The notes under the pieces are model-generated. The model made no database searches. It worked only from the letters and a program-made list of their open reading frames with translations, and had not been told where the DNA came from. From positions 1 through 56,702 of the forward strand of contig NZ_JACMNS010000088.1 of assembly GCF_014378415.1 (NCBI RefSeq): a stretch of 56,702 bases of DNA. Reading direction: 5' to 3'. Positions within the stretch are counted from its first letter, which is position 1, and each line of letters starts with the position of its first letter. The DNA is from Aquabacterium sp. (GTDB lineage Bacteria > Pseudomonadota > Gammaproteobacteria > Burkholderiales > Burkholderiaceae_C). A program made the translations under genes and the position numbers. Of the stretch, positions 1 through 56,702 are shown one piece after another.

Positions 1-1
1 G

Positions 2-145
2 AGCTACATGAAGACTTACAACCATCTCATCCCGCAACGGGCGCTCAAACACGTCTCACCCGTTCAGGCGCTGAAAGACTGGCATGCCAAAAAACCTGAA
101 TTGTTCAAGAAGCGCGTTTATAACCAGCCGGGACTTGACACCTAG
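2..145 (+). CDS. IS481-family transposase, C-terminal fragment (cut by window edge)
   Basis: The first 47 codons, open at the left edge and ending in TAG at 143-145, read as the end of a DDE transposase of the IS481 family. The tail contains YNHLIPQRALKH, then PVQALKDW, KPELFKKRVYNQPGLD, which is the usual C-terminus of that family (recognised from memory, not searched). The catalytic part lies outside the window, so completeness of the element cannot be judged. In this family the terminal inverted repeat often overlaps the last codons, so the insertion-sequence end is probably within a few tens of bases of the stop. It lies just left of a tRNA fragment, consistent with accessory DNA. Confidence 0.85.
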   Translation, partial: SYMKTYNHLIPQRALKHVSPVQALKDWHAKKPELFKKRVYNQPGLDT

Positions 146-501
146 CCTGCCCAGTGTGGCATTTGGTCTTGAAGCGGCCCGCCGCCCGCACCCGGCCCGC
201 AGACCGCGAGTCGCCCGTGTCGGCCCATAGTGGCCCCCAACGACGCCGCTCCGAGCCGCCCCTCCCTACCCCACTCGCCCGGCCCGGCGAGGCACCATGG
301 GCCGCTCTTCGCGGCAAGTTCCAAAGGCCGCCCCGAGAAAAGCCGCGCGCCCTGGCATTGTCGGGGTTCGATCGGCTATCGTCTCTGCAACTCCTTGAAT
401 CGATTCGCTTTTTTGAATAAATCAGGAGCCCGGCATTGACGGCGGTTCGGCATAGGTTCGGTCAAGACGAAGACCCACTTGCGTCACTCCAAAAAACATG
501 T
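146..501. other. Non-coding stretch between transposase tail and tRNA fragment
   Basis: I see no gene here. The possible reading frames are very rich in Pro, Arg and Ala, lack a ribosome binding site and match no family I know. The last part (about 480-530) becomes noticeably more AT-rich than its surroundings. Two copies of GGTTCGG (444-450 and 455-461) resemble half-sites of the palindromes found further right. Confidence 0.5.
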
Positions 502-518
502 TAAGATTCTTCATCTTA
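502..518. repeat. Short perfect inverted repeat next to the tRNA fragment
   Basis: TAAGAT, a 5-base spacer and ATCTTA form a perfect inverted repeat 15 bases left of the tRNA-Asn homology, in a local AT-rich patch. Its position beside a probable attachment site would suit an integrase or excisionase binding site, but chance is also possible for arms this short. Confidence 0.35.
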
Positions 519-533
519 CGGATAATCGGTGGT

Positions 534-582
534 CGGACTGTTAATCCGTAGGTCCCTGGTTCGAGCCCAGGTCGAGGAGCCA
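534..582 (+). other. 3' fragment of tRNA-Asn(GUU), probable attachment site
   Basis: From CGGACTG to GAGCCA the sequence matches the 3' half of a tRNA-Asn: anticodon stem-loop with GTT, variable loop, T arm with GGTTCGAGCC, and acceptor strand TCGAGGAG followed by encoded CCA. The 5' half (acceptor start TCCTCGA, D arm) is missing; the bases before 534 do not match it. A 3'-terminal tRNA fragment is what tyrosine integrases leave at the distal end of an integrated element. With this orientation, the element would lie to the left and the intact tRNA-Asn further left, outside the window. No integrase is visible, so this is inference from the fragment alone. Confidence 0.75.
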
Positions 583-590
583 AATAAGCG

Positions 591-619
591 AAGCCCTGTA
601 CGAAAGTACGGGGCTTTTT
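591..619 (+). terminator. Rho-independent terminator after tRNA-Asn fragment
   Basis: An 11-bp stem (591-601 with 606-616, one G-T pair) closed by a GAAA tetraloop is followed directly by a run of T. It starts 8 bases after the CCA end, as expected for the native terminator of the tRNA-Asn gene carried along with the 3' fragment. Confidence 0.85.
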
Positions 620-627
620 GCTTCGTA

Positions 628-645
628 GGTTCGGAAACCGAACTT
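628..645. repeat. Palindrome, copy 1 (GGTTCGGAAACCGAACTT)
   Basis: Arms GTTCGG and CCGAAC around three A residues. It is near-identical to the copy at 1385-1402 (16 of 18 positions the same). Both lie just after a terminator, and together they bracket the two-gene unit 679-1307. This copy sits 33 bases before the first start codon, so it could be an operator. A dispersed repeat is the alternative. Confidence 0.55.
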
Positions 646-678
646 CGATCATTGCTCTGCTCTCATCGCCACATACTC

Positions 679-1026
679 ATGAGCACCTTGCCCGCCTGCC
701 CTCAGTGCCAGTCCGCCTTCACCTATGAAGACGGCGCTCAGCTCATCTGCCCTGAGTGCGGCCACGAGTGGTCGGCGCCATCCACTGCGTCGTCGGCACC
801 TGATGACATCCGCGTGATCCGCGATGCCAACGGCAATGAACTCAAAGACGGCGACACGGTCACAGTGATCAAGGACTTGAAGATCAAGGGATCTTCGCTC
901 GTGGTCAAGGTCGGCACCAAGGTCAAGAACATCCGACTGGCCGAGGGCGATCACGACATCGACTGCAAGATCGACGGGATCGGCGCGATGGGCCTGAAAT
1001 CAGAATTCGTCAGGAAGCTCACATGA
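679..1026 (+). CDS. yjdM: YjdM/PhnA-family zinc-ribbon protein
   Basis: A 115-residue protein of the YjdM (formerly PhnA) family. The N-terminus carries a zinc ribbon (CPQC near residue 7, CPEC about 20 residues later, followed by GHEW). The C-terminal half is a compact beta domain with [11 protein letters not shown] and [13 protein letters not shown], the usual family pattern. Family length is about 110 residues, so it is complete. The family name comes from the E. coli phosphonate region, but YjdM is not needed for phosphonate use and its role is unclear. The frame is open further upstream through the tRNA fragment; the ATG at 679 is chosen because family similarity begins there. It overlaps the next gene by four bases (ATGA), so the two are probably translated together. 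Confidence 0.88.
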
Positions 1027-1307
1027 AACCGATCCAAGCTGGCGATCACGCCGAGATCATCGAAGGCGCCCTGGGCACCAAGGGGCCGAACGTGGGCAAG
1101 AAGGTTCGCGTGGTGTGCCTGCGTGGGGAACACAGCGAGCATGGCCGCATCTGGAAGGTCGAGGGCGAAGGCTTGATCAGTGAATATGGCGCCGTGGGCA
1201 CGACGGTGGACTGCGCTCAGTCGTGGCTGCGCAAGATTGAGCCACCAAAGGTGGGTTCGGACAGCAGCGCCAAGAAGGAAATTGACGCGCCGTTGACGCA
1301 GTCATAG
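1023..1307 (+). CDS. Conserved-looking hypothetical protein, coupled to YjdM
   Basis: A 94-residue soluble protein that I do not recognise. The body (about residues 5-72) looks like a small beta-barrel resembling a KOW/SH3-like fold: alternating hydrophobic strands with [11 protein letters not shown], then [10 protein letters not shown] and a conserved-looking SWLRKIEP. The last 20 residues are polar and probably disordered. The start overlaps the yjdM stop as ATGA and a terminator follows, so the pair forms a closed transcription unit. Function unknown; a nucleic-acid or protein-binding role is only a guess from the fold impression. Confidence 0.7.
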
Positions 1308-1343
1308 CCAAGGGACCGCACCTCCTGGTGGTGCACCAATTGG

Positions 1344-1380
1344 AAACGCCTCAAGCAGCAATGTTGGAGGCGTTTTTCTT
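1344..1380 (+). terminator. Probable terminator of the yjdM unit
   Basis: AAACGCCTC at 1344-1352 pairs with GAGGCGTTT at 1367-1375 (9 bp, 14-base loop), followed by TTCTTT. It lies 36 bases after the stop of the 94-residue gene. Confidence 0.75.
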
Positions 1381-1384
1381 TGCC

Positions 1385-1402
1385 GGTTCGGTTACCGAAC
1401 TT
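1385..1402. repeat. Palindrome, copy 2 (GGTTCGGTTACCGAACTT)
   Basis: Seven-base arms GTTCGGT/ACCGAAC around a single central T, the better of the two copies. Like the first copy it directly follows a terminator. No gene I can support begins after it. Confidence 0.55.
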
Positions 1403-1836
1403 GAGAGTAATGGCGCTCTTGCACTTAAATGCTCTTTGGTGTTGCCGCCGAGACCGGAGTGAGCCACCGAGCCGACCTTCGACTGCGCCACTTGTTCAGC
1501 CCCGACGTCTAACAGGAGTGCGGGTCTCTGACCCGCTCGTGTGGCTCACGGGGTCGTCGGCACATGAGCCAAAAGTGGCTCACATCTGCATCGGCGCCAA
1601 CACCATTGGTCCTGGCTTGGGGCAAGCACGAAGGATGGTGGTGAAGCTGGCCAAAAACGGTGCAGGCGTGGTCATGCACCGTTTGGAAGGACCGGGCGAA
1701 CGTGTGAGACGCGCATTTTGAAAACTGACCGTCCGAATTCAATCGGCGCTGACAGTTCATACCCCGGATCACCAATAACTTGCGCGAGTTCGAGCGTGTG
1801 CCTGGATTGCTGCTGGGCAATTGGGTTTGACCTGAA
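1403..1836. other. Intergenic DNA with possible insertion-sequence debris
   Basis: No convincing gene. GTGGCTCAC occurs twice (1541-1549 and 1575-1583) and once inverted as GTGAGCCAC (1459-1467). The segment ending in TTTTGAAAACTGACC near 1718-1732 resembles terminal sequences I associate with IS21-type elements. This would fit decayed mobile DNA beside the island edge, but nothing encodes a transposase, so it is only a suggestion. Confidence 0.3.
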
Positions 1837-3438
1837 TCAACCATCCACCACCAAGGCTTCTCCATCCGGCGTCGTGAACAGGACCAAGTCCTTGTCGATG
1901 GAGAAGTACCCGATGTCATAAGTGCGTCGCAAACGGCGCTGCGTCTTGCCAAAGGCCAGGTCCACCGGGCCCGATACTCCCGCGCCGATCTCGACACGCG
2001 CGTTGCCAAACAAGGCCATCTGCTTGTCCAGCTCATCCTTGCGCACCAGTAACAAGCCCAGGGCCTGCAGCGCCTGCGCCCAGTTGGACCGCAGCCGGTC
2101 CAGCACACCCGTTTTGTCGCCCTGCCGGGTCAGGTGCTGGACAAGCCTGCCGAGGTTTTCTTCTTCCTGGTTCTGCTTGGCAATCAGGCCCAGCACATCC
2201 TGGTATTCGGCCTCCAGCACAGGGTTGACGCCCACCAGCACCTGGGTGACCACGCTGGCCGAATCGCCCAGCAGGGGCACACGGATCAGCATCATGGCGC
2301 GGGCAGAACCGCCCACCAGGCGCCCACGCTGCGGTGACTGCGTGCCAACGATGATCTGGTTACCAGCCTGCAATTGGCTTTGCAAGACCATGCTGTCGAT
2401 GGTGATGCCAACACCGGCATCAACGCTGGAGTTTTCGACAAATCGGGCCGACACCGAATCGCCCGCGCGCGCACTGGCACGGGCGATGATGCCGCCGCCC
2501 ACCCTGATGCTGCCGCCGGCCTCCAGGTGCCCGCCATCCACGGTCCCTGTCACGATGATGTCGCCGCTGGCCTGCACTTTCATGCCGGTGAGGACGTCAC
2601 CTTCAATTTGCGCGGTGCCATCAAACGCGATGTTGCCCGTGGCCATGCTCGCGCCATTGAAATAAACCACCTGCTCGACCATGACGCCGTCGCCCATGCG
2701 CACCGGCTGCCCCTTGAAAAGGGCGCGCAAGAGCTTAGGGTCTTGGCCATCCACCTTGGCACCGGGCAGGTCTGCCGCGAAAGCCACGGGTTGGCCGCGC
2801 ACCGGCTCCAGCACCTCGGCGCGGACGTTGCGGCCCAGGAATCCCACGGTTTCGGGGATGATTTTCATCAAGGCCTGATCAGCCTCGACCACGGGGATGT
2901 CACCCAGCTCACGGAAATCGATCAAGCCGTTCTGGCCCACTTTGGGTCGGCGATCGCGCGTGACGTCGACCAGCATCTCGAAACGTGCGTCTTCGCCATT
3001 GCGGGCCGGTTTGCCCTTGGCGGCCACCACCCGGCCACCTTCGGGCGAGGCGCACACTTGCTGCAAGGCGGCTTCGTCAACGCCAAACAGCACACCGGCC
3101 TGGGCCAATGCAGGCACCAGGACACTCACATCCAGCAAGCTGCCGCCCCGCGCTGGGCTTACCGTCACCCAGGCGCACATGGCATCGGGCGCGATTTCAA
3201 GTTCGAAGCTGGCGTCTCGCCGCTCGGCGATGACCACCTTGAAGGACTCTTCACTGGCACACCGGCTCACTGCCTGGTGCAGTTCGTCACCCAGCAAAAA
3301 CCAATGGGCATGCCCGGATTGGGCAATCAAATCCTTCGCCGCCTCGACACTCAAGGCGGGGCGGTTGGGCATGGGCCGGTGGTGCAACCAGAGTTGCCCT
3401 TCGGCCTCGATCAGATCAACACCAGAAGAACCCGACAT
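1837..3438 (-). CDS. FapA/DUF342 family protein
   Basis: A 533-residue protein of the FapA (DUF342) family. The N-terminal 170 residues are a variable domain. The middle (about 180-390) is rich in regularly spaced glycines and valines (TGNIAFDGTAQIEGDV, GDIIVTGTVDGG, GGSIRVGGGI), typical of the family's right-handed beta-helix. A predicted coiled coil follows (about 410-480). Some family members influence polar flagellar or c-di-GMP-linked processes in Vibrio and Pseudomonas, but the biochemical role is not settled. The start is preceded by GGAAAGGG about six bases upstream. It is transcribed alone; the next minus-strand gene upstream ends 136 bases away. Start and family are firm, function is not. 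Confidence 0.85.
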   Translation of the reverse strand: MSGSSGVDLIEAEGQLWLHHRPMPNRPALSVEAAKDLIAQSGHAHWFLLGDELHQAVSRCASEESFKVVIAERRDASFELEIAPDAMCAWVTVSPARGGSLLDVSVLVPALAQAGVLFGVDEAALQQVCASPEGGRVVAAKGKPARNGEDARFEMLVDVTRDRRPKVGQNGLIDFRELGDIPVVEADQALMKIIPETVGFLGRNVRAEVLEPVRGQPVAFAADLPGAKVDGQDPKLLRALFKGQPVRMGDGVMVEQVVYFNGASMATGNIAFDGTAQIEGDVLTGMKVQASGDIIVTGTVDGGHLEAGGSIRVGGGIIARASARAGDSVSARFVENSSVDAGVGITIDSMVLQSQLQAGNQIIVGTQSPQRGRLVGGSARAMMLIRVPLLGDSASVVTQVLVGVNPVLEAEYQDVLGLIAKQNQEEENLGRLVQHLTRQGDKTGVLDRLRSNWAQALQALGLLLVRKDELDKQMALFGNARVEIGAGVSGPVDLAFGKTQRRLRRTYDIGYFSIDKDLVLFTTPDGEALVVDG

Positions 3439-3574
3439 CTGCAGCCCTTTCCAATCGGGACAAGGTCCCAGGCTTCAGTGCTGACCAGTGTATCGAGCCC
3501 ACTTTGGCTGGCAATAGCGGAAACACTTTTTTTGCAACCAACTGATCACAACTTGCCCGGGGCGCGTGGGCGCC

Positions 3575-4534
3575 TCAGCGCATTTTCAACTGCCCCACCC
3601 GGCTCATCGCCAGTCCGGCGGCCGCCGTGCGGGTCTCGACGCCCAGCTTGGCAAAGACATGTTCCAGCTGTTTTTTGACGGTGGCCGGACTGGTGCCCAG
3701 GATGTCGCCAATGTCGCGGTTGGTCTTGCCCTTGACCACCCAGTAGAGCACTTCGCCCTCGCGGGCCGTGAGCTTGAGCTCCTGGGTCAGGGCTTGGATG
3801 GCCGCCTCGTCCGAGGTCTCGCGCATGACCAGCAGCCAGTTGTCATCGCCCGTGGGTTCGTGCAGGGCAAAGCTCAGGCGCCGACCGGCTTGCTGCACCA
3901 GCCAGGGCGTTGGCGGCTTGCCGGTGGCCATGTCGGCCAGGGCGCTGGGCGTGACCTGGCGCAGCCAGACGACCAACTCGTCGGGCGCCACGCTCTCGGG
4001 CGTCTCGAAATACTGCTGCAAGAGTTTGCGCGCCAAGGGCGTCTGCCACATGACCCGGCCGTCCGACAAGCGCACCGTCATCGACGCATGGCCAAAGGCA
4101 TCCAACGCACTGCGAGCTTGCCTGGCCTGGCGCGCGCTGGCCATGTGCGAGACGATGCGGGCCAGCACTTCGCGGGGTCTGATCGGTTTGGTAACGTAGT
4201 CCACGCCACCGGCTTCAAAGGCGGCCACCACGTGCTCGGTCTCGGTCAGGCCGGTCATGAAGACGATCGGGATGTGGCTGGTCTCGGGCAGTGCTTTCAG
4301 GCGGCGGGCCACCTCAAAGCCGTCCATGCCGGGCATCAAGGCGTCGAGCAAGATGATGTCGGGCACCGATTGGCTGGCGCGCTGCAAGGCGGCTTCACCA
4401 TGCGTGGCCACCAGCACGGTGTAGCCGGCTTCGTCCAGCGCATCGTGCAGCAGGGAGAGGTTGTCGGGCACATCGTCCACGATGAGCACGACATCGGTAC
4501 GGCTGCGGTCGAGTCGGTCAAGCATGGGGATCAT
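3575..4534 (-). CDS. Response regulator, REC plus LuxR-type helix-turn-helix
   Basis: A 319-residue response regulator. Residues 14-130 form a receiver domain (acidic pair in IVDDVP, phospho-acceptor Asp64 in ILLDALMPGMDG, the Thr/Ser in VFMTG, and Lys in YVTKPI). A middle segment of about 120 residues follows that I cannot place. The C-terminal 60 residues are a LuxR/GerE helix-turn-helix (LTAREGEVLYWVVKGKTNRDIG, then ATVKKQLEHVFAKL). The ATG at 4534 overlaps the TGA of the upstream kinase gene (ATGA), so the two are translationally coupled and almost surely cognate partners. The longer open frame upstream is overlap with the kinase gene and is rejected. Likely output is transcriptional control of neighbouring nitrogen genes such as urease, an inference from position. 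Confidence 0.93.
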   Translation of the reverse strand: MIPMLDRLDRSRTDVVLIVDDVPDNLSLLHDALDEAGYTVLVATHGEAALQRASQSVPDIILLDALMPGMDGFEVARRLKALPETSHIPIVFMTGLTETEHVVAAFEAGGVDYVTKPIRPREVLARIVSHMASARQARQARSALDAFGHASMTVRLSDGRVMWQTPLARKLLQQYFETPESVAPDELVVWLRQVTPSALADMATGKPPTPWLVQQAGRRLSFALHEPTGDDNWLLVMRETSDEAAIQALTQELKLTAREGEVLYWVVKGKTNRDIGDILGTSPATVKKQLEHVFAKLGVETRTAAAGLAMSRVGQLKMR

Positions 4535-7500
4535 GGCCGCGATTGTGCATGGAACTGCACCAGCGCCCGCTTGACGGCATCGGCCAAGGCATCGAGCTGG
4601 AACTGCTTGGCCAGGTGGCGCATGTGCTGCACAAACACCTCGCATTGGGGCTCGGCCGCCGCGATCTGGTCCAGCGTTTTGTGCACACCGCGCACATAGC
4701 CTGCATCGATCAGCTCTTCCAGGCTTTGCAAGGCTTTGAGCGATGGCAGCACCTGCATGCCGTCGCCCGCGCTTTGCGCGCCCATGGGTTGGCTGACGGC
4801 GGGGCGTTGCGCCTCGATCCATTGCAAGGTCAGGCGCCGCCCCAGCCAATCCAGCAGCTCGGCCATGCGCACGGGCTTGACGATGAAATCGTCAAACGTC
4901 ACGCCCACGTCGTTGTCCATGCCCTTGTCAAAGGCGTTGGCCGACACGATGGCAATCGGCGCGCGGCTCAAGCCTTCTTGCTTGATGGTACGGATGGTGG
5001 TCCAACCGTCGATGCCGGGCATCGCCAGGTCCATCAACACGGCATGGGGTTCTTGCGCCTGCGGGCAACTGCGCAAAAGGGACAGGCACTCCACGCCCGA
5101 TGCCAACGGGGTCACATCAAAGCCCAGGGGTTCGAGGATGCGCACCAGCAGGCCACGGTCGGCCTCTTCGTTGTCCACCACCCAGACCCGGAGGCGATCA
5201 CCCACATAGCCGGTGCGCAGGCCCAAGGGCACCGAGCGGTCAGCGTGGGTCAGGCGCACCTGCGGCAGGAACAGGCGGATGCGGAAAACCGTGCCCTGCC
5301 CTTCCACACTGCTGACCTTCATCTCGCCGCCCATCAGGTCGGTCAGCATCTTGCTGATGGTCAAGCCCAGGCCGGTGCCTGCCACCGACGAGCCCGCCAC
5401 CGATGAACCACGCGCAAAGGGCTCGAAGACGCGCTCCAGCTCGTCGATCGGGATGCCGGGCCCAGTGTCGATCACCTCGACCAAAGCGATTTCACGGGCG
5501 TAGCTGACCCGGAATTTCACGCTGCCTTGTGAGGTGAACTTCACCGCGTTGCCCAGCACGTTGAACAGGATCTGGCGCACCCGGCGTTCGTCGGCACGCA
5601 CCACTTCAGGCAGGGCCGCGTCCAACTCCACCTCAAAGCTCAAGCCCTTGCTCAAGGCTTGCGGCTGCAGCATGTTGATGATCTGCTGCAGGGACTCGAA
5701 CAAGCGCATGGGCTTGACGTCCAGCGTCAGCTTGCCGCTTTCGATGCGGGCGATGTCCAGGGTGCCTTCGATCAGCGACAGCAAATGGTCGCCACCGCGC
5801 TTGATCACCTCGATGCCGTGCCTGGCGTGCTCGGGCAGGCGCTGGTCTTCGTCCAGCAATTGCGCATAGCCCAGGATGCTGTTGAGCGGCGTGCGCAGCT
5901 CGTGGCTGATGGTCGAGATGTAGCGGCTTTTGGCCTGGTTGGCCTGCTCGGCGGTGCGTTTGGCCTGCTGCAGTTTGTCATCGGTGCGGCGGTGCAACTC
6001 TACTTCGCGCACCAGCAAGTGGGTCTGCCGGTTGGATTCTTCTTGCGCCACCTTGCGGCTTTTGTGCGCCAGTACCAGCCACCAGCCCACCACGCCCGAG
6101 ATCACCAGCAGCACGGCAAAGACCTTGAGGAAGCCGCTTTGCAGCGCGTCGATCAGGCCCAAGGTGGCCGGCTGATCCAAGGCGCGCAACTCGTGGTTGA
6201 AGATCAGGGCGAACAGCAGCGCCAAGGCCGGTACCAGCCCGCCCATCAACAGCATGAAGTGGCCCAACTCGGTGTCCAGGTGGCGCCAGACGAAAGGTGG
6301 CAGCAGCTTTTGCCCCACCGCCCGCCACTGCGCCGACCAGCGCGCATCGGGCTTGCACAGGTCGTGGCAGCGGGCATCCAGCGAGCAGCACAGCGAGCAG
6401 ATGAAGCCCTGGTAAGCCGGGCAATGGGCCATGTCCTCGCCTTCGTACTCGCGCTCGCACACGGTGCAGCGGTAGACGCCTTTCATGCCTTGCTTTGATG
6501 GACAGGTGTCGCAGCTGGGCGCCTTGGGCTCGGGCTGACGCGCGATGTAATAGCGCCCCTGGGTGAACCAGGCGATCAGCGGTGAGGTGACCAGGGCCGT
6601 GACCAACGCGATCAAGGCCGAGAAGGCCTGCGCCATCGGCCCCAGCCAGCCCAAGTAGGCCGTCACCGACAGGATCGACGCCGCGCTCATCGCGCCCACA
6701 CCCACCGGGTTCACGTCGTACAAATAAGCGCGCTTGAACTCGATGCCCTTGGGCGACCAACCCATGGGTTTGTTGATGACCAGGTCGGCCACCACGGCCA
6801 TCATCCAGGCGATGGCGATGTTGGAGTAAAGCCCCAGCACGCGCCCCAAGGCCTGGAACACGTTCAACTCCATCAGCATCAAGGCGATCATGGTGTTGAA
6901 CACCACCCAGACCACGCGCCCGGGGTGGCTGTGCGTGATGCGCGCAAAGAAGTTGGACCAGGCCAGCGAACCCGCGTAGGCGTTGGTGACGTTGATCTTG
7001 AGCTGAGAAATCACCACGAACAGGCAGGTGGCCGCCACCGCCCAGCTCAGGTTCGAGAACATGGTCTCGTAGGCCAGCAGGTACATTTGATTGGGGTCAA
7101 CCGCGCGGTCCGCCGGCACCGACAGGCTCAAGGCCAGGTAGGCCAGCACCGTGCCGCCCAACATCTTCAGCACGCCCAGGATCACCCAGCCCGGCCCGCC
7201 CATGAACACGCTGAACCACCAGCGCGCCTTGTGTTTGGGCTGCTGCTCGGGCATGAAGCGCAGGTAGTCGGCCTGCTCGCCCATCTGTGTGATCAAGGCC
7301 ACGCCCACCGTCATGGCCGCGCCAAAGGACATCAGGTTGAAGCCCGGCGCCTGCCCCTGTGCGCCGCCATACCCCACCAGGTCGCTCAGCACATGCGGAT
7401 TGGCCTTGAACACGTAGATGTAAGGCAGCACCAGCATCACCAGCCAAATCGGCTGCGTCCACACCTGCAATCGGCTGATGACCGTGACCCCGTGCGTGAC

Positions 7501-8082
7501 CAGCGGCACGACCACCACCGCGCAGATCAGGTAGCCCCAGGCGGGCGGGATGTCGAAGGCCAGCTCCAGCGCATAGGCCATGATCGCGGCCACCAGCGCG
7601 AAGAAGATGAAGGTGAAGGTGGCGTAGATCAGCGAGGTGATGGTGGAGCCGATGTAGCCAAAGCCGGCGCCCCGCGTCAGCAGGTCCATGTCCACGCCAT
7701 GGCGGGCCGCGTACACGCTGATCGGCCAACCGGCCAGCAAGATGATCAAGCCGGTGGCCAGGATGGCCCATAAGGCGTTGATGAAGCCATGCTCCACCAT
7801 CAAGGTGGCGCCGACCGCTTCCAGCACCAGGAAAGACGCCGCGCCGAAGGCCGTGTTGGCCACCCGCCATTCGCTCCACTTGCGGAAAGACCGGGGCGTG
7901 AAGCGCAGGGCGTAGTCCTCCAGCGTCTCGCTGCCCACCCAAGTGTTGTAGTCACGCCGCACCTTGACCACGCGCTGCAGGGCCTGGTCTCCCAGCAAAT
8001 CGGCCGAAGACTCGTCCTCGGCGGCGGGCGGGCCATCAATGCGCCGTTCGGCGGCTGGACTCATTTGGCGTGTGTCTTGCAT
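4531..8082 (-). CDS. NCS1-type permease fused to hybrid histidine kinase
   Basis: A 1183-residue membrane sensor. Residues about 45-515 are a complete NCS1 (purine/cytosine/allantoin type) permease of roughly twelve membrane segments, starting with the typical [17 protein letters not shown]. Next comes a segment with ten cysteines (524, 527, 539, 542, 554, 562, 565, 566, 572, 576) that looks metal-binding, two more membrane helices (about 606-628 and 651-672), a short coiled coil, a HisKA domain with His727 in [10 protein letters not shown], an ATPase domain (N box near 845, DTGPGIP at 872-878, GTGLGL) and a receiver domain with Asp1018 in [10 protein letters not shown] receptor role with the permease as input is inferred; the ligand is unknown. 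ATG at 8082 is chosen because the longer frame (8220) would run into divergent ureA at 8135. Confidence 0.92.
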
Positions 8083-8134
8083 AGTGGGTACTTCATCAAC
8101 GGCCAGTGCCGCAATTTCGGTGCCGAGAACAACA

Positions 8135-8437
8135 ATGGAACTGACCCCACGAGAGAAAGACAAGCTGCTGATCTTCACGGCCGCCCTGCTGGCCGAGCGC
8201 CGCAAGGCCCGGGGACTCAAGCTGAATTACCCGGAAGCCGTGGCCCTGATCACGGCCGCCATCATGGAAGGCGCCCGCGACGGCAAAACCGTGGCCACTT
8301 TGATGAGCGAAGGCAAAACCGTGTTGAGCCGCCACGACGTCATGGACGGCGTGGCCGACATGGTGCCTGAAATCCAGGTGGAAGCGACCTTCCCGGACGG
8401 CACCAAATTGGTGACCGTGCACCAACCTATTGCTTGA
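8135..8437 (+). CDS. ureA: Urease subunit gamma UreA
   Basis: Exactly 100 residues, the usual length of bacterial UreA, beginning [20 protein letters not shown] and containing [21 protein letters not shown] and the C-terminal [14 protein letters not shown]. It is the small gamma subunit of the (UreABC)3 urease that hydrolyses urea to ammonia and carbamate in the cytoplasm. It heads the cluster on this strand and diverges from the permease-kinase gene with only 52 bases between the start codons, so both promoters or a shared control region must lie in or beside that gap. No strong ribosome binding site is visible before the ATG. Confidence 0.97.
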
Positions 8438-8513
8438 AACCATTCCATCAGCCTTGAATTGCACCAATAAGGTTCAATCAAACCCGTCCACGTCCCAGCC
8501 TGGATTCAAGAAC

Positions 8514-9179
8514 ATGCCGACAACCTCATTCCGCCGCACCATGGTGGCTTGCACTCCCTGGGCTGCCGGCCTGGCTGCGGCCACCTTGGCGTCCGTGGCG
8601 CAAGCCCACGTGGGCGCCGATGGCCTGGCCCACCACCGCGGCGCCTTTGACGGCTTCACCGCAGGCGGGGCCCACCCGTTGACGGGATTGGACCACTTGG
8701 CCGCCATGATCAGCGTCGGCTTGTGGAACGCCTTGAGCCTGGGGGCCAAATCGACCCCATCCGCCAGCGCCAGGCACCTTCTGTCTGCACCGCTGGCGTT
8801 TGCGGCCACCTTGCTGATCGGCGCCTTGATGGCCCTCAATGGCGTCACCCTACCGGGCGTTGAACCCATGATCGCCGCCTCGCTGTTGGCCCTGGGGCTG
8901 CTGGTGGCCACGCGCATCGAATTGCCGACCGGCGTGGGCGCCGCCCTGGTGGCGGGTTTCGCCCTCTTCCACGGGTTGGCCCATGGCCAGGAACTGGGCG
9001 GCCACGCGGCCGCAGCGCTCACCGGCATGGTCCTGAGCACCCTGGCCCTGCACATGGCTGGCATCGGCGTCGGCCTGGCTTTGCGCCAACGCAGCCGCTG
9101 GCTGCCTCGCATCGCTGGCCTCGGTGTCACCACCTTGGGCCTTAGCCTCTTGAGCCCCGCCATCGCTGGCTTGTTCTGA
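8514..9179 (+). CDS. ureJ: HupE/UreJ family protein (probable nickel permease)
   Basis: A 221-residue inner-membrane protein of the HupE/UreJ family. After a cleavable-looking signal (hydrophobic segment ending AQAH about residue 33) comes the family's His-rich motif [12 protein letters not shown] (residues about 54-65) and six hydrophobic segments, including [17 protein letters not shown]. HupE proteins mediate nickel uptake, and UreJ relatives are found in urease clusters, so supply of Ni2+ for the urease active site is the likely role. It lies between ureA and ureB, with 76 bases after ureA and 10 before ureB. The ATG at 8514 is preferred to the upstream one at 8430 because the latter overlaps ureA and adds a polar stretch before the signal. 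ureJ versus hupE naming cannot be settled from sequence. Confidence 0.87.
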
Positions 9180-9189
9180 GGAGCCCACC

Positions 9190-9495
9190 ATGATCCCTGG
9201 CGAACTCTTCACCGATGGCCCCGACCACAACCTCAACCCCGGCCGCCGCACCATCACCCTGGTCGTCGAGAACGCGGGCGACCGCCCCATCCAGGTCGGC
9301 TCGCACTACCACTTCAGCGAAACCAACGCCGGCCTGCGATTTGACCGCGGCGCCGCTCACGGCATGCGCCTGAACATCGCCTCCGGCACCGCCGTGCGCT
9401 TCGAGCCCGGCCAGCAGCGCACCGTCGAGCTGGTCGACTACGCCGGCGACCGCATCGTCTATGGATTCCGTGGCCTGACCCAAGGCCCGCTCTGA
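9190..9495 (+). CDS. ureB: Urease subunit beta UreB
   Basis: A 101-residue beta subunit of urease with the characteristic start MIPGELF, then [44 protein letters not shown] and GFRGLTQG. Length and ends match the family. It is preceded by GAGGAGCC, a good ribosome binding site, and follows the hupE-like gene by 10 bases. ureC follows after 22 bases, so it is part of one operon. Confidence 0.97.
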
Positions 9496-9517
9496 TTTTT
9501 CCGAAGGATCACCCCTG

Positions 9518-11245
9518 ATGGCAACCATCCAACGGCGTGCCTACGCTGAAATGTTCGGCCCCACCGTGGGCGACCGACTGCGCCTGGCCGACACCGACCT
9601 GGTCATCGAAGTCGAGCAAGACCTGACATTGCGGGCCGGTGGCTACGGCGAGGAAGTCAAGTTCGGCGGCGGCAAAACCATCCGTGACGGCATGGGCCAA
9701 AGCCAGCGCGTCAACGGCCCCGGCCCCATGGACGCGGTCGATTGCGTGCTGACCAATGCCCTGATCCTGGACCACTGGGGCATCGTCAAAGCCGACATTG
9801 GCCTGCGCGGCGGCCGCATCTTCAAGATCGGCAAGGCGGGCAACCCCGACGTGCAACCCGGCGTGGACATCGTCATCGGCCCTGGCACCGAAATCATCGC
9901 GGCCGAAGGCATGATCGTGACTGCTGGTGGCATCGACACGCACATCCACTTCATCTGCCCGCAGCAGATCGAAGAAGCACTGATGAGTGGCGTGACCACC
10001 ATGATCGGCGGCGGCACCGGCCCGGCCACCGGCACCTTCGCCACCACCTGCACGCCCGGCCCCGAAAACATCAAGCTGATGATGCAGGCCGGCGATGCCT
10101 TCCCCATGAACCTGGGCTTTTTGGGCAAGGGCAACGCCAGCCGCCCCGAAGCCTTGCGCCAGCAGGTCGAGGCCGGCGTGATCGGCCTGAAGCTGCACGA
10201 AGACTGGGGCACCACGCCCGCCGCCATCGACACCTGCCTGAGCGTGGCCGAAGAGACCGATATCCAGGTGGCGATCCACTCCGACACCCTGAACGAGTCG
10301 GGCTTTGTGGAAGACACGGTGGCCGCCTTCAAGGGGCGCACCATCCACAGTTTCCACACCGAGGGCGCTGGCGGCGGCCACGCCCCGGACATCATGAAGG
10401 TGGTGGGCGAGCCCAATGTGCTGCCTTCATCGACCAACCCGACGCGGCCCTTCACCATCAACACCATTGACGAGCACCTCGACATGCTCATGGTGTGCCA
10501 CCACTTGGATGCCTCCATCGCCGAAGACTTGGCCTTCGCCGAAAGCCGCATCCGGCGCGAAACCATCGCCGCCGAAGACATCCTGCACGACCTGGGCGCC
10601 ATCAGCATGTTCAGCTCCGACTCGCAGGCCATGGGCCGCGTCGGCGAGGTCATCATGCGCACCTGGCAGACCGCCCACAAGATGAAGTCACAGCGGGGCA
10701 AGCTGCCCGGCGACACCGACCGCCACGACAACGCGCGCATCAAGCGCTACGTGGCCAAGTACACCATCAACCCGGCGCTGGCCCACGGCATTTCGCACGA
10801 GGTGGGCAGCATCGAAGAAGGCAAATGGGCCGACCTGGTGGTCTGGCGCCCGGCGTTTTTTGGCGTCAAGCCTTCGCTCATCTTGAAGGGCGGCTTCATC
10901 GCGGCGGCGGCCATGGGTGATCCGAACGCGTCCATCCCCACGCCGCAGCCAGTGCACTACCGCGCCATGTTCGGCTCATATGGCGGCGCCCTGCCGCGCA
11001 CCTCGCTGACCTTCATGAGCCAGGCGGGCGTGGCTGCAGGCTTGCCCGAGCAATATGGTTTGAAGAAAACCGTGTCGGCCGTGAAGGGCTGCCGCAGCGT
11101 CAAGAAGATGGACATGGTGCACAACCACTACCTGCCGGTGATGGAGATCGACGCGCAAACCTACCAAGTGCGCGCCGATGGCCAGTTGCTGACCTGCGAG
11201 CCCGCCACGGTCTTGCCAATGGCGCAGCGCTACTTCTTGTTTTAA
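9518..11245 (+). CDS. ureC: Urease subunit alpha UreC (catalytic)
   Basis: The 575-residue catalytic subunit. All expected active-site residues are visible: nickel ligands His142 and His144 (GGIDTHIHF), the carbamylated Lys225 ([10 protein letters not shown]), His254 (AIHSDT), His280 (SFHTEG), the flap Cys327 and the catalytic His328 (MVCHHLD), and Asp368 (FSSDSQ). Assembly of the two nickel ions needs UreE, UreF, UreG and usually UreD; the first three are encoded further right, UreD is not in the window. The gene ends in a convergent overlap with the iron-transporter ATPase gene, the two stop codons sharing bases at 11242-11245, so the operon stops here rather than reading into ureE. Confidence 0.98.
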
Positions 11246-12324
11246 GCCTCGCCCGGCGGAAACACGATGAGGTGATCCATCTCCAGGCGCACGCCGATGG
11301 ATTCGTTGAGCGCATGGTCGTGGTGCGAAGGCACCATCGACAGCACCCTGGCGCCACTGGGCAGCTCCAGGGTGTAGAGGATCTCGGCACCCCGGAAAGC
11401 CTTGTGTTTCACCAAAGCCCGCACCGCGCTGGCATCGTCGTGGACCACGTCATCGGGCCGCAACAACACTTCCACCGGACTGCCAGGGGCGCAGGGCGCC
11501 AGGTCATTCGCGTAGCAGATGGGCCCGGGTGAGATCACATCACCCAGCTCAATGCTCAAGCATTGCGCCTCGCGCACACGGCCTGGCACGAACACGCCCT
11601 GCCCGATGAAGTCGGCCACGAAACGACTGCGGGGCCGGTGGTACAGGTTGTAGGCCGTGTCGATTTGCTGAATGCGCCCGTGATCCATCACCACGATCTG
11701 ATCGGCCATGGCAAACGCCTCGTTCTGATCATGCGTGACAAAAACCGCCGTGGTGCCCGTGGCCTTCAGCACACCACGCACCTCGGTGGCGAGTTGCTCA
11801 CGCAAGGCCACGTCCAGGTTGGAAAAGGGCTCGTCCAGCAACAGCAAGCGCGGCTGGGGCGCCAAGGCCCGCGCCAAAGCCACCCGCTGCTGTTGCCCCC
11901 CGGACAGCTCATGCGGATAGCGCTTGGCGGCGGCGGCCAAGCCCACCGTGTCCAGCCATTGCCGCGCCGTTTGAAGTGCCCCCTCTCCGCCCTTCAAACC
12001 AAACGCCACATTGCGCTCGACAGTCAGGTGGGGAAACAAGGCGTAGTCCTGGAACACCATGCCAATGCGCCTGCGCTCAGGGGGCACATGCCGCCCCTGC
12101 CCGCTGACCACGTCGCCCCCCATGCTGATCGATCCCGCGGTCAGGCGCTCAAAGCCGCCCACACACCGCAAAACTGTGGTCTTGCCGCAGCCTGAGGGGC
12201 CCAACAAACAGCAGATGTCACCAGCCTCGACCGACAGGCTCAACTGCGCCACAGTGGTTCGGCCCCCATAAGCGTGGTGAATGCCGTGCAGCGCCAGCGA
12301 GGGATGGGGTGGTAAATGAGTCAT
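11242..12324 (-). CDS. fbpC: Ferric iron ABC transporter ATP-binding protein
   Basis: A 360-residue ABC ATPase of the FbpC/PotA-like subfamily: Walker [11 protein letters not shown] loop [11 protein letters not shown], signature [15 protein letters not shown], Walker [13 protein letters not shown] and switch histidine in VFVTHDQ. A C-terminal TOBE-type domain of about 120 residues follows. Iron as substrate is inferred from the neighbouring binding protein and permease. The ATG at 12324 has AAGG upstream; a GTG at 12336 would add four residues. It is transcribed away from the permease gene, which starts 31 bases beyond, so the ATPase and permease are divergent rather than in one operon, unusual for this type of transporter. 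Confidence 0.9.
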
Positions 12325-12355
12325 ACAGGGGGGCACCTTACACTAGACCGCATCC

Positions 12356-14005
12356 ATGATGTCCCCCTACTCCCACCGTATTCGACCCAGTGGGCTGACC
12401 CTGCTCGCACTGCTCATCGCCGTGGTCATGGTCATCCCGCTGTTGTCCGTTGCCACCAATGTGTTCAACACAGGCACCACTGGCACCTGGACCCACCTGA
12501 TGGACACGGTGATGCCAGACTACATCACCACCACCGTGGTGTTGTGCCTGGGCGTGGGCATCGGCACGACGTTGGTCGGCGTGGGCGCGGCCTGGCTAGT
12601 CACCCATTGCGAGTTTCCGGGGCGCCGTGTTTTTGAATGGGCGCTGGTGTTGCCACTGGCCATGCCTGCTTATGTGATGGCCTATGCCTACACGGATTTC
12701 CTCCAATTCTCAGGCCCCATCCAAACCTGGCTTCGGGCCAGCTTGAACTGGACCCGTGCCGACTACTGGTTCCCGGACGTTCGCACTTTGGCCGGGGCCA
12801 TCTTCATGTTCATTGGGGTGATGTACCCCTATGTGTACATGCTGACCCGCACCGCCTTTCTGGAAAGAGGCGGCGCAGTGACCGAAGCCGCCCGTTCTCT
12901 GGGCTTGAGCCCGTGGCAAAGCTTTGCCCGCGTCTCGCTGCCCATCGCCCGCCCCGCCATTGCCGCGGGCGTGACACTGGCTTTGATGGAAACACTGGCC
13001 GACTACGGGACCGTCTCTTACTTTGCCGTTCAAACCTTCACCACCGGCATCTACCGGGCCTGGTTCTCATTGGGCGACCGTGTGGCCGCAGCTCAGTTGG
13101 CCATGTGCCTGCTGGGCTTTGTGCTGGTGGTGCTGAGCATTGAGCAAAGCTCGCGCGGAAGAGCCCGCTACCACGGCACTGGTTTGCGCAAACCATCGCG
13201 AGGTCACCGCCTTGGGGGCTGGCCAGCAGGACTGGCCGTGGTGGCTTGCCTGATCCCCCTGATGATCGGCTTCGTGTTGCCAGGCGGCGTGATGTTGCAC
13301 ATGGCACTGACCGACGGCGATGCCCAATTCGGCTCGCGCTTCCTGACCTTGGCGCGCAACAGCTTCCTGGTGTCAACCATGACTGCCGTGCTGGCCGTGA
13401 CACTGGCCCTCATCGTGGCTTATGCCCATCGCCTGCACCCCACTCTTTGGACCAGAGCCGCCCATGGCGCCGTGGGCATGGGTTATGCCTTGCCGGGATC
13501 CGTCATCGCCGTCGGCGTTCTGATCCCGGTCACCCAACTGGACAATGCCTTGGTGTCGGCTTTGAAAGCGCACCTGGGTTGGCAAGGCGGCTTGATCCTC
13601 ACAGGCGGCATTGCTGCGCTGGTGTACGCCTGCCTGGTCCGTTTTTTAACCGCCGCCTTGCAAAACGTGGATGCCGCCTTGCACCGGGTCACACCCCACA
13701 TGGACGACGCGGCGCGCAGCCTGGGCCTGTCATCAGGCAAAACCTTGCTCAGGGTTCACCTGCCGCTGCTGAGGCGAGGCCTGCTGACCGCGGGCCTGCT
13801 CGTGTTCATCGACGTGATGAAAGAGCTGCCTGCCACGCTGGTCATGCGGCCTTTTAATTTCGACACCCTGGCCACGCAGGTCTACACCCTGGCCTCGGAC
13901 GAGCGTTTGAGCGAAGCCTCCACCGCCGCCCTGGCCATTGTGGCCGTGGGCTTGGTGCCACTCATCATTTTGTGCCGCCAGATTGCCGCCGATCGGCAAT
14001 CTTGA
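12356..14005 (+). CDS. fbpB: Ferric iron ABC transporter permease
   Basis: A 549-residue integral membrane protein made of two fused permease halves, as usual for FbpB-type iron transporters. Each half has about six hydrophobic segments and an EAA-loop that contacts the ATPase: EAARSLGLSPWQSFARVSLP in the first and DAARSLGLSSGKTLLRVHLP in the second. Two in-frame ATGs begin the frame (12356 and 12359) and the ribosome binding site is weak. The gene stops at 14005, one base before the convergent end of the binding-protein gene (14007), leaving no room for a classical bidirectional terminator outside the coding sequences. Confidence 0.92.
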   Translation: MMSPYSHRIRPSGLTLLALLIAVVMVIPLLSVATNVFNTGTTGTWTHLMDTVMPDYITTTVVLCLGVGIGTTLVGVGAAWLVTHCEFPGRRVFEWALVLPLAMPAYVMAYAYTDFLQFSGPIQTWLRASLNWTRADYWFPDVRTLAGAIFMFIGVMYPYVYMLTRTAFLERGGAVTEAARSLGLSPWQSFARVSLPIARPAIAAGVTLALMETLADYGTVSYFAVQTFTTGIYRAWFSLGDRVAAAQLAMCLLGFVLVVLSIEQSSRGRARYHGTGLRKPSRGHRLGGWPAGLAVVACLIPLMIGFVLPGGVMLHMALTDGDAQFGSRFLTLARNSFLVSTMTAVLAVTLALIVAYAHRLHPTLWTRAAHGAVGMGYALPGSVIAVGVLIPVTQLDNALVSALKAHLGWQGGLILTGGIAALVYACLVRFLTAALQNVDAALHRVTPHMDDAARSLGLSSGKTLLRVHLPLLRRGLLTAGLLVFIDVMKELPATLVMRPFNFDTLATQVYTLASDERLSEASTAALAIVAVGLVPLIILCRQIAADRQS

Positions 14006-14006
14006 T

Positions 14007-15032
14007 TCAACGCCAGCCAGCGCGGTCAAACACCTTCTGGGCCAGCACCGCGTTGGCGGCCAGTTGGCCCACGGGCAGTGCATCTGACTTGAACGAACCC
14101 AAGGAATCCAACGCCGGGTTCTTGACCTTGGCCGAACTGACCACTGGCCACTCGTTGTTGCCATCGGCAAAGTAAGCCTGGGCCTCGTCGCTGCTCAAGT
14201 ACTCCAGAAAACGAATGGCCGCGTCACGGTTCGGTGCCGTCTTGATCACGCCTGCGCCCGATACATTGATGTGGGTGCCCCAAGACTTCTGGTTGGGCCA
14301 GGCCACACCCAGGTCCTTGACCACCAGAAGGTCTTCCGGCTTGCTGGAGCGCATGAGGCGCGCCAGGTAATAGCTGTTTGAAATGGCCACGCCGCATTCG
14401 CCAGACGCCACCGCCTTGATCTGGTCGGTGTCACCGCCCTTGGGCGAACGGGCAAAATTGGCCACCAGGCCCTTGGCCCACTCTTCAGTCCTGGCCTCGC
14501 CCAGGTGAGCGATCATGGCGCCGCCGAGCGACAAGTTGTAAGGGTGCGAGCCCGAGCGAACGCAAACTTGCCCCTTCAAACGTGGCAAGGCCAAGTCTTC
14601 ATACGTTTGAACCATGTCGGCCTTGATGGCGGCCTTGTTGTACACGATCAGGCGAGCCCTGGTTGAAAACGCAACCCAGTTTGGCGTGCGCAAGGCCGCT
14701 GGAATGCGGGCTTCCAGCACTTTGGATTGCCAGGGTTGAAACAGCCCGGCCTTGTCCGCGACTTCAAGGCGCGAGGCATCCACGGTGATCAGCAGGTCAG
14801 CCGGGCCGTTGGCCCCTTCGTTTTTGATCCGCTCCAGCAGTTCGTCTTCCTTGCCATCAAGGCGGTTGATCTTGATGCCAGTGTGCTTGGTGAAGTTGGC
14901 GTACATCGCCTCATCGGTTTGATAATGACGCGCTGAGTAAATGTTAAGCACTCCGCCAGATTGAGCATGAGCACTGAGTGCTGCAAGGCCAGCAAGCAGG
15001 CCGGTAAAAATGGATTTGACGATGAGGTTCAT
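14007..15032 (-). CDS. fbpA: Ferric iron ABC transporter substrate-binding protein
   Basis: A 341-residue periplasmic binding protein of the FbpA/FutA family. The signal peptide spans about residues 1-23 (hydrophobic core, AHA before QSG). The mature start GGVLNIYSARHYQTDEAMY is typical, and the iron-binding tyrosine pair is seen in ISNSYYLARL. It would deliver Fe3+ to the FbpB/FbpC complex. It starts next to a Fur-like sequence at 15082-15100, divergent from ureE. Expression is therefore probably iron-repressed. It ends one base from the convergent permease gene. Confidence 0.93.
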   Translation of the reverse strand: MNLIVKSIFTGLLAGLAALSAHAQSGGVLNIYSARHYQTDEAMYANFTKHTGIKINRLDGKEDELLERIKNEGANGPADLLITVDASRLEVADKAGLFQPWQSKVLEARIPAALRTPNWVAFSTRARLIVYNKAAIKADMVQTYEDLALPRLKGQVCVRSGSHPYNLSLGGAMIAHLGEARTEEWAKGLVANFARSPKGGDTDQIKAVASGECGVAISNSYYLARLMRSSKPEDLLVVKDLGVAWPNQKSWGTHINVSGAGVIKTAPNRDAAIRFLEYLSSDEAQAYFADGNNEWPVVSSAKVKNPALDSLGSFKSDALPVGQLAANAVLAQKVFDRAGWR

Positions 15033-15081
15033 GAGTTGTGATGCCTTGTGGCGTCCAGTTATTCTTCAAAAAAATAATAAC

Positions 15082-15100
15082 AGAAATGATTCGCATTCGC
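15082..15100 (-). promoter_or_regulatory. Candidate Fur box before fbpA
   Basis: Read on the minus strand, the 19 bases GCGAATGCGAATCATTTCT agree with the classical Fur consensus GATAATGATAATCATTATC at 12 of 19 positions, including the central AATCATT. It lies 50 bases upstream of the fbpA start and 40 bases upstream of the ureE start on the other strand. Regulation of fbpA by Fur is the expected reading; an effect on ureE is possible because the gap is shared. Confidence 0.6.
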
Positions 15101-15139
15101 GAATTTGGGATGTCACGTTTTTTGCTTACCATTGGACCC

Positions 15140-15757
15140 ATGCTGACCGTCAACAAACTCCTCCCCCAAGGCCAAGGCCTGGCCAACGCGCTGCTCAAGC
15201 GCGCCCACACGCTTGAACTCGACTGGGACGTGCGCCAGAAAAGCCGCTTCGACGCCACCGACAGTGCTGGCCGCCAACTCGGCATCTTTCTGAGCCGTGG
15301 CACTGCCGTGCGCGGTGGCGATGTGCTGGTGGCCGAAGACGGCTCGCTGATCCGCGTCACCGCCAAGCCCCAGCCTGTGCTGGTGATCACGCCCTGTGCA
15401 GAGCACGGCCATGCCTTTGACCTGACCCGTGCCGCCTACCATCTGGGCAACCGCCACGTGCAGATCGAACTGCAGCCCGATCATTTGAAGATCGAACCCG
15501 ACCACGTGCTAGCCGACATGCTGCGCGCCCTGCACCTGACGGTGGTTGAGGCCAACGCCGCGTTTGAACCCGAAGGTGGCGCTTATGCCGCAGGCGGGGG
15601 CCATTCGCACGATCACCATGATCACGGCCATGCCACGCCAGCCACACCAGCCACACCAGCCACACCAGCGCGCGGCAAGCCCATCGGCATCGCCGTGAAG
15701 GCCGACGCAAAACCCCACGTCCACGGGCCTGGTTGCAACCACGGCCACGACCACTGA
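15140..15757 (+). CDS. ureE: Urease accessory protein UreE (nickel metallochaperone)
   Basis: A 205-residue nickel chaperone. The N-terminal domain (residues 1-75) and the C-terminal metal-binding domain (76-150, with GNRHVQIEL) are standard. The tail (about 152-205) is rich in His and Asp ([14 protein letters not shown], then [10 protein letters not shown]), a nickel-storage tail as in Klebsiella UreE. It is interrupted by four ATP tripeptide repeats. The ATG at 15140 is chosen because family similarity begins at MLTVNKLLP; the longer frame from 15038 would cross the promoter region. Its stop overlaps the ureF start by one base (TGATG). Confidence 0.95.
15638..15664. repeat. Nine-base tandem repeat inside ureE
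   Basis: Three perfect tandem copies of CCAGCCACA plus a partial fourth encode the Ala-Thr-Pro repeats that separate the two His-rich clusters of the UreE tail. Because the unit is a multiple of three, slippage would change linker length without breaking the frame. Confidence 0.8.
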
Positions 15758-16512
15758 TGTCTCGCGTACTGGGTGCCGCCGTGCCCCTCAGCGCCGCTGC
15801 CCGCTTGCAATTGATGTGGCTGGCTTCACCGGCCTTGCCGGTCGGGGGCTTCAGCTATTCCGAGGGACTGGAAGCGGCCGTCGAGTCCGGCTTCATCACC
15901 AACGAAGCCACCGCCGGGGCCTGGCTGCGCGACCAAATGCACCTGAGCCTGGCCCGATCAGACCTGGCCGTGGTGGCCAAGGCCTTGCCCGCCTGGCAGC
16001 GCCATGACCTGGCCCGCATCACCCAACTGAACGACTGGATCGGGCACACCCGCGAGACCACCGAGTTCAAGTTGCAGGCCGAGCAAATGGGCCGCTCGCT
16101 GGTGGAATGGGTGCGCAACCGTGGCGCCTCCGTGGCCCCGAACGACCCACGCCTGGCACAATGCGCCGCCTTGAAGCCCGCACCCACCTGGCCGGTGGCC
16201 TTTGCCCTGGCCGTGGCCCAGTGCCTGCCCGATAACCCGGCCAGCACGGCCCCTCACAGCAACACCATCAAGGACACGCTGCTGAGTTTCGCGTTCGGCT
16301 GGGCCGAGAACATGGTTCAGGCCGCCATTAAGTCGGTGCCCCTGGGCCAAAGCGCCGGCCAACGCATCTTGCAAAGCCTGATTGACGACATCCCCGCCGC
16401 CATTGACCACGCCTGCGCCCTGCCCGACAGCCAGCGCCAGGCTTTCACGCCCATGCTGGCCATCTTGAGCAGCCAGCACGAAACCCAATACTCACGCCTC
16501 TTCCGATCATGA
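15757..16512 (+). CDS. ureF: Urease accessory protein UreF
   Basis: A 251-residue UreF with the family start region [20 protein letters not shown], followed by [13 protein letters not shown] and the C-terminal [18 protein letters not shown]. UreF links UreG to the UreD-urease complex and acts as a fidelity checkpoint during nickel insertion. Its ATG overlaps the ureE stop and its own stop overlaps the ureG start (ATGA, 16509-16512), so ureEFG are translated as a tightly coupled unit. An upstream in-frame ATG at 15733 lies inside ureE and is not preferred. Confidence 0.95.
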
Positions 16513-17153
16513 GCAATCTGCACAACATCCCCAACCGCACCAAGAAACTGCCCCCCCTGCGCGTTGGTGTGGGCGGCCCGGTTGGCTCCGGCAAGACCAC
16601 CCTGGTTGAGATGCTCTGCAAGGGCATGCGCGACACCTACGACCTGGTCGTGGTCACCAACGACATCTACACCAAGGAAGATCAGCGCCTGCTGACCGTG
16701 GCCGGCGCGCTGGAGCCCGACCGCATCATGGGCGTGGAAACCGGCGGCTGCCCGCACACCGCCATCCGCGAAGACGCCTCCATCAACCTGGAAGCCGTGG
16801 ACCGCATGCTGACCAAGTACCCCAATGCCGACATCGTCTTCATTGAATCGGGTGGCGACAACCTGGCCGCGACCTTCAGCCCGGAGCTGAGCGACCTGAC
16901 CATCTACGTGATCGACGTGGCCGCCGGCGAGAAGATTCCGCGCAAGGGCGGGCCCGGCATCACCAAGAGCGATTTGTTCATCATCAACAAGACCGACTTG
17001 GCGCCCTATGTGGGGGCCAATCTGGACGTGATGGAGGCCGACACCAAGCGCATGCGGGGCGCGCGGCCGTTTGTGATGAGCAACCTGAAAACCAAGGCCG
17101 GCTTGGACGAGGTGATCAGCTTCATCAAGACCAAGGGCTTGCTCAAGAGCTGA
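16509..17153 (+). CDS. ureG: Urease accessory GTPase UreG
   Basis: A 214-residue SIMIBI-class GTPase: P-loop [13 protein letters not shown], metal-binding [13 protein letters not shown] (the Cys-Pro-His motif), [15 protein letters not shown], and the guanine-specificity NKTDLAP. It delivers nickel to apo-urease using GTP hydrolysis together with UreF and UreD. The last gene of ureEFG; its stop codon is directly followed, without any gap, by the CCA end of a tRNA-Arg gene on the opposite strand. Confidence 0.98.
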
Positions 17154-17228
17154 TGGTGGCCCCAGCAGGAATCGAACCTGCATCTGCCCCTTAGGAGGGG
17201 GCTGTTCTATCCATTGAACCATGGAGCC
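17154..17228 (-). tRNA. tRNA-Arg(CCU)
   Basis: On the minus strand a full cloverleaf can be folded: acceptor GGCTCCA with TGGGGCC (one G-U), D arm, anticodon arm with loop CTCCTAA (anticodon CCU, reading AGG), T arm GCAGGTTCGATTCCTGC, discriminator A and encoded CCA (17154-17156). It is the intact, single tRNA gene of the window. Its 3' end touches the ureG stop codon. Confidence 0.95.
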
Positions 17229-17263
17229 TGACCGGCCACGATTGTGCCTCAGGTCTGGCGTGC

Positions 17264-18061
17264 TTATTCGCGGCCAGGAATCCGTTCCATGGTTTCATGC
17301 TCGTCCTTCAGTCCGACACCTGAGCGCTGACGTCGTTTGGACTCGCGCAGCAACTGCAGCAACTTCAAAGCCGCCTGATCGCAGCCAAGCCCAGCAGGCC
17401 GCACATTGGAGATGCAATTGCGGTCCGCATCCGTCAGGCCAAGACGCGGCATCCAGGTCAGGTACAGGCCCATGCTGTCGGGTGAACTCAAGCCAGGCCG
17501 TTCGCCGATCAGGATGACGACCAGGCGCGCGCCCAGCAACTCCCCCACCTCGTCACCGATGGCCACCCGGCCTTGCTCCACCACGGCCAAGGGGGCGACC
17601 GACCAGCCTTCGGCTTGAAGCGGAGGCAGCACACGCTGCAGCAAAGGCACCGCGTGCGAACCTACCGCCAGGGCCGACAGTCCGTCGGCCACGACGAAGG
17701 CAATGTCATGGTGGCGTGCCTGGACAGCACCGGCGTGGCCACCACTCAACCGGCTCAGCAGTGCCTGACGCGAGGTGGCATCCAGCCGCCGCCCCAAATC
17801 CGGCCGCTTCAAATACGTGTCCCGGTCAAGCGCAGCGCTGTGCAACACCAGGGTCTCGTGAACCAAGGCGCTCAACGCGGCTTGCATCGCAGGCACGTCC
17901 AGCGCCAGGTGCACCGCGTCCCGGGCTTGGGCATGCGCCAGTTGAAACGCCAGCTGCGGCGCGGTTGGCAAACTCACACCAGCACGGCCCAGCGCGATGC
18001 GCGCCTGCGTGAACCGGCGCAAGGCCAGCCAGGGGTTTGACGTGACCGGAGACTGGCTCAT
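17264..18061 (-). CDS. eutC: Ethanolamine ammonia-lyase small subunit EutC
   Basis: A 265-residue small subunit. Family features include [17 protein letters not shown] near the N-terminus, [28 protein letters not shown]-like [16 protein letters not shown], and [10 protein letters not shown] near the C-terminus. With EutB it forms the coenzyme B12-dependent enzyme that splits ethanolamine into acetaldehyde and ammonia. It follows eutB by seven bases in one operon. No reactivase (eutA) or microcompartment shell gene is seen beside it, so the cytosolic, nitrogen-source version of the pathway is likely. Confidence 0.96.
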
Positions 18062-18068
18062 GGCGCAC

Positions 18069-19430
18069 TCATGGTGGATTCAGCAAAACATGCTGAAACC
18101 CAGGCGGCAATTCATCCAACAGCCGAAACCCCGCGCCCTCACCTTGCATGATCTGCATGCTGTGCAACCACGCCTCGAACTCGGGCGCCGCCCGCAAGCC
18201 CAGCACCCGGCGCACATACAGCGCATCGTGGAACGAGGTGCTCTGGTAGTTGAGCATGATGTCGTCCGAGCCGGGCACGCCCATCACGAAGGTGCAGCCG
18301 GCCGTGGCCAGCACCGTGAGCAGCACGTCCATGTCATCCTGATCGGCTTCGGCATGGTTGGTGTAGCAAACATCGCAGCCCATGGGCAGGCCCAGCAGCT
18401 TGCCGCAAAAGTGGTCTTCCAGGCCGGCGCGGATGATCTGCTTGCCGTCGTATAAATACTCGGGCCCGATGAAGCCGACCACCGTGTTCACCAGCAAGGG
18501 CTTGAAGTGCCGCGCCACCGCGTAGGCGCGCGCCTCGCAGGTTTGCTGGTCCACGCCGTGGTGCGCATTGGCTGACAGGGCACTGCCCTGGCCGGTTTCA
18601 AAGTACATGACGTTGTCGCCCACCGTGCCCCGCTTCAAGCAGAGCGCCGCCTCGCGTGCCTGCCCTAACATGGCCAGGTCAATGCCAAAGCTGCGGTTGG
18701 TGGCCTCGGTGCCACCAATGGACTGGAACACCAGGTCGACCGGCGCGCCGCGCTCCATGGCGGCCAGGGTGTTGGTGACGTGGGTGAGCACGCAGGATTG
18801 GGTCGGGATGGCGTATTGCTCAATCAGTTCGGCCATCATCGTCACCAGCTTGATGACCTGCGGCACGTTGTCAGTCGCGGGGTTGATGCCGATGACCGCA
18901 TCGCCACTGCCATACAACAGCCCATCGATCAGGCTGGCCGCGATGCCGCTTGCGTCGTCGGTGGGGTGATTGGGTTGCAGGCGGGTGGACAAGCTCCCCT
19001 TCAAACCGATGGTGTTGCGAAAGGCGGTGACCACCCGGCACTTTTGACCGACCAGGATCAGGTCCTGGTTGCGCATGATCTTGCAAACGGCGGCGGCCAT
19101 CTCGGGCGTGATGCCGGGCGCCACGGCCGCCAAAGTGTCACTGTCGGTATCGTCTCGCAACAGCCAGTTTCTGAAATCGCCCACCGTGAGGTGCGAGATC
19201 AGGGCAAATGCCTGGGCATCGTGGGTGTCGATGATCAGGCGCGTGACTTCATCCTCTTCATAGGGGATCAGCGCGTCGTTCAAGAAGGTGAGCAAGGGCA
19301 GATCGGCCAAGGCCATCTGGGCCAACACGCGCTCCTGCGCGGTATGCGCGGCAATGCCCGCCAGCAGGTCGCCCGATCGGGCGGGCGTGGCCTTGGCCAT
19401 CAGGTCTTTCAAATCGCGAAATGCAGGCAT
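18069..19430 (-). CDS. eutB: Ethanolamine ammonia-lyase large subunit EutB
   Basis: The 453-residue catalytic TIM-barrel subunit, normal length. Recognisable stretches are [16 protein letters not shown] at the start, [61 protein letters not shown] and [17 protein letters not shown]. It binds adenosylcobalamin with EutC. First gene of eutBC. Acetaldehyde and ammonia are the products; the ammonia theme links it to the urease cluster next door, though no shared regulation is visible. Confidence 0.97.
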
Positions 19431-19537
19431 GGCAGGACGAATTCAGTCCAGACCAACACAGTCTGCCTGATTTTGGCGAAGGGCGGCACCCGCATTGCTG
19501 GTCTGCTGGATCAAGCGCTTTTTTCAGTTTGTTCAAC

Positions 19538-20794
19538 ATGCACATTGCCTGGTTCGTGCTGGTGGGGGTCGTGCTGATCGCGATGGCGTTTTCCAGCCAT
19601 CTGGTCAAGCGACTGCCTTTGTCACCGGCCCTCCTTTACCTCGGCGTTGGCGCCCTGATCGGGCCGCTGGGCGCCGGCCTGCTGGACCTGTCGCCCCAAG
19701 ACAGCATGCCCTGGCTGGAGCTGCTCACGGAGGTGGCGGTGCTGATCACCTTGTTCACGGTGGGCATGCGTTTGCGCGTGCCGTTTTCATGGTCAGCGTG
19801 GGCCGTTCCGCTGCGGCTGGCCACGGCGGGCATGGTGGTCACCACAGCCAGCATCGCCTTGATTGGGTGGCTGCTGCTGGACCTGCCCTGGCCCGCCTTG
19901 CTGCTGCTGGGCGCCATTTTGTCGCCGACTGATCCGGTGCTGGCTTCCGAAGTTCAGATACGGCATCCGGATGACAGGGATGGCTTGCGGTTTTCGCTGA
20001 CCGCCGAGGGGGGTCTCAACGATGGCATGGCTTTTCCAGGCGTGATGTTGGCACTGGGGCTGATGGGCCTGCACGAGATCGGTGACCTGGGCTGGCGCTG
20101 GCTGGCCGTCGATGTGGTGTGGGCGGTGTCTTGCGGCCTATTGCTGGGCTGGTTGTGCGGCCATGCCGTGGGGCGATCGGTGCATGCCTTGCGGCAAAGC
20201 GGGCACCCGCTGGAGGCCGAAGAGTTTTTGGCCTTTGGGGTGATTGCCCTGGTCTATGGGGCTGCACTGCTGGTGCACGCCTATGGTTTCCTGGCAGTGT
20301 TCGCGGCGGGTGCGGCGCTGGCCTACAGCGAACGTTCTTTGCGGGCCGACAAAACACCTCATCAGGACGGGGCGCACTCGTCTCGATTGATCCACTTCAG
20401 CGCGCAGAGCGAGCACCTGGCGGAGGTGGCGATCGTGCTCGTCATCGGGGCCTCGCTGGCCTCGGTCGATTGGGACTGGGCCACCGTTTTGTTTGCCCTG
20501 TTGGTGATGCTGGTGGCGCGGCCCGTGTCGGTGCTGGCCACCGTTCCTTTGCGCCTGATGGCCCATCCGCAGCGCCGACTGGTGGCATGGTTCGGCATCC
20601 GGGGGGTGGGGTCGGTGTACTACCTGGCGTATGCCATCAACCACGGCATCGATGGCACGGTGGCGCGAACCTTGACCAGCGCGGTCATGATCGCGATCTT
20701 CATGTCCATCGTGGCCCATGGCATCACGGCCACCCCGCTGATGGGGCGCTACATGAAACTGAAGAGGCGCAGGCCCAGCGCTGAACGCAGCTAG
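19538..20794 (+). CDS. CPA1-family Na+(K+)/H+ antiporter
   Basis: A 418-residue membrane protein with about twelve hydrophobic segments. The family markers are LLYLGVGALIGP early on, LGAILSPTDPVLASEVQ, EGGLNDGMAFPGVML (the ion-binding ND pair) and WFGIRGVGSVYYLAYA near the C-terminus. It should exchange cytoplasmic sodium or potassium for protons. The frame is open from 19421, but the first 39 residues are not membrane-like, so the ATG at 19538 is preferred. It diverges from eutB and converges on the penicillin-binding protein gene with 14 bases between them. Confidence 0.9.
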   Translation: MHIAWFVLVGVVLIAMAFSSHLVKRLPLSPALLYLGVGALIGPLGAGLLDLSPQDSMPWLELLTEVAVLITLFTVGMRLRVPFSWSAWAVPLRLATAGMVVTTASIALIGWLLLDLPWPALLLLGAILSPTDPVLASEVQIRHPDDRDGLRFSLTAEGGLNDGMAFPGVMLALGLMGLHEIGDLGWRWLAVDVVWAVSCGLLLGWLCGHAVGRSVHALRQSGHPLEAEEFLAFGVIALVYGAALLVHAYGFLAVFAAGAALAYSERSLRADKTPHQDGAHSSRLIHFSAQSEHLAEVAIVLVIGASLASVDWDWATVLFALLVMLVARPVSVLATVPLRLMAHPQRRLVAWFGIRGVGSVYYLAYAINHGIDGTVARTLTSAVMIAIFMSIVAHGITATPLMGRYMKLKRRRPSAERS

Positions 20795-20808
20795 ACCCAT
20801 GTGCACCG

Positions 20809-23800
20809 TCAGCGCTTGGACGCCACCAAAGGCTCTTTCTTGCGGCAGCTGCCCGGGCCGTCAGGCGCCTTCTCTTGCACCAGCGGCATCAAGGCAGGTG
20901 CGAGTGCCTTGAGCACTTGGGCCGACAAGGCGCTGGTGAAGGTGTACTTGGCCGCGTAGGGCTCATGCACATAGGCTGTCAAGGTGCCAAAAAAACGGTC
21001 GCCAATCAGGAAGACGAACGTGGCCGATCGGTTGACCACGCGCGATGAGATGAGGCCGCCGCCGGGGCCATGCACGTCAAAGCGGTGGTCACCCGTGCCG
21101 GTTTTTCCGCCCACCTCGATGACGCTGCCATCGGGCCTGACAAACGCCCCTTTGAGGCGCCTGGCCGTGCCGCCCTCGACCACGGTGAGCAAGGTGCGGC
21201 GCACCACGTCGGCGACCTCTTCGGGCAAGACGCGCTCGGCCTTGGCGGTGGCCTGCTCAAGCCGGGTTTCGAATGGTGTGCCCGAGGCAAAGTCAAGGCG
21301 CTGCAGCTTGCTGACCGGCATGCGCATGCCTTTGTTGACGATGATGCCCATCAATTCGGCCAAGGCCGCCGGGCGATCGCCAGAAGCACCCAGGGCCGTG
21401 GCATAGGACGGGGTCAGCGTGGCAAATGGGTAGCCCAGGCGACGCCAGTCACGATTGAGGTCGGTGAAGGCGTCGCGCTCCAGCAGGTTGCGGATGCGGG
21501 AGTCCTGGGCGGTCTTGTGGCGAGTTTTGAACAGCCAGCCGTAGACCTCTTGGCGCTGGTCGCGGCTGGCGTCCATCACCTCGGTCAAGGTGGCCTTGGG
21601 GTGGGCTTTCAGGTGGCCGACCAGCCACAGGTCGAGCGGGTGAACGCGGGCAATGTAGCCACGGTCGGCCAGCGAGAATTTCTCAAGCGCGTAGTCGTCG
21701 TACAGGCGCTGCAGCTTGGCCTCGCCCAACTCCTTCTGGGGCAACTGCTCGTTCATGAAGGCCGTGAACTCGGCCACCGTGGCTTGGGGATCGATGCCGC
21801 GGTGAATGGCGGCCAGCCGCGAGGGTGCGGCGTTGGCACGCTTGGTGAGCAAGGCGCGGGCCGCTTCGGGCGACTTGCCTTTGTACTTTTTGTAGAAACG
21901 GCGCAGGAACTCACGGCCTTCGCTGTCGGCGAAGCGGGCCAGGTACTCCTGACGACGCGGGTCGTCCGAGTCTTCAAGCAGGTCGCTGTCGGCCTGGCTG
22001 TTGTTGGCCATGTAGGTGTAGACCACATCGCGCATCAGGCGGATGAACACCAGGTTGACGGAGTGCTGGAAGGCCTCGCGCAGGTCCATGACCCGACCGT
22101 CTTCGTTGGATTCAAAGTTGTTGAAGTGGTGCGCGCCACCACCGGTGAAGAAGGTCTCGCCCGGGCTGGCCGAATACTTGCGATCCATGGCCGCCTCCAG
22201 CATGGGCGTGAGGCTCTTGTCTTTGGCATCTAGTAGGTAGTCGCGCGCCCAGCGGCGCAGCACATCCTTGCGCTGCACGGGCACGCCAGTCAGGTCCTCT
22301 TCGCTCATGGGGCTGTACTGCCCATGCAGGTCGGCGATGATTTTGAGGTAGGTGATCAGCGTGCGCAGCTTGGCGGTGGAACCCAGGTCGAGCTTGGCCC
22401 CTTCGTTGATGTCGAAGGGCTGGTCGAGGTTGTCGCTTTGCACGCGCAGCAGGTTGGCTTGGCCGCTGCGTTCAAACAGCGTGAAACTCAAGGTCAGTTT
22501 GCTGGGGTCATCGCCCTCTTGAAGCATGTGGAAGCCGTACAGGCCCTGGGTCTTGGCCAGTTTGGGGTCTTTGAGGTCGCTGAGCAGGCGGGTGGCCGTG
22601 CGCTGCAACTCGCCATCCAGGGTGCTGTTGGTCTTCAGGTCCAGGCGGTCCAGGTCGTACAGGCGCGGCACTTTCAGCATGGTGGACAGCGTGGAGCGCA
22701 TCGCCGTGATGGCTTTGCGGTCCACAAATGACACAGGCCGCTCGGTGGGCTGCACCGGGTGCAGCTTGAGCTTGATGGGCAAAGCGGCGTCGCGCAGCGC
22801 GATCGGGATCAGGTTGACGCTGGCCAGCAGCCGCAGGTGGCTGTCGGCCAGCCTTTGCAGGTCTGCATGGCCATCGACCAGGTAATACGAGGGGCGGCGT
22901 TGGGCAATGAACAGGGACAGCACCTGTTTGTAGGCTTCGGCCTGGCGCAGCAGTTCAGGGCCTGGTGCGGCGGGTGATTTGATGGCGGCGTTCAGCAAGG
23001 CGTTGACCTCGGCGAAATCGCGGCCGTACCAGGCCCACAGGCCATCGCCAACGCCATGCACTTCGCCCACGCCGGGCTTGGCCGACAGGGGCACGGAGTT
23101 GACGTAGTCGAGCACGATGCGGCGGCGCGCGCCACGGGTGTCCTCACCGTCCAGGTAGGCACGCACCGAGGCAGAGGCCACCTGGCGCAGCTTTTCTTTC
23201 ATGGACGAGGTGCGACCGTCGGGCGAATGCCGGAATTTCTCAATCTGCGTGGCCAAGGTGCTGCCGCCGGCCGAGCCTGGCGCATCGCTGACATGGCGGG
23301 CCACCTGCGTGATCAGGGCCTTGCCCAGGCGGCTCCACTCGATGGCCGGGTTGTGCGTAGGGTAGGTGGCATCGAGTAGTTCGCGGTTCTCGATGAACAG
23401 CAGCGCGTCGACCAGGGAGTCGGGGATGGCCTCGAAACGCGGGTAGACACGCTCGGGGAAGCGAACCGCGTACATGGCCTGGCCGCTGCAATCCAGGATC
23501 TGCAGGCCGGCTTGTGAGGGCTCGTGGTAGGCCGTGAAGATGCCGTTGTCGGTCACGCGCAGCAGGTCGCCAGACATGCGCGCCTGGGCGCTGACCTGGT
23601 ACCCCTGCACGCCCAATCGTTTGACGAAATCAGGAATGTGGCTGTAGCCCAACCGGTCGTCATAAGGGCCTGGATTTGGAAAACGGAGCGCATTGCTGGG
23701 ACCAGGCTCGACTTTGTAGGTCAGGCCCTGGGCCAGACCACTCAGGTAGCGGGCCTGCAAACGAGAAGTTTGCGCTTCGTCTGACACGAAATGGGCAGCC

Positions 23801-23880
23801 GCCGCGATGGAGGCCACCACGACACTGCCAATGAGCAGCCGCTTCCATACTCGGGCGGACTTGGGTTGTGAATCGGTCAA
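20809..23880 (-). CDS. Divergent class A penicillin-binding protein
   Basis: A 1023-residue membrane-anchored protein (helix about residues 14-30). A GT51 transglycosylase domain (about 150-320) is recognisable but atypical: Glu164 sits in FIENREL where the family has E-D, and GGSTLATQIEKFRHSPDG replaces the usual GGST(I/L)TQQ. The transpeptidase domain has Ser501-Thr-Ala-Lys504, an S-V-N motif in FQHSVNLVF and Lys-Thr-Gly at 926-928, so all three penicillin-binding motifs are present. A long insertion lies between the last two. It should polymerise or cross-link peptidoglycan in the periplasm, but it is not the standard PBP1a, 1b or 1c. The alternative is that the glycosyltransferase half is inactive. 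Confidence 0.85.
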   Translation of the reverse strand: MTDSQPKSARVWKRLLIGSVVVASIAAAAHFVSDEAQTSRLQARYLSGLAQGLTYKVEPGPSNALRFPNPGPYDDRLGYSHIPDFVKRLGVQGYQVSAQARMSGDLLRVTDNGIFTAYHEPSQAGLQILDCSGQAMYAVRFPERVYPRFEAIPDSLVDALLFIENRELLDATYPTHNPAIEWSRLGKALITQVARHVSDAPGSAGGSTLATQIEKFRHSPDGRTSSMKEKLRQVASASVRAYLDGEDTRGARRRIVLDYVNSVPLSAKPGVGEVHGVGDGLWAWYGRDFAEVNALLNAAIKSPAAPGPELLRQAEAYKQVLSLFIAQRRPSYYLVDGHADLQRLADSHLRLLASVNLIPIALRDAALPIKLKLHPVQPTERPVSFVDRKAITAMRSTLSTMLKVPRLYDLDRLDLKTNSTLDGELQRTATRLLSDLKDPKLAKTQGLYGFHMLQEGDDPSKLTLSFTLFERSGQANLLRVQSDNLDQPFDINEGAKLDLGSTAKLRTLITYLKIIADLHGQYSPMSEEDLTGVPVQRKDVLRRWARDYLLDAKDKSLTPMLEAAMDRKYSASPGETFFTGGGAHHFNNFESNEDGRVMDLREAFQHSVNLVFIRLMRDVVYTYMANNSQADSDLLEDSDDPRRQEYLARFADSEGREFLRRFYKKYKGKSPEAARALLTKRANAAPSRLAAIHRGIDPQATVAEFTAFMNEQLPQKELGEAKLQRLYDDYALEKFSLADRGYIARVHPLDLWLVGHLKAHPKATLTEVMDASRDQRQEVYGWLFKTRHKTAQDSRIRNLLERDAFTDLNRDWRRLGYPFATLTPSYATALGASGDRPAALAELMGIIVNKGMRMPVSKLQRLDFASGTPFETRLEQATAKAERVLPEEVADVVRRTLLTVVEGGTARRLKGAFVRPDGSVIEVGGKTGTGDHRFDVHGPGGGLISSRVVNRSATFVFLIGDRFFGTLTAYVHEPYAAKYTFTSALSAQVLKALAPALMPLVQEKAPDGPGSCRKKEPLVASKR

Positions 23881-23903
23881 GGGTCACTCAGCTGGAAAAA
23901 CGA

Positions 23904-23921
23904 GGCCGCTGGCCAGCGGCC
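23904..23921. repeat. Perfect 18-base GC palindrome
   Basis: GGCCGCTGGCCAGCGGCC is fully self-complementary and lies 23 bases upstream of the penicillin-binding protein start, in the gap after the broken glgA. It has no T run after it, so it is a poor terminator. An operator or a chance GC-rich palindrome are both possible. Confidence 0.4.
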
Positions 23922-24048
23922 AACACGGGCAATTCGCAAAATCCAGCATAAAGCGGATCGACCTTTTTCATCATTAAAAATGGCCGTGGCTTCCCCGCTT
24001 CTTTCCTGTTGCACCACACGATGTGTGTTGGGCGCAACGCCCCCCCGC

Positions 24049-25170
24049 TCAGATAACCCTCAAGCGCAAGTTTTGGTAGACGGATTCGTAGCGGGCAGCG
24101 CTGCCCGACCAGTCCAGCGACTGGCTCAGGCCGCCCTGAACGAGGCAATCCCAGGCGGCGGGATCCCGGTAGCGGCTGAAGGCCCGCTCCACGGCGGCGA
24201 TCAGCGCCTCGGCCGTGGCAGGTGCGAAAACGAAGCCGGTGACCTTGTCGACCACGGAATCAGCCAGCCCGCCGGTGGCGTGAACGATGGGCGGTGTGCC
24301 ATAAGCCCGGCTGTAGAGCTGGTTCAGGCCACACGGTTCAAACCGGGAGGGCATCAGGAAACAATCTGCGCCAGCCTCGATCAGGTGGGCCAGGCTTTCG
24401 TCAAAACCGATCGTCACGTGGACGCGCCCGGGGTGCTGCTGCGCCATCGAGCGCAGGGCGTTTTCCAGGTCGGCATCGCCTTTGCCCAACATGACCAACT
24501 GGCCACTCTGGGCGATGATGTCAGGCGCCGCCTGCACGATCAGGTCCGTGCCTTTCTGCGCGGTCAAGCGGCTGACGACGCCAAACAGCATCGCCCGCGG
24601 ATCGGGGTTCAACTGTCAGTGCGTTTGCAGCGCCGCTTTGTTGGCCTGCTTGCCGGTTTGCACGGTTGAGACGTCATAGCGTTGCGGGATGAAGGTGTCC
24701 ACGGCCGGATGCCACACCGCCATGTCGATGCCGTTGAGGATGCCGTGCAGGCGGTCGGCGTGGTCGCGCAGCACGCCCTGCAGGCCAACGCCGAGTGGCT
24801 CTTGCTGGATTTCGCGGGCACAGTTGGGGCTGACCGTGGTGATGGCATCCGCGAATTGCAGGCCACCTTTCATGAATGACAGCTGCGACCAGTACTCCAG
24901 GCCGCTCATCGTCAACCATTCGCCGGGCAGGTCTGGCAAGCGGCTTAGGTAGGCGGGTGCCAAGCCGGTGGGCCAGTCGTTGGCATGAACAATGTCGGCC
25001 AGGACCTGGCCTTGGTCCAGCAGGCCCTGCAAACTTTTGTAGGCGGGCATGAGCACTTTGACGTCATGGCCCCGCTCGCTGAGGGCTTTGGGCAAGGCCG
25101 CTGACACTTCCCCCAGGTCGCCAGTTTTAACCCAAGGTGCGCACTCAGGGGTGACAAACAAGATCTTCAT
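24049..25170 (-). pseudogene. glgA: Broken glycogen synthase (glgA pseudogene)
   Basis: Two open segments in the same frame (25170-24616 and 24612-24049) are separated by one in-frame TGA at 24616-24618. Together they make 372 codons of a GlgA protein that is normally about 480. The start MKILFVTPECAPWVKTG is normal, but the ADP-glucose-binding KTGGLGDV is changed to KTGDLGEV. About 100 residues are missing between VLMPAYKSL and HANDWPTGLAPAYL, and a further piece is missing before GEWLTMSGLEYW. The C-terminal half (FGVVSRLTAQKG, MPSRFEPCGLNQ, GTPPIVHATGGL) is well preserved. Its start still overlaps the malQ-treY stop (ATGA). Loss of glycogen synthase activity is the plain reading unless a second glgA exists elsewhere. 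Confidence 0.9.
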
Positions 25171-28100
25171 GAGGGGTTCACCGCCTGGTCGACGGGGACC
25201 AGCACGGCGGCCGGCCAGTGCTTGAACAGGTCGGCCAAGGCCAGACCACGGGCTGGTCCATCGGTCGCCGTCAGGATCCTGCCCGTGAGGACATCACGCC
25301 AACGCGCAGGTGCATCCCCCGGCAAGCCCACGCGCGTAACGCCCCAGCATTCAGGTCGGTGCAAGCCATGGTGATCCCCTTGCGTCAAAGAATGCAACAA
25401 GCGGCTGCCAATGGTGATGCATTGCTGGCCGTCCAGGGCCCTGACACAGGCCACCACGTGTGAGGCCGCCGGCCCCAGCACGGGCAGCGCCTGGTACGAG
25501 CCTTTGCTGAACAACTCGGGGTGGCCAGCGCGCAATTGCAGCAGGCGCCAGGTGAACAACATCTTGGGGCCACCGTCACGCCAGTTGTCCCGAAGGCCGT
25601 TCAGCGATCGCTCATCGGCTTGGCCACCCGCGAACAGCGATTGCACTTGGGCGTGCCGAGCCTGCAAGGCTTTGAAGTCCACAGGGCGGCGGTTGTCGGG
25701 GTCTACCAGGCTGAAATTCCAGGTCTCGCAGCCTTGGTAGATGTCTGGCACGCCCGGCACGGTCAATTTAAAAGCCACCAAGCTGAGGCTGTTCAAGGCG
25801 CCGAACGGTGCGATCTGTTCTACGAATGACTGCAGGTCTTTCAAGAAGGGATTGGGCTCCAGTTGCCCCAGCAGTGCATCGATGAAGCGCGCCAGGGCCG
25901 CCTCGTAATCCTGGTGAGGGTTGACCCAACTGGTCTGCTCTTTGGCCTCACGCACCGCCTTGAGCATGTAGGCCTGAACGCGCTGGCACACGTCGGCCAG
26001 TGCCTCGCTGTTGACTTGTTGCAGCGGCCACACGCCGACCAGCGTCTGGTACAGCAGGTACTCGTCGTTGCGCGTGGGCGCCAGCACGCCCTCGATGCGG
26101 GTGGTGCGCTTGTGGTTCATGACCTGCCACCGCTCAATGGCACTTTGCCAGGCAGTGGGGATCTCTGACAAGACATCAATGCGGGTGCGCACGTCTTCCG
26201 AACGCTTGGTGTCGTGGGTCGAGGTGGCCAGCATGTTGTGGGGCGTGAAGCGAGCCCGGTGCTGGTTGGCCGCGTGGAAGGCACTGACCGACAGGCCAAA
26301 GTGGCGCGGGTCGCCCCCCACGTCGTTGAGCGAAGCCAGGCGGTGGTAACGGTAAAAGGCCGTGTCTTCCATGGACTTGGCCATGACCGGGGCGGTGAAC
26401 TGCTGCCAACGGTAGACCAGGTTCAGCATGGCCTGGCGGCGCTCGGGATCGGGCTCGGTCGGCGCGCCCAGCATGATGTCGCGCAGGTAGTCGATGTCGC
26501 TGACATCCGAGGTTCGGCTGCTGCGCTTGGCCGCCGCCGTGGCCCAATCAATGTGCTGGCGGTCAACGTCGCTGAAGCCTCGCTCGCCAATGTAGGTGCG
26601 GTACACCGGGAAAGCTGCGGCCACGGCGCGCAAGGCCACCCGCAGTCGGTTGCGGGTGAAGTCGCAGGTGCGCCGATCGCCCAGGGCAATGCGGTGCAGG
26701 GCCTCGGTCAGGATTTCCAAGTCGCTGGACAACGACGTGGCGATGATGTCGAGCTTGGCCTGGTACAGCACCTCGTCGAACACCAGCTTGTGGCCAATGA
26801 AGTCGGTGTAAAGGCGATCGAAGTCTTCCTCGTGCTCGCCGTCCACGAACAGGCCGTTGACCAGGTTGGAAAAACGGTAGCCCGTGCCGCCATGCACCGG
26901 CCAGTCGGGCGGCAGGCGCTCGTGGTCGGCCAGGATCTTTTCCACGGCCAGGAACAAGGCCTTGGGCGCTTCGTCCGGCTCGTCTGCCGTCCGCATGATG
27001 GCGAGGTAACGCGATTGCAAGCGCGTGAAATAGCCTTGCGGATCGCACAGGCCGTCGGGGTGATCGATGCGCAGGCCCGCCACCTGGCGTGCTCGCAACC
27101 ATTGGAAGATGGTGTGGTGCGTGGCCTCGAACACGGCTTCGCGCTCCATGCGCACCGCTGCCAGGGTGTTGATGTCAAAGAAGCGGCGGTAGTTGATGTC
27201 ATCACCCGCGACCCGCCAGAAGGCCAGCCGGTAGGCCTGCTGCCTGATCAGCGCATCCAGCAGGTCGAAGCTGGCCGCATCACCAGGGGTGCCGTTCATC
27301 ACACTCAGGCAGGCATCGGTCCAGGGGCCAAGCCAATTGAAGCGCCTGGCCAGTTGGGCCAATCGCCGCTTGTGGATGCCCTTGTCACGGTGCCGCACCG
27401 CGCGCTGCGACGGCGACAAATCATCTCGCGGCGGCAAACTGGCCAAGGCATGCAGCAGGGACTGAACGATCTCGACTTCTTCGCTGACCGAGTCGTCGGC
27501 GGGGGTCGGCCCTGGCACCACGGCCATGATGTCGGCGCAGTGGCGAGGGTCGATGGGGAAACGGTGACCGTGGTAGTGGATCCAGAACTCCCCGGCCGAA
27601 GCATCGAACGAGAGCTTGAGTTCGCCCGCCTCCAGCACCTTGCCATAGTGGTCGCCCAGCACCGGCAGCAACACCTGGCCCGACAACTCGGGCGCGGGTG
27701 GGTTCCATTCGATGTCAAAGGTCTCGGCGTGCACGGAGGCCGGGCCATTCTCCAGCACGTCCAGCCACCAGGCGTTGTCGGCCTCGAGCACGCCCATGTG
27801 GTTGGGCACGATGTCGATCAACTGGTGCATGCCGTGGCGCGACAGGCTGGCGCACAGTTGCTCGAAGTCGCCCTCGTCGCCGATCTCGGGGTTCAGCGCG
27901 TTGTGGTCAACGATGTCGTAGCCATGCATGCTGCCCGCTCGGGCTCGCAGGTACGGCGAGGTGTAGAGGTGGCTGATGCCCAGTGCATCCAGGTAAGGCA
28001 CGATGTCCATGGCATCGCTGAAGCGAAAGCCTTGGTGCAGTTGCACGCGGTAAGTGGCACGGGGGATCAAGGCGGTGGCCAGCGCCGGCAGTTCATCCAT

Positions 28101-30314
28101 GGGGCCGTGAGGCGCCACATCGCTTGGCCGCGCGCGCCGCAAAGCCGCACTGACCGACAGCAGGCGGGGATCGCGGGCCAGGCTTTCAAGAGTGACGCCC
28201 AGCTTGCGCCGCCAGTTGGGAAACTGCGATTCACTGGTGCCCGGAATGTTGACCTGGATGAGCTGCTGGGTGACGTCTTCCAACTGGACACCCACCAGTT
28301 GCGAGGGCGTGCGCCCCAGGAAGCTGTAGACCGCGTCCGTGAACGCTGGCGAGGTGTCGTCCATCATGGGTGGGTGCACGCTGGCATCTTTGGCGGTCAC
28401 GCCCTCCTGCTCCAAGGCCAACAACAATTGCGCCCGATCTTGCGCGCGGCCCACCACCTGCTGGGCGCGGATCTCCTCGTTGGGGAACAGGCCTAACTCG
28501 GTCCGCAGGTCCACATCCTTGCCATTCCAGAAGCCGCGCAATGTGGGCAGGTCGTGCGTGCTGACCACGGCCATGGCGTTCGCAGGCCAATCGGCAGGCG
28601 GCTTGAAGCGACCGTCGTGCGTGCGCTCAAAAAACAGTGGGCAGTAAGACAGCAGGTATTGCTCACGCATGGCCTCGCGCATGCGCGGCGGCACGGTGCC
28701 CAGGTCTTCGCCAATGACCAGGCAACCGTGGCGGTGGCTTTCCAGCGCCAGGATGCCCATCATCTCGTCGAAGGGGTAGTTCATGTAGGCGCCCGACTTG
28801 GCACCATCGTCAGGATGGATCCAGAACAGCCGCATCAAGGCCATCACATGGTCGATGCGCAAGGCACCCGCGCAACGCATGTTGGCGCGCAGGGTGTCAA
28901 TGAAGGGCTGAAAATCCTGATCGCGCAAACGCGAGGGGATCATCGGCGGCAGCCCCCAGTCCTGTCCGTTCAGGTTGTACTCTTCTGAAGGCGCACCAAC
29001 GTGCAGGCCCATGGCGTAAAGCGCCTGACGCGACCAGGTTTCCGCCCCACCCTCGTTCACGCCCACGGCCAAGTCACGGTACAGGCCGATGGCCATGCCC
29101 AGGGACTCGGCCCGCGCTTGGGCCGACTGCAGCTGCAACTCGGCCTGCCATTGCAGGTACTCGAAGAACTCGATGTGCGCTTCGTGCTCGCGCTCAAAAT
29201 CTGCCACGGCGGGCGACTGTGGATCGCGGTAGGCTTGCGGCCACAAAGACCAGCCCCACACCGACGAGTCTTGCGCATGGAAGTGCGCCTGCAAGGCCTC
29301 GAACAAAGCTTGGCGGCGCAACTCGCTGCCACGCTCTTTCTGGAAGGCCCTGAACGCTCGGGCGCGGCGGGTGTCGGCCGACAGGTGGCGCAGGTGGAAG
29401 TGCTTGAACAAGATCTCCAGCACCTCGAACTTGGCCGTGGCCACGGCTTGGTAGCCGACGAGTTCGGGTTCGCGCAAGGCCTGCAAGCGCTGCTGAAACG
29501 CCGCACTGTTGACGAGGTCAACGGCATAACGACACTCGGAGAAATCGGGCACGGCCGTCACGTCGATGTACAGCACGTTCAGGGCGTTGCGGCTGGATGG
29601 GCTGTAGGGGCTGGCCCGCTCAGGCTCGTGCGGGAACAAGGCGTGCAAAGGGTTCAGGCCGACAAACGATGCGCCCTGCCCGGCCGCGATTTCCAGCAGG
29701 CGTTTGAGGTCTGAGAAATCGCCAATGCCCCAGTTGTCGTTGGAACGCAGGGCGTAAAGCTGGATGCTCGGCCCCCACAGCCGCTCACCTTGCTTCAGCA
29801 CCTTGGGCTCGTGGCACCGTGGCGGGCAGACGATGACCCTCGTGCGCGCCATTTCGCCTGACGACTGCGCAGCCGACTTGAGGGTGAGCTGGTGATATCC
29901 CAGTGGCAAAGCCTGCGGTAGATCAATGTGCAGCTTGACCGCGTCAGGGCTGCCACCTTCAGGCGCAAACATCAGACCGCCAAAGCGCTCGGCGTTGTCG
30001 CACGCCAGCACCCAGGTGTGGCGGCTGTCCGTCTCGCCATTCAGCGCCTGCGTTGGCAGCGTGACGCTAATGCTGGCGGGCTGGCCCTGGCGCAGCACCA
30101 GCACAGAGGGCATGAGCCGATGCTGATCATGGGCCTTCAGCCTGGACAAGGTTTGTTGCGCGGCCTCGTCACTGTCGGCATCCAGGTCCATGGCCTTCAG
30201 CAACTTGCGCAGAGAAGCTTCAGGCACCTCACAGGCGTGCCCCCAGAAGTCGTCGTAGCGGCTGGCCAAGCCCACCTGGGCGCACAGCGATTCAAGGGCG
30301 GAGGAGCTTGTCAT
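25167..30314 (-). CDS. Fused 4-alpha-glucanotransferase and maltooligosyltrehalose synthase
   Basis: A 1715-residue two-enzyme protein. Residues 1 to about 740 are MalQ (GH77): YALRSNDNWGIGDFSDL, GLNPLHALFP, LRIDHVMALMRLFWIH with the catalytic Asp, and IGEDLGTVPP with the acid Glu. From about 745 to the end is TreY (GH13): IPRATYRVQLHQGFRFSDA, YLDALGISHLYTSPYLRAR, GYDIVDHN, IVPNHMGV, and the late VPDIYQGCE. MalQ transfers maltosyl units between glucans; TreY converts the reducing end of maltooligosaccharides to a trehalosyl end for TreZ. Fusions of this pair are known in proteobacteria. The ATG at 30314 is chosen because it overlaps the treZ stop as ATGA; a start at 30338 would add eight residues. 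Confidence 0.93.
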   Translation of the reverse strand: MTSSSALESLCAQVGLASRYDDFWGHACEVPEASLRKLLKAMDLDADSDEAAQQTLSRLKAHDQHRLMPSVLVLRQGQPASISVTLPTQALNGETDSRHTWVLACDNAERFGGLMFAPEGGSPDAVKLHIDLPQALPLGYHQLTLKSAAQSSGEMARTRVIVCPPRCHEPKVLKQGERLWGPSIQLYALRSNDNWGIGDFSDLKRLLEIAAGQGASFVGLNPLHALFPHEPERASPYSPSSRNALNVLYIDVTAVPDFSECRYAVDLVNSAAFQQRLQALREPELVGYQAVATAKFEVLEILFKHFHLRHLSADTRRARAFRAFQKERGSELRRQALFEALQAHFHAQDSSVWGWSLWPQAYRDPQSPAVADFEREHEAHIEFFEYLQWQAELQLQSAQARAESLGMAIGLYRDLAVGVNEGGAETWSRQALYAMGLHVGAPSEEYNLNGQDWGLPPMIPSRLRDQDFQPFIDTLRANMRCAGALRIDHVMALMRLFWIHPDDGAKSGAYMNYPFDEMMGILALESHRHGCLVIGEDLGTVPPRMREAMREQYLLSYCPLFFERTHDGRFKPPADWPANAMAVVSTHDLPTLRGFWNGKDVDLRTELGLFPNEEIRAQQVVGRAQDRAQLLLALEQEGVTAKDASVHPPMMDDTSPAFTDAVYSFLGRTPSQLVGVQLEDVTQQLIQVNIPGTSESQFPNWRRKLGVTLESLARDPRLLSVSAALRRARPSDVAPHGPMDELPALATALIPRATYRVQLHQGFRFSDAMDIVPYLDALGISHLYTSPYLRARAGSMHGYDIVDHNALNPEIGDEGDFEQLCASLSRHGMHQLIDIVPNHMGVLEADNAWWLDVLENGPASVHAETFDIEWNPPAPELSGQVLLPVLGDHYGKVLEAGELKLSFDASAGEFWIHYHGHRFPIDPRHCADIMAVVPGPTPADDSVSEEVEIVQSLLHALASLPPRDDLSPSQRAVRHRDKGIHKRRLAQLARRFNWLGPWTDACLSVMNGTPGDAASFDLLDALIRQQAYRLAFWRVAGDDINYRRFFDINTLAAVRMEREAVFEATHHTIFQWLRARQVAGLRIDHPDGLCDPQGYFTRLQSRYLAIMRTADEPDEAPKALFLAVEKILADHERLPPDWPVHGGTGYRFSNLVNGLFVDGEHEEDFDRLYTDFIGHKLVFDEVLYQAKLDIIATSLSSDLEILTEALHRIALGDRRTCDFTRNRLRVALRAVAAAFPVYRTYIGERGFSDVDRQHIDWATAAAKRSSRTSDVSDIDYLRDIMLGAPTEPDPERRQAMLNLVYRWQQFTAPVMAKSMEDTAFYRYHRLASLNDVGGDPRHFGLSVSAFHAANQHRARFTPHNMLATSTHDTKRSEDVRTRIDVLSEIPTAWQSAIERWQVMNHKRTTRIEGVLAPTRNDEYLLYQTLVGVWPLQQVNSEALADVCQRVQAYMLKAVREAKEQTSWVNPHQDYEAALARFIDALLGQLEPNPFLKDLQSFVEQIAPFGALNSLSLVAFKLTVPGVPDIYQGCETWNFSLVDPDNRRPVDFKALQARHAQVQSLFAGGQADERSLNGLRDNWRDGGPKMLFTWRLLQLRAGHPELFSKGSYQALPVLGPAASHVVACVRALDGQQCITIGSRLLHSLTQGDHHGLHRPECWGVTRVGLPGDAPARWRDVLTGRILTATDGPARGLALADLFKHWPAAVLVPVDQAVNPS

Positions 30315-32176
30315 GTGGTCCACCAACAACCTGCCCATGGCCCAAGCTCATCCGTGGACACTTCGCCCACCACCATCAGCGCACCGGCCACCGGCAAATC
30401 ATGAAGGGAAGCGGGCAAGCTCAAACTCTGCGCTGAGAGGTTGACCACCATGTGCAGCCCTGCCCCGCCGCCCAGCGCCCAACGCACTCGCAGCCCTTGC
30501 TCGCCGATGCGTTCTGCCCGGTGTTCACCGGTGAGCAGCGTGGGCAGGTGGGGGGTGATCCACAAGCGTCGCAAAGCCAGCAGTTCGCGGTAAAAACTCA
30601 CCCAGCGTTGTCCTTCTGGCTGGCTGGCTGCCGCCCAATCCAGGCGGCTGCGAAGAAAGGTGGCCTCGTCGCAGGGATCGGGGATCAGCGCCCGCGTCTC
30701 GGCGTTGCAGAACTGAGGGAACAGCGCAAACTCTTTGCGGCGGCCTTCGGTCACGGCGCTGCGCAAGTCGCCACTCCAGTCGCTGAAGTACAGAAACGGC
30801 GTGGCAGCCCCAAACTCTTCGCCCATGAACAGCAGTGGCGGCGCTGGATTCAACAAGTGCATGGCGGTGACCAGGCGCAATGCAGGCTCCGCCACCAATT
30901 GGACCAGCCGGTCGCCCATGGCGCGGTTGCCCACCTGGTCGTGGTTCTGCAAAAAATTCACCATGTTCAGCAAGGGCTGGGGCGATGTCGTTCGGCGCCT
31001 CGGTTTTGCATGCTCCCAGTTGTGCGGACCACCCTGCCACACCAGTCCGCTGGTCAGGCTGGTGGCCAACTGGCCCAGGGCATCGTCCGCATACTCGGCG
31101 TAGTAGCCATCGTGCTCGCCGGTCAGCAGCACGTGCACGGGGTGGTGAAAATCGCCATTCCACTGCCCTTCAAACCGGCCCGGCGTGGCGGGCATGTCCA
31201 GGCGAGACACATCATTGCTGTCGTTCTCCAGCACGAGGTGAATGTGGCGCTGCGGGAAGGCCTGACGCACACGCACCGACAGCGCCGCCATGATGTCAAG
31301 TCGAGAGTCGTCCAGCATGGCGTGCACGGCGTCAAAGCGCAGGCCATCGAAGCGGTATTCATCCAGCCAGTACAGGGCGTTGTCGATGAAAAAGTCACGC
31401 ACTGTGGCGCTGCCGGGCCCATCGAAGTTGATCGCAGCGCCCCAGGCCGTGTGGTGTTGCTCAGAGAAGAATCCAGGCGCGTAGCGAGGCAGGTAGTTGC
31501 CGTCCGGGCCAAAGTGGTTGTAGACCACGTCCAACATCACCATCAGGCCCAAGCCATGGGCCATGTCGATGAAGCGCTTCAAATCGTCTGGCGTGCCATG
31601 GCTGCACTGGGGCGCGAAAAGCAGCACGCCGTCGTAGCCCCAGCCAAAGCGGCCAGGGTAGCTGGCTTGCGGCATCAGTTGAACGGCGGTGACGCCCAGC
31701 TTGGCCAGGTCTGGCAGGTGCGCCTGTGCGGCGGCGTAAGTGCCTTCGGGCGTGAAAGCGCCCACATGCATCTCGTACATCACGGCTTCGTGCCATGGCA
31801 GGCCCTGCCAAGCCTTGGCGTTGGTCCACTCAAAACTGAGTGGGTCGACGACTTCACTAAAATCGTGCACACCATCTGGATTGCTGCGTGAGGCTGGGTC
31901 TGGCACGTCCAACTCGCCGTCGATGCGCCAGCGGTAGTGGCTGCCGGCCATGGCTTCCGGCACGTACAGCTCGTACCACTCACGGGCAGGGTCATCATCC
32001 CCGGGGCAGGCGTTGCCGTGGGCCTCGATGAAACGCGCCTCGCTGCCGGCGGCCACCTGGATCTTCAACACCAGTTCGACACGCTTGGCACCGGGGGCCC
32101 ACAGGCGAAAATCAACGCCACCGCCTTCACGCACCTGAGCGCCAAAGCGCATGGCGTGGGCATGCCGATCGCTCAT
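30311..32176 (-). CDS. treZ: Maltooligosyltrehalose trehalohydrolase TreZ
   Basis: A 621-residue GH13 enzyme with an N-terminal CBM48-type domain (VDFRLWAPGAKRVEL). Family signatures are MYEMHVGAFTPEGTY, LMPQASYPGRFGWGYDGV, LDVVYNHFGPDGNYL, DGLRFDAVHAMLDDS carrying the catalytic Asp, the acid Glu in HLVLENDSND, and NFLQNHDQVGNRA. It releases free trehalose from the product of TreY. The ATG at 32176 overlaps the glgX stop by four bases, which decides the start against the upstream frame that would intrude into glgX. Located between glgX and malQ-treY in one operon. Confidence 0.95.
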   Translation of the reverse strand: MSDRHAHAMRFGAQVREGGGVDFRLWAPGAKRVELVLKIQVAAGSEARFIEAHGNACPGDDDPAREWYELYVPEAMAGSHYRWRIDGELDVPDPASRSNPDGVHDFSEVVDPLSFEWTNAKAWQGLPWHEAVMYEMHVGAFTPEGTYAAAQAHLPDLAKLGVTAVQLMPQASYPGRFGWGYDGVLLFAPQCSHGTPDDLKRFIDMAHGLGLMVMLDVVYNHFGPDGNYLPRYAPGFFSEQHHTAWGAAINFDGPGSATVRDFFIDNALYWLDEYRFDGLRFDAVHAMLDDSRLDIMAALSVRVRQAFPQRHIHLVLENDSNDVSRLDMPATPGRFEGQWNGDFHHPVHVLLTGEHDGYYAEYADDALGQLATSLTSGLVWQGGPHNWEHAKPRRRTTSPQPLLNMVNFLQNHDQVGNRAMGDRLVQLVAEPALRLVTAMHLLNPAPPLLFMGEEFGAATPFLYFSDWSGDLRSAVTEGRRKEFALFPQFCNAETRALIPDPCDEATFLRSRLDWAAASQPEGQRWVSFYRELLALRRLWITPHLPTLLTGEHRAERIGEQGLRVRWALGGGAGLHMVVNLSAQSLSLPASLHDLPVAGALMVVGEVSTDELGPWAGCWWTT

Positions 32177-34332
32177 CCCGGATCCTGGGTGAACACGACC
32201 ATGGACCTGGCCGCCAAGGGATACGCCTCGCCAGCACGCCAAGCCTGCTGCTCGGGTTGGCCGTGGTCATGGCTGGTGTCAAAACGCGCGGTCCAGTCTT
32301 TTTGCTCGTAGTGCGGCGGCAGGGTAAAGGGCACGTCCTCGTGGTGCCCATTGATCAGCATCAGCAGCGTCTCGGCATTGGCACGGCGGCCGTGCTCGTC
32401 GTATTCGCCCGTGTGACGGCCGCAGAACATGGACGCCACCGTGCGGGCTTCCGGCTCTTCCCAGGCCTCGGTCGTCATCTCGCGGCCTTGGGCATCGAAC
32501 CAGGTGACGTCGCGGTGGCCGTCTTCGTCAATGTGGCCATCCAGGAAGTCGGTGCGGCGCAAGCCAGGCTGCGCCTTGCGAAACTCGATCAAGCGCTGCA
32601 CGTAGGCCAGCAGGCCTTGCTGATCAGGGCTCAGCTTCCAGTCAAACCAGCTGATCTCGCTGTCCTGGCAATAGCCGTTGTTGTTGCCCCCTTGCGAGCG
32701 CCCGACCTCATCGCCGCCCAGCAACAAGGGCGTGCCTTGCGACAAGAACAAAGTCGTCAGCAGATTGCGCTGCTGCTGCAGACGCAAGGCATGGACGGCT
32801 TCATCGTCGGTTTCACCCTCGGCACCGCAATTCCAGCTGCGGCTATGGCTTTCGCCATCGCGGTTGTCTTCGCCATTGGCCTCGTTGTGCTTGTCGTTGT
32901 AGCTGACCAGGTCGCGCAGGGTGAAGCCATCGTGCACGGTGATCAGGTTGACGCTGTCGGTCGGGCAGCGTCCCCGGTGTTCGTACAAGTCGCTGGAGCC
33001 ACACATGCGGCGCGACAACTCGGCCACGGTGTGTTCCTGCCCACGCCAAAAGTCGCGAACGGCATCGCGGTAAAGGCCGTTCCATTCGACCCAGCCTGGC
33101 GGAAATCCACCTACCTGGTAGCCGTTGTCACCCAGGTCCCAAGGCTCGGCGATCAGCTTGACGCGCGACAGCACCGGGTCTTGCGCCAGCACGGCGAAGA
33201 AACTGCTGTGGTGGTCAAAGGCCGATGCACTGCGGCCCAACGTGGTCGCCAGGTCAAAGCGAAAACCATCCACGTGCATCTGCGTGACCCAGTAGCGCAG
33301 GCTGTCCATGATCAGGCGCAACACCACCGGGTGGTGGCTGTTCAGCGTGTTGCCGGTGCCGGTGTAGTCCACGTAATAGCGTGGGTCTTCGGGGCTGAGG
33401 CGGTAGTACGTGGCGTTGTCGATGCCCTTGAAGCACAGCGTGGGGCCCATGTGGTTGCCCTCGGCCGTGTGGTTGTAGACCACGTCCAGGATCACCTCCA
33501 GCCCGGCGGCGTGCACATCCTTGACCATCTGCTTGAATTCGTTGATGGAGCCCGTGGCGCTGTAGCGCATCTCGGGCGCGAAGAAGCCGATCGTGTTGTA
33601 GCCCCAGTAGTTGCGCAAGCCTGACTCGACCAGGCGCTGGTCGTCAATGAAGGCATGCACTGGCAGCAGCTCAATCGACGTCACCCCCAGCTGCTTCAAG
33701 TGGTTCAGCACCGGGGGCGAGGCCAAGCCGGCGTAGGTACCACGCTGGGCCTCGGGCACGTCGGGGTGACGTTGGCTCAAGCCTTTGACGTGAACCTCGT
33801 AGAAGATGGTGTCGCGCCAAGGCACTTGCGGGGGCTTGTCATTGCCCCAGTCAAATGATTCGTCCACCACTTGCGACTTGGGCATGCCTGGCGCACTGTC
33901 GTCGTTGTTCTGCGCCAGGTCTTCGTCAACCGTGTTCAACTCATGGTCATAGTGGGCTGCAGACCAATCCACCGGCCCGACGATGGCTTTGGCATAAGGG
34001 TCAATCAACAATTTGCTGGGATTGAAACGCTGCCCTTCTTCAGGATGGTGCGGGCCATGCACCCGGTAGCCATACAGGGTGCCCGCCGGGCAACCCGCCA
34101 CATAGCCATGCCACACATGGTGCAACCTGCGGGTCAACTCAAAGCGTCGAATCTCATGGCCACCCGGCGCATGAAAGCACAACTCCACCATGTCTGCCGT
34201 GCTGGCATAAAGGGCAAAGTTGGTTCCGCCGCCATCGAAGGTGGCCCCCAGCGGATAGGCCTGCCCGGCTTCCAGATGCCAAGCATGCGCGCCCTCTTTC
34301 GCCCGTTTTTCTGCCGATGATTTCCTCATCAT
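32173..34332 (-). CDS. glgX: Glycogen debranching enzyme GlgX
   Basis: A 719-residue isoamylase-type GH13 enzyme: CBM48 domain near the N-terminus (YPLGATFDGGGTNFALYAS), IFYEVHVKGLSQRHPDVP, HAFIDDQ, ILDVVYNHTAEGN, DGFRFDLATTLGRS with the nucleophile, LIAEPWDLG with the acid, and TVHDGFTLRDLVSYN. It hydrolyses alpha-1,6 branches of phosphorylase-limited glycogen, giving maltooligosaccharides that MalQ-TreY and TreZ can use. The start ATGATG directly follows the glgC TGA. Length and motifs are normal, in contrast with the damaged glgC and glgA in the same operon. Confidence 0.95.
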   Translation of the reverse strand: MMRKSSAEKRAKEGAHAWHLEAGQAYPLGATFDGGGTNFALYASTADMVELCFHAPGGHEIRRFELTRRLHHVWHGYVAGCPAGTLYGYRVHGPHHPEEGQRFNPSKLLIDPYAKAIVGPVDWSAAHYDHELNTVDEDLAQNNDDSAPGMPKSQVVDESFDWGNDKPPQVPWRDTIFYEVHVKGLSQRHPDVPEAQRGTYAGLASPPVLNHLKQLGVTSIELLPVHAFIDDQRLVESGLRNYWGYNTIGFFAPEMRYSATGSINEFKQMVKDVHAAGLEVILDVVYNHTAEGNHMGPTLCFKGIDNATYYRLSPEDPRYYVDYTGTGNTLNSHHPVVLRLIMDSLRYWVTQMHVDGFRFDLATTLGRSASAFDHHSSFFAVLAQDPVLSRVKLIAEPWDLGDNGYQVGGFPPGWVEWNGLYRDAVRDFWRGQEHTVAELSRRMCGSSDLYEHRGRCPTDSVNLITVHDGFTLRDLVSYNDKHNEANGEDNRDGESHSRSWNCGAEGETDDEAVHALRLQQQRNLLTTLFLSQGTPLLLGGDEVGRSQGGNNNGYCQDSEISWFDWKLSPDQQGLLAYVQRLIEFRKAQPGLRRTDFLDGHIDEDGHRDVTWFDAQGREMTTEAWEEPEARTVASMFCGRHTGEYDEHGRRANAETLLMLINGHHEDVPFTLPPHYEQKDWTARFDTSHDHGQPEQQAWRAGEAYPLAARSMVVFTQDPG

Positions 34333-35130
34333 TCAGGCGTGCCGACTGGTGACGTTGCGCTCCACCGGGAGGGTGCCTGAGAAATAGCCTCGGGGCACGA
34401 CCACCACCCCACCCTCGCTCACGTGGAAGCGTCGGCGGTCGTTCTCCAGGTCATGACCGATCAACCCGCCCGGCGGGATGTGGTTGTTCTGGTCGATGAT
34501 GGCGCGCCTGATGCGCGCACCGGCGCTGATCGCCGAACGATTGATCATGCCGTTCTCGATCTGCGCCGATTCGGCAAAATCGTTGCTGGTCGGCCTGGCA
34601 TCGACTACGCTGTGGTCGGCGTCAATCTCGACAATGCCAAACGATGGGCTTTGCGATACCGGCACCGGCAAGGTCGCCACACTGACATCGGCACCCGTCT
34701 GCAAATGGAACTCGACCATTTGGCGAACATCCATGCGGTAAATGTGATCGGCCCCAAACACCGCCACCAGGTCGGGCTGGGCGCTATCGATCAGGTGGAT
34801 GTTCTGAAAGATGGCGTCGGCCGTGCCCTGTAACCACTCTTTGCCCGAATGCATCTGCGGTGGCACCACGGTGATGAAATGGTTGGGGATGAACCGGCTC
34901 ATGCTCCACGACTGGCGCACATGCTCAATCAAGGATTGAGACTTGTACTGCACCAGCAAGTACACCGAATAGACCTCGGCGTTGACCAGATTGCTGAGCA
35001 CGAAATCGGCGATTCGATGCTTGCCATTGAACGGGACCGAAGGCTTGCAACGATCCGCTGTCAATGAATGCAGGCGATGGCCCTCACCGCCTGCCATGAC
35101 GAAAGCGAGCACGTTCTTGTCGGCAATCAT
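34333..35130 (-). CDS. glgC: Internally deleted glucose-1-phosphate adenylyltransferase
   Basis: Only 265 residues against about 420-430 for GlgC. The N-terminal part is sound: [20 protein letters not shown] (nucleotide loop), [37 protein letters not shown] and [10 protein letters not shown]. After the strand [14 protein letters not shown] it jumps to what corresponds to the last 60 residues ([34 protein letters not shown]). About 150-165 residues are missing in frame, including the Glu-Lys-Pro segment that binds glucose-1-phosphate and most of the beta-helix. The ATG at 35130 has GGAG nine bases upstream. ADP-glucose formation is therefore doubtful. Reading frame and coupling to glgX are kept, so it may still be translated. 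First gene of the operon. Confidence 0.88.
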
Positions 35131-35301
35131 GGCAGTCTCCGTCGGGTCAGCTTGGGTTTTGCAGTCATGGCCAAGTCCTTGAATTGATCGGCGCTCTGTC
35201 TGGGCAATTGGTGTGCCCATCCCTCGATCGCTTCAAACCCGGCAACTCAAGGCCCTGGCGTGTAAACCTGTCGCAAAGGCTTGTAAAAGGTGCGCATCAA
35301 A

Positions 35302-35468
35302 TCAGCCGACGGGCTCTGGCCTGGTGTTGACCGGCCAGCACAACACCACCGTGATCGCCACCCCCAGCACCGAGCCAATCTGCCGCGGGGCCTGGTTAAC
35401 GGCACGGCCACCGCGCAGTGCTGTTGGGGAGGCAATGCCGCCAACGACAGCGGCGCCATGGCAGGCAT
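35302..35468 (-). pseudogene. Remnant of an MFS (DHA2-type) transporter gene
   Basis: On the minus strand MAPLSLAALPPQQ in one frame is followed, after a shift near 35410-35420, by AVNQAPRQIGSVLGVAITVVL in another. Together they resemble the segment 'AALP...GSAVNQASRQIGSVLGVA' near the end of DHA2 drug-efflux permeases. Neither frame extends into a full membrane protein. Recognition rests on that one motif. Confidence 0.55.
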
Positions 35469-35795
35469 TGATTGTCAGAACAGCCCCTCCGCGACGGGGA
35501 TGCGCGCGGTGGTGTGGCGCGAGTCCGGGGCGGTCGAAGTGCTGAACAATCGGCCAGACGTGGCCGCGTCCTTGGCCTTCTTTGTCCGGCACCGCTGGGC
35601 TTTGAAATCGAGCTGGTGACGGGCGTCGTATCTGCGTTGTCCGGATGCCGTGCTGGTGGAGTTGTGCTCACCCATGGCTGGCTGGCCAACCGTTGAAACT
35701 GCGATTTTCACGATGCCGTCTATCGTGTAATTCGAATTTACGCGAAGTATCAGCACTGCTAACTTTGGCAGCTCTGAACCAAAAAAAGGATCGTC
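35469..35795. other. Intergenic region without a supported gene
   Basis: Apart from the transporter remnant to its left I see no gene here. Some of this stretch may be further decayed transporter sequence. It probably also carries the promoter of the zinc-ribbon gene starting at 35796; the bases from about 35700 on are clearly more AT-rich. Confidence 0.4.
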
Positions 35796-36074
35796 ATGAA
35801 GTGTCCAACCTGCCCTGATTCAACCTTGACCATGTCCGAGCGTCAAAGCGTTGAGATTGACTACTGCCCGCAGTGCCGCGGGGTATGGCTTGACCGCGGA
35901 GAACTCGACAAACTGCTGGACCGGTCGAATGCGCAAGAGCCGGTGCGCGCTGCTGCTGCGCCGGATGTGCGCCAGCAATCACGCCGCCCAGACTTTGTGG
36001 ACTCGGACTACAACAACGGCCAGGGCCAGCGCCAGTACCGAAAGAAGTCCTGGCTCAGCGAGATTTTCGACTGA
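35796..36074 (+). CDS. TFIIB-type zinc-ribbon protein
   Basis: A 92-residue protein with MKCPTCPDSTLTMSERQSVEIDYCPQCRGVWLDRGELD, cut here into CPTC and CPQCRGVWLDRGEL motifs at residues about 3-6 and 24-36, which are the signature of the bacterial zf-TFIIB family. The C-terminal 45 residues are polar (Gln, Arg, Tyr-Asn) and end in a hydrophobic SWLSEIFD tail common in this family. Preceded by an A-rich stretch with AAAGGA. Function in bacteria is not established. It overlaps the convergent 2TM gene by 20 bases. Confidence 0.85.
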   Translation: MKCPTCPDSTLTMSERQSVEIDYCPQCRGVWLDRGELDKLLDRSNAQEPVRAAAAPDVRQQSRRPDFVDSDYNNGQGQRQYRKKSWLSEIFD

Positions 36075-36258
36075 GCATCAGCCAGACGGTGCCGTGCGCG
36101 GCCAAGCCAATCCCCCAGCCCCAGGCCACGATGCTGGCCCAGTCATGCTCGGCGGAGGTGGTCTGGTTGATGCGCCACAAACCCGCCACGACGATGACAT
36201 AGACCACGGCGTGGATGACGAAACTCAATTGCAACAAACTTCGTTGACGGGTGGCCAT
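36055..36258 (-). CDS. 2TM-domain small membrane protein
   Basis: A 67-residue protein with two hydrophobic helices, FVIHAVVYVIVVAGLW (about residues 11-27) and AWGWGIGLAAHGTVWLML (about 45-62), spaced as in the 2TM domain family, which is also found attached to sensor kinases. The frame is open back to 36432, but the extra residues are not family-like, so the ATG at 36258 is preferred (another at 36288 is possible). Its end overlaps the zinc-ribbon gene tail-to-tail. Confidence 0.7.
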   Translation of the reverse strand: MATRQRSLLQLSFVIHAVVYVIVVAGLWRINQTTSAEHDWASIVAWGWGIGLAAHGTVWLMLSRKSR

Positions 36259-36430
36259 GGCTGCGATCCAGATCAATGTTGAAAACATTGAACTATAGGC
36301 GTCACTGACCAGCCTGGCTCGCCTTTGCACGCCACGAGGCTTGACCGGGTGCGCCACAGGCCCGACAGCGAGAAGGGTGGACAATGGCGCTCCCGCAACC
36401 CCCAGGACCATCTTCCCGATGGAAGCCCCC

Positions 36431-36631
36431 ATGACTCAAGAGAAAAGCCCTTCATCCGAAGCGATCGCCGGATGGGATTCAACCCCCGTGGTCGGCAAAG
36501 GCATCAGGCTGCGCTTCCTCACCCAAGGGAAAAATCAAGGCCAACTCGAGTCCGGGCCATGGGTCATGCTGAGCGCCAAGCATTGCGAAGCTTTGGCAGA
36601 AGAGCTTTTGCAGGAATCGAAAAAAATCTAG
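36431..36631 (+). CDS. Small hypothetical protein
   Basis: A 66-residue polar protein that I do not recognise. It contains GKGIRLRFLTQGKNQGQLESG and ends in an amphipathic helix CEALAEELLQESKKI. The start at 36431 is chosen because GGAAG lies five bases upstream; ATGs at 36341 and 36419 have no such site. It ends in a four-base convergent overlap with the acyltransferase gene. Confidence 0.6.
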   Translation: MTQEKSPSSEAIAGWDSTPVVGKGIRLRFLTQGKNQGQLESGPWVMLSAKHCEALAEELLQESKKI

Positions 36632-37776
36632 CCAGCGGCGCGGTCGGCCACAGGCGCCAACCGGCTGGGCCGCCGCCCCCACTGAATCGCCAGCAACTCC
36701 ACGTACCGGTGCAACAGCATGGAAGCGATCAGGGTGCCTGGCACGGCCACGAGCACGACCGTCAAGGCGGTCGGCACCAAGCCCATGCCGAACTGCCGCA
36801 CGCACACCCAGGTCACCAGTTGCACGATGGGCATGTGGATCAGGTAAGTGGCGTAAGAACGGTCGCCCAGCCAACGCGCGATCGGTGACGCGAATGCCTT
36901 GGCAAACGTCCACCGCGCGCCTTGGCTGACCGGGTCGGCGGTCGGCTCATTCTTCAGCAGCATCATGCAGACAAAAGCCGCCCACACCAGGATCGGAGTG
37001 GTGCCTGTGGCGTTCATCAGCAAGCCAGCACCCAGCATCAGCAAGGCCAGAGGAAACGCCGAGATGCCAACGCCGGCCTTGAGCAAAAACCGCGTGGCGA
37101 TGCCCACCCCGAAGTAAAGCCCGGCCCCCGGCAGCACGCTTGGCAGCATGAACTCACCAAACACACCCTGCGTGTACAGCCCATAACCCCAGATCGCCAA
37201 AGCCGTCAGCAGCACTTGCCCCAGGCGGTGCGTGGCCAAAGCCACCACCAGTGGGGCCACCAGGTAGAACTGCCACTCCAGCGACAGGCTCCACGCCGGG
37301 CCCAGGAACATGTACTGCGATTCGTACAGAACCTGGCTAGAAATGGCGCCATGCAGCATGGACAAATGCGCGGCCAGGTGCCAAGGGAAGTCACCACTGG
37401 CCAGGCTCTCGGACTGCATCAGCATCCGCTGCGTGGCGGGCGTCAGGTCACCCCAAGGGTGCGACAGGAAGGTGTCAAACGCCAGGTAGGTGCCACCAAT
37501 GCCAGCCAACAAGGCTACCGCGTAGACGGGATAAATGCGCAGAAAGCGGCGCACGATGTAACGCGGATAAGGCTCGCGCCGCTCCAACAGTAGATGGGTG
37601 ATGACGAAGCCGCTGAGGATGGTGAACACCATGACCGAGCAGTCTGCCACCTGCCCCAAAGATTTGGCCAATGCAGGCGCCAGCTGGCTGAACCCCGTGA
37701 ACGAGGTGATGTGGCTGAACACCACGGTCCACGCCAGCCAGGCCCTGAGCCCCTCCAGTCCGCCAAACCGCCGCAT
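36628..37776 (-). CDS. Acyltransferase 3 (OafA/YrhL-like) membrane protein
   Basis: A 382-residue membrane protein with about ten hydrophobic segments. It has the family start GLEGLRAWLAWTVVFSHI with the conserved His, then FTILSGFVITHLLL, RRFLRIYPVYAVALL with the Arg-rich loop, PAWSLSLEWQFYLVAPLV, and a late SYATYLIHMPIVQLV. Such enzymes transfer acetyl or other acyl groups to cell-surface glycans such as O-antigen or exopolysaccharide. The substrate cannot be named from sequence, and no glycan cluster surrounds it. Confidence 0.9.
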   Translation of the reverse strand: MRRFGGLEGLRAWLAWTVVFSHITSFTGFSQLAPALAKSLGQVADCSVMVFTILSGFVITHLLLERREPYPRYIVRRFLRIYPVYAVALLAGIGGTYLAFDTFLSHPWGDLTPATQRMLMQSESLASGDFPWHLAAHLSMLHGAISSQVLYESQYMFLGPAWSLSLEWQFYLVAPLVVALATHRLGQVLLTALAIWGYGLYTQGVFGEFMLPSVLPGAGLYFGVGIATRFLLKAGVGISAFPLALLMLGAGLLMNATGTTPILVWAAFVCMMLLKNEPTADPVSQGARWTFAKAFASPIARWLGDRSYATYLIHMPIVQLVTWVCVRQFGMGLVPTALTVVLVAVPGTLIASMLLHRYVELLAIQWGRRPSRLAPVADRAAG

Positions 37777-37815
37777 CGTGTCCGTCCCCGGCCAAAGGGA
37801 CGGATTTTAAAGCGC

Positions 37816-40239
37816 TCAGACGGCCGGTGGGTCCATGAAGCGTTGAAAGTGCCGGTGCTGGGCGATCGCCGTCTTGAATGTCGCGGCCGTGCTGGCCGCA
37901 TCTGCTGCCGTGCCCAGGATGACGCCCGGATCGGGCTCGCCCCAAGGCAGCTCAGGCGAGGCCCCCGCCGCTTCCAGCAAAGTGGTCCCTGCGCCCAGTA
38001 CCAGGATCGGTTTGCAATGGCGGTACTGGTCACGGACGAACTCCAGCACCGGCCCCACCCCCGCCAGCGATGCGATCGCCGCCTCGCCATCGGGGATGAC
38101 CACGGCGTCGTACAACACCGAGGGTGAGGCTTCGAACGTGATGTCCACGTGGATTGGCGTGTTGGCCAGGGACTGAACGGCACCCAGTTGCAGGCCCACG
38201 AATCGGGGCACGGCGCCCTCCTGGATCAACGAGGCATAGATGGCCTTCAAGGAGTCCGCCTCGACACCGTCGGCCACCAACAAGGCCACGCGGCGCGCCT
38301 TGATCGAGCCATCGCCCGGCCGGGCAAGCAACGACAGCGCGGGCGACGGCTCGTACACCGGCGCAGGCAGGTCGGTGGCCAGCGGCATGGGCGCGGGCAC
38401 CAGGATGCCCAGGCCCGTGGCCACGGCTTGCGCCAGGCCAGGATCGACATTGGCCAACATGGACACCACACGCTCGCGGATCGCCTGGGTTTGCACGCGC
38501 GTCAACTCAAAGCGGTAAGCCTTGATGATGTGCTCTTGCTCGATGGGCGTCTGGCTTTTCCAGAACAAGGTGGCCTGGGCATGGTGCTCGGCAAACTTCT
38601 CGGGCTTGCCGCGCACCTTGTCTTCGGCCACGGGCTCGGGGAAGGACGTGAAGCCCGTCATTCGCCCGGCCTGGAAGGGGCAGCCGCCGCCCAACGAGTT
38701 GGGCTCGTAGGCCACACGGCCCCGGTGCACAGCCTGGCGGTGCATGCCATCGCGCTGGTTGTTGTGCACCTGGTTGACGGGCGCGTTGATGGGGATCTCG
38801 TGGAAGTTGGCGCCGCCCAGCCGCGAGATCTGCGTGTCCAGGTAGGAGTGGATGCGGCCTTGCAGCAAAGGGTCGTTGCTGAAGTCAATGCCGGGCACGA
38901 TGTGCGCGGTGCAAAAGGCCACCTGCTCGGTCTCGGCAAAGAAATTGTCGGGGTTGCGGTTGAGCACCATCTTGCCCACGGGCGTGATGGGCACCAGCTC
39001 TTCGGGGACGAGCTTGGTGGCGTCCAACACGTCGAAGTCAAAGTGGTCGGCCTGGTCCTCGGTGAAGATCTGCAGGCCCAATTCCCACTCAGGGAAAGCG
39101 CCGGCCTCGATGGCCTCCCACAGGTCGCGGCGGTGGAAATCAGAGTCGGCCCCGGCCAGCTTGACGGCCTCGTCCCAATCCAGCGAATGGGTACCAGCAA
39201 CCGGGTTCCAGTGGAACTTGCAGAACACCGACTCACCGGCCTCGTTGATCAGCCGGAAGGTGTGCACACCAAAGCCCTGCATCATCCGGTAGCTGCGCGG
39301 AATGGCCCGGTCCGACAGGTGCCACATCAGCATGTGGGTCGATTCGGGCATCAGCGAGACAAAGTCCCAGAAGGTGTCGTGGGCCGACGCCGCTTGCGGC
39401 ATGCCGTTGTGCGGTTCGGGCTTGACGGCGTGAATCAGGTCGGGGAACTTCATCGCATCCTGAATGAAGAACACCGGGATGTTGTTGCCCACCAGGTCCC
39501 AATTGCCCTCGTCGGTGTAGAACTTGACCGCGAAGCCGCGCACATCGCGCACGGTGTCGGCCGACCCGCGCTCACCCGCCACGGTTGAAAAACGCACGAA
39601 TACCGGCGTGCGCTTGCCAGCCTCTTTGAAAGGCGCGGCCTTGGTCAAGCCCGTCAGGGGCTTGTAGCACTCGAAGTAGCCATGGGCGGCCGATCCACGC
39701 GCGTGGACCACGCGTTCGGGGATGCGCTCGTGGTCAAAGTGCGTGATCTTCTCGCGCAGGATGAAGTCCTCCAGCGCAGTCGGACCCCGCAGCCCGATCT
39801 TGAGCGAGTTCTGGTTGTCGGCAATGGCCACGCCCTGGTTGGTGGTCAGCACCTGGCCGCCCGAGTCCACCCGCACGCGGTCCAGCGAGCCTACCGTGGG
39901 GTTGTGCCCCGCCGGCGGTTTGCCCGCACCAACCTTGCCCGAAGCTGTACTTTCGCTGATGGTGCTGGCCGTGGCCAGTGGCGTGCTGGGTTCGGTCGAT
40001 TGGCCTGGCGGTGTGTCGTGCGCGGCTTCACCGTGCTCGGCGGGCTTGTTCTCGTTCCACACCACAGCCGCGGCCAGCTCGGCCGATGCGCTGACCTTGT
40101 TGACCAGATCGGGCAGCACCGGGGCGGTGGCCTTGGAGGCCTTGGGCGGTGGCGTGGTTGAAGGGCCCCCCACCGTGGCGAGGACGGATCCGAGGTTCAT
40201 CTCGATAGCGGGGGGATTGGTGCTCTTGCGCGTTGCCAT
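37816..40239 (-). CDS. katE: Large-subunit catalase KatE (HPII type)
   Basis: An 807-residue clade 2 catalase. Catalytic His179 is in [14 protein letters not shown], Asn is in [20 protein letters not shown], and the proximal haem Tyr is in [16 protein letters not shown]. The C-terminal 150 residues ([18 protein letters not shown] onward) are the extra DJ-1/PfpI-like domain of large catalases. The first 135 residues are an Ala/Pro/Ser/Thr-rich extension, longer than in E. coli. It decomposes hydrogen peroxide in the cytoplasm, usually in stationary phase. AGGAAAGAG before the ATG at 40239 is a clear ribosome binding site. Divergent from the ParA-like gene. Confidence 0.96.
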
Positions 40240-40404
40240 GGGTCTCTTTCCTGGTCAAAGTGGTGTGGCCAAAACAAGAGCTGCAGTGGCAATCGGGGTG
40301 CCGCTGCCCGGCGTGCGTGGTTAGTCCCTTGGGGATGGCTTTTAACGCCGCTTGGCGCAAAGCTTGCTGCAAGTTCGGGTTTACGATGGGAAAACGTTTC
40401 CTCA

Positions 40405-41148
40405 ATGCACCAACCTTCAGCAAACGACATGCAAGACACCCTCATCGACACCCCGCCCCTGTCCAGAATCCACTTGATCGGCGGCGAGAAAGGCGGTGTC
40501 GGAAAATCCATGGTCTCGCGCCTGCTGGCCCAGTACTTCATCGACCAGCAGCTCCCCTTCGTCGGCTTTGACACCGACCGATCACATGGGGCCTTGCTGC
40601 GCTTTTACGCCGGCTTCGCCTCACCGGTGCTGATCGACCGCTACGAGGCCCTGGACCACATCGTTGAAACCGCCATCGAGAAGCCCGGCCAGCGCGTGCT
40701 GGTGGACTTGGCCGCGCAAACGCACGAGCCCTTGGTGAAGTGGATGGAAGAATCGGGCGTGCTGGACATGGCGGGCGAGTCGGGCTTCAAGCTCACCTAT
40801 TGGCACGTGATGGACTCGGGCCGCGATTCGGTCAACCTGCTGACCCGACTGCTAGATCGCTTTGGCACCCGCTTGAACTACGTTCTTGTGCAGAACCAGT
40901 TGCGCGGTGATGACTTCAGCCAGCTGGAGAAATCAGGGCAGCTTGAACGCGCCTTGGGCCTGGGCGCCAAAGTGATCGCCATCAAGCGCCTGCACGACAA
41001 TGTGGTGCAGAAAATCGATGCCAACAACGTGAGCTTTTGGGCGGCCAAAAACAGCGGCGATGTCAGCAGCCTGGGCCTGATGGAACGCCAGCGCCTGAAG
41101 ACCTGGTTGCAACACGCCTATGGCGAACTGGCCAAAGCCGACGCCTGA
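40405..41148 (+). CDS. Orphan ParA/MinD-like ATPase
   Basis: A 247-residue P-loop protein with the deviant Walker A GGEKGGVGKSMVSRLLAQYF, then VGFDTDRS and VLVDLAAQTHEPL in the positions of the A' and Walker B motifs. The rest is family-unspecific. Similar stand-alone proteins are often named mobilisation or CobQ/CobB/MinD/ParA-domain proteins in this order of bacteria. No ParB, no parS-like repeats and no plasmid genes are nearby, so chromosome or plasmid partitioning is unlikely. A start at 40429 is equally possible, since neither ATG has a strong ribosome binding site. Function unknown. Confidence 0.8.
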   Translation: MHQPSANDMQDTLIDTPPLSRIHLIGGEKGGVGKSMVSRLLAQYFIDQQLPFVGFDTDRSHGALLRFYAGFASPVLIDRYEALDHIVETAIEKPGQRVLVDLAAQTHEPLVKWMEESGVLDMAGESGFKLTYWHVMDSGRDSVNLLTRLLDRFGTRLNYVLVQNQLRGDDFSQLEKSGQLERALGLGAKVIAIKRLHDNVVQKIDANNVSFWAAKNSGDVSSLGLMERQRLKTWLQHAYGELAKADA

Positions 41149-41163
41149 CCTGGGCCGCAAGGC

Positions 41164-41853
41164 TCAGACCGTGGGCTTGACCTGCATGGCCGCCAGGCTC
41201 TGGGTGCCCACGATGATCATCCGCACCATCGTCACCAGCTGAGCGGTCAACTCGTCTTGCTTGTCAGGCGCCATGTCCATGGCGGAAGCGCCCATGGCGA
41301 ACACCAGCCGGGTGATGGCCTTGGCGGTCAGGGCGGGCTCAAACAGACCGGTTTGGTTGGCGGCCGCCAGGCGGATCAGGTCCAGCCGCAATTCGTCTTC
41401 AAAAAAATGCAGCTCGCGCTCGACGGCCTGCTTGTAGGCATCCGAGCCCACCGTGCCCTCGCACAGCAGGATGTGCAGCAGCTTGTCGTCTGAGCGAAGC
41501 TGGTCCATGAACGCGTGGATGGACCCTGCCACCACGCTTTGCTCGGCCGTGGCGCGTTGCCGGGCTTCGCCAATGATCTGGCGCAGGGAGCGCCCTGCCA
41601 GGTCGATCAAGGCCACGGCCAGCTCATCCATGTCGCGGAACTGGCGGTAAAAGCTGTTGGGCGCGATGCCCGCCTCGCGGGCCACCTCGCGCAGGCTGAG
41701 CGACGACACGCTGCGGTGAGGCCCCACGAGCTTCAAGGCCGCTGCGATGATGTCCTCTCGAGAAATCACGGCTTTTCGCCCCAGCGCATGGCCAGAAGGC
41801 AGCGTGCCCGGCAAGGTGTCCAGGAGGTCTAAAGACGTGTCCAAGGTGGTCAA
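41164..41853 (-). CDS. TetR-family regulator, FabR/DesT type
   Basis: A regulator of up to 229 residues. The helix-turn-helix SSLSLREVAREAGIAPNSFYRQF is almost the same as that of E. coli FabR, and the rest (RSLRQIIGEARQR, RELHFFEDELRL, MVRMIIVGTQSL) follows FabR throughout. FabR and Pseudomonas DesT repress unsaturated-fatty-acid genes and respond to acyl-CoA or acyl-ACP composition. It diverges from a reductase-desaturase pair, the same layout as desT-desCB, so control of those genes is likely. The first codon here is TTG at 41853 without a clear ribosome binding site; a GTG at 41769 would give 201 residues and fits the family length equally well. Confidence 0.88.
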   Translation of the reverse strand: MTTLDTSLDLLDTLPGTLPSGHALGRKAVISREDIIAAALKLVGPHRSVSSLSLREVAREAGIAPNSFYRQFRDMDELAVALIDLAGRSLRQIIGEARQRATAEQSVVAGSIHAFMDQLRSDDKLLHILLCEGTVGSDAYKQAVERELHFFEDELRLDLIRLAAANQTGLFEPALTAKAITRLVFAMGASAMDMAPDKQDELTAQLVTMVRMIIVGTQSLAAMQVKPTV

Positions 41854-41906
41854 CGCGCTTTGTAAAAGTCAGGGATTGTACCTCCCAACATTAATATACA
41901 ACCGTA

Positions 41907-41934
41907 TAGACAAATGTTCCAAATTCATTACAAT
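41907..41934 (+). promoter_or_regulatory. Candidate promoter of the reductase-desaturase operon
   Basis: TAGACA (41907-41912) and TACAAT (41929-41934), 16 bases apart, are a reasonable sigma-70 pair in an AT-rich island between the divergent TetR gene and the reductase. Transcription would begin near 41941, before the GTG start at 41963. TTGTA at 41876-41880 and TACAA at 41897-41901 form an inverted repeat just upstream that could be part of a repressor site, but it is weak evidence. Confidence 0.45.
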
Positions 41935-41962
41935 GCGATTAACGTCTGCATTTGGAGACCCT

Positions 41963-43072
41963 GTGACTGCCCGTTCTAACGACACCGCCCTCAGCCGCCT
42001 GCTCGCCCCCCTGGTCAAACCATCCGTGTTTGATTTCTGGGCGGGACACCTCAATCCCGCCTGGTCGTGGGAGCGACCCCTGGCACGCGTGGTGGCTCGC
42101 CACATCGAAGCCCAGGGCACCGTCACTCTGGACCTGAAGGCCAACCGCCACTGCGCGGCCATTCAATCTGGGCAGCACGTCAACGTCAGCGCCGAGGTCA
42201 ATGGCCGTCGCGTCACACGCAGCTACAGCCCCACCCGCGTTTCCCGGTCGGGCAAGCGCCTGTCCATCACCGTCAAACAAGTCGATGGCGGCAAATTGAG
42301 CCAGCACCTGTGCCGCCAAGCCCAGTTGGGCGATGTGTTGGAAATCGGCCCCGCCTTTGGCGACATGACGCTGACCCAAGCGTCCCAAGGTGGCGCCCAA
42401 GCCAGCGGGCCCAGCCTGTTCCTGGCGGCCGGCAGCGGCATCACCCCCTTGATGAGCCTGACCCGCGCGCTCGACCAAGCCGGCCTGACGCACGACCTCA
42501 CCTTGGTCTACTGGGCCCGCACCCGCGCTGAGTTGTGCTTCGTGGCTGAGTTGCGCGCCCTGGCCGCTCGCCAGCCGCGCTTCAAGGTTCACTTTGTCCT
42601 GACCCAGGAAGCCCAGCGTTTGAATGGTGAGCATGCCGAGCGCCTGAACGCCGATCTGCTGGCCACCCTGGTGCCCAATCTGGCCCAACGGCATGTTTAC
42701 GCCTGTGGCCCGGCGGGCTTCGTGGACACCGCTCGCGCGCTGAGCCTGGGCCAGGCGCGGTCGTTCGTGGGCGAAGCCTTCACGCTGCCCACCCCTGCCA
42801 TCAGCGACGCCATCGGCACCGTGCGCATCAACCTGGCCTTGAGCGGCCGCACGGTCGAAGTTGCTACCGGCCAAGCCTTGCTGCCCGCCCTGGAAGCCCT
42901 GGGTTTGAGCCTGCCTTCGGGTTGCCGCATGGGCATCTGCAACACTTGCGCGTGCCCCAAGCAAACCGGGGTCACCCAAAACCTGCTCAGCGGCGACAAG
43001 GATGACGCACCCACTTCGGCCTTGCGCCTTTGCGTCAGTCGCGCCTGCACCGACCTCACGCTTGATCTTTGA
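41963..43072 (+). CDS. Ferredoxin reductase-like protein (DesC-type electron donor)
   Basis: A 369-residue flavin/iron-sulphur reductase. It has an FAD-binding domain with RSYSPTRV (the RxYS motif), an NAD(P)-binding domain with LFLAAGSGITPLMSL and HVYACGPAGFVDTA, and a C-terminal plant-type [2Fe-2S] ferredoxin domain with CRMGICNTCACP and a later Cys near LRLCVSRAC. It should pass electrons from NAD(P)H to the desaturase encoded 20 bases downstream. The start is set at GTG 41963 because GGAG lies five bases before it. The in-frame ATG at 41933 overlaps the likely -10 box and would be upstream of the transcript start. Confidence 0.9.
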   Translation: MTARSNDTALSRLLAPLVKPSVFDFWAGHLNPAWSWERPLARVVARHIEAQGTVTLDLKANRHCAAIQSGQHVNVSAEVNGRRVTRSYSPTRVSRSGKRLSITVKQVDGGKLSQHLCRQAQLGDVLEIGPAFGDMTLTQASQGGAQASGPSLFLAAGSGITPLMSLTRALDQAGLTHDLTLVYWARTRAELCFVAELRALAARQPRFKVHFVLTQEAQRLNGEHAERLNADLLATLVPNLAQRHVYACGPAGFVDTARALSLGQARSFVGEAFTLPTPAISDAIGTVRINLALSGRTVEVATGQALLPALEALGLSLPSGCRMGICNTCACPKQTGVTQNLLSGDKDDAPTSALRLCVSRACTDLTLDL

Positions 43073-43091
43073 CGAAGAAACCTGACCCAGC

Positions 43092-44207
43092 ATGACTTCA
43101 TCCACATCCCTGAGCCGCACCCTGAACGACGAAGAGTTGACGCACTTCGGTGCCGAGATCGATGCCCTGCGTGCCCGCACCGCAGCCGACCTGGGCGAAC
43201 GCGATGCGCGCTACATCCGCCGCGTCGTCAAGGCCGTCAACTACCTGGAAGCCGGCGGCCGCCTCGTGCTGATGGCCGGTTTGTTTCCACCTGCTTTTGT
43301 GTTGGGCACCTTGATGCTGGGCGTGTCCAAGATCATCGAGAACATGGAAGTGGGCCACAACGTTATCCATGGCCAGTACGACTGGATGGGTGACCCCACC
43401 CTGACCGGCAAGACCTACGAGTGGGACATCGCGGGCACGGCCGACAGCTGGCGCAAAACCCACAATTTCCGCCACCACACCTACACCAATGTGCATGGCA
43501 TGGACGACGACATTGGCTACGGCCTGCTGCGCCTGTTCCCTGAGCAAAAGTGGAGCCCCTTCTTCTTGTTTCAACCACTGATCGCGGTGATCTTCGCGCT
43601 GTTGTTTCAGTGGGGCGTGGCCATCCAGGATCTGCGCCTGGGCCGCTACTTCAAGGGCAAGATGACGGGCAAGCAACTGGGTGAGCAGTTCAGGCCTGTG
43701 GGCAAGAAGATGCGCTATCAAATGCTCAAGGATTTCGTGATATTCCCGCTGCTGGCCGGCCCCTTCTTTTTGCCGGTGTTGCTGGGCAACATGATCGCCA
43801 ACGGCATGCGCAATGTGTGGACCTACAGCATCATCTTCTGTGGTCACTTCACCACCGACGTAGAAACCTTTCCGCGCAGCATCGTCAAAAACGAAACGCG
43901 GGGCCACTGGTATGCGCGCCAGATCAAGGGCTCGTCCAACCTCAAGGGCGGGCGCTTGTTGAACCTGATGTCGGGCAACCTGAGCTTCCAGATCGAACAC
44001 CATCTGTTCCCTGACCTGCCAGCCAACCGCTACGCAGAGATCGCGCCTGAAGTGCGCGACATCTGCGCACGTTACGGTCAGCACTACAACACCGGGTCGT
44101 TCGTGCGCCATTTCGGCCAGGTGATCTGGCGCATCCTGCGCCATGCCCTGCCCAGCCGACCCAAAGCCCTGGCGCCCACGGGCGAACTGGTGATGGACCA
44201 GTCCTGA
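43092..44207 (+). CDS. Membrane fatty-acid desaturase (DesB-like)
   Basis: A 371-residue membrane di-iron desaturase. The three histidine clusters are visible: GHNVIHGQYDW (about residue 95), THNFRHHTYTN (about 127-132) and FQIEHHLFPDLP (about 302). Hydrophobic pairs lie between them (GLFPPAFVLGTLML, FFLFQPLIAVIFALLF, VIFPLLAGPFFLPVLLGN). It introduces double bonds into acyl chains of membrane lipids using oxygen and electrons from the reductase encoded just upstream. With the TetR regulator this forms an oxygen-dependent unsaturation module as in Pseudomonas desT-desCB. Regiospecificity cannot be told from sequence. Confidence 0.93.
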   Translation: MTSSTSLSRTLNDEELTHFGAEIDALRARTAADLGERDARYIRRVVKAVNYLEAGGRLVLMAGLFPPAFVLGTLMLGVSKIIENMEVGHNVIHGQYDWMGDPTLTGKTYEWDIAGTADSWRKTHNFRHHTYTNVHGMDDDIGYGLLRLFPEQKWSPFFLFQPLIAVIFALLFQWGVAIQDLRLGRYFKGKMTGKQLGEQFRPVGKKMRYQMLKDFVIFPLLAGPFFLPVLLGNMIANGMRNVWTYSIIFCGHFTTDVETFPRSIVKNETRGHWYARQIKGSSNLKGGRLLNLMSGNLSFQIEHHLFPDLPANRYAEIAPEVRDICARYGQHYNTGSFVRHFGQVIWRILRHALPSRPKALAPTGELVMDQS

Positions 44208-44264
44208 TGCGTCTACAGGTCTCCCGTTTGCTGAGAGCAGGCATGCCCTCAACAGGAGACCGCC

Positions 44265-44633
44265 ATGAGCGTCACCGACCGCCTTTGGCCCACCGGCCCC
44301 GTTGACCTGCCCCCTGAGGCAGGCAACCTCACTGCATCACGGTATGAGCCTGATGAGCAATGGCTTCAACAAGCCAGTGCAGAGCTCCAGAAGGCCGCGC
44401 TGTGGCGGTGGTTCGCGACGCATCTGGAAGATCCCCGCGATGCCGTGCCGCACAGCGAAGATGATGATGATTACTTGTGGGGTGATGACGAACCCGTGTT
44501 GGCCGACCGGGCCTTGAACGAGCGGTTCGGCGCCCTGGTTCCCAACACCGTGGTGCGCGAAGTGCTCTCAGCCATTCGCAACGAGGTCGGCAATGAATGG
44601 GCCTACAAGCGCATGGACAAGGCGGGTGCCTGA
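44265..44633 (+). CDS. Hypothetical acidic protein
   Basis: A 122-residue soluble protein that I do not recognise. The N-terminal third is Pro-rich, the centre has HLEDPRDAVPHSEDDDDYLWGDDE, a strongly acidic run, and the C-terminus is an amphipathic helix (VVREVLSAIRNEVGNEWAYK). AGGAG stands eight bases before the ATG, so translation is likely. It lies 57 bases after the desaturase gene on the same strand and could be cotranscribed. Confidence 0.7.
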   Translation: MSVTDRLWPTGPVDLPPEAGNLTASRYEPDEQWLQQASAELQKAALWRWFATHLEDPRDAVPHSEDDDDYLWGDDEPVLADRALNERFGALVPNTVVREVLSAIRNEVGNEWAYKRMDKAGA

Positions 44634-44695
44634 GTTGCAGCGATTACCGTAAAGTTTGCCAGCATGCCCTCCATAGGCGGGGCCACGATCTGTCA

Positions 44696-44920
44696 TCAAC
44701 GCGCTTGAGCAGGATCGCCCTTGGTGCTGGGCAGCAAACCGCCCTTTCCCTTGTCCGAGGCGTTTACTGTCTGGCCAGACTCAGGCTTGGCAGGCTCCTG
44801 GGTGGCCTCAATCTCAGTGAGGTTGGAATCGGGCACTGGCGTACCCCTGTCCTTGGCCGTGCCCTCGTTGTGAGGCGTTCCCGGGCCGTGGCCCACGCTG
44901 ACGGAAGTCGGAGTACCCAT
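44696..44920 (-). CDS. Small hypothetical hydrophilic protein
   Basis: A 74-residue, low-complexity protein rich in Gly, Thr, Pro, Asp and Lys, without hydrophobic core or known domain, hence probably disordered. Translation is supported by AAGGA seven bases before the ATG. It lies downstream of the H-NS-like gene on the same strand, 62 bases after its stop. Function unknown. Confidence 0.5.
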   Translation of the reverse strand: MGTPTSVSVGHGPGTPHNEGTAKDRGTPVPDSNLTEIEATQEPAKPESGQTVNASDKGKGGLLPSTKGDPAQAR

Positions 44921-44982
44921 GATCGCGTCCTTGAAAACATGCGGTTGATGAGCCCGATGCCCAGCAATGCACGTTCCCGCCG

Positions 44983-45267
44983 TCAGGAAACCTGCTCAGG
45001 CGTGGGCGTGACCAGCCGCAACTCGTCCACGGTGTAACCCTCTTTGGTCAGGGCTTCGCGAATCCAGGGCGGTTGCGAGCCTTCACCATTCCAGGTGTCA
45101 CCCGTGCGCGGATGTTGGTATTTGGGCCCTGCCGGAGGCGGCGGTGGCGCTGCTTTGCGAACGATCGTTTCGGACTCTTCGATGCCCAGTTCATCGGGCG
45201 ATATCTGCCAGAAATCGAGGAGTTTCCTGATCGAGCGCAGTACTGCTTCTTGTTCTGCGGTCAACAT
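44983..45267 (-). CDS. H-NS-family nucleoid protein (short)
   Basis: A 94-residue protein. The C-terminal DNA-binding domain is clear: KYQHPRTGDTWNGEGSQPPW followed by IREALTKEGYTVDELR, the H-NS AT-hook-like loop being TGDTWNGEGSQP. The N-terminal 35 residues are a short helical segment (EAVLRSIRKLLDFWQIS) instead of the longer oligomerisation domain of full H-NS, and a Pro run links the two. It may bind AT-rich DNA or modulate full-length H-NS-like proteins. It starts 12 bases downstream of the hybrid kinase stop on the same strand and might be cotranscribed with it. Confidence 0.85.
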   Translation of the reverse strand: MLTAEQEAVLRSIRKLLDFWQISPDELGIEESETIVRKAAPPPPPAGPKYQHPRTGDTWNGEGSQPPWIREALTKEGYTVDELRLVTPTPEQVS

Positions 45268-45279
45268 GTTTTTTTCAAA

Positions 45280-48075
45280 TCAGGGTAATGATTCACGCAT
45301 ATTCAACATGCGGTCAATTTCAGAAAACAGCTGGATCACGTTCAGGGGTTTGGTGAGGTAAACATCAAACCCGGCACGCTGAGCCTTGGCCACATCACTG
45401 GGCATGGCGTTGGCGCTCAGCGCGATGAGCGGAATGTGGCGCGTGGCAGGGTCGCCCTTCAAGCGCCGGCACAACTCAATGCCGTCAATGCCCGGCAAAT
45501 TGATGTCGATCACCGCCAGATCAGGGGGGTTGGCCCTGGCCATCGCCAAGCCTTGTAGCCCATCGTTGGCCACCTCGACACGATAACCTGCCTGCAAAGC
45601 CATCACACCGATGAATAGCTCTACGTTGGACGGATTATCCTCGACATACAGCAATCGGCTTTCGGCCATCACCCCTGGCAAGGCAAGGGAATGGCCATCG
45701 ACCAGGGCCAGCTTCTCGGCCACCCCGGCTGGTGGCGTGGCCGCTTTAAGTTGAACGCGGAACATCGAGCCTTGCCCCGGCGACGACTCCACCGTCAATT
45801 GCCCCCCCATCAGCTCGACCAGCCGGCGCGTGATCACCAGGCCAATGCCCGTGCCCTGGATGATCTCGCCCTCGGCTTCAAAGCGCGTGAAGGGCTGGAA
45901 CAAGCGCTCCAGTTGCTGCGGCGTCAGGCCACGACCCGTGTCACTCACCACCAGCACCACCTGCCCCGGCGCGCCTGGCTCCACGGTGACCGTCACCGTG
46001 CCCTGGTAACGGTTGTACTTGACGCCGTTGGACAGCAGATTGCTCAGTACTTGTTTGAGCCGCTTGCGGTCGGCCAGCACCCATTGGGCCTGGGCTGAAC
46101 TGCTGCGGTCGAGCAGCACCACGTTGCGCTCTTCGGCCGCCGGGCCCACCATCTCCAGCGTCTCCTTGATCACCAGGCCCAGGTCCAGGGATTCCATCGA
46201 GGTGCCCACCGCACCGGCCTCGATGCTGGCCAGGTCCAGCACCTCGTTGATCAGCTCCAGCAGGTGCCAACCAGCCGCTTCGATCTGGCGCACCTTGTGC
46301 AGATCAGCATCGCCCAGCGGCGGCCTGGCCAGGCTCAGCAATTGAGCAAAGCCCAGGATGGCGTTCAGGGGCGTGCGCAACTCGTGGCTCATGCCGGAGA
46401 GGAACTCGGTCTTGGCACGGCTGGCGTGCTCGGCTTCGTCCTTGGCATGCTCAAGCTCAGTGGTGCGCAAGTGCACGCGCCGCTCCAGCTCGTCATTGGC
46501 AGCGCGTAACTCCTGCTCGGCCAGGATGTAACGCGTGACGTCGTTGACGACCGTCATCCCCGCGTAGGGCTCGCCCTCGCCTTCGCGGAACAGCGGTGAC
46601 ACGTTCACCGAGCCCCAGATGCTGGTGCCATCGCTGCGCAGGATGCGAATCAACTCGCCGCGCACGGGCTGGCGGGTTTCCATCATGCGCTGGAAGGGCA
46701 ACTCATTGGGCCCGTACTCGCTGCCATCGGGCCTGAACTGGCGGATGCCGTAGCGCACCGGGTCGCCCGTGGCCGTCACCGCCGTGGCCTGCTCGCGGCT
46801 CACACCATAAAGCGCCAGGGCTGAATCATTGAAGTCGAGCAGCTTGAGGCTGCGCTCGCGCACCACCATGCCTTCGGCCAGGGTATCGATCAGCAAGCGC
46901 AGGTAAGACTCTTTCTCTTTCAGCGACTTGACCTGGGCGCGCACCGCCAGCGCCATGCGGTTGAAGCTTTCCGACAGGCGGCCCAACTCATCGTCACGTC
47001 GCTTGGACAACACGCGCGGGGCATCGCCCGCCTCGATGGCATCGGTGGCCATTTGCAGGTGCCGCAAGGGCCGGCTGATCTGACGCCGCACGATCCACGC
47101 CAACAACAGCAACTCGGCCAACAGCGCCAAGGCGCCCAGCATGACCACGTTGCGGGCGGCGTTGGTGGCCAGTTGGTCCACCACCTGGCGCGGGTACACG
47201 GTGACCGAGTACCAGTTGGGCCCGGCAATGCGGGCGATGCCCAGCACCAAGGCATGGTCACTGGTGTCCCTCACCACGGGCGTGTGGCCCGCCTGCTTTA
47301 CCTGGCGGTAGATTTCGGTCAACACCGGGTCTTGCAGCACATTGAGTTTGAGTTCACCATTCGACGCCTTGATCTTGTCCATCAAGTGTGGGTGCGCGAT
47401 GAGCTCGCCCTTGTCATTGAAGATCAGGCTGTAAACCCCTTCGGTGGTCTGCTGAATGGTGCGGGCAATCAAGGCATCAATGGACACGTCCTGGCCCGCC
47501 AGGCCAACCCACTGGCCAGCCACATCGATCGGCGCAACGACCGAGACCATCCAGGTGCGGGCCTTGTCGTCAAAGTACACATCCGTCCAGGTGCTGACGC
47601 GTTTCGGATTGCGACTCGGTGCGGCATCACGCAAGGGGGGATGGTCGAAATCGTGGGTGTCCTTGTTCACCAGCCGCCCCCAGTTCGCACTGGGCGAGTG
47701 CATGACAAGGCCCTTGCCTTTCAGAGCGATGTAGGCCGAGTTAGCGCGCTCAGGGCGGATGCGGGTCACGCCATCACTGTCCCTTCTGAACCAGGCATTG
47801 AACTCCGCCTGCGGGTCGGCATCACCCTTGGCGTGCAAGCGTTCCAGCCAGGCATCGCGCAAGCGCAGTGTGTTGTCATGCGCGAACTCAAAAGGTTGGG
47901 CCTCCAGCTCAGCACGCGCCGCCAAAACCTGCTGCAGGTTCGTGGCCGTCAATGCCCGCACATCTTTCAGGGTGTCCCGGTAGATGAGGGCCGTCGTCAA
48001 GCCAGTTGCGGCCGCCATCAGCAACCCCACCTGCAGCAACACCCGACTCGAAAGGCTCAAGCTCATCTCTGCCAT
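45280..48075 (-). CDS. Hybrid sensor histidine kinase (Cache-HAMP-PAS-HisKA-HATPase-REC)
   Basis: A 931-residue membrane kinase. One helix lies at about 11-32, followed by a periplasmic dCache-type sensor (40-305, with TWTDVYFDDKARTWMVSVVAPI typical of the fold), a second helix (about 310-329), a HAMP linker (330-382), a PAS domain (about 390-515), a HisKA domain with His564 in [11 protein letters not shown], an ATPase domain (VLSNLLSNGVKYN, SDTGRGL, GTGIGL) and a receiver with Asp857 in LAVIDINLPG. It has no phosphotransfer domain or partner regulator beside it, so its output must be a separate protein. Cache domains usually bind small organic ligands; the ligand here is unknown. Confidence 0.93.
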   Translation of the reverse strand: MAEMSLSLSSRVLLQVGLLMAAATGLTTALIYRDTLKDVRALTATNLQQVLAARAELEAQPFEFAHDNTLRLRDAWLERLHAKGDADPQAEFNAWFRRDSDGVTRIRPERANSAYIALKGKGLVMHSPSANWGRLVNKDTHDFDHPPLRDAAPSRNPKRVSTWTDVYFDDKARTWMVSVVAPIDVAGQWVGLAGQDVSIDALIARTIQQTTEGVYSLIFNDKGELIAHPHLMDKIKASNGELKLNVLQDPVLTEIYRQVKQAGHTPVVRDTSDHALVLGIARIAGPNWYSVTVYPRQVVDQLATNAARNVVMLGALALLAELLLLAWIVRRQISRPLRHLQMATDAIEAGDAPRVLSKRRDDELGRLSESFNRMALAVRAQVKSLKEKESYLRLLIDTLAEGMVVRERSLKLLDFNDSALALYGVSREQATAVTATGDPVRYGIRQFRPDGSEYGPNELPFQRMMETRQPVRGELIRILRSDGTSIWGSVNVSPLFREGEGEPYAGMTVVNDVTRYILAEQELRAANDELERRVHLRTTELEHAKDEAEHASRAKTEFLSGMSHELRTPLNAILGFAQLLSLARPPLGDADLHKVRQIEAAGWHLLELINEVLDLASIEAGAVGTSMESLDLGLVIKETLEMVGPAAEERNVVLLDRSSSAQAQWVLADRKRLKQVLSNLLSNGVKYNRYQGTVTVTVEPGAPGQVVLVVSDTGRGLTPQQLERLFQPFTRFEAEGEIIQGTGIGLVITRRLVELMGGQLTVESSPGQGSMFRVQLKAATPPAGVAEKLALVDGHSLALPGVMAESRLLYVEDNPSNVELFIGVMALQAGYRVEVANDGLQGLAMARANPPDLAVIDINLPGIDGIELCRRLKGDPATRHIPLIALSANAMPSDVAKAQRAGFDVYLTKPLNVIQLFSEIDRMLNMRESLP

Positions 48076-48173
48076 TCTGTTCCATCACGCGCTTTGGGAG
48101 CCGAAAATGTGGCTGGGGAAGACCCTTAAGGTGCATCCGGTCTAGACTCGTCCAACGGAGGCCCCACTTTGCA

Positions 48174-48917
48174 ATGAAGCTCGCGCTGCTGTCAGACTTA
48201 CACGCCAATCGCCAGGCCACGGAAGCCGTGTGGGCGCACGCCCAAGAACAAGGCATTGACCAATTGGCCTTGCTGGGCGACTACGTGGACTACGGCGCAG
48301 ATCCGGTCTGGACCGTTGACTTTGTGCGCGACCAGGTTCGGCAAGGCGCCATTGCCGTGCGTGGCAACCACGATGACGCCATCGACGGCCATGGCAGCGC
48401 CGACCTGGCCGGCCATGTGATGCCCTCGCTGGATTGGACGCGCCAGCAGTTGAGCCAGGATCAGCATGTCTTCCTGACCTGCCTGCCCCTGACCGCCACC
48501 TTGGGCCCTTGCCTGCTGACGCACGCCAATGCACACGATCCCGTCAACTGGGGCTACATCCACAGCCGGGCTGAAGCCACCCGCAGCTTGTTCTCGACCG
48601 ACCAGCGTTTCGTGTTTTGCGGGCACATGCACCAACCCTGCCTGTACAACCTCACCGCCACCGGCAAATCGGGCGAATTCAGCCCCGTGGCGGGCGTGCC
48701 CATCGAGTTGTCGCCCGCACGCCGTTGGCTGGCCATCCCGGGCTCGGTCGGCCAGCCGCGCGATGGCAACCCAGCTGCTTGCTATGCCTTGTTCGACACC
48801 GACAGCGAGACCTTGACCTTTCACCGCGTGCCTTATGACCACGAAGAAGCGGCCAGGCGCATCATCGCGGCGGGCTTGCCGGCACACCATGCCGAAAGGC
48901 TGAAGCATGGCCACTGA
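48174..48917 (+). CDS. Calcineurin-like metallophosphoesterase
   Basis: A 247-residue phosphoesterase with the full metal-binding set: SDLHAN (Asp-x-His), GDYVDYG, RGNHDDA, a His in LTHANAH and GHMHQP. The order and spacing fit the YfcE/PPP-like branch. It ends inside the start of a protein kinase gene (11-base overlap, 48907-48917), so both are made together. A protein phosphatase partner for that kinase is an attractive guess, but a nucleotide phosphodiesterase is equally possible. The ATG at 48174 is where similarity begins; the longer frame crosses the divergent promoter region. Confidence 0.9.
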   Translation: MKLALLSDLHANRQATEAVWAHAQEQGIDQLALLGDYVDYGADPVWTVDFVRDQVRQGAIAVRGNHDDAIDGHGSADLAGHVMPSLDWTRQQLSQDQHVFLTCLPLTATLGPCLLTHANAHDPVNWGYIHSRAEATRSLFSTDQRFVFCGHMHQPCLYNLTATGKSGEFSPVAGVPIELSPARRWLAIPGSVGQPRDGNPAACYALFDTDSETLTFHRVPYDHEEAARRIIAAGLPAHHAERLKHGH

Positions 48918-50328
48918 ACCGACCCGGTTGGAGGCCGGTCAGGTCATCGATGGCTTCCGGCTGGATGAGCGCTTGCACCAGGGTGGCATGGCGCACTTGT
49001 GGTCGGTGACGGCACTGAACGGCCCCACCGACGTGCCGCTGATCATGAAGGTGCCGCGCATCAAGGGTGGCGAAGATCCGGCCACCATCGTGGGCTTTGA
49101 GGTTGAGCGGATGATCATGCCGCGCTTGAGTGGGCCGCATGTGCCGCGCTTCGTGGCGCGGGGCGATTTCACCCGCCAGCCTTACATCGTCATGGAGCGC
49201 ATCGCAGGCGACACCTTGCGGCCGCGTTTGCTGCAAGCGCCTTTGCCGGCGGACGAGATCGCCCGCCTTGGCGCCAGCGTGGCGCATGCCTTGCACGCCC
49301 TGCACTCACAGCACGTGGTGCACCTGGACGTCAAACCCAGCAACATCATGTTCCGCGAATCGGGCGAGGCGGTGCTGGTGGACTTTGGCCTGTCGCGCCA
49401 CGACCAGCTGCCCGATCTGCTGGAAGAAGAGTTCACCTTGCCCATGGGCACCGGGCCCTACATGTCGCCCGAACAAGTGCAGTTTGTGCGCAGCGATCCG
49501 CGCAGTGACCTGTTCGCGCTGGGCGTGATGATGTACCACCTGGCCACCGGCGAGCGGCCCTTTGGCCAGCCCACCACCGTGGTGGGTTTGCGCAAGCGCC
49601 TGTACACCGAGCCCATGCCGCCCCGGGCCTCTCGCCCTGACCTGCCAGCCTGGTTCCAGGAGGTCGTGCTGCATTGCCTGGAGGTCGATCCCGACAACCG
49701 CTATCAGACCGCCGCGCAATTGGCGTTTGATCTTCAGAACCCCGATCAAGTCGCCTTGACCGGCCGCGCCGCGAAGTTGATCAAGGCCGGGCCCATCACC
49801 ACCTTCGGCCGCTGGTTCAAGGCCATGGGTGCCGAACCCAAAGGCGACATCACGGCCACGGCGCAGATCGACCGCAGCCCGATCATCATGGTGGCCATTG
49901 GCCTGAAATCCAGCCCTTTGGAATTGCAGCAAAAGTTGCTGACCACCGTGGGCCGCATCCTGCAGATCGAGCCCAAGGCGCGGCTGGCCTGCGTCAGCAT
50001 CATGAAGACCAACCGCGTCGGCATGGACAAGCTGACCGATGAGGCGGGCAACAGCCTGCACGTGCAGCAACTGGTGGCCATCAAGCATTGGGCGCGGCCT
50101 CTGCAGCAATCTTTGAAGATGGAAGACCAGCGCCTGACCTTCCATGTGCTGGAGGCACCAGACACGGCTGCGGCCATCGTTGAGTTCGCCACGCGCAACC
50201 GGGTCGACCACATCGTGATGGGTGCGCGCGGCAATTCAGCCTTGCGGCGTTACCTGGGCAGCGTGTCGGCCCAGGTGGTGGCCGAGGCGAAATGCTCGGT
50301 CACCGTGGTTCGGGTATTGCCTTTTTAA
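48907..50328 (+). CDS. Serine/threonine protein kinase with C-terminal UspA domain
   Basis: A 473-residue soluble protein. Residues about 15-280 are a Hanks-type kinase: glycine loop LHQGGMAHLW, Lys in LIMKVPR, catalytic loop HLDVKPSNIMF, metal-binding VDFGLSRH, APE-like YMSPEQ, and DLFALGVMMYHLATGERPF. From about 320 to the end is a universal-stress-protein domain closing with HIVMGARGNSALRRYLGSVS and KCSVTVVRVLPF, where the ATP-binding pattern is G-x2-G-x8-GS, one residue shorter than usual. No membrane helix or PASTA repeat is present. Overlap with the phosphoesterase gene suggests a joint signalling role. Confidence 0.93.
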   Translation: MATEPTRLEAGQVIDGFRLDERLHQGGMAHLWSVTALNGPTDVPLIMKVPRIKGGEDPATIVGFEVERMIMPRLSGPHVPRFVARGDFTRQPYIVMERIAGDTLRPRLLQAPLPADEIARLGASVAHALHALHSQHVVHLDVKPSNIMFRESGEAVLVDFGLSRHDQLPDLLEEEFTLPMGTGPYMSPEQVQFVRSDPRSDLFALGVMMYHLATGERPFGQPTTVVGLRKRLYTEPMPPRASRPDLPAWFQEVVLHCLEVDPDNRYQTAAQLAFDLQNPDQVALTGRAAKLIKAGPITTFGRWFKAMGAEPKGDITATAQIDRSPIIMVAIGLKSSPLELQQKLLTTVGRILQIEPKARLACVSIMKTNRVGMDKLTDEAGNSLHVQQLVAIKHWARPLQQSLKMEDQRLTFHVLEAPDTAAAIVEFATRNRVDHIVMGARGNSALRRYLGSVSAQVVAEAKCSVTVVRVLPF

Positions 50329-50336
50329 CTGGCCGG

Positions 50337-52670
<2,334 letters not shown>

Positions 52671-52803
52671 TTTGGTGTGGTCGAAACCAGTCGGTATTTT
52701 TTCATGTCGGACAACGCTGACAAGCAAAGCAGACAAGGCCGATGGCTTGGCATCAGGTTTGAGGTCACAGTAAGCACATCACCACCTTCATTGCGGCACT
52801 GAC

Positions 52804-53025
52804 ATGAACAGCATCAAAATTCTGGCCATCGCCATCATCGCTGCGGGCATCCTGGGCCTCACCTTGGGCAGCTTCAGCTACACCAAAGACACGTCGGCAG
52901 TGAAGCTTGGTCCGCTAGAGCTGAACGTCAAAGAAAAAGAAACGGTCAACATTCCCCTGTGGGCTGGTGTCTGCGCCATTGTGGTGGGTGGTTTGCTGCT
53001 GGTCGGAGGTAGCAGCAAGGTCTGA
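52804..53025 (+). CDS. Small two-helix membrane protein
   Basis: A 73-residue protein with two hydrophobic helices (about residues 4-23 and 51-69). They are joined by a loop FSYTKDTSAVKLGPLELNVK, which has the look of a conserved small inner-membrane family that I know only as hypothetical. It is wedged between parC (divergent, 133 bases) and parE (convergent, 2 bases). Function unknown. Confidence 0.7.
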   Translation: MNSIKILAIAIIAAGILGLTLGSFSYTKDTSAVKLGPLELNVKEKETVNIPLWAGVCAIVVGGLLLVGGSSKV

Positions 53026-53027
53026 GG

Positions 53028-55031
53028 TCAGATGTCGATGTCCACCTCGTCGCCATGCAGCTCCATCAGCTCACGGCGCGAGGCGGCTTCGCCCTTGCCC
53101 ATCAGCTTGTTGAATGACACCTCGGTCAGGTCGAAACCGGGCACGCCATAAGCCACAGGCAGCAAGCGGCGGGTGTCGGGGTTCAAGGTGGTGTCCCACA
53201 ACTGCTCGGCGTTCATCTCGCCCAGGCCCTTGAAACGGCTGATGGACCAGGTGCCTTCGCGGCAACCCTCTTTGCGCAACTTATCAAGGGTGGCCGTCAG
53301 TTCGCCATCATCCAAGGCGTACAACTTGGCGGCGGGCTTCTTGCCTCGCGCGGGGGCATCCACCCGGAACAAAGGCGGGCGCGCGATGTAGATGTGGCCC
53401 GTTTCGATCAGCTTGGGGAAGTGCCTGAAAAACAGCGTCAGCAACAGCACCTGGATGTGCGAGCCGTCCACGTCAGCGTCTGACAGGATGCAGACCTTGC
53501 CATAGCGCAGGCCAGACAGGTCGGGCGAATCGTTGGGGCCGTGTGGATCGACACCAATCGCCACCGAGATGTCGTGGATTTCGTTGTTGGCAAAGAGGCG
53601 GTCGCGCTCGACCTCCCAGGCGTTGAGCACCTTGCCGCGCAAAGGCAGGATGGCCTGAGTCTCTTTGTTGCGGCCCATCTTGGCGCTGCCCCCGGCCGAA
53701 TCGCCTTCCACCAAAAACACTTCATTCAGGTTGAGGTCGCGGCTTTCGCAATCGGTCAGCTTGCCGGGCAGCACGGCCACGCCGGAGCCCTTTCGCTTCT
53801 CGACTTTTTGGCCAGCTTTTTGGCGGGCCTGGGCCTGCTTGATGACCAGCTCGGCCAACTTCTTGCCGTAGTCCACGTGCTGGTTCAGCCACAAATCCAA
53901 GGATGGTTTGACGTAGGTGGTGACCAGGCGCAACGCGTCGCGGCTGTTCAGGCGCTCTTTGGTCTGGCCTTGAAACTGCGGATCGAGCACCTTGGCTGAC
54001 AACACAAAGCTGGCGCGTGAGAACACGTCGTCGGGCATGAGCTTGACGCCTTTGGGCATCAGGCTGTGCATCTCGATGAAGCCCTTGATGGCGTTGAACA
54101 GGCCATCCTTCAAGCCCGCCTCGTGCGTGCCACCGGCCACCGTGGGGATCAGGTTGACGTAGCTCTCGCGCATGGACGCGCCCTCTTCAGTGAAGGCCAC
54201 GCACCAGGCGGCGCCCTCGCCTTCGGCGAAGTTCTCGGTCTCGGCGCCGGTGGCGAACTGCTCGCCTTCAAACAGCGGAATGATCGGGTCGGTGTGCAGG
54301 GCTTGCGTCAGGTAATCGCGCAGGCCGCCTTTGTAGAGCCAGGTCAGCGTCTCGCCGGTTTTTTCGGTGGTCAGCGTGATGGTCACGCCAGGCATCAGCA
54401 CGGCTTTGCTGCGCAAGGCGTGCATCAAGTCGCTGCGCGGCAGGTCAGCGCTTTCAAAGTATTTGGGATCAGGCCAGGCGCGCGCGGTGGTGCCGTTTTT
54501 GCGCTCGCCAGAGGCCAGTGGGCGCACGGTCAAGGGCTCAATCACATCGCCGCCGCTGAAGGCCAGTTGGGCCACCTGCTTGTCGCGGTAAACGGTGACT
54601 TGCAGGCGCGTGGACAGCGCATTGGTCACGCTCACACCCACGCCGTGCAGGCCGCCCGAGAAGCTGTAGGCGCCGCCCGAACCCTTGTCGAACTTGCCAC
54701 CGGCGTGCAGGCGCGTGAACACGATCTCGACCACGGGCACCTGCTCTTCAGGGTGCAAGCCAAAGGGGATGCCCCGGCCATCGTCTTCCACGCTGGCAGA
54801 GCCATCGGTGTGCAGGGTAACGGCGATGCGCTTGCCAAAACCGGCCAGGGCCTCGTCGGCCGCGTTGTCGATCACTTCCTGGATGATGTGCAGCGGGGTG
54901 TCGGTGCGGGTGTACATGCCCGGGCGCGGCTTGACGGGCTCCAGGCCCTTGAGCACGCGGACCGACGACTCGCCGTAACTGGCGCTGGGCTTGGTGGAGG
55001 AAACGGGGACAGGCGTGGGTTTCAATGACAT
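53028..55031 (-). CDS. parE: DNA topoisomerase IV subunit B ParE
   Basis: A 667-residue ParE with GHKL ATPase features EVIDNAADEALAGF and DDGRGIPFG, the GGLHGVGVSVTNALS lid, and the Toprim motifs FLVEGDSAGGSA and SDADVDGSHI. The C-terminal RFKGLGEMNAEQLWDTT is also typical, and the length rules out GyrB. The start at 55031 comes 19 bases after the secreted phosphoesterase gene, so both may share a transcript. Essential partner of ParC. Confidence 0.96.
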   Translation of the reverse strand: MSLKPTPVPVSSTKPSASYGESSVRVLKGLEPVKPRPGMYTRTDTPLHIIQEVIDNAADEALAGFGKRIAVTLHTDGSASVEDDGRGIPFGLHPEEQVPVVEIVFTRLHAGGKFDKGSGGAYSFSGGLHGVGVSVTNALSTRLQVTVYRDKQVAQLAFSGGDVIEPLTVRPLASGERKNGTTARAWPDPKYFESADLPRSDLMHALRSKAVLMPGVTITLTTEKTGETLTWLYKGGLRDYLTQALHTDPIIPLFEGEQFATGAETENFAEGEGAAWCVAFTEEGASMRESYVNLIPTVAGGTHEAGLKDGLFNAIKGFIEMHSLMPKGVKLMPDDVFSRASFVLSAKVLDPQFQGQTKERLNSRDALRLVTTYVKPSLDLWLNQHVDYGKKLAELVIKQAQARQKAGQKVEKRKGSGVAVLPGKLTDCESRDLNLNEVFLVEGDSAGGSAKMGRNKETQAILPLRGKVLNAWEVERDRLFANNEIHDISVAIGVDPHGPNDSPDLSGLRYGKVCILSDADVDGSHIQVLLLTLFFRHFPKLIETGHIYIARPPLFRVDAPARGKKPAAKLYALDDGELTATLDKLRKEGCREGTWSISRFKGLGEMNAEQLWDTTLNPDTRRLLPVAYGVPGFDLTEVSFNKLMGKGEAASRRELMELHGDEVDIDI

Positions 55032-55049
55032 GGGCGCGATTCTACGAAC

Positions 55050-56384
55050 TTAAGGGGCGCGGAAAATTTCGGTGACGGGTTGCAGATTGAGCCACTCTTT
55101 CTCGGCCTCCGAGCCCGAGCCTTCGACAATTTGGTGAAATTCCCGGAAATCGGACTTGAATCGATCCAGGGCGCCGTTCAGCCACAACACGGTGGCCAGC
55201 ACATTGAGGTGGTCCACCCGCCCCGCGAAGTCGCCCGGCTTCACGCCTGCGCCGAAAAACAGGGTCGGGATGCGGCCGGTGCCGGTGATGTAGCCATTGC
55301 CCCGGCTGGTGTCGGTGCTGCCGTCTTCGTCAAACGTGACGATGAGCAGGCTGTTGTGGGCCTTGGCCCAGGCCGCGTAGGCGCCGATGTTCTGGCGCAG
55401 CCAATCGTCGGCCACCTGGGCGCTGTTGCTGTGGGCGTCGTGCTGCTCGTTGGGGACCACGATGGACACGTGGGGCAGCTGGTCGAAAGGCAGCGGCTTG
55501 CCCTTGGCGTCGCGGTCAAAGCCGCGGAAAGATTGCTTGAGCACCGGGTCTTGCGTGGGCATGAAACCCAGGTTGACGCTGACGGGCATCACATGTTGGG
55601 CCAGGTCGCCTTTGTGGCCGCGCGGGCTGGTGGGCGCCAACTGGTCCGTCCAATTGACGGTGGGGTTGTGCTTGCGGCGGTAGAAATCGGTCAGGGCCTG
55701 GGTGCTGGAGCAAGCGGTCAGGCTGCTGTCGGTGCCGCAGTTCCAGCTGGGGTATGGCAGAGATTCGCTGAAGCTGGCGAACGTGCGGCCGGATTGCAGC
55801 AAGGCGGCGCCCAGGTTGGGCGATGTGAGGGGCAGCCAGACGCTGGGCAGGTTGGCGTTGCCGACGCCGATGTGGGTATCGCGCGGGGCGGGCAGCAAGC
55901 GGCCCTGGCGGTCGTAGGCGGCCTGGCCGGTGTAGGGCGAGCGCGTGTCTTCGAACCAGGCGGGCAGGACGCCCTGGTGGTGGCCTGAGAACAGGAAGAG
56001 GTAGTTGGGCTGGCTGGGGCGCGTGGGCAGGCCCGAGCCATAGGGGGTTTGCGTGAAATGGGCGTTGGTGAAGCGGGCGCCCTGGCTGGCCAACTCGTTG
56101 AGGTAGCGCCAGTTCGAGGTTTTGGAGAACACCGGCGCATCGGCCCTTTTGAGCTGGGCTTCGGTGGCCTCGAAGGCGGAGAGGTTTTCGAGGATGACGA
56201 AGACGGTGTGGTCGGGGCGCCAGGCTGGGAGGGGCTCGGTGGGCGTTGGTGCGGGATCGGCTTTGGCGGGGGGGTTGCGGAGGGCGGTGGCCAGTGCGGA
56301 CAGGGGACCGGTGCTGAGCAAAGTGGCGAGGAGGCGGCGCAGGGTGGTGCGGCGAGTGATGGCGACGGGGCGGCGGGGCTTCAT
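55050..56384 (-). CDS. Secreted phosphoesterase (acid phosphatase / phospholipase C-like family)
   Basis: A 444-residue protein of the phosphoesterase family that includes acid phosphatase AcpA and phospholipase C. The start has a twin-arginine-like export signal (ITRRTTLRRLL, then a hydrophobic stretch to about residue 32), though the motif is not a strict RRxFLK. Recognisable family parts are HTVFVILENLSAFEAT (with Glu for the metal site), FLFSGHHQGVLPAW, HVSIVVPNEQHDAHSN and LLIVTFDEDGSTD near the C-terminus, which carries metal ligands. It probably hydrolyses phosphomonoesters or phospholipids in the periplasm. The ATG at 56384 is chosen because the longer frame to 56489 would place 35 residues before the signal. 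Confidence 0.88.
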   Translation of the reverse strand: MKPRRPVAITRRTTLRRLLATLLSTGPLSALATALRNPPAKADPAPTPTEPLPAWRPDHTVFVILENLSAFEATEAQLKRADAPVFSKTSNWRYLNELASQGARFTNAHFTQTPYGSGLPTRPSQPNYLFLFSGHHQGVLPAWFEDTRSPYTGQAAYDRQGRLLPAPRDTHIGVGNANLPSVWLPLTSPNLGAALLQSGRTFASFSESLPYPSWNCGTDSSLTACSSTQALTDFYRRKHNPTVNWTDQLAPTSPRGHKGDLAQHVMPVSVNLGFMPTQDPVLKQSFRGFDRDAKGKPLPFDQLPHVSIVVPNEQHDAHSNSAQVADDWLRQNIGAYAAWAKAHNSLLIVTFDEDGSTDTSRGNGYITGTGRIPTLFFGAGVKPGDFAGRVDHLNVLATVLWLNGALDRFKSDFREFHQIVEGSGSEAEKEWLNLQPVTEIFRAP

Positions 56385-56702
56385 GAGGGCGTAGGTTAGC
56401 CGACGGGTGGGTTGAGGCGGCGGGGGTGAACCCGCTCGACGGCCCATGCTGCGGTGGCGAGTTGGTCGCCAGGCCTCGGCGCCCGGCATCCAGCTTGGTC
56501 AAAAGCCCGGCCTCTGCGCAGCGGGTGTTCAAGCCGCAGGGCTGCAGTCGAAACCAGAGGCGCAGCCCCACCGCCGCGCAGATCTGGCGCAGGCATCCAC
56601 GGTTGCTGGCCCGCTCGGGTGGCACCAGCCCCAGTGCCCGGCACACCGTGTCCGCAGACGATGTGTGCTGGGCCGATGTCATCTTCGCCATGGAAGACAA
56701 GC
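56385..56702. other. Right-edge stretch without a supported gene
   Basis: Open frames run through this segment on the minus strand, but I recognise no family in any of them, and two overlap the secreted phosphoesterase gene out of frame. It may hold the promoter of that gene or the end of a gene continuing beyond the window. Confidence 0.35.

Follow-up and report, generated by a model that had tools for sequence, protein, structure and literature searches.

We analyze a 56,702-nucleotide contig of Aquabacterium sp. (hereafter, the window) encoding a sensor kinase that is probably an NCS1 transceptor responding to urea, short-chain amides or both, with a LuxR-type response regulator (RR) predicted to induce an uptake operon. 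The NCS1-fold domain would bind, and perhaps also move, a small amide; its conformation would be relayed through a cysteine-rich tail and two extra transmembrane (TM) helices to the kinase, and phosphate would then pass to the RR. The RR, presumably acting as an activator, would bind a palindromic operator before the urea/amide uptake operon. In the window's clade, nitrogen control (NtrC-sigma54) may drive ureA and the kinase gene itself.

Architecture and transporter fold of the kinase

The genes and domains are arranged as follows.

3575..4534 (-): LuxR-type RR, 319 aa, REC + GerE (Pfam)
4531..8082 (-): hybrid sensor kinase gene, 1183 aa, ATG 8082, stop 4531-4533; architecture common to relatives
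4849..5187 (-): receiver domain, residues 966-1078, with D1018 (Pfam Response_reg)
5266..5592 (-): HATPase_c, residues 831-939 (Pfam)
5734..5934 (-): HisKA, residues 717-783, phospho-acceptor H727 in SHELRTP (Pfam)
6058..6273 (-): two extra TM helices, residues about 604-675 (hydropathy and AlphaFold2 model helices)
6355..6468 (-): conserved 8-Cys tail, residues 539-576, C-x2-C-x11-C-x7-C-x2-CC-x5-C-x3-C (alignments)
6538..7977 (-): NCS1-fold permease domain, residues 36-515 (AlphaFold2 model; Foldseek top matches Mhp1 and CodB)
8135..8437 (+): ureA, divergent from the kinase (Urease_gamma, 3.4e-48)

From the N terminus, the kinase thus comprises the NCS1-fold permease, Cys tail, two TM helices, HisKA, HATPase and REC. 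An alternative start is possible at an in-frame ATG at codon 7. HisKA with its His, HATPase_c and REC with its Asp identify a hybrid histidine kinase, and REC plus a GerE helix-turn-helix place the RR in the LuxR/NarL type; Pfam found no AAA+ domain in the RR. The kinase stop and RR start overlap in ATGA, and 52 bp separate the kinase ATG from the ureA ATG (8135), so that the coupling to a LuxR-type regulator and the 52-base distance given in the initial annotation both hold; its feature end at 8437 is the end of ureA and not of the kinase. Because the same layout recurs in dozens of genomes, the architecture is more than chance.

Sequence profiles say little about the transporter domain. Pfam has no match in residues 1-700 of the window kinase and no transporter family in 20 of 20 relatives, and PF02133 has no match in the window's own genome at E<=0.001. 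Among the same 20 relatives, the NCBIfam cytosine permease model matches four (best 7.3e-7) and TIGR00800 ncs1 matches one. No PDB sequence matched the family profile at E<=1, for which reason a residue mapping onto Mhp1 by sequence was dropped. When residues 33-715 are modeled with AlphaFold2 (mean pLDDT 80.7), Foldseek ranks 1-5 are Mhp1 and CodB (2jln, E 2.9e-9; 7qoa, TM-score on target 0.73-0.77) at 16-17% identity, with SLC5-type structures ranking below them. By its modeled fold, the transporter domain is NCS1, and together with the Pfam kinase domains this bears out the earlier proposal that a complete NCS1-type permease is joined to a hybrid kinase.

That proposal also described a segment with ten cysteines. 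Ten do lie within residues 524-576; C524 and C527 are not conserved, and only the other eight are: at these positions, 105-108 of 109 aligned sequences have Cys (a count that retains one long-branch non-member, L138, as does the 97-locus count below) and in 76/76 of a second set. From the latter, 4 of 80 loci had been dropped because the gene was cut (L191, L212) or broken (L180, L195, with a 9-15 aa ORF at the match and probably broken frames). The worry that the cysteines might not be conserved is therefore unfounded for these eight in both alignments. In the AlphaFold2 model the tail forms short strands. On sequence comparison it belongs to the transporter family, because standalone permeases have it too, with eight, four or almost no Cys remaining. 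Three reduced-set standalone proteins had suggested that four extra Cys were kinase-specific, a reading we rejected since the L219 and L229 standalone permeases carry all eight. The tail may bind a metal; zinc-finger-type Pfam matches among 20 relatives are weak, scattered and confined to single members.

Could the domain and its tail instead sense redox state, a metal (e.g., nickel or zinc) or general nitrogen status, the amide link being a matter of neighbors only? The near-invariance of the eight Cys in kinases would suit this, as would the nickel requirement of urease and one locus (L047) in which the kinase adjoins nifH-like genes. However, the tail is present on standalone permeases and mostly lost in those of Arthrobacter and Tsukamurella, as expected of a structural transporter element, and residues shared without exception by 17 fused and 3 standalone proteins (e.g., Q266, G268, E269, Q270, D272, K362, N364, N367, Y369) suggest a common binding site. 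We regard this alternative as quite unlikely.

Genomic neighbors and the predicted ligand

The kinase family is widespread in Pseudomonadota, and its commonest context is a divergent urtABCDE-fmdAB(-amiE) cluster, which serves uptake and hydrolysis of urea and short-chain amides. Across 97 loci in our order and phylum samples, 85 have ureABC, urtABC, fmdA or an amidase/nitrilase gene nearby; urtA is divergent and adjoins the kinase in 50, and the RR adjoins the kinase in 83. No urea/amide gene is in view in 11 of these 97 loci or in 15 of the 80-locus set. Loci L013-L042 were left out as short duplicates of loci covered at greater length, and plasmid regions were picked by hand from match lists rather than at random. 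The nitrogen context proposed initially is thus supported by recurring urt, fmd, amidase and urease neighbors, and the possibility raised with it, that homologues might lie mostly away from nitrogen genes, does not agree with 85/97.

The arrangement in the window, where kinase and ureA are transcribed divergently, represents a derived state within Burkholderiales. The window's own genome holds two kinase copies: that of the window faces ureA, and the second (C9, L043) faces a urtA of the short-chain-amide type.

Standalone permease relatives point the same way, with 8 of 11 examined loci lying by urease, formamidase or amidase genes. At L219, a standalone permease heads fmdA-fmdB-amiE where urtABCDE would normally be found, and the cluster is divergent from the kinase with a putative operator between them. 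Judging from gene neighbors, the kinase ligand is most likely urea or small amides.

The main competing idea is that the kinase senses a purine, hydantoin or allantoin and exerts direct control over urease at the ureA promoter. Mhp1 transports hydantoins and CodB cytosine, and these are the best matches of the fold; public annotation calls the standalone relatives 'allantoin permease'; xanthine dehydrogenase genes lie near kinase loci L003 and L095; and ureA is divergent from the kinase in 51 of the 80-locus set. Yet the recurring neighbors are urt, fmdA and amidase genes rather than purine or allantoin genes. With urtABCDE, formamidase and amidase as the most frequent partners, and with standalone relatives mostly in urease, formamidase or amidase clusters, urea and amides fit better, and the purine-, ureide- or allantoin-like ligand of the initial annotation is the less likely one. 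Together with the promoter evidence below, this makes the competing idea unlikely.

A broader version of the urea/amide reading, to which we give an even chance, is that NCS1 transceptor kinases are urea/short-chain-amide sensors across Pseudomonadota and that their standalone sisters form an unnamed class of urea/amide transporters. Those sisters come from Klebsiella, Acinetobacter, Moraxella and Actinomycetota, where they lie in urease, formamidase and amidase clusters, and their Cys-rich tail would be regulatory.

Putative operators before urtA and sigma54-like sites before ureA

De novo motif discovery in 54 urtA-kinase intergenics yielded a palindrome, ATACGTCAnnTGACGTAT (log-likelihood 518 vs 32-36 in three shuffled sets). 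It reaches at least 15 bits in 51/54 and at least 17 in 50/54, and falls below 15 in 3/54. Matches of at least 17 bits number 56 in the training intergenics and 10 in the rest of those loci, vs 1 in 1.03 Mb of shuffled sequence. Outside the training loci, urtA is the nearest reference gene for 29 of 44 such matches, 28 of them within 100 bp of it; the others lie at the kinase start (10), fmdA (1), amiE (1) or no reference gene (3). In ureA-divergent loci with urtA in view, a GC-rich form lies upstream of canonical urtA in 24/24, this being a de novo, in-sample motif (score 259 vs 26 shuffled); with an independent matrix, 10 of these 24 score at least 17, each at urtA. One motif set excludes L141 as near-identical.

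The operator-like palindrome tracks kinase presence. Within the order, none of 43 kinase-free genomes has it before urtA. Among kinase-bearing genomes, it precedes urtA in 0/12 in which the kinase faces an amide-type urt cluster and in 11/13 in which it does not. Of these 11, six were in the training set of one of three matrices, and they also score at least 17 with the independent matrix. G131 was left out of this control (3 bp upstream), and kinase-bearing genomes G047 and G091 have no operator. We infer that the RR binds palindromic sequences TACGTCAnnTGACGTA / TACGCCAnnTGGCGTA as putative operators. As the RR-operator pairing rests on co-occurrence, the palindrome might belong to another regulator that simply accompanies the kinase. 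This is very unlikely given its absence from every kinase-free genome and given G111, where the urtA that it marks and the kinase are on separate contigs; its inverted-repeat form and its place also suit LuxR-type regulators (cf. the CrbR motif in the available portions of PMC5715377).

For the RR of the window, the candidate target was taken from a relative, because the window's own assembly (92.5% complete) lacks a canonical urtA (the closest sequence, at 43%, is the amide-type copy) and the window lacks a good operator (best palindrome score 8.8 bits). That relative, L141, is 95% identical and remains syntenic with the window as far as 1831; the best-supported candidate for the lineage is canonical urtABCDE. 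When at most 2 mismatches are allowed, the GC-rich pattern occurs 10 times in the window's own genome (0 for a reversed-pattern control), never in the window contig. We rejected these sites as target marks: the three examined matched no reference gene, and two lie in long ORFs. The AT-rich pattern has one own-genome site, at the C9 copy; since the reversed control gave 4 and 3 matches, its place is informative and its number is not.

Between ureA and the kinase, the picture is different. Sigma54 promoters have a -24/-12 consensus of GG-N10-GC, and ureA-kinase gaps carry divergent sites of this kind. The window has the following features.

8038..8057 (no strand): weak operator-like inverted repeat AATGCGCCGTTCGGCGGCTG, inside the kinase gene start; may be chance
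8066..8081 (+): sigma54-like site TGGCGTGTGTCTTGCA, directed toward ureA; shares bases with the kinase start codon
8110..8125 (-): sigma54-like site CGGCACCGAAATTGCG; ends 27 bp upstream of the kinase ATG

With weights for this consensus, the two sigma54-like sites score 10.6 and 10.7 of 12.4. Sites of at least 10.5 occur in 37/56 ureA promoters and 42/56 kinase promoters, vs 1.1 and 0.6 in shuffles. Both promoters look sigma54-dependent, a prediction that speaks against direct urease control by an RR of this domain composition. In favor of such control, operator-like sites of at least 10 bits occur in 13/56 ureA-kinase gaps, where 0.05 are expected. In the window, however, AATGCGCCGTTCGGCGGCTG scores only 4.7 bits under the independent matrix derived from urtA sites, too low for us to retain it as a likely RR operator; a score of 16.1 bits arises only under a matrix whose training set contained it. 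Direct action of the RR on ureA is a weakly supported possibility, and urease control as the main output, as first proposed, gives way to the uptake operon, where the putative operator lies.

Comparison with known systems

We found no description of an NCS1-kinase family in the open-licence literature on NCS1-kinases, urea sensing and amide transporters. Nearest in design, according to the available portions of PMC9100948, PMC5715377 and PMC13022988, are the SLC5-STAC transporter-histidine kinases CrbS/CrbR, CbrA/CbrB and RpuS/RpuR, in which a whole transporter domain is likewise fused to a (hybrid) kinase. CrbS/R and RpuS/R share the LuxR-type RR, and inverted-repeat motifs precede the target uptake or utilization genes. 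Here, by contrast, the transporter domain is NCS1-like, with no Pfam match to SLC5 (SSF); the Cys tail and two TM helices replace STAC and PAS (no Pfam match to STAC in residues 1-700); and the putative regulon is urea/amide uptake rather than, in those portions, acetate, pyruvate or histidine. Mhp1 and CodB, the closest solved folds, are standalone and have no kinase.

Among nitrogen-related systems, Ks-Amt5, an Amt ammonium transporter joined to a histidine kinase, also uses a nitrogen-compound transporter as kinase sensor; it differs in its Amt fold and 679 aa, and the available part of PMC5764959 describes neither a REC nor an identified RR. AmiC/AmiR amidase operons resemble our system in amide-responsive amidase control with ABC-type uptake, but use a periplasmic-binding-type sensor and an antiterminator, and the P. 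veronii amiE-fmdAB-urtABCDE cluster lacks amiC and amiR (PMC13209695, available part). In Methylophilus, urea and formamide induce uptake and amidase genes, with no sensor named in the available part of PMC10781810; for fmdCABDEF of Methylophilus methylotrophus, the accessible text names a putative positive regulator and describes no kinase.

A candidate urea/amide sensor can now be named, with its RR and a putative operator, and urtA genes with and without the operator provide a ready control. If our reading is true, a transporter family outside the coverage of the Pfam copy searched here gains likely substrates, and NCS1 joins SLC5 and Amt as transporter folds serving as kinase sensors.

Permease-like sensor and its cysteine tail

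The hybrid kinase gene lies in a urease neighbourhood, with its ATG 52 bp from the start of ureA and a LuxR-type response regulator (RR; REC and GerE domains) on its other side:

1837-3438: FapA-like gene, after the RR
8082 to 4531, minus strand: hybrid kinase gene, 1183 aa
8514-9179: HupE/UreJ gene, between ureA and ureB (same order in many relatives)
11242-15032: ABC importer, between ureC and ureE
11242-12336, minus strand: importer ATPase
12356-14005, plus strand: importer permease
14007-15032, minus strand: importer binding protein

Pfam matches HisKA, HATPase_c and REC in the kinase and nothing in its first 700 residues. Among 20 kinase relatives, a Pfam transporter family is matched in 0, the NCBIfam cytosine permease in 4 and TIGR00800 in 1; a PDB search with the family profile and a PF02133 search of the kinase's own genome returned no match. 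We modeled residues 33-715 with AlphaFold2 from an alignment of 69 sequences (pLDDT 80.7, pTM 0.81), and Foldseek placed Mhp1 and CodB at ranks 1-5. As identity is 16-17% and rmsd 5-7 Å, binding-site details are beyond the model's reach. By its predicted fold the domain is NCS1, by sequence hardly so, and this fold match upholds the NCS1-kinase fusion proposed in the initial annotation.

The ten cysteines claimed for the linking segment are present (residues 524-576), and eight form a conserved core, each kept in 105-108 of 109 aligned homologues and in 76/76 of a second set; C524 and C527 are not conserved. The tail is also present on standalone permeases, where its cysteines number eight in L219 and L229 and four in the proteins of Acinetobacter, Klebsiella, Streptomyces and others; those of Arthrobacter and Tsukamurella have almost none. 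We therefore regard the tail as a transporter-family trait that the kinases keep whole. It may be a two-site zinc-ribbon-like module. Across 11 standalone loci, urease genes adjoin the permease in L008, L220 and L226, and formamidase or amidase in L219, L227, L228, L229 and L230; in L012 the permease has just a kinase beside it, and L007 and L092 have none of these enzyme genes in view. Chiefly because the neighbours are mostly such genes, urea and short-chain amides are our preferred candidate ligands.

Distribution and gene context

In Burkholderiales, 53/300 genomes match the kinase at E ≤ 0.001, 49 of them with at least 42% identity over most of the query (judged by reading match rows); in the phylum sample, 61/398 match. 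Views of ~20 kb (some contigs are shorter) around 97 loci from both samples contain urtABC in 71, fmdA in 55 and ureABC in 25; at least one of these or an amidase/nitrilase is present in 85, in keeping with the expected nitrogen-gene context. An RR adjoins the kinase in 83; in the window, RR start and kinase stop overlap as ATGA, and the proposed coupling is supported. The kinase is immediately divergent from urtA in 50; in a second set of 80 loci (closest relatives by design), ureA is divergent in 51 and an RR present in 73.

On a quick-method tree of 79 rows, ureA-divergence requires 2 changes (9.5 in shuffles) and is confined to one Burkholderiales clade, whereas urtA-divergence requires 9 (25.6 in shuffles) and is spread across the tree; the ureA-divergent layout is thus derived. 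The second kinase copy of the window's own genome falls elsewhere.

Several variants were seen. The same sensor has PAS, Hpt or a second REC added in L089 and L090, and lacks REC in L129 and L135. In L047, a locus of genome G111, the kinase adjoins genes resembling nifH and its partners (judged from first residues). Klebsiella accounts for 342/533 plasmid records with the NCS1-Cys domain; in one plasmid region (L009), the kinase and a divergent urtABCDE-formamidase group are flanked by genes for heat shock and arsenic.

Putative operator and the ureA-kinase gap

In the window's clade, the putative RR palindrome probably belongs to urtA. De novo search of 54 urtA-kinase gaps gave ATACGTCAnnTGACGTAT (score 518 versus 32-36 in shuffles), at ≥15 bits in 51 and ≥17 in 50. 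Outside these loci, 44 matches reach ≥17 bits, the nearest reference gene being urtA in 29 (28 within 100 bp), the kinase start in 10, fmdA in 1, amiE in 1 and none in 3. A GC-rich form, cnTACGCCAcCtGgCGTATt (259 versus 26), precedes urtA in 24/24 ureA-divergent loci with urtA in view, an in-sample count. In an order-wide control (15 bits, best of three matrices), the palindrome precedes urtA in 0/43 kinase-free genomes, 0/12 genomes with a kinase facing or next to an amide-type urt cluster, and 11/13 other kinase-bearing genomes, among them G111, which has its kinase and urtA on separate contigs; G204 and G264, with both kinds of kinase, are counted among the 13.

We took the RR target from relatives because no canonical urtA was found in the window's own assembly and synteny with L141, a 95%-identical relative that continues to urtA, ends at 1831, by the FapA-like gene. 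The window's own genome contains a single match to the AT-rich pattern, next to the second kinase copy (C9; reversed-pattern controls 4 and 3), and ten to the GC-rich pattern (control 0): C17:8830, C19:20311, C34:18331 and seven more.

Sigma54-like sites (score ≥10.5, maximum 12.4) face the kinase in 42/56 and ureA in 37/56 ureA-kinase gaps (shuffles 0.6 and 1.1), and face the kinase in 19/54 and urtA in 2/54 urtA-kinase gaps (1.35 and 1.2). The former point to nitrogen (sigma54) control, under which ureA and the kinase probably stand in the window's clade. Direct RR control of ureA is weakly supported: a degenerate palindrome (≥10 bits) occurs in 13/56 gaps (0.05 expected), and the window's own is weak (4.7 bits). 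The recognition helix of the window's RR, SPATVKKQLEHVF, departs from the usual SPRTVNKHLEHVF, a change that may accompany that of the operator.

Relation to known transporter-kinases

Known transporter-kinases include the SLC5 group (CbrA, CrbS, RpuS; PMC9100948, PMC5715377, PMC13022988) and an Amt-kinase fusion (PMC5764959); passages of three of these papers contain no mention of NCS1, and a search of open-licence literature found no described NCS1-kinase. By a membership test the window kinase falls outside the SLC5-STAC kinases, but it would work like them, joining a transporter domain to a kinase. It thus appears to be an NCS1-fold version, apparently new to the literature searched, of the known transporter-kinase design.
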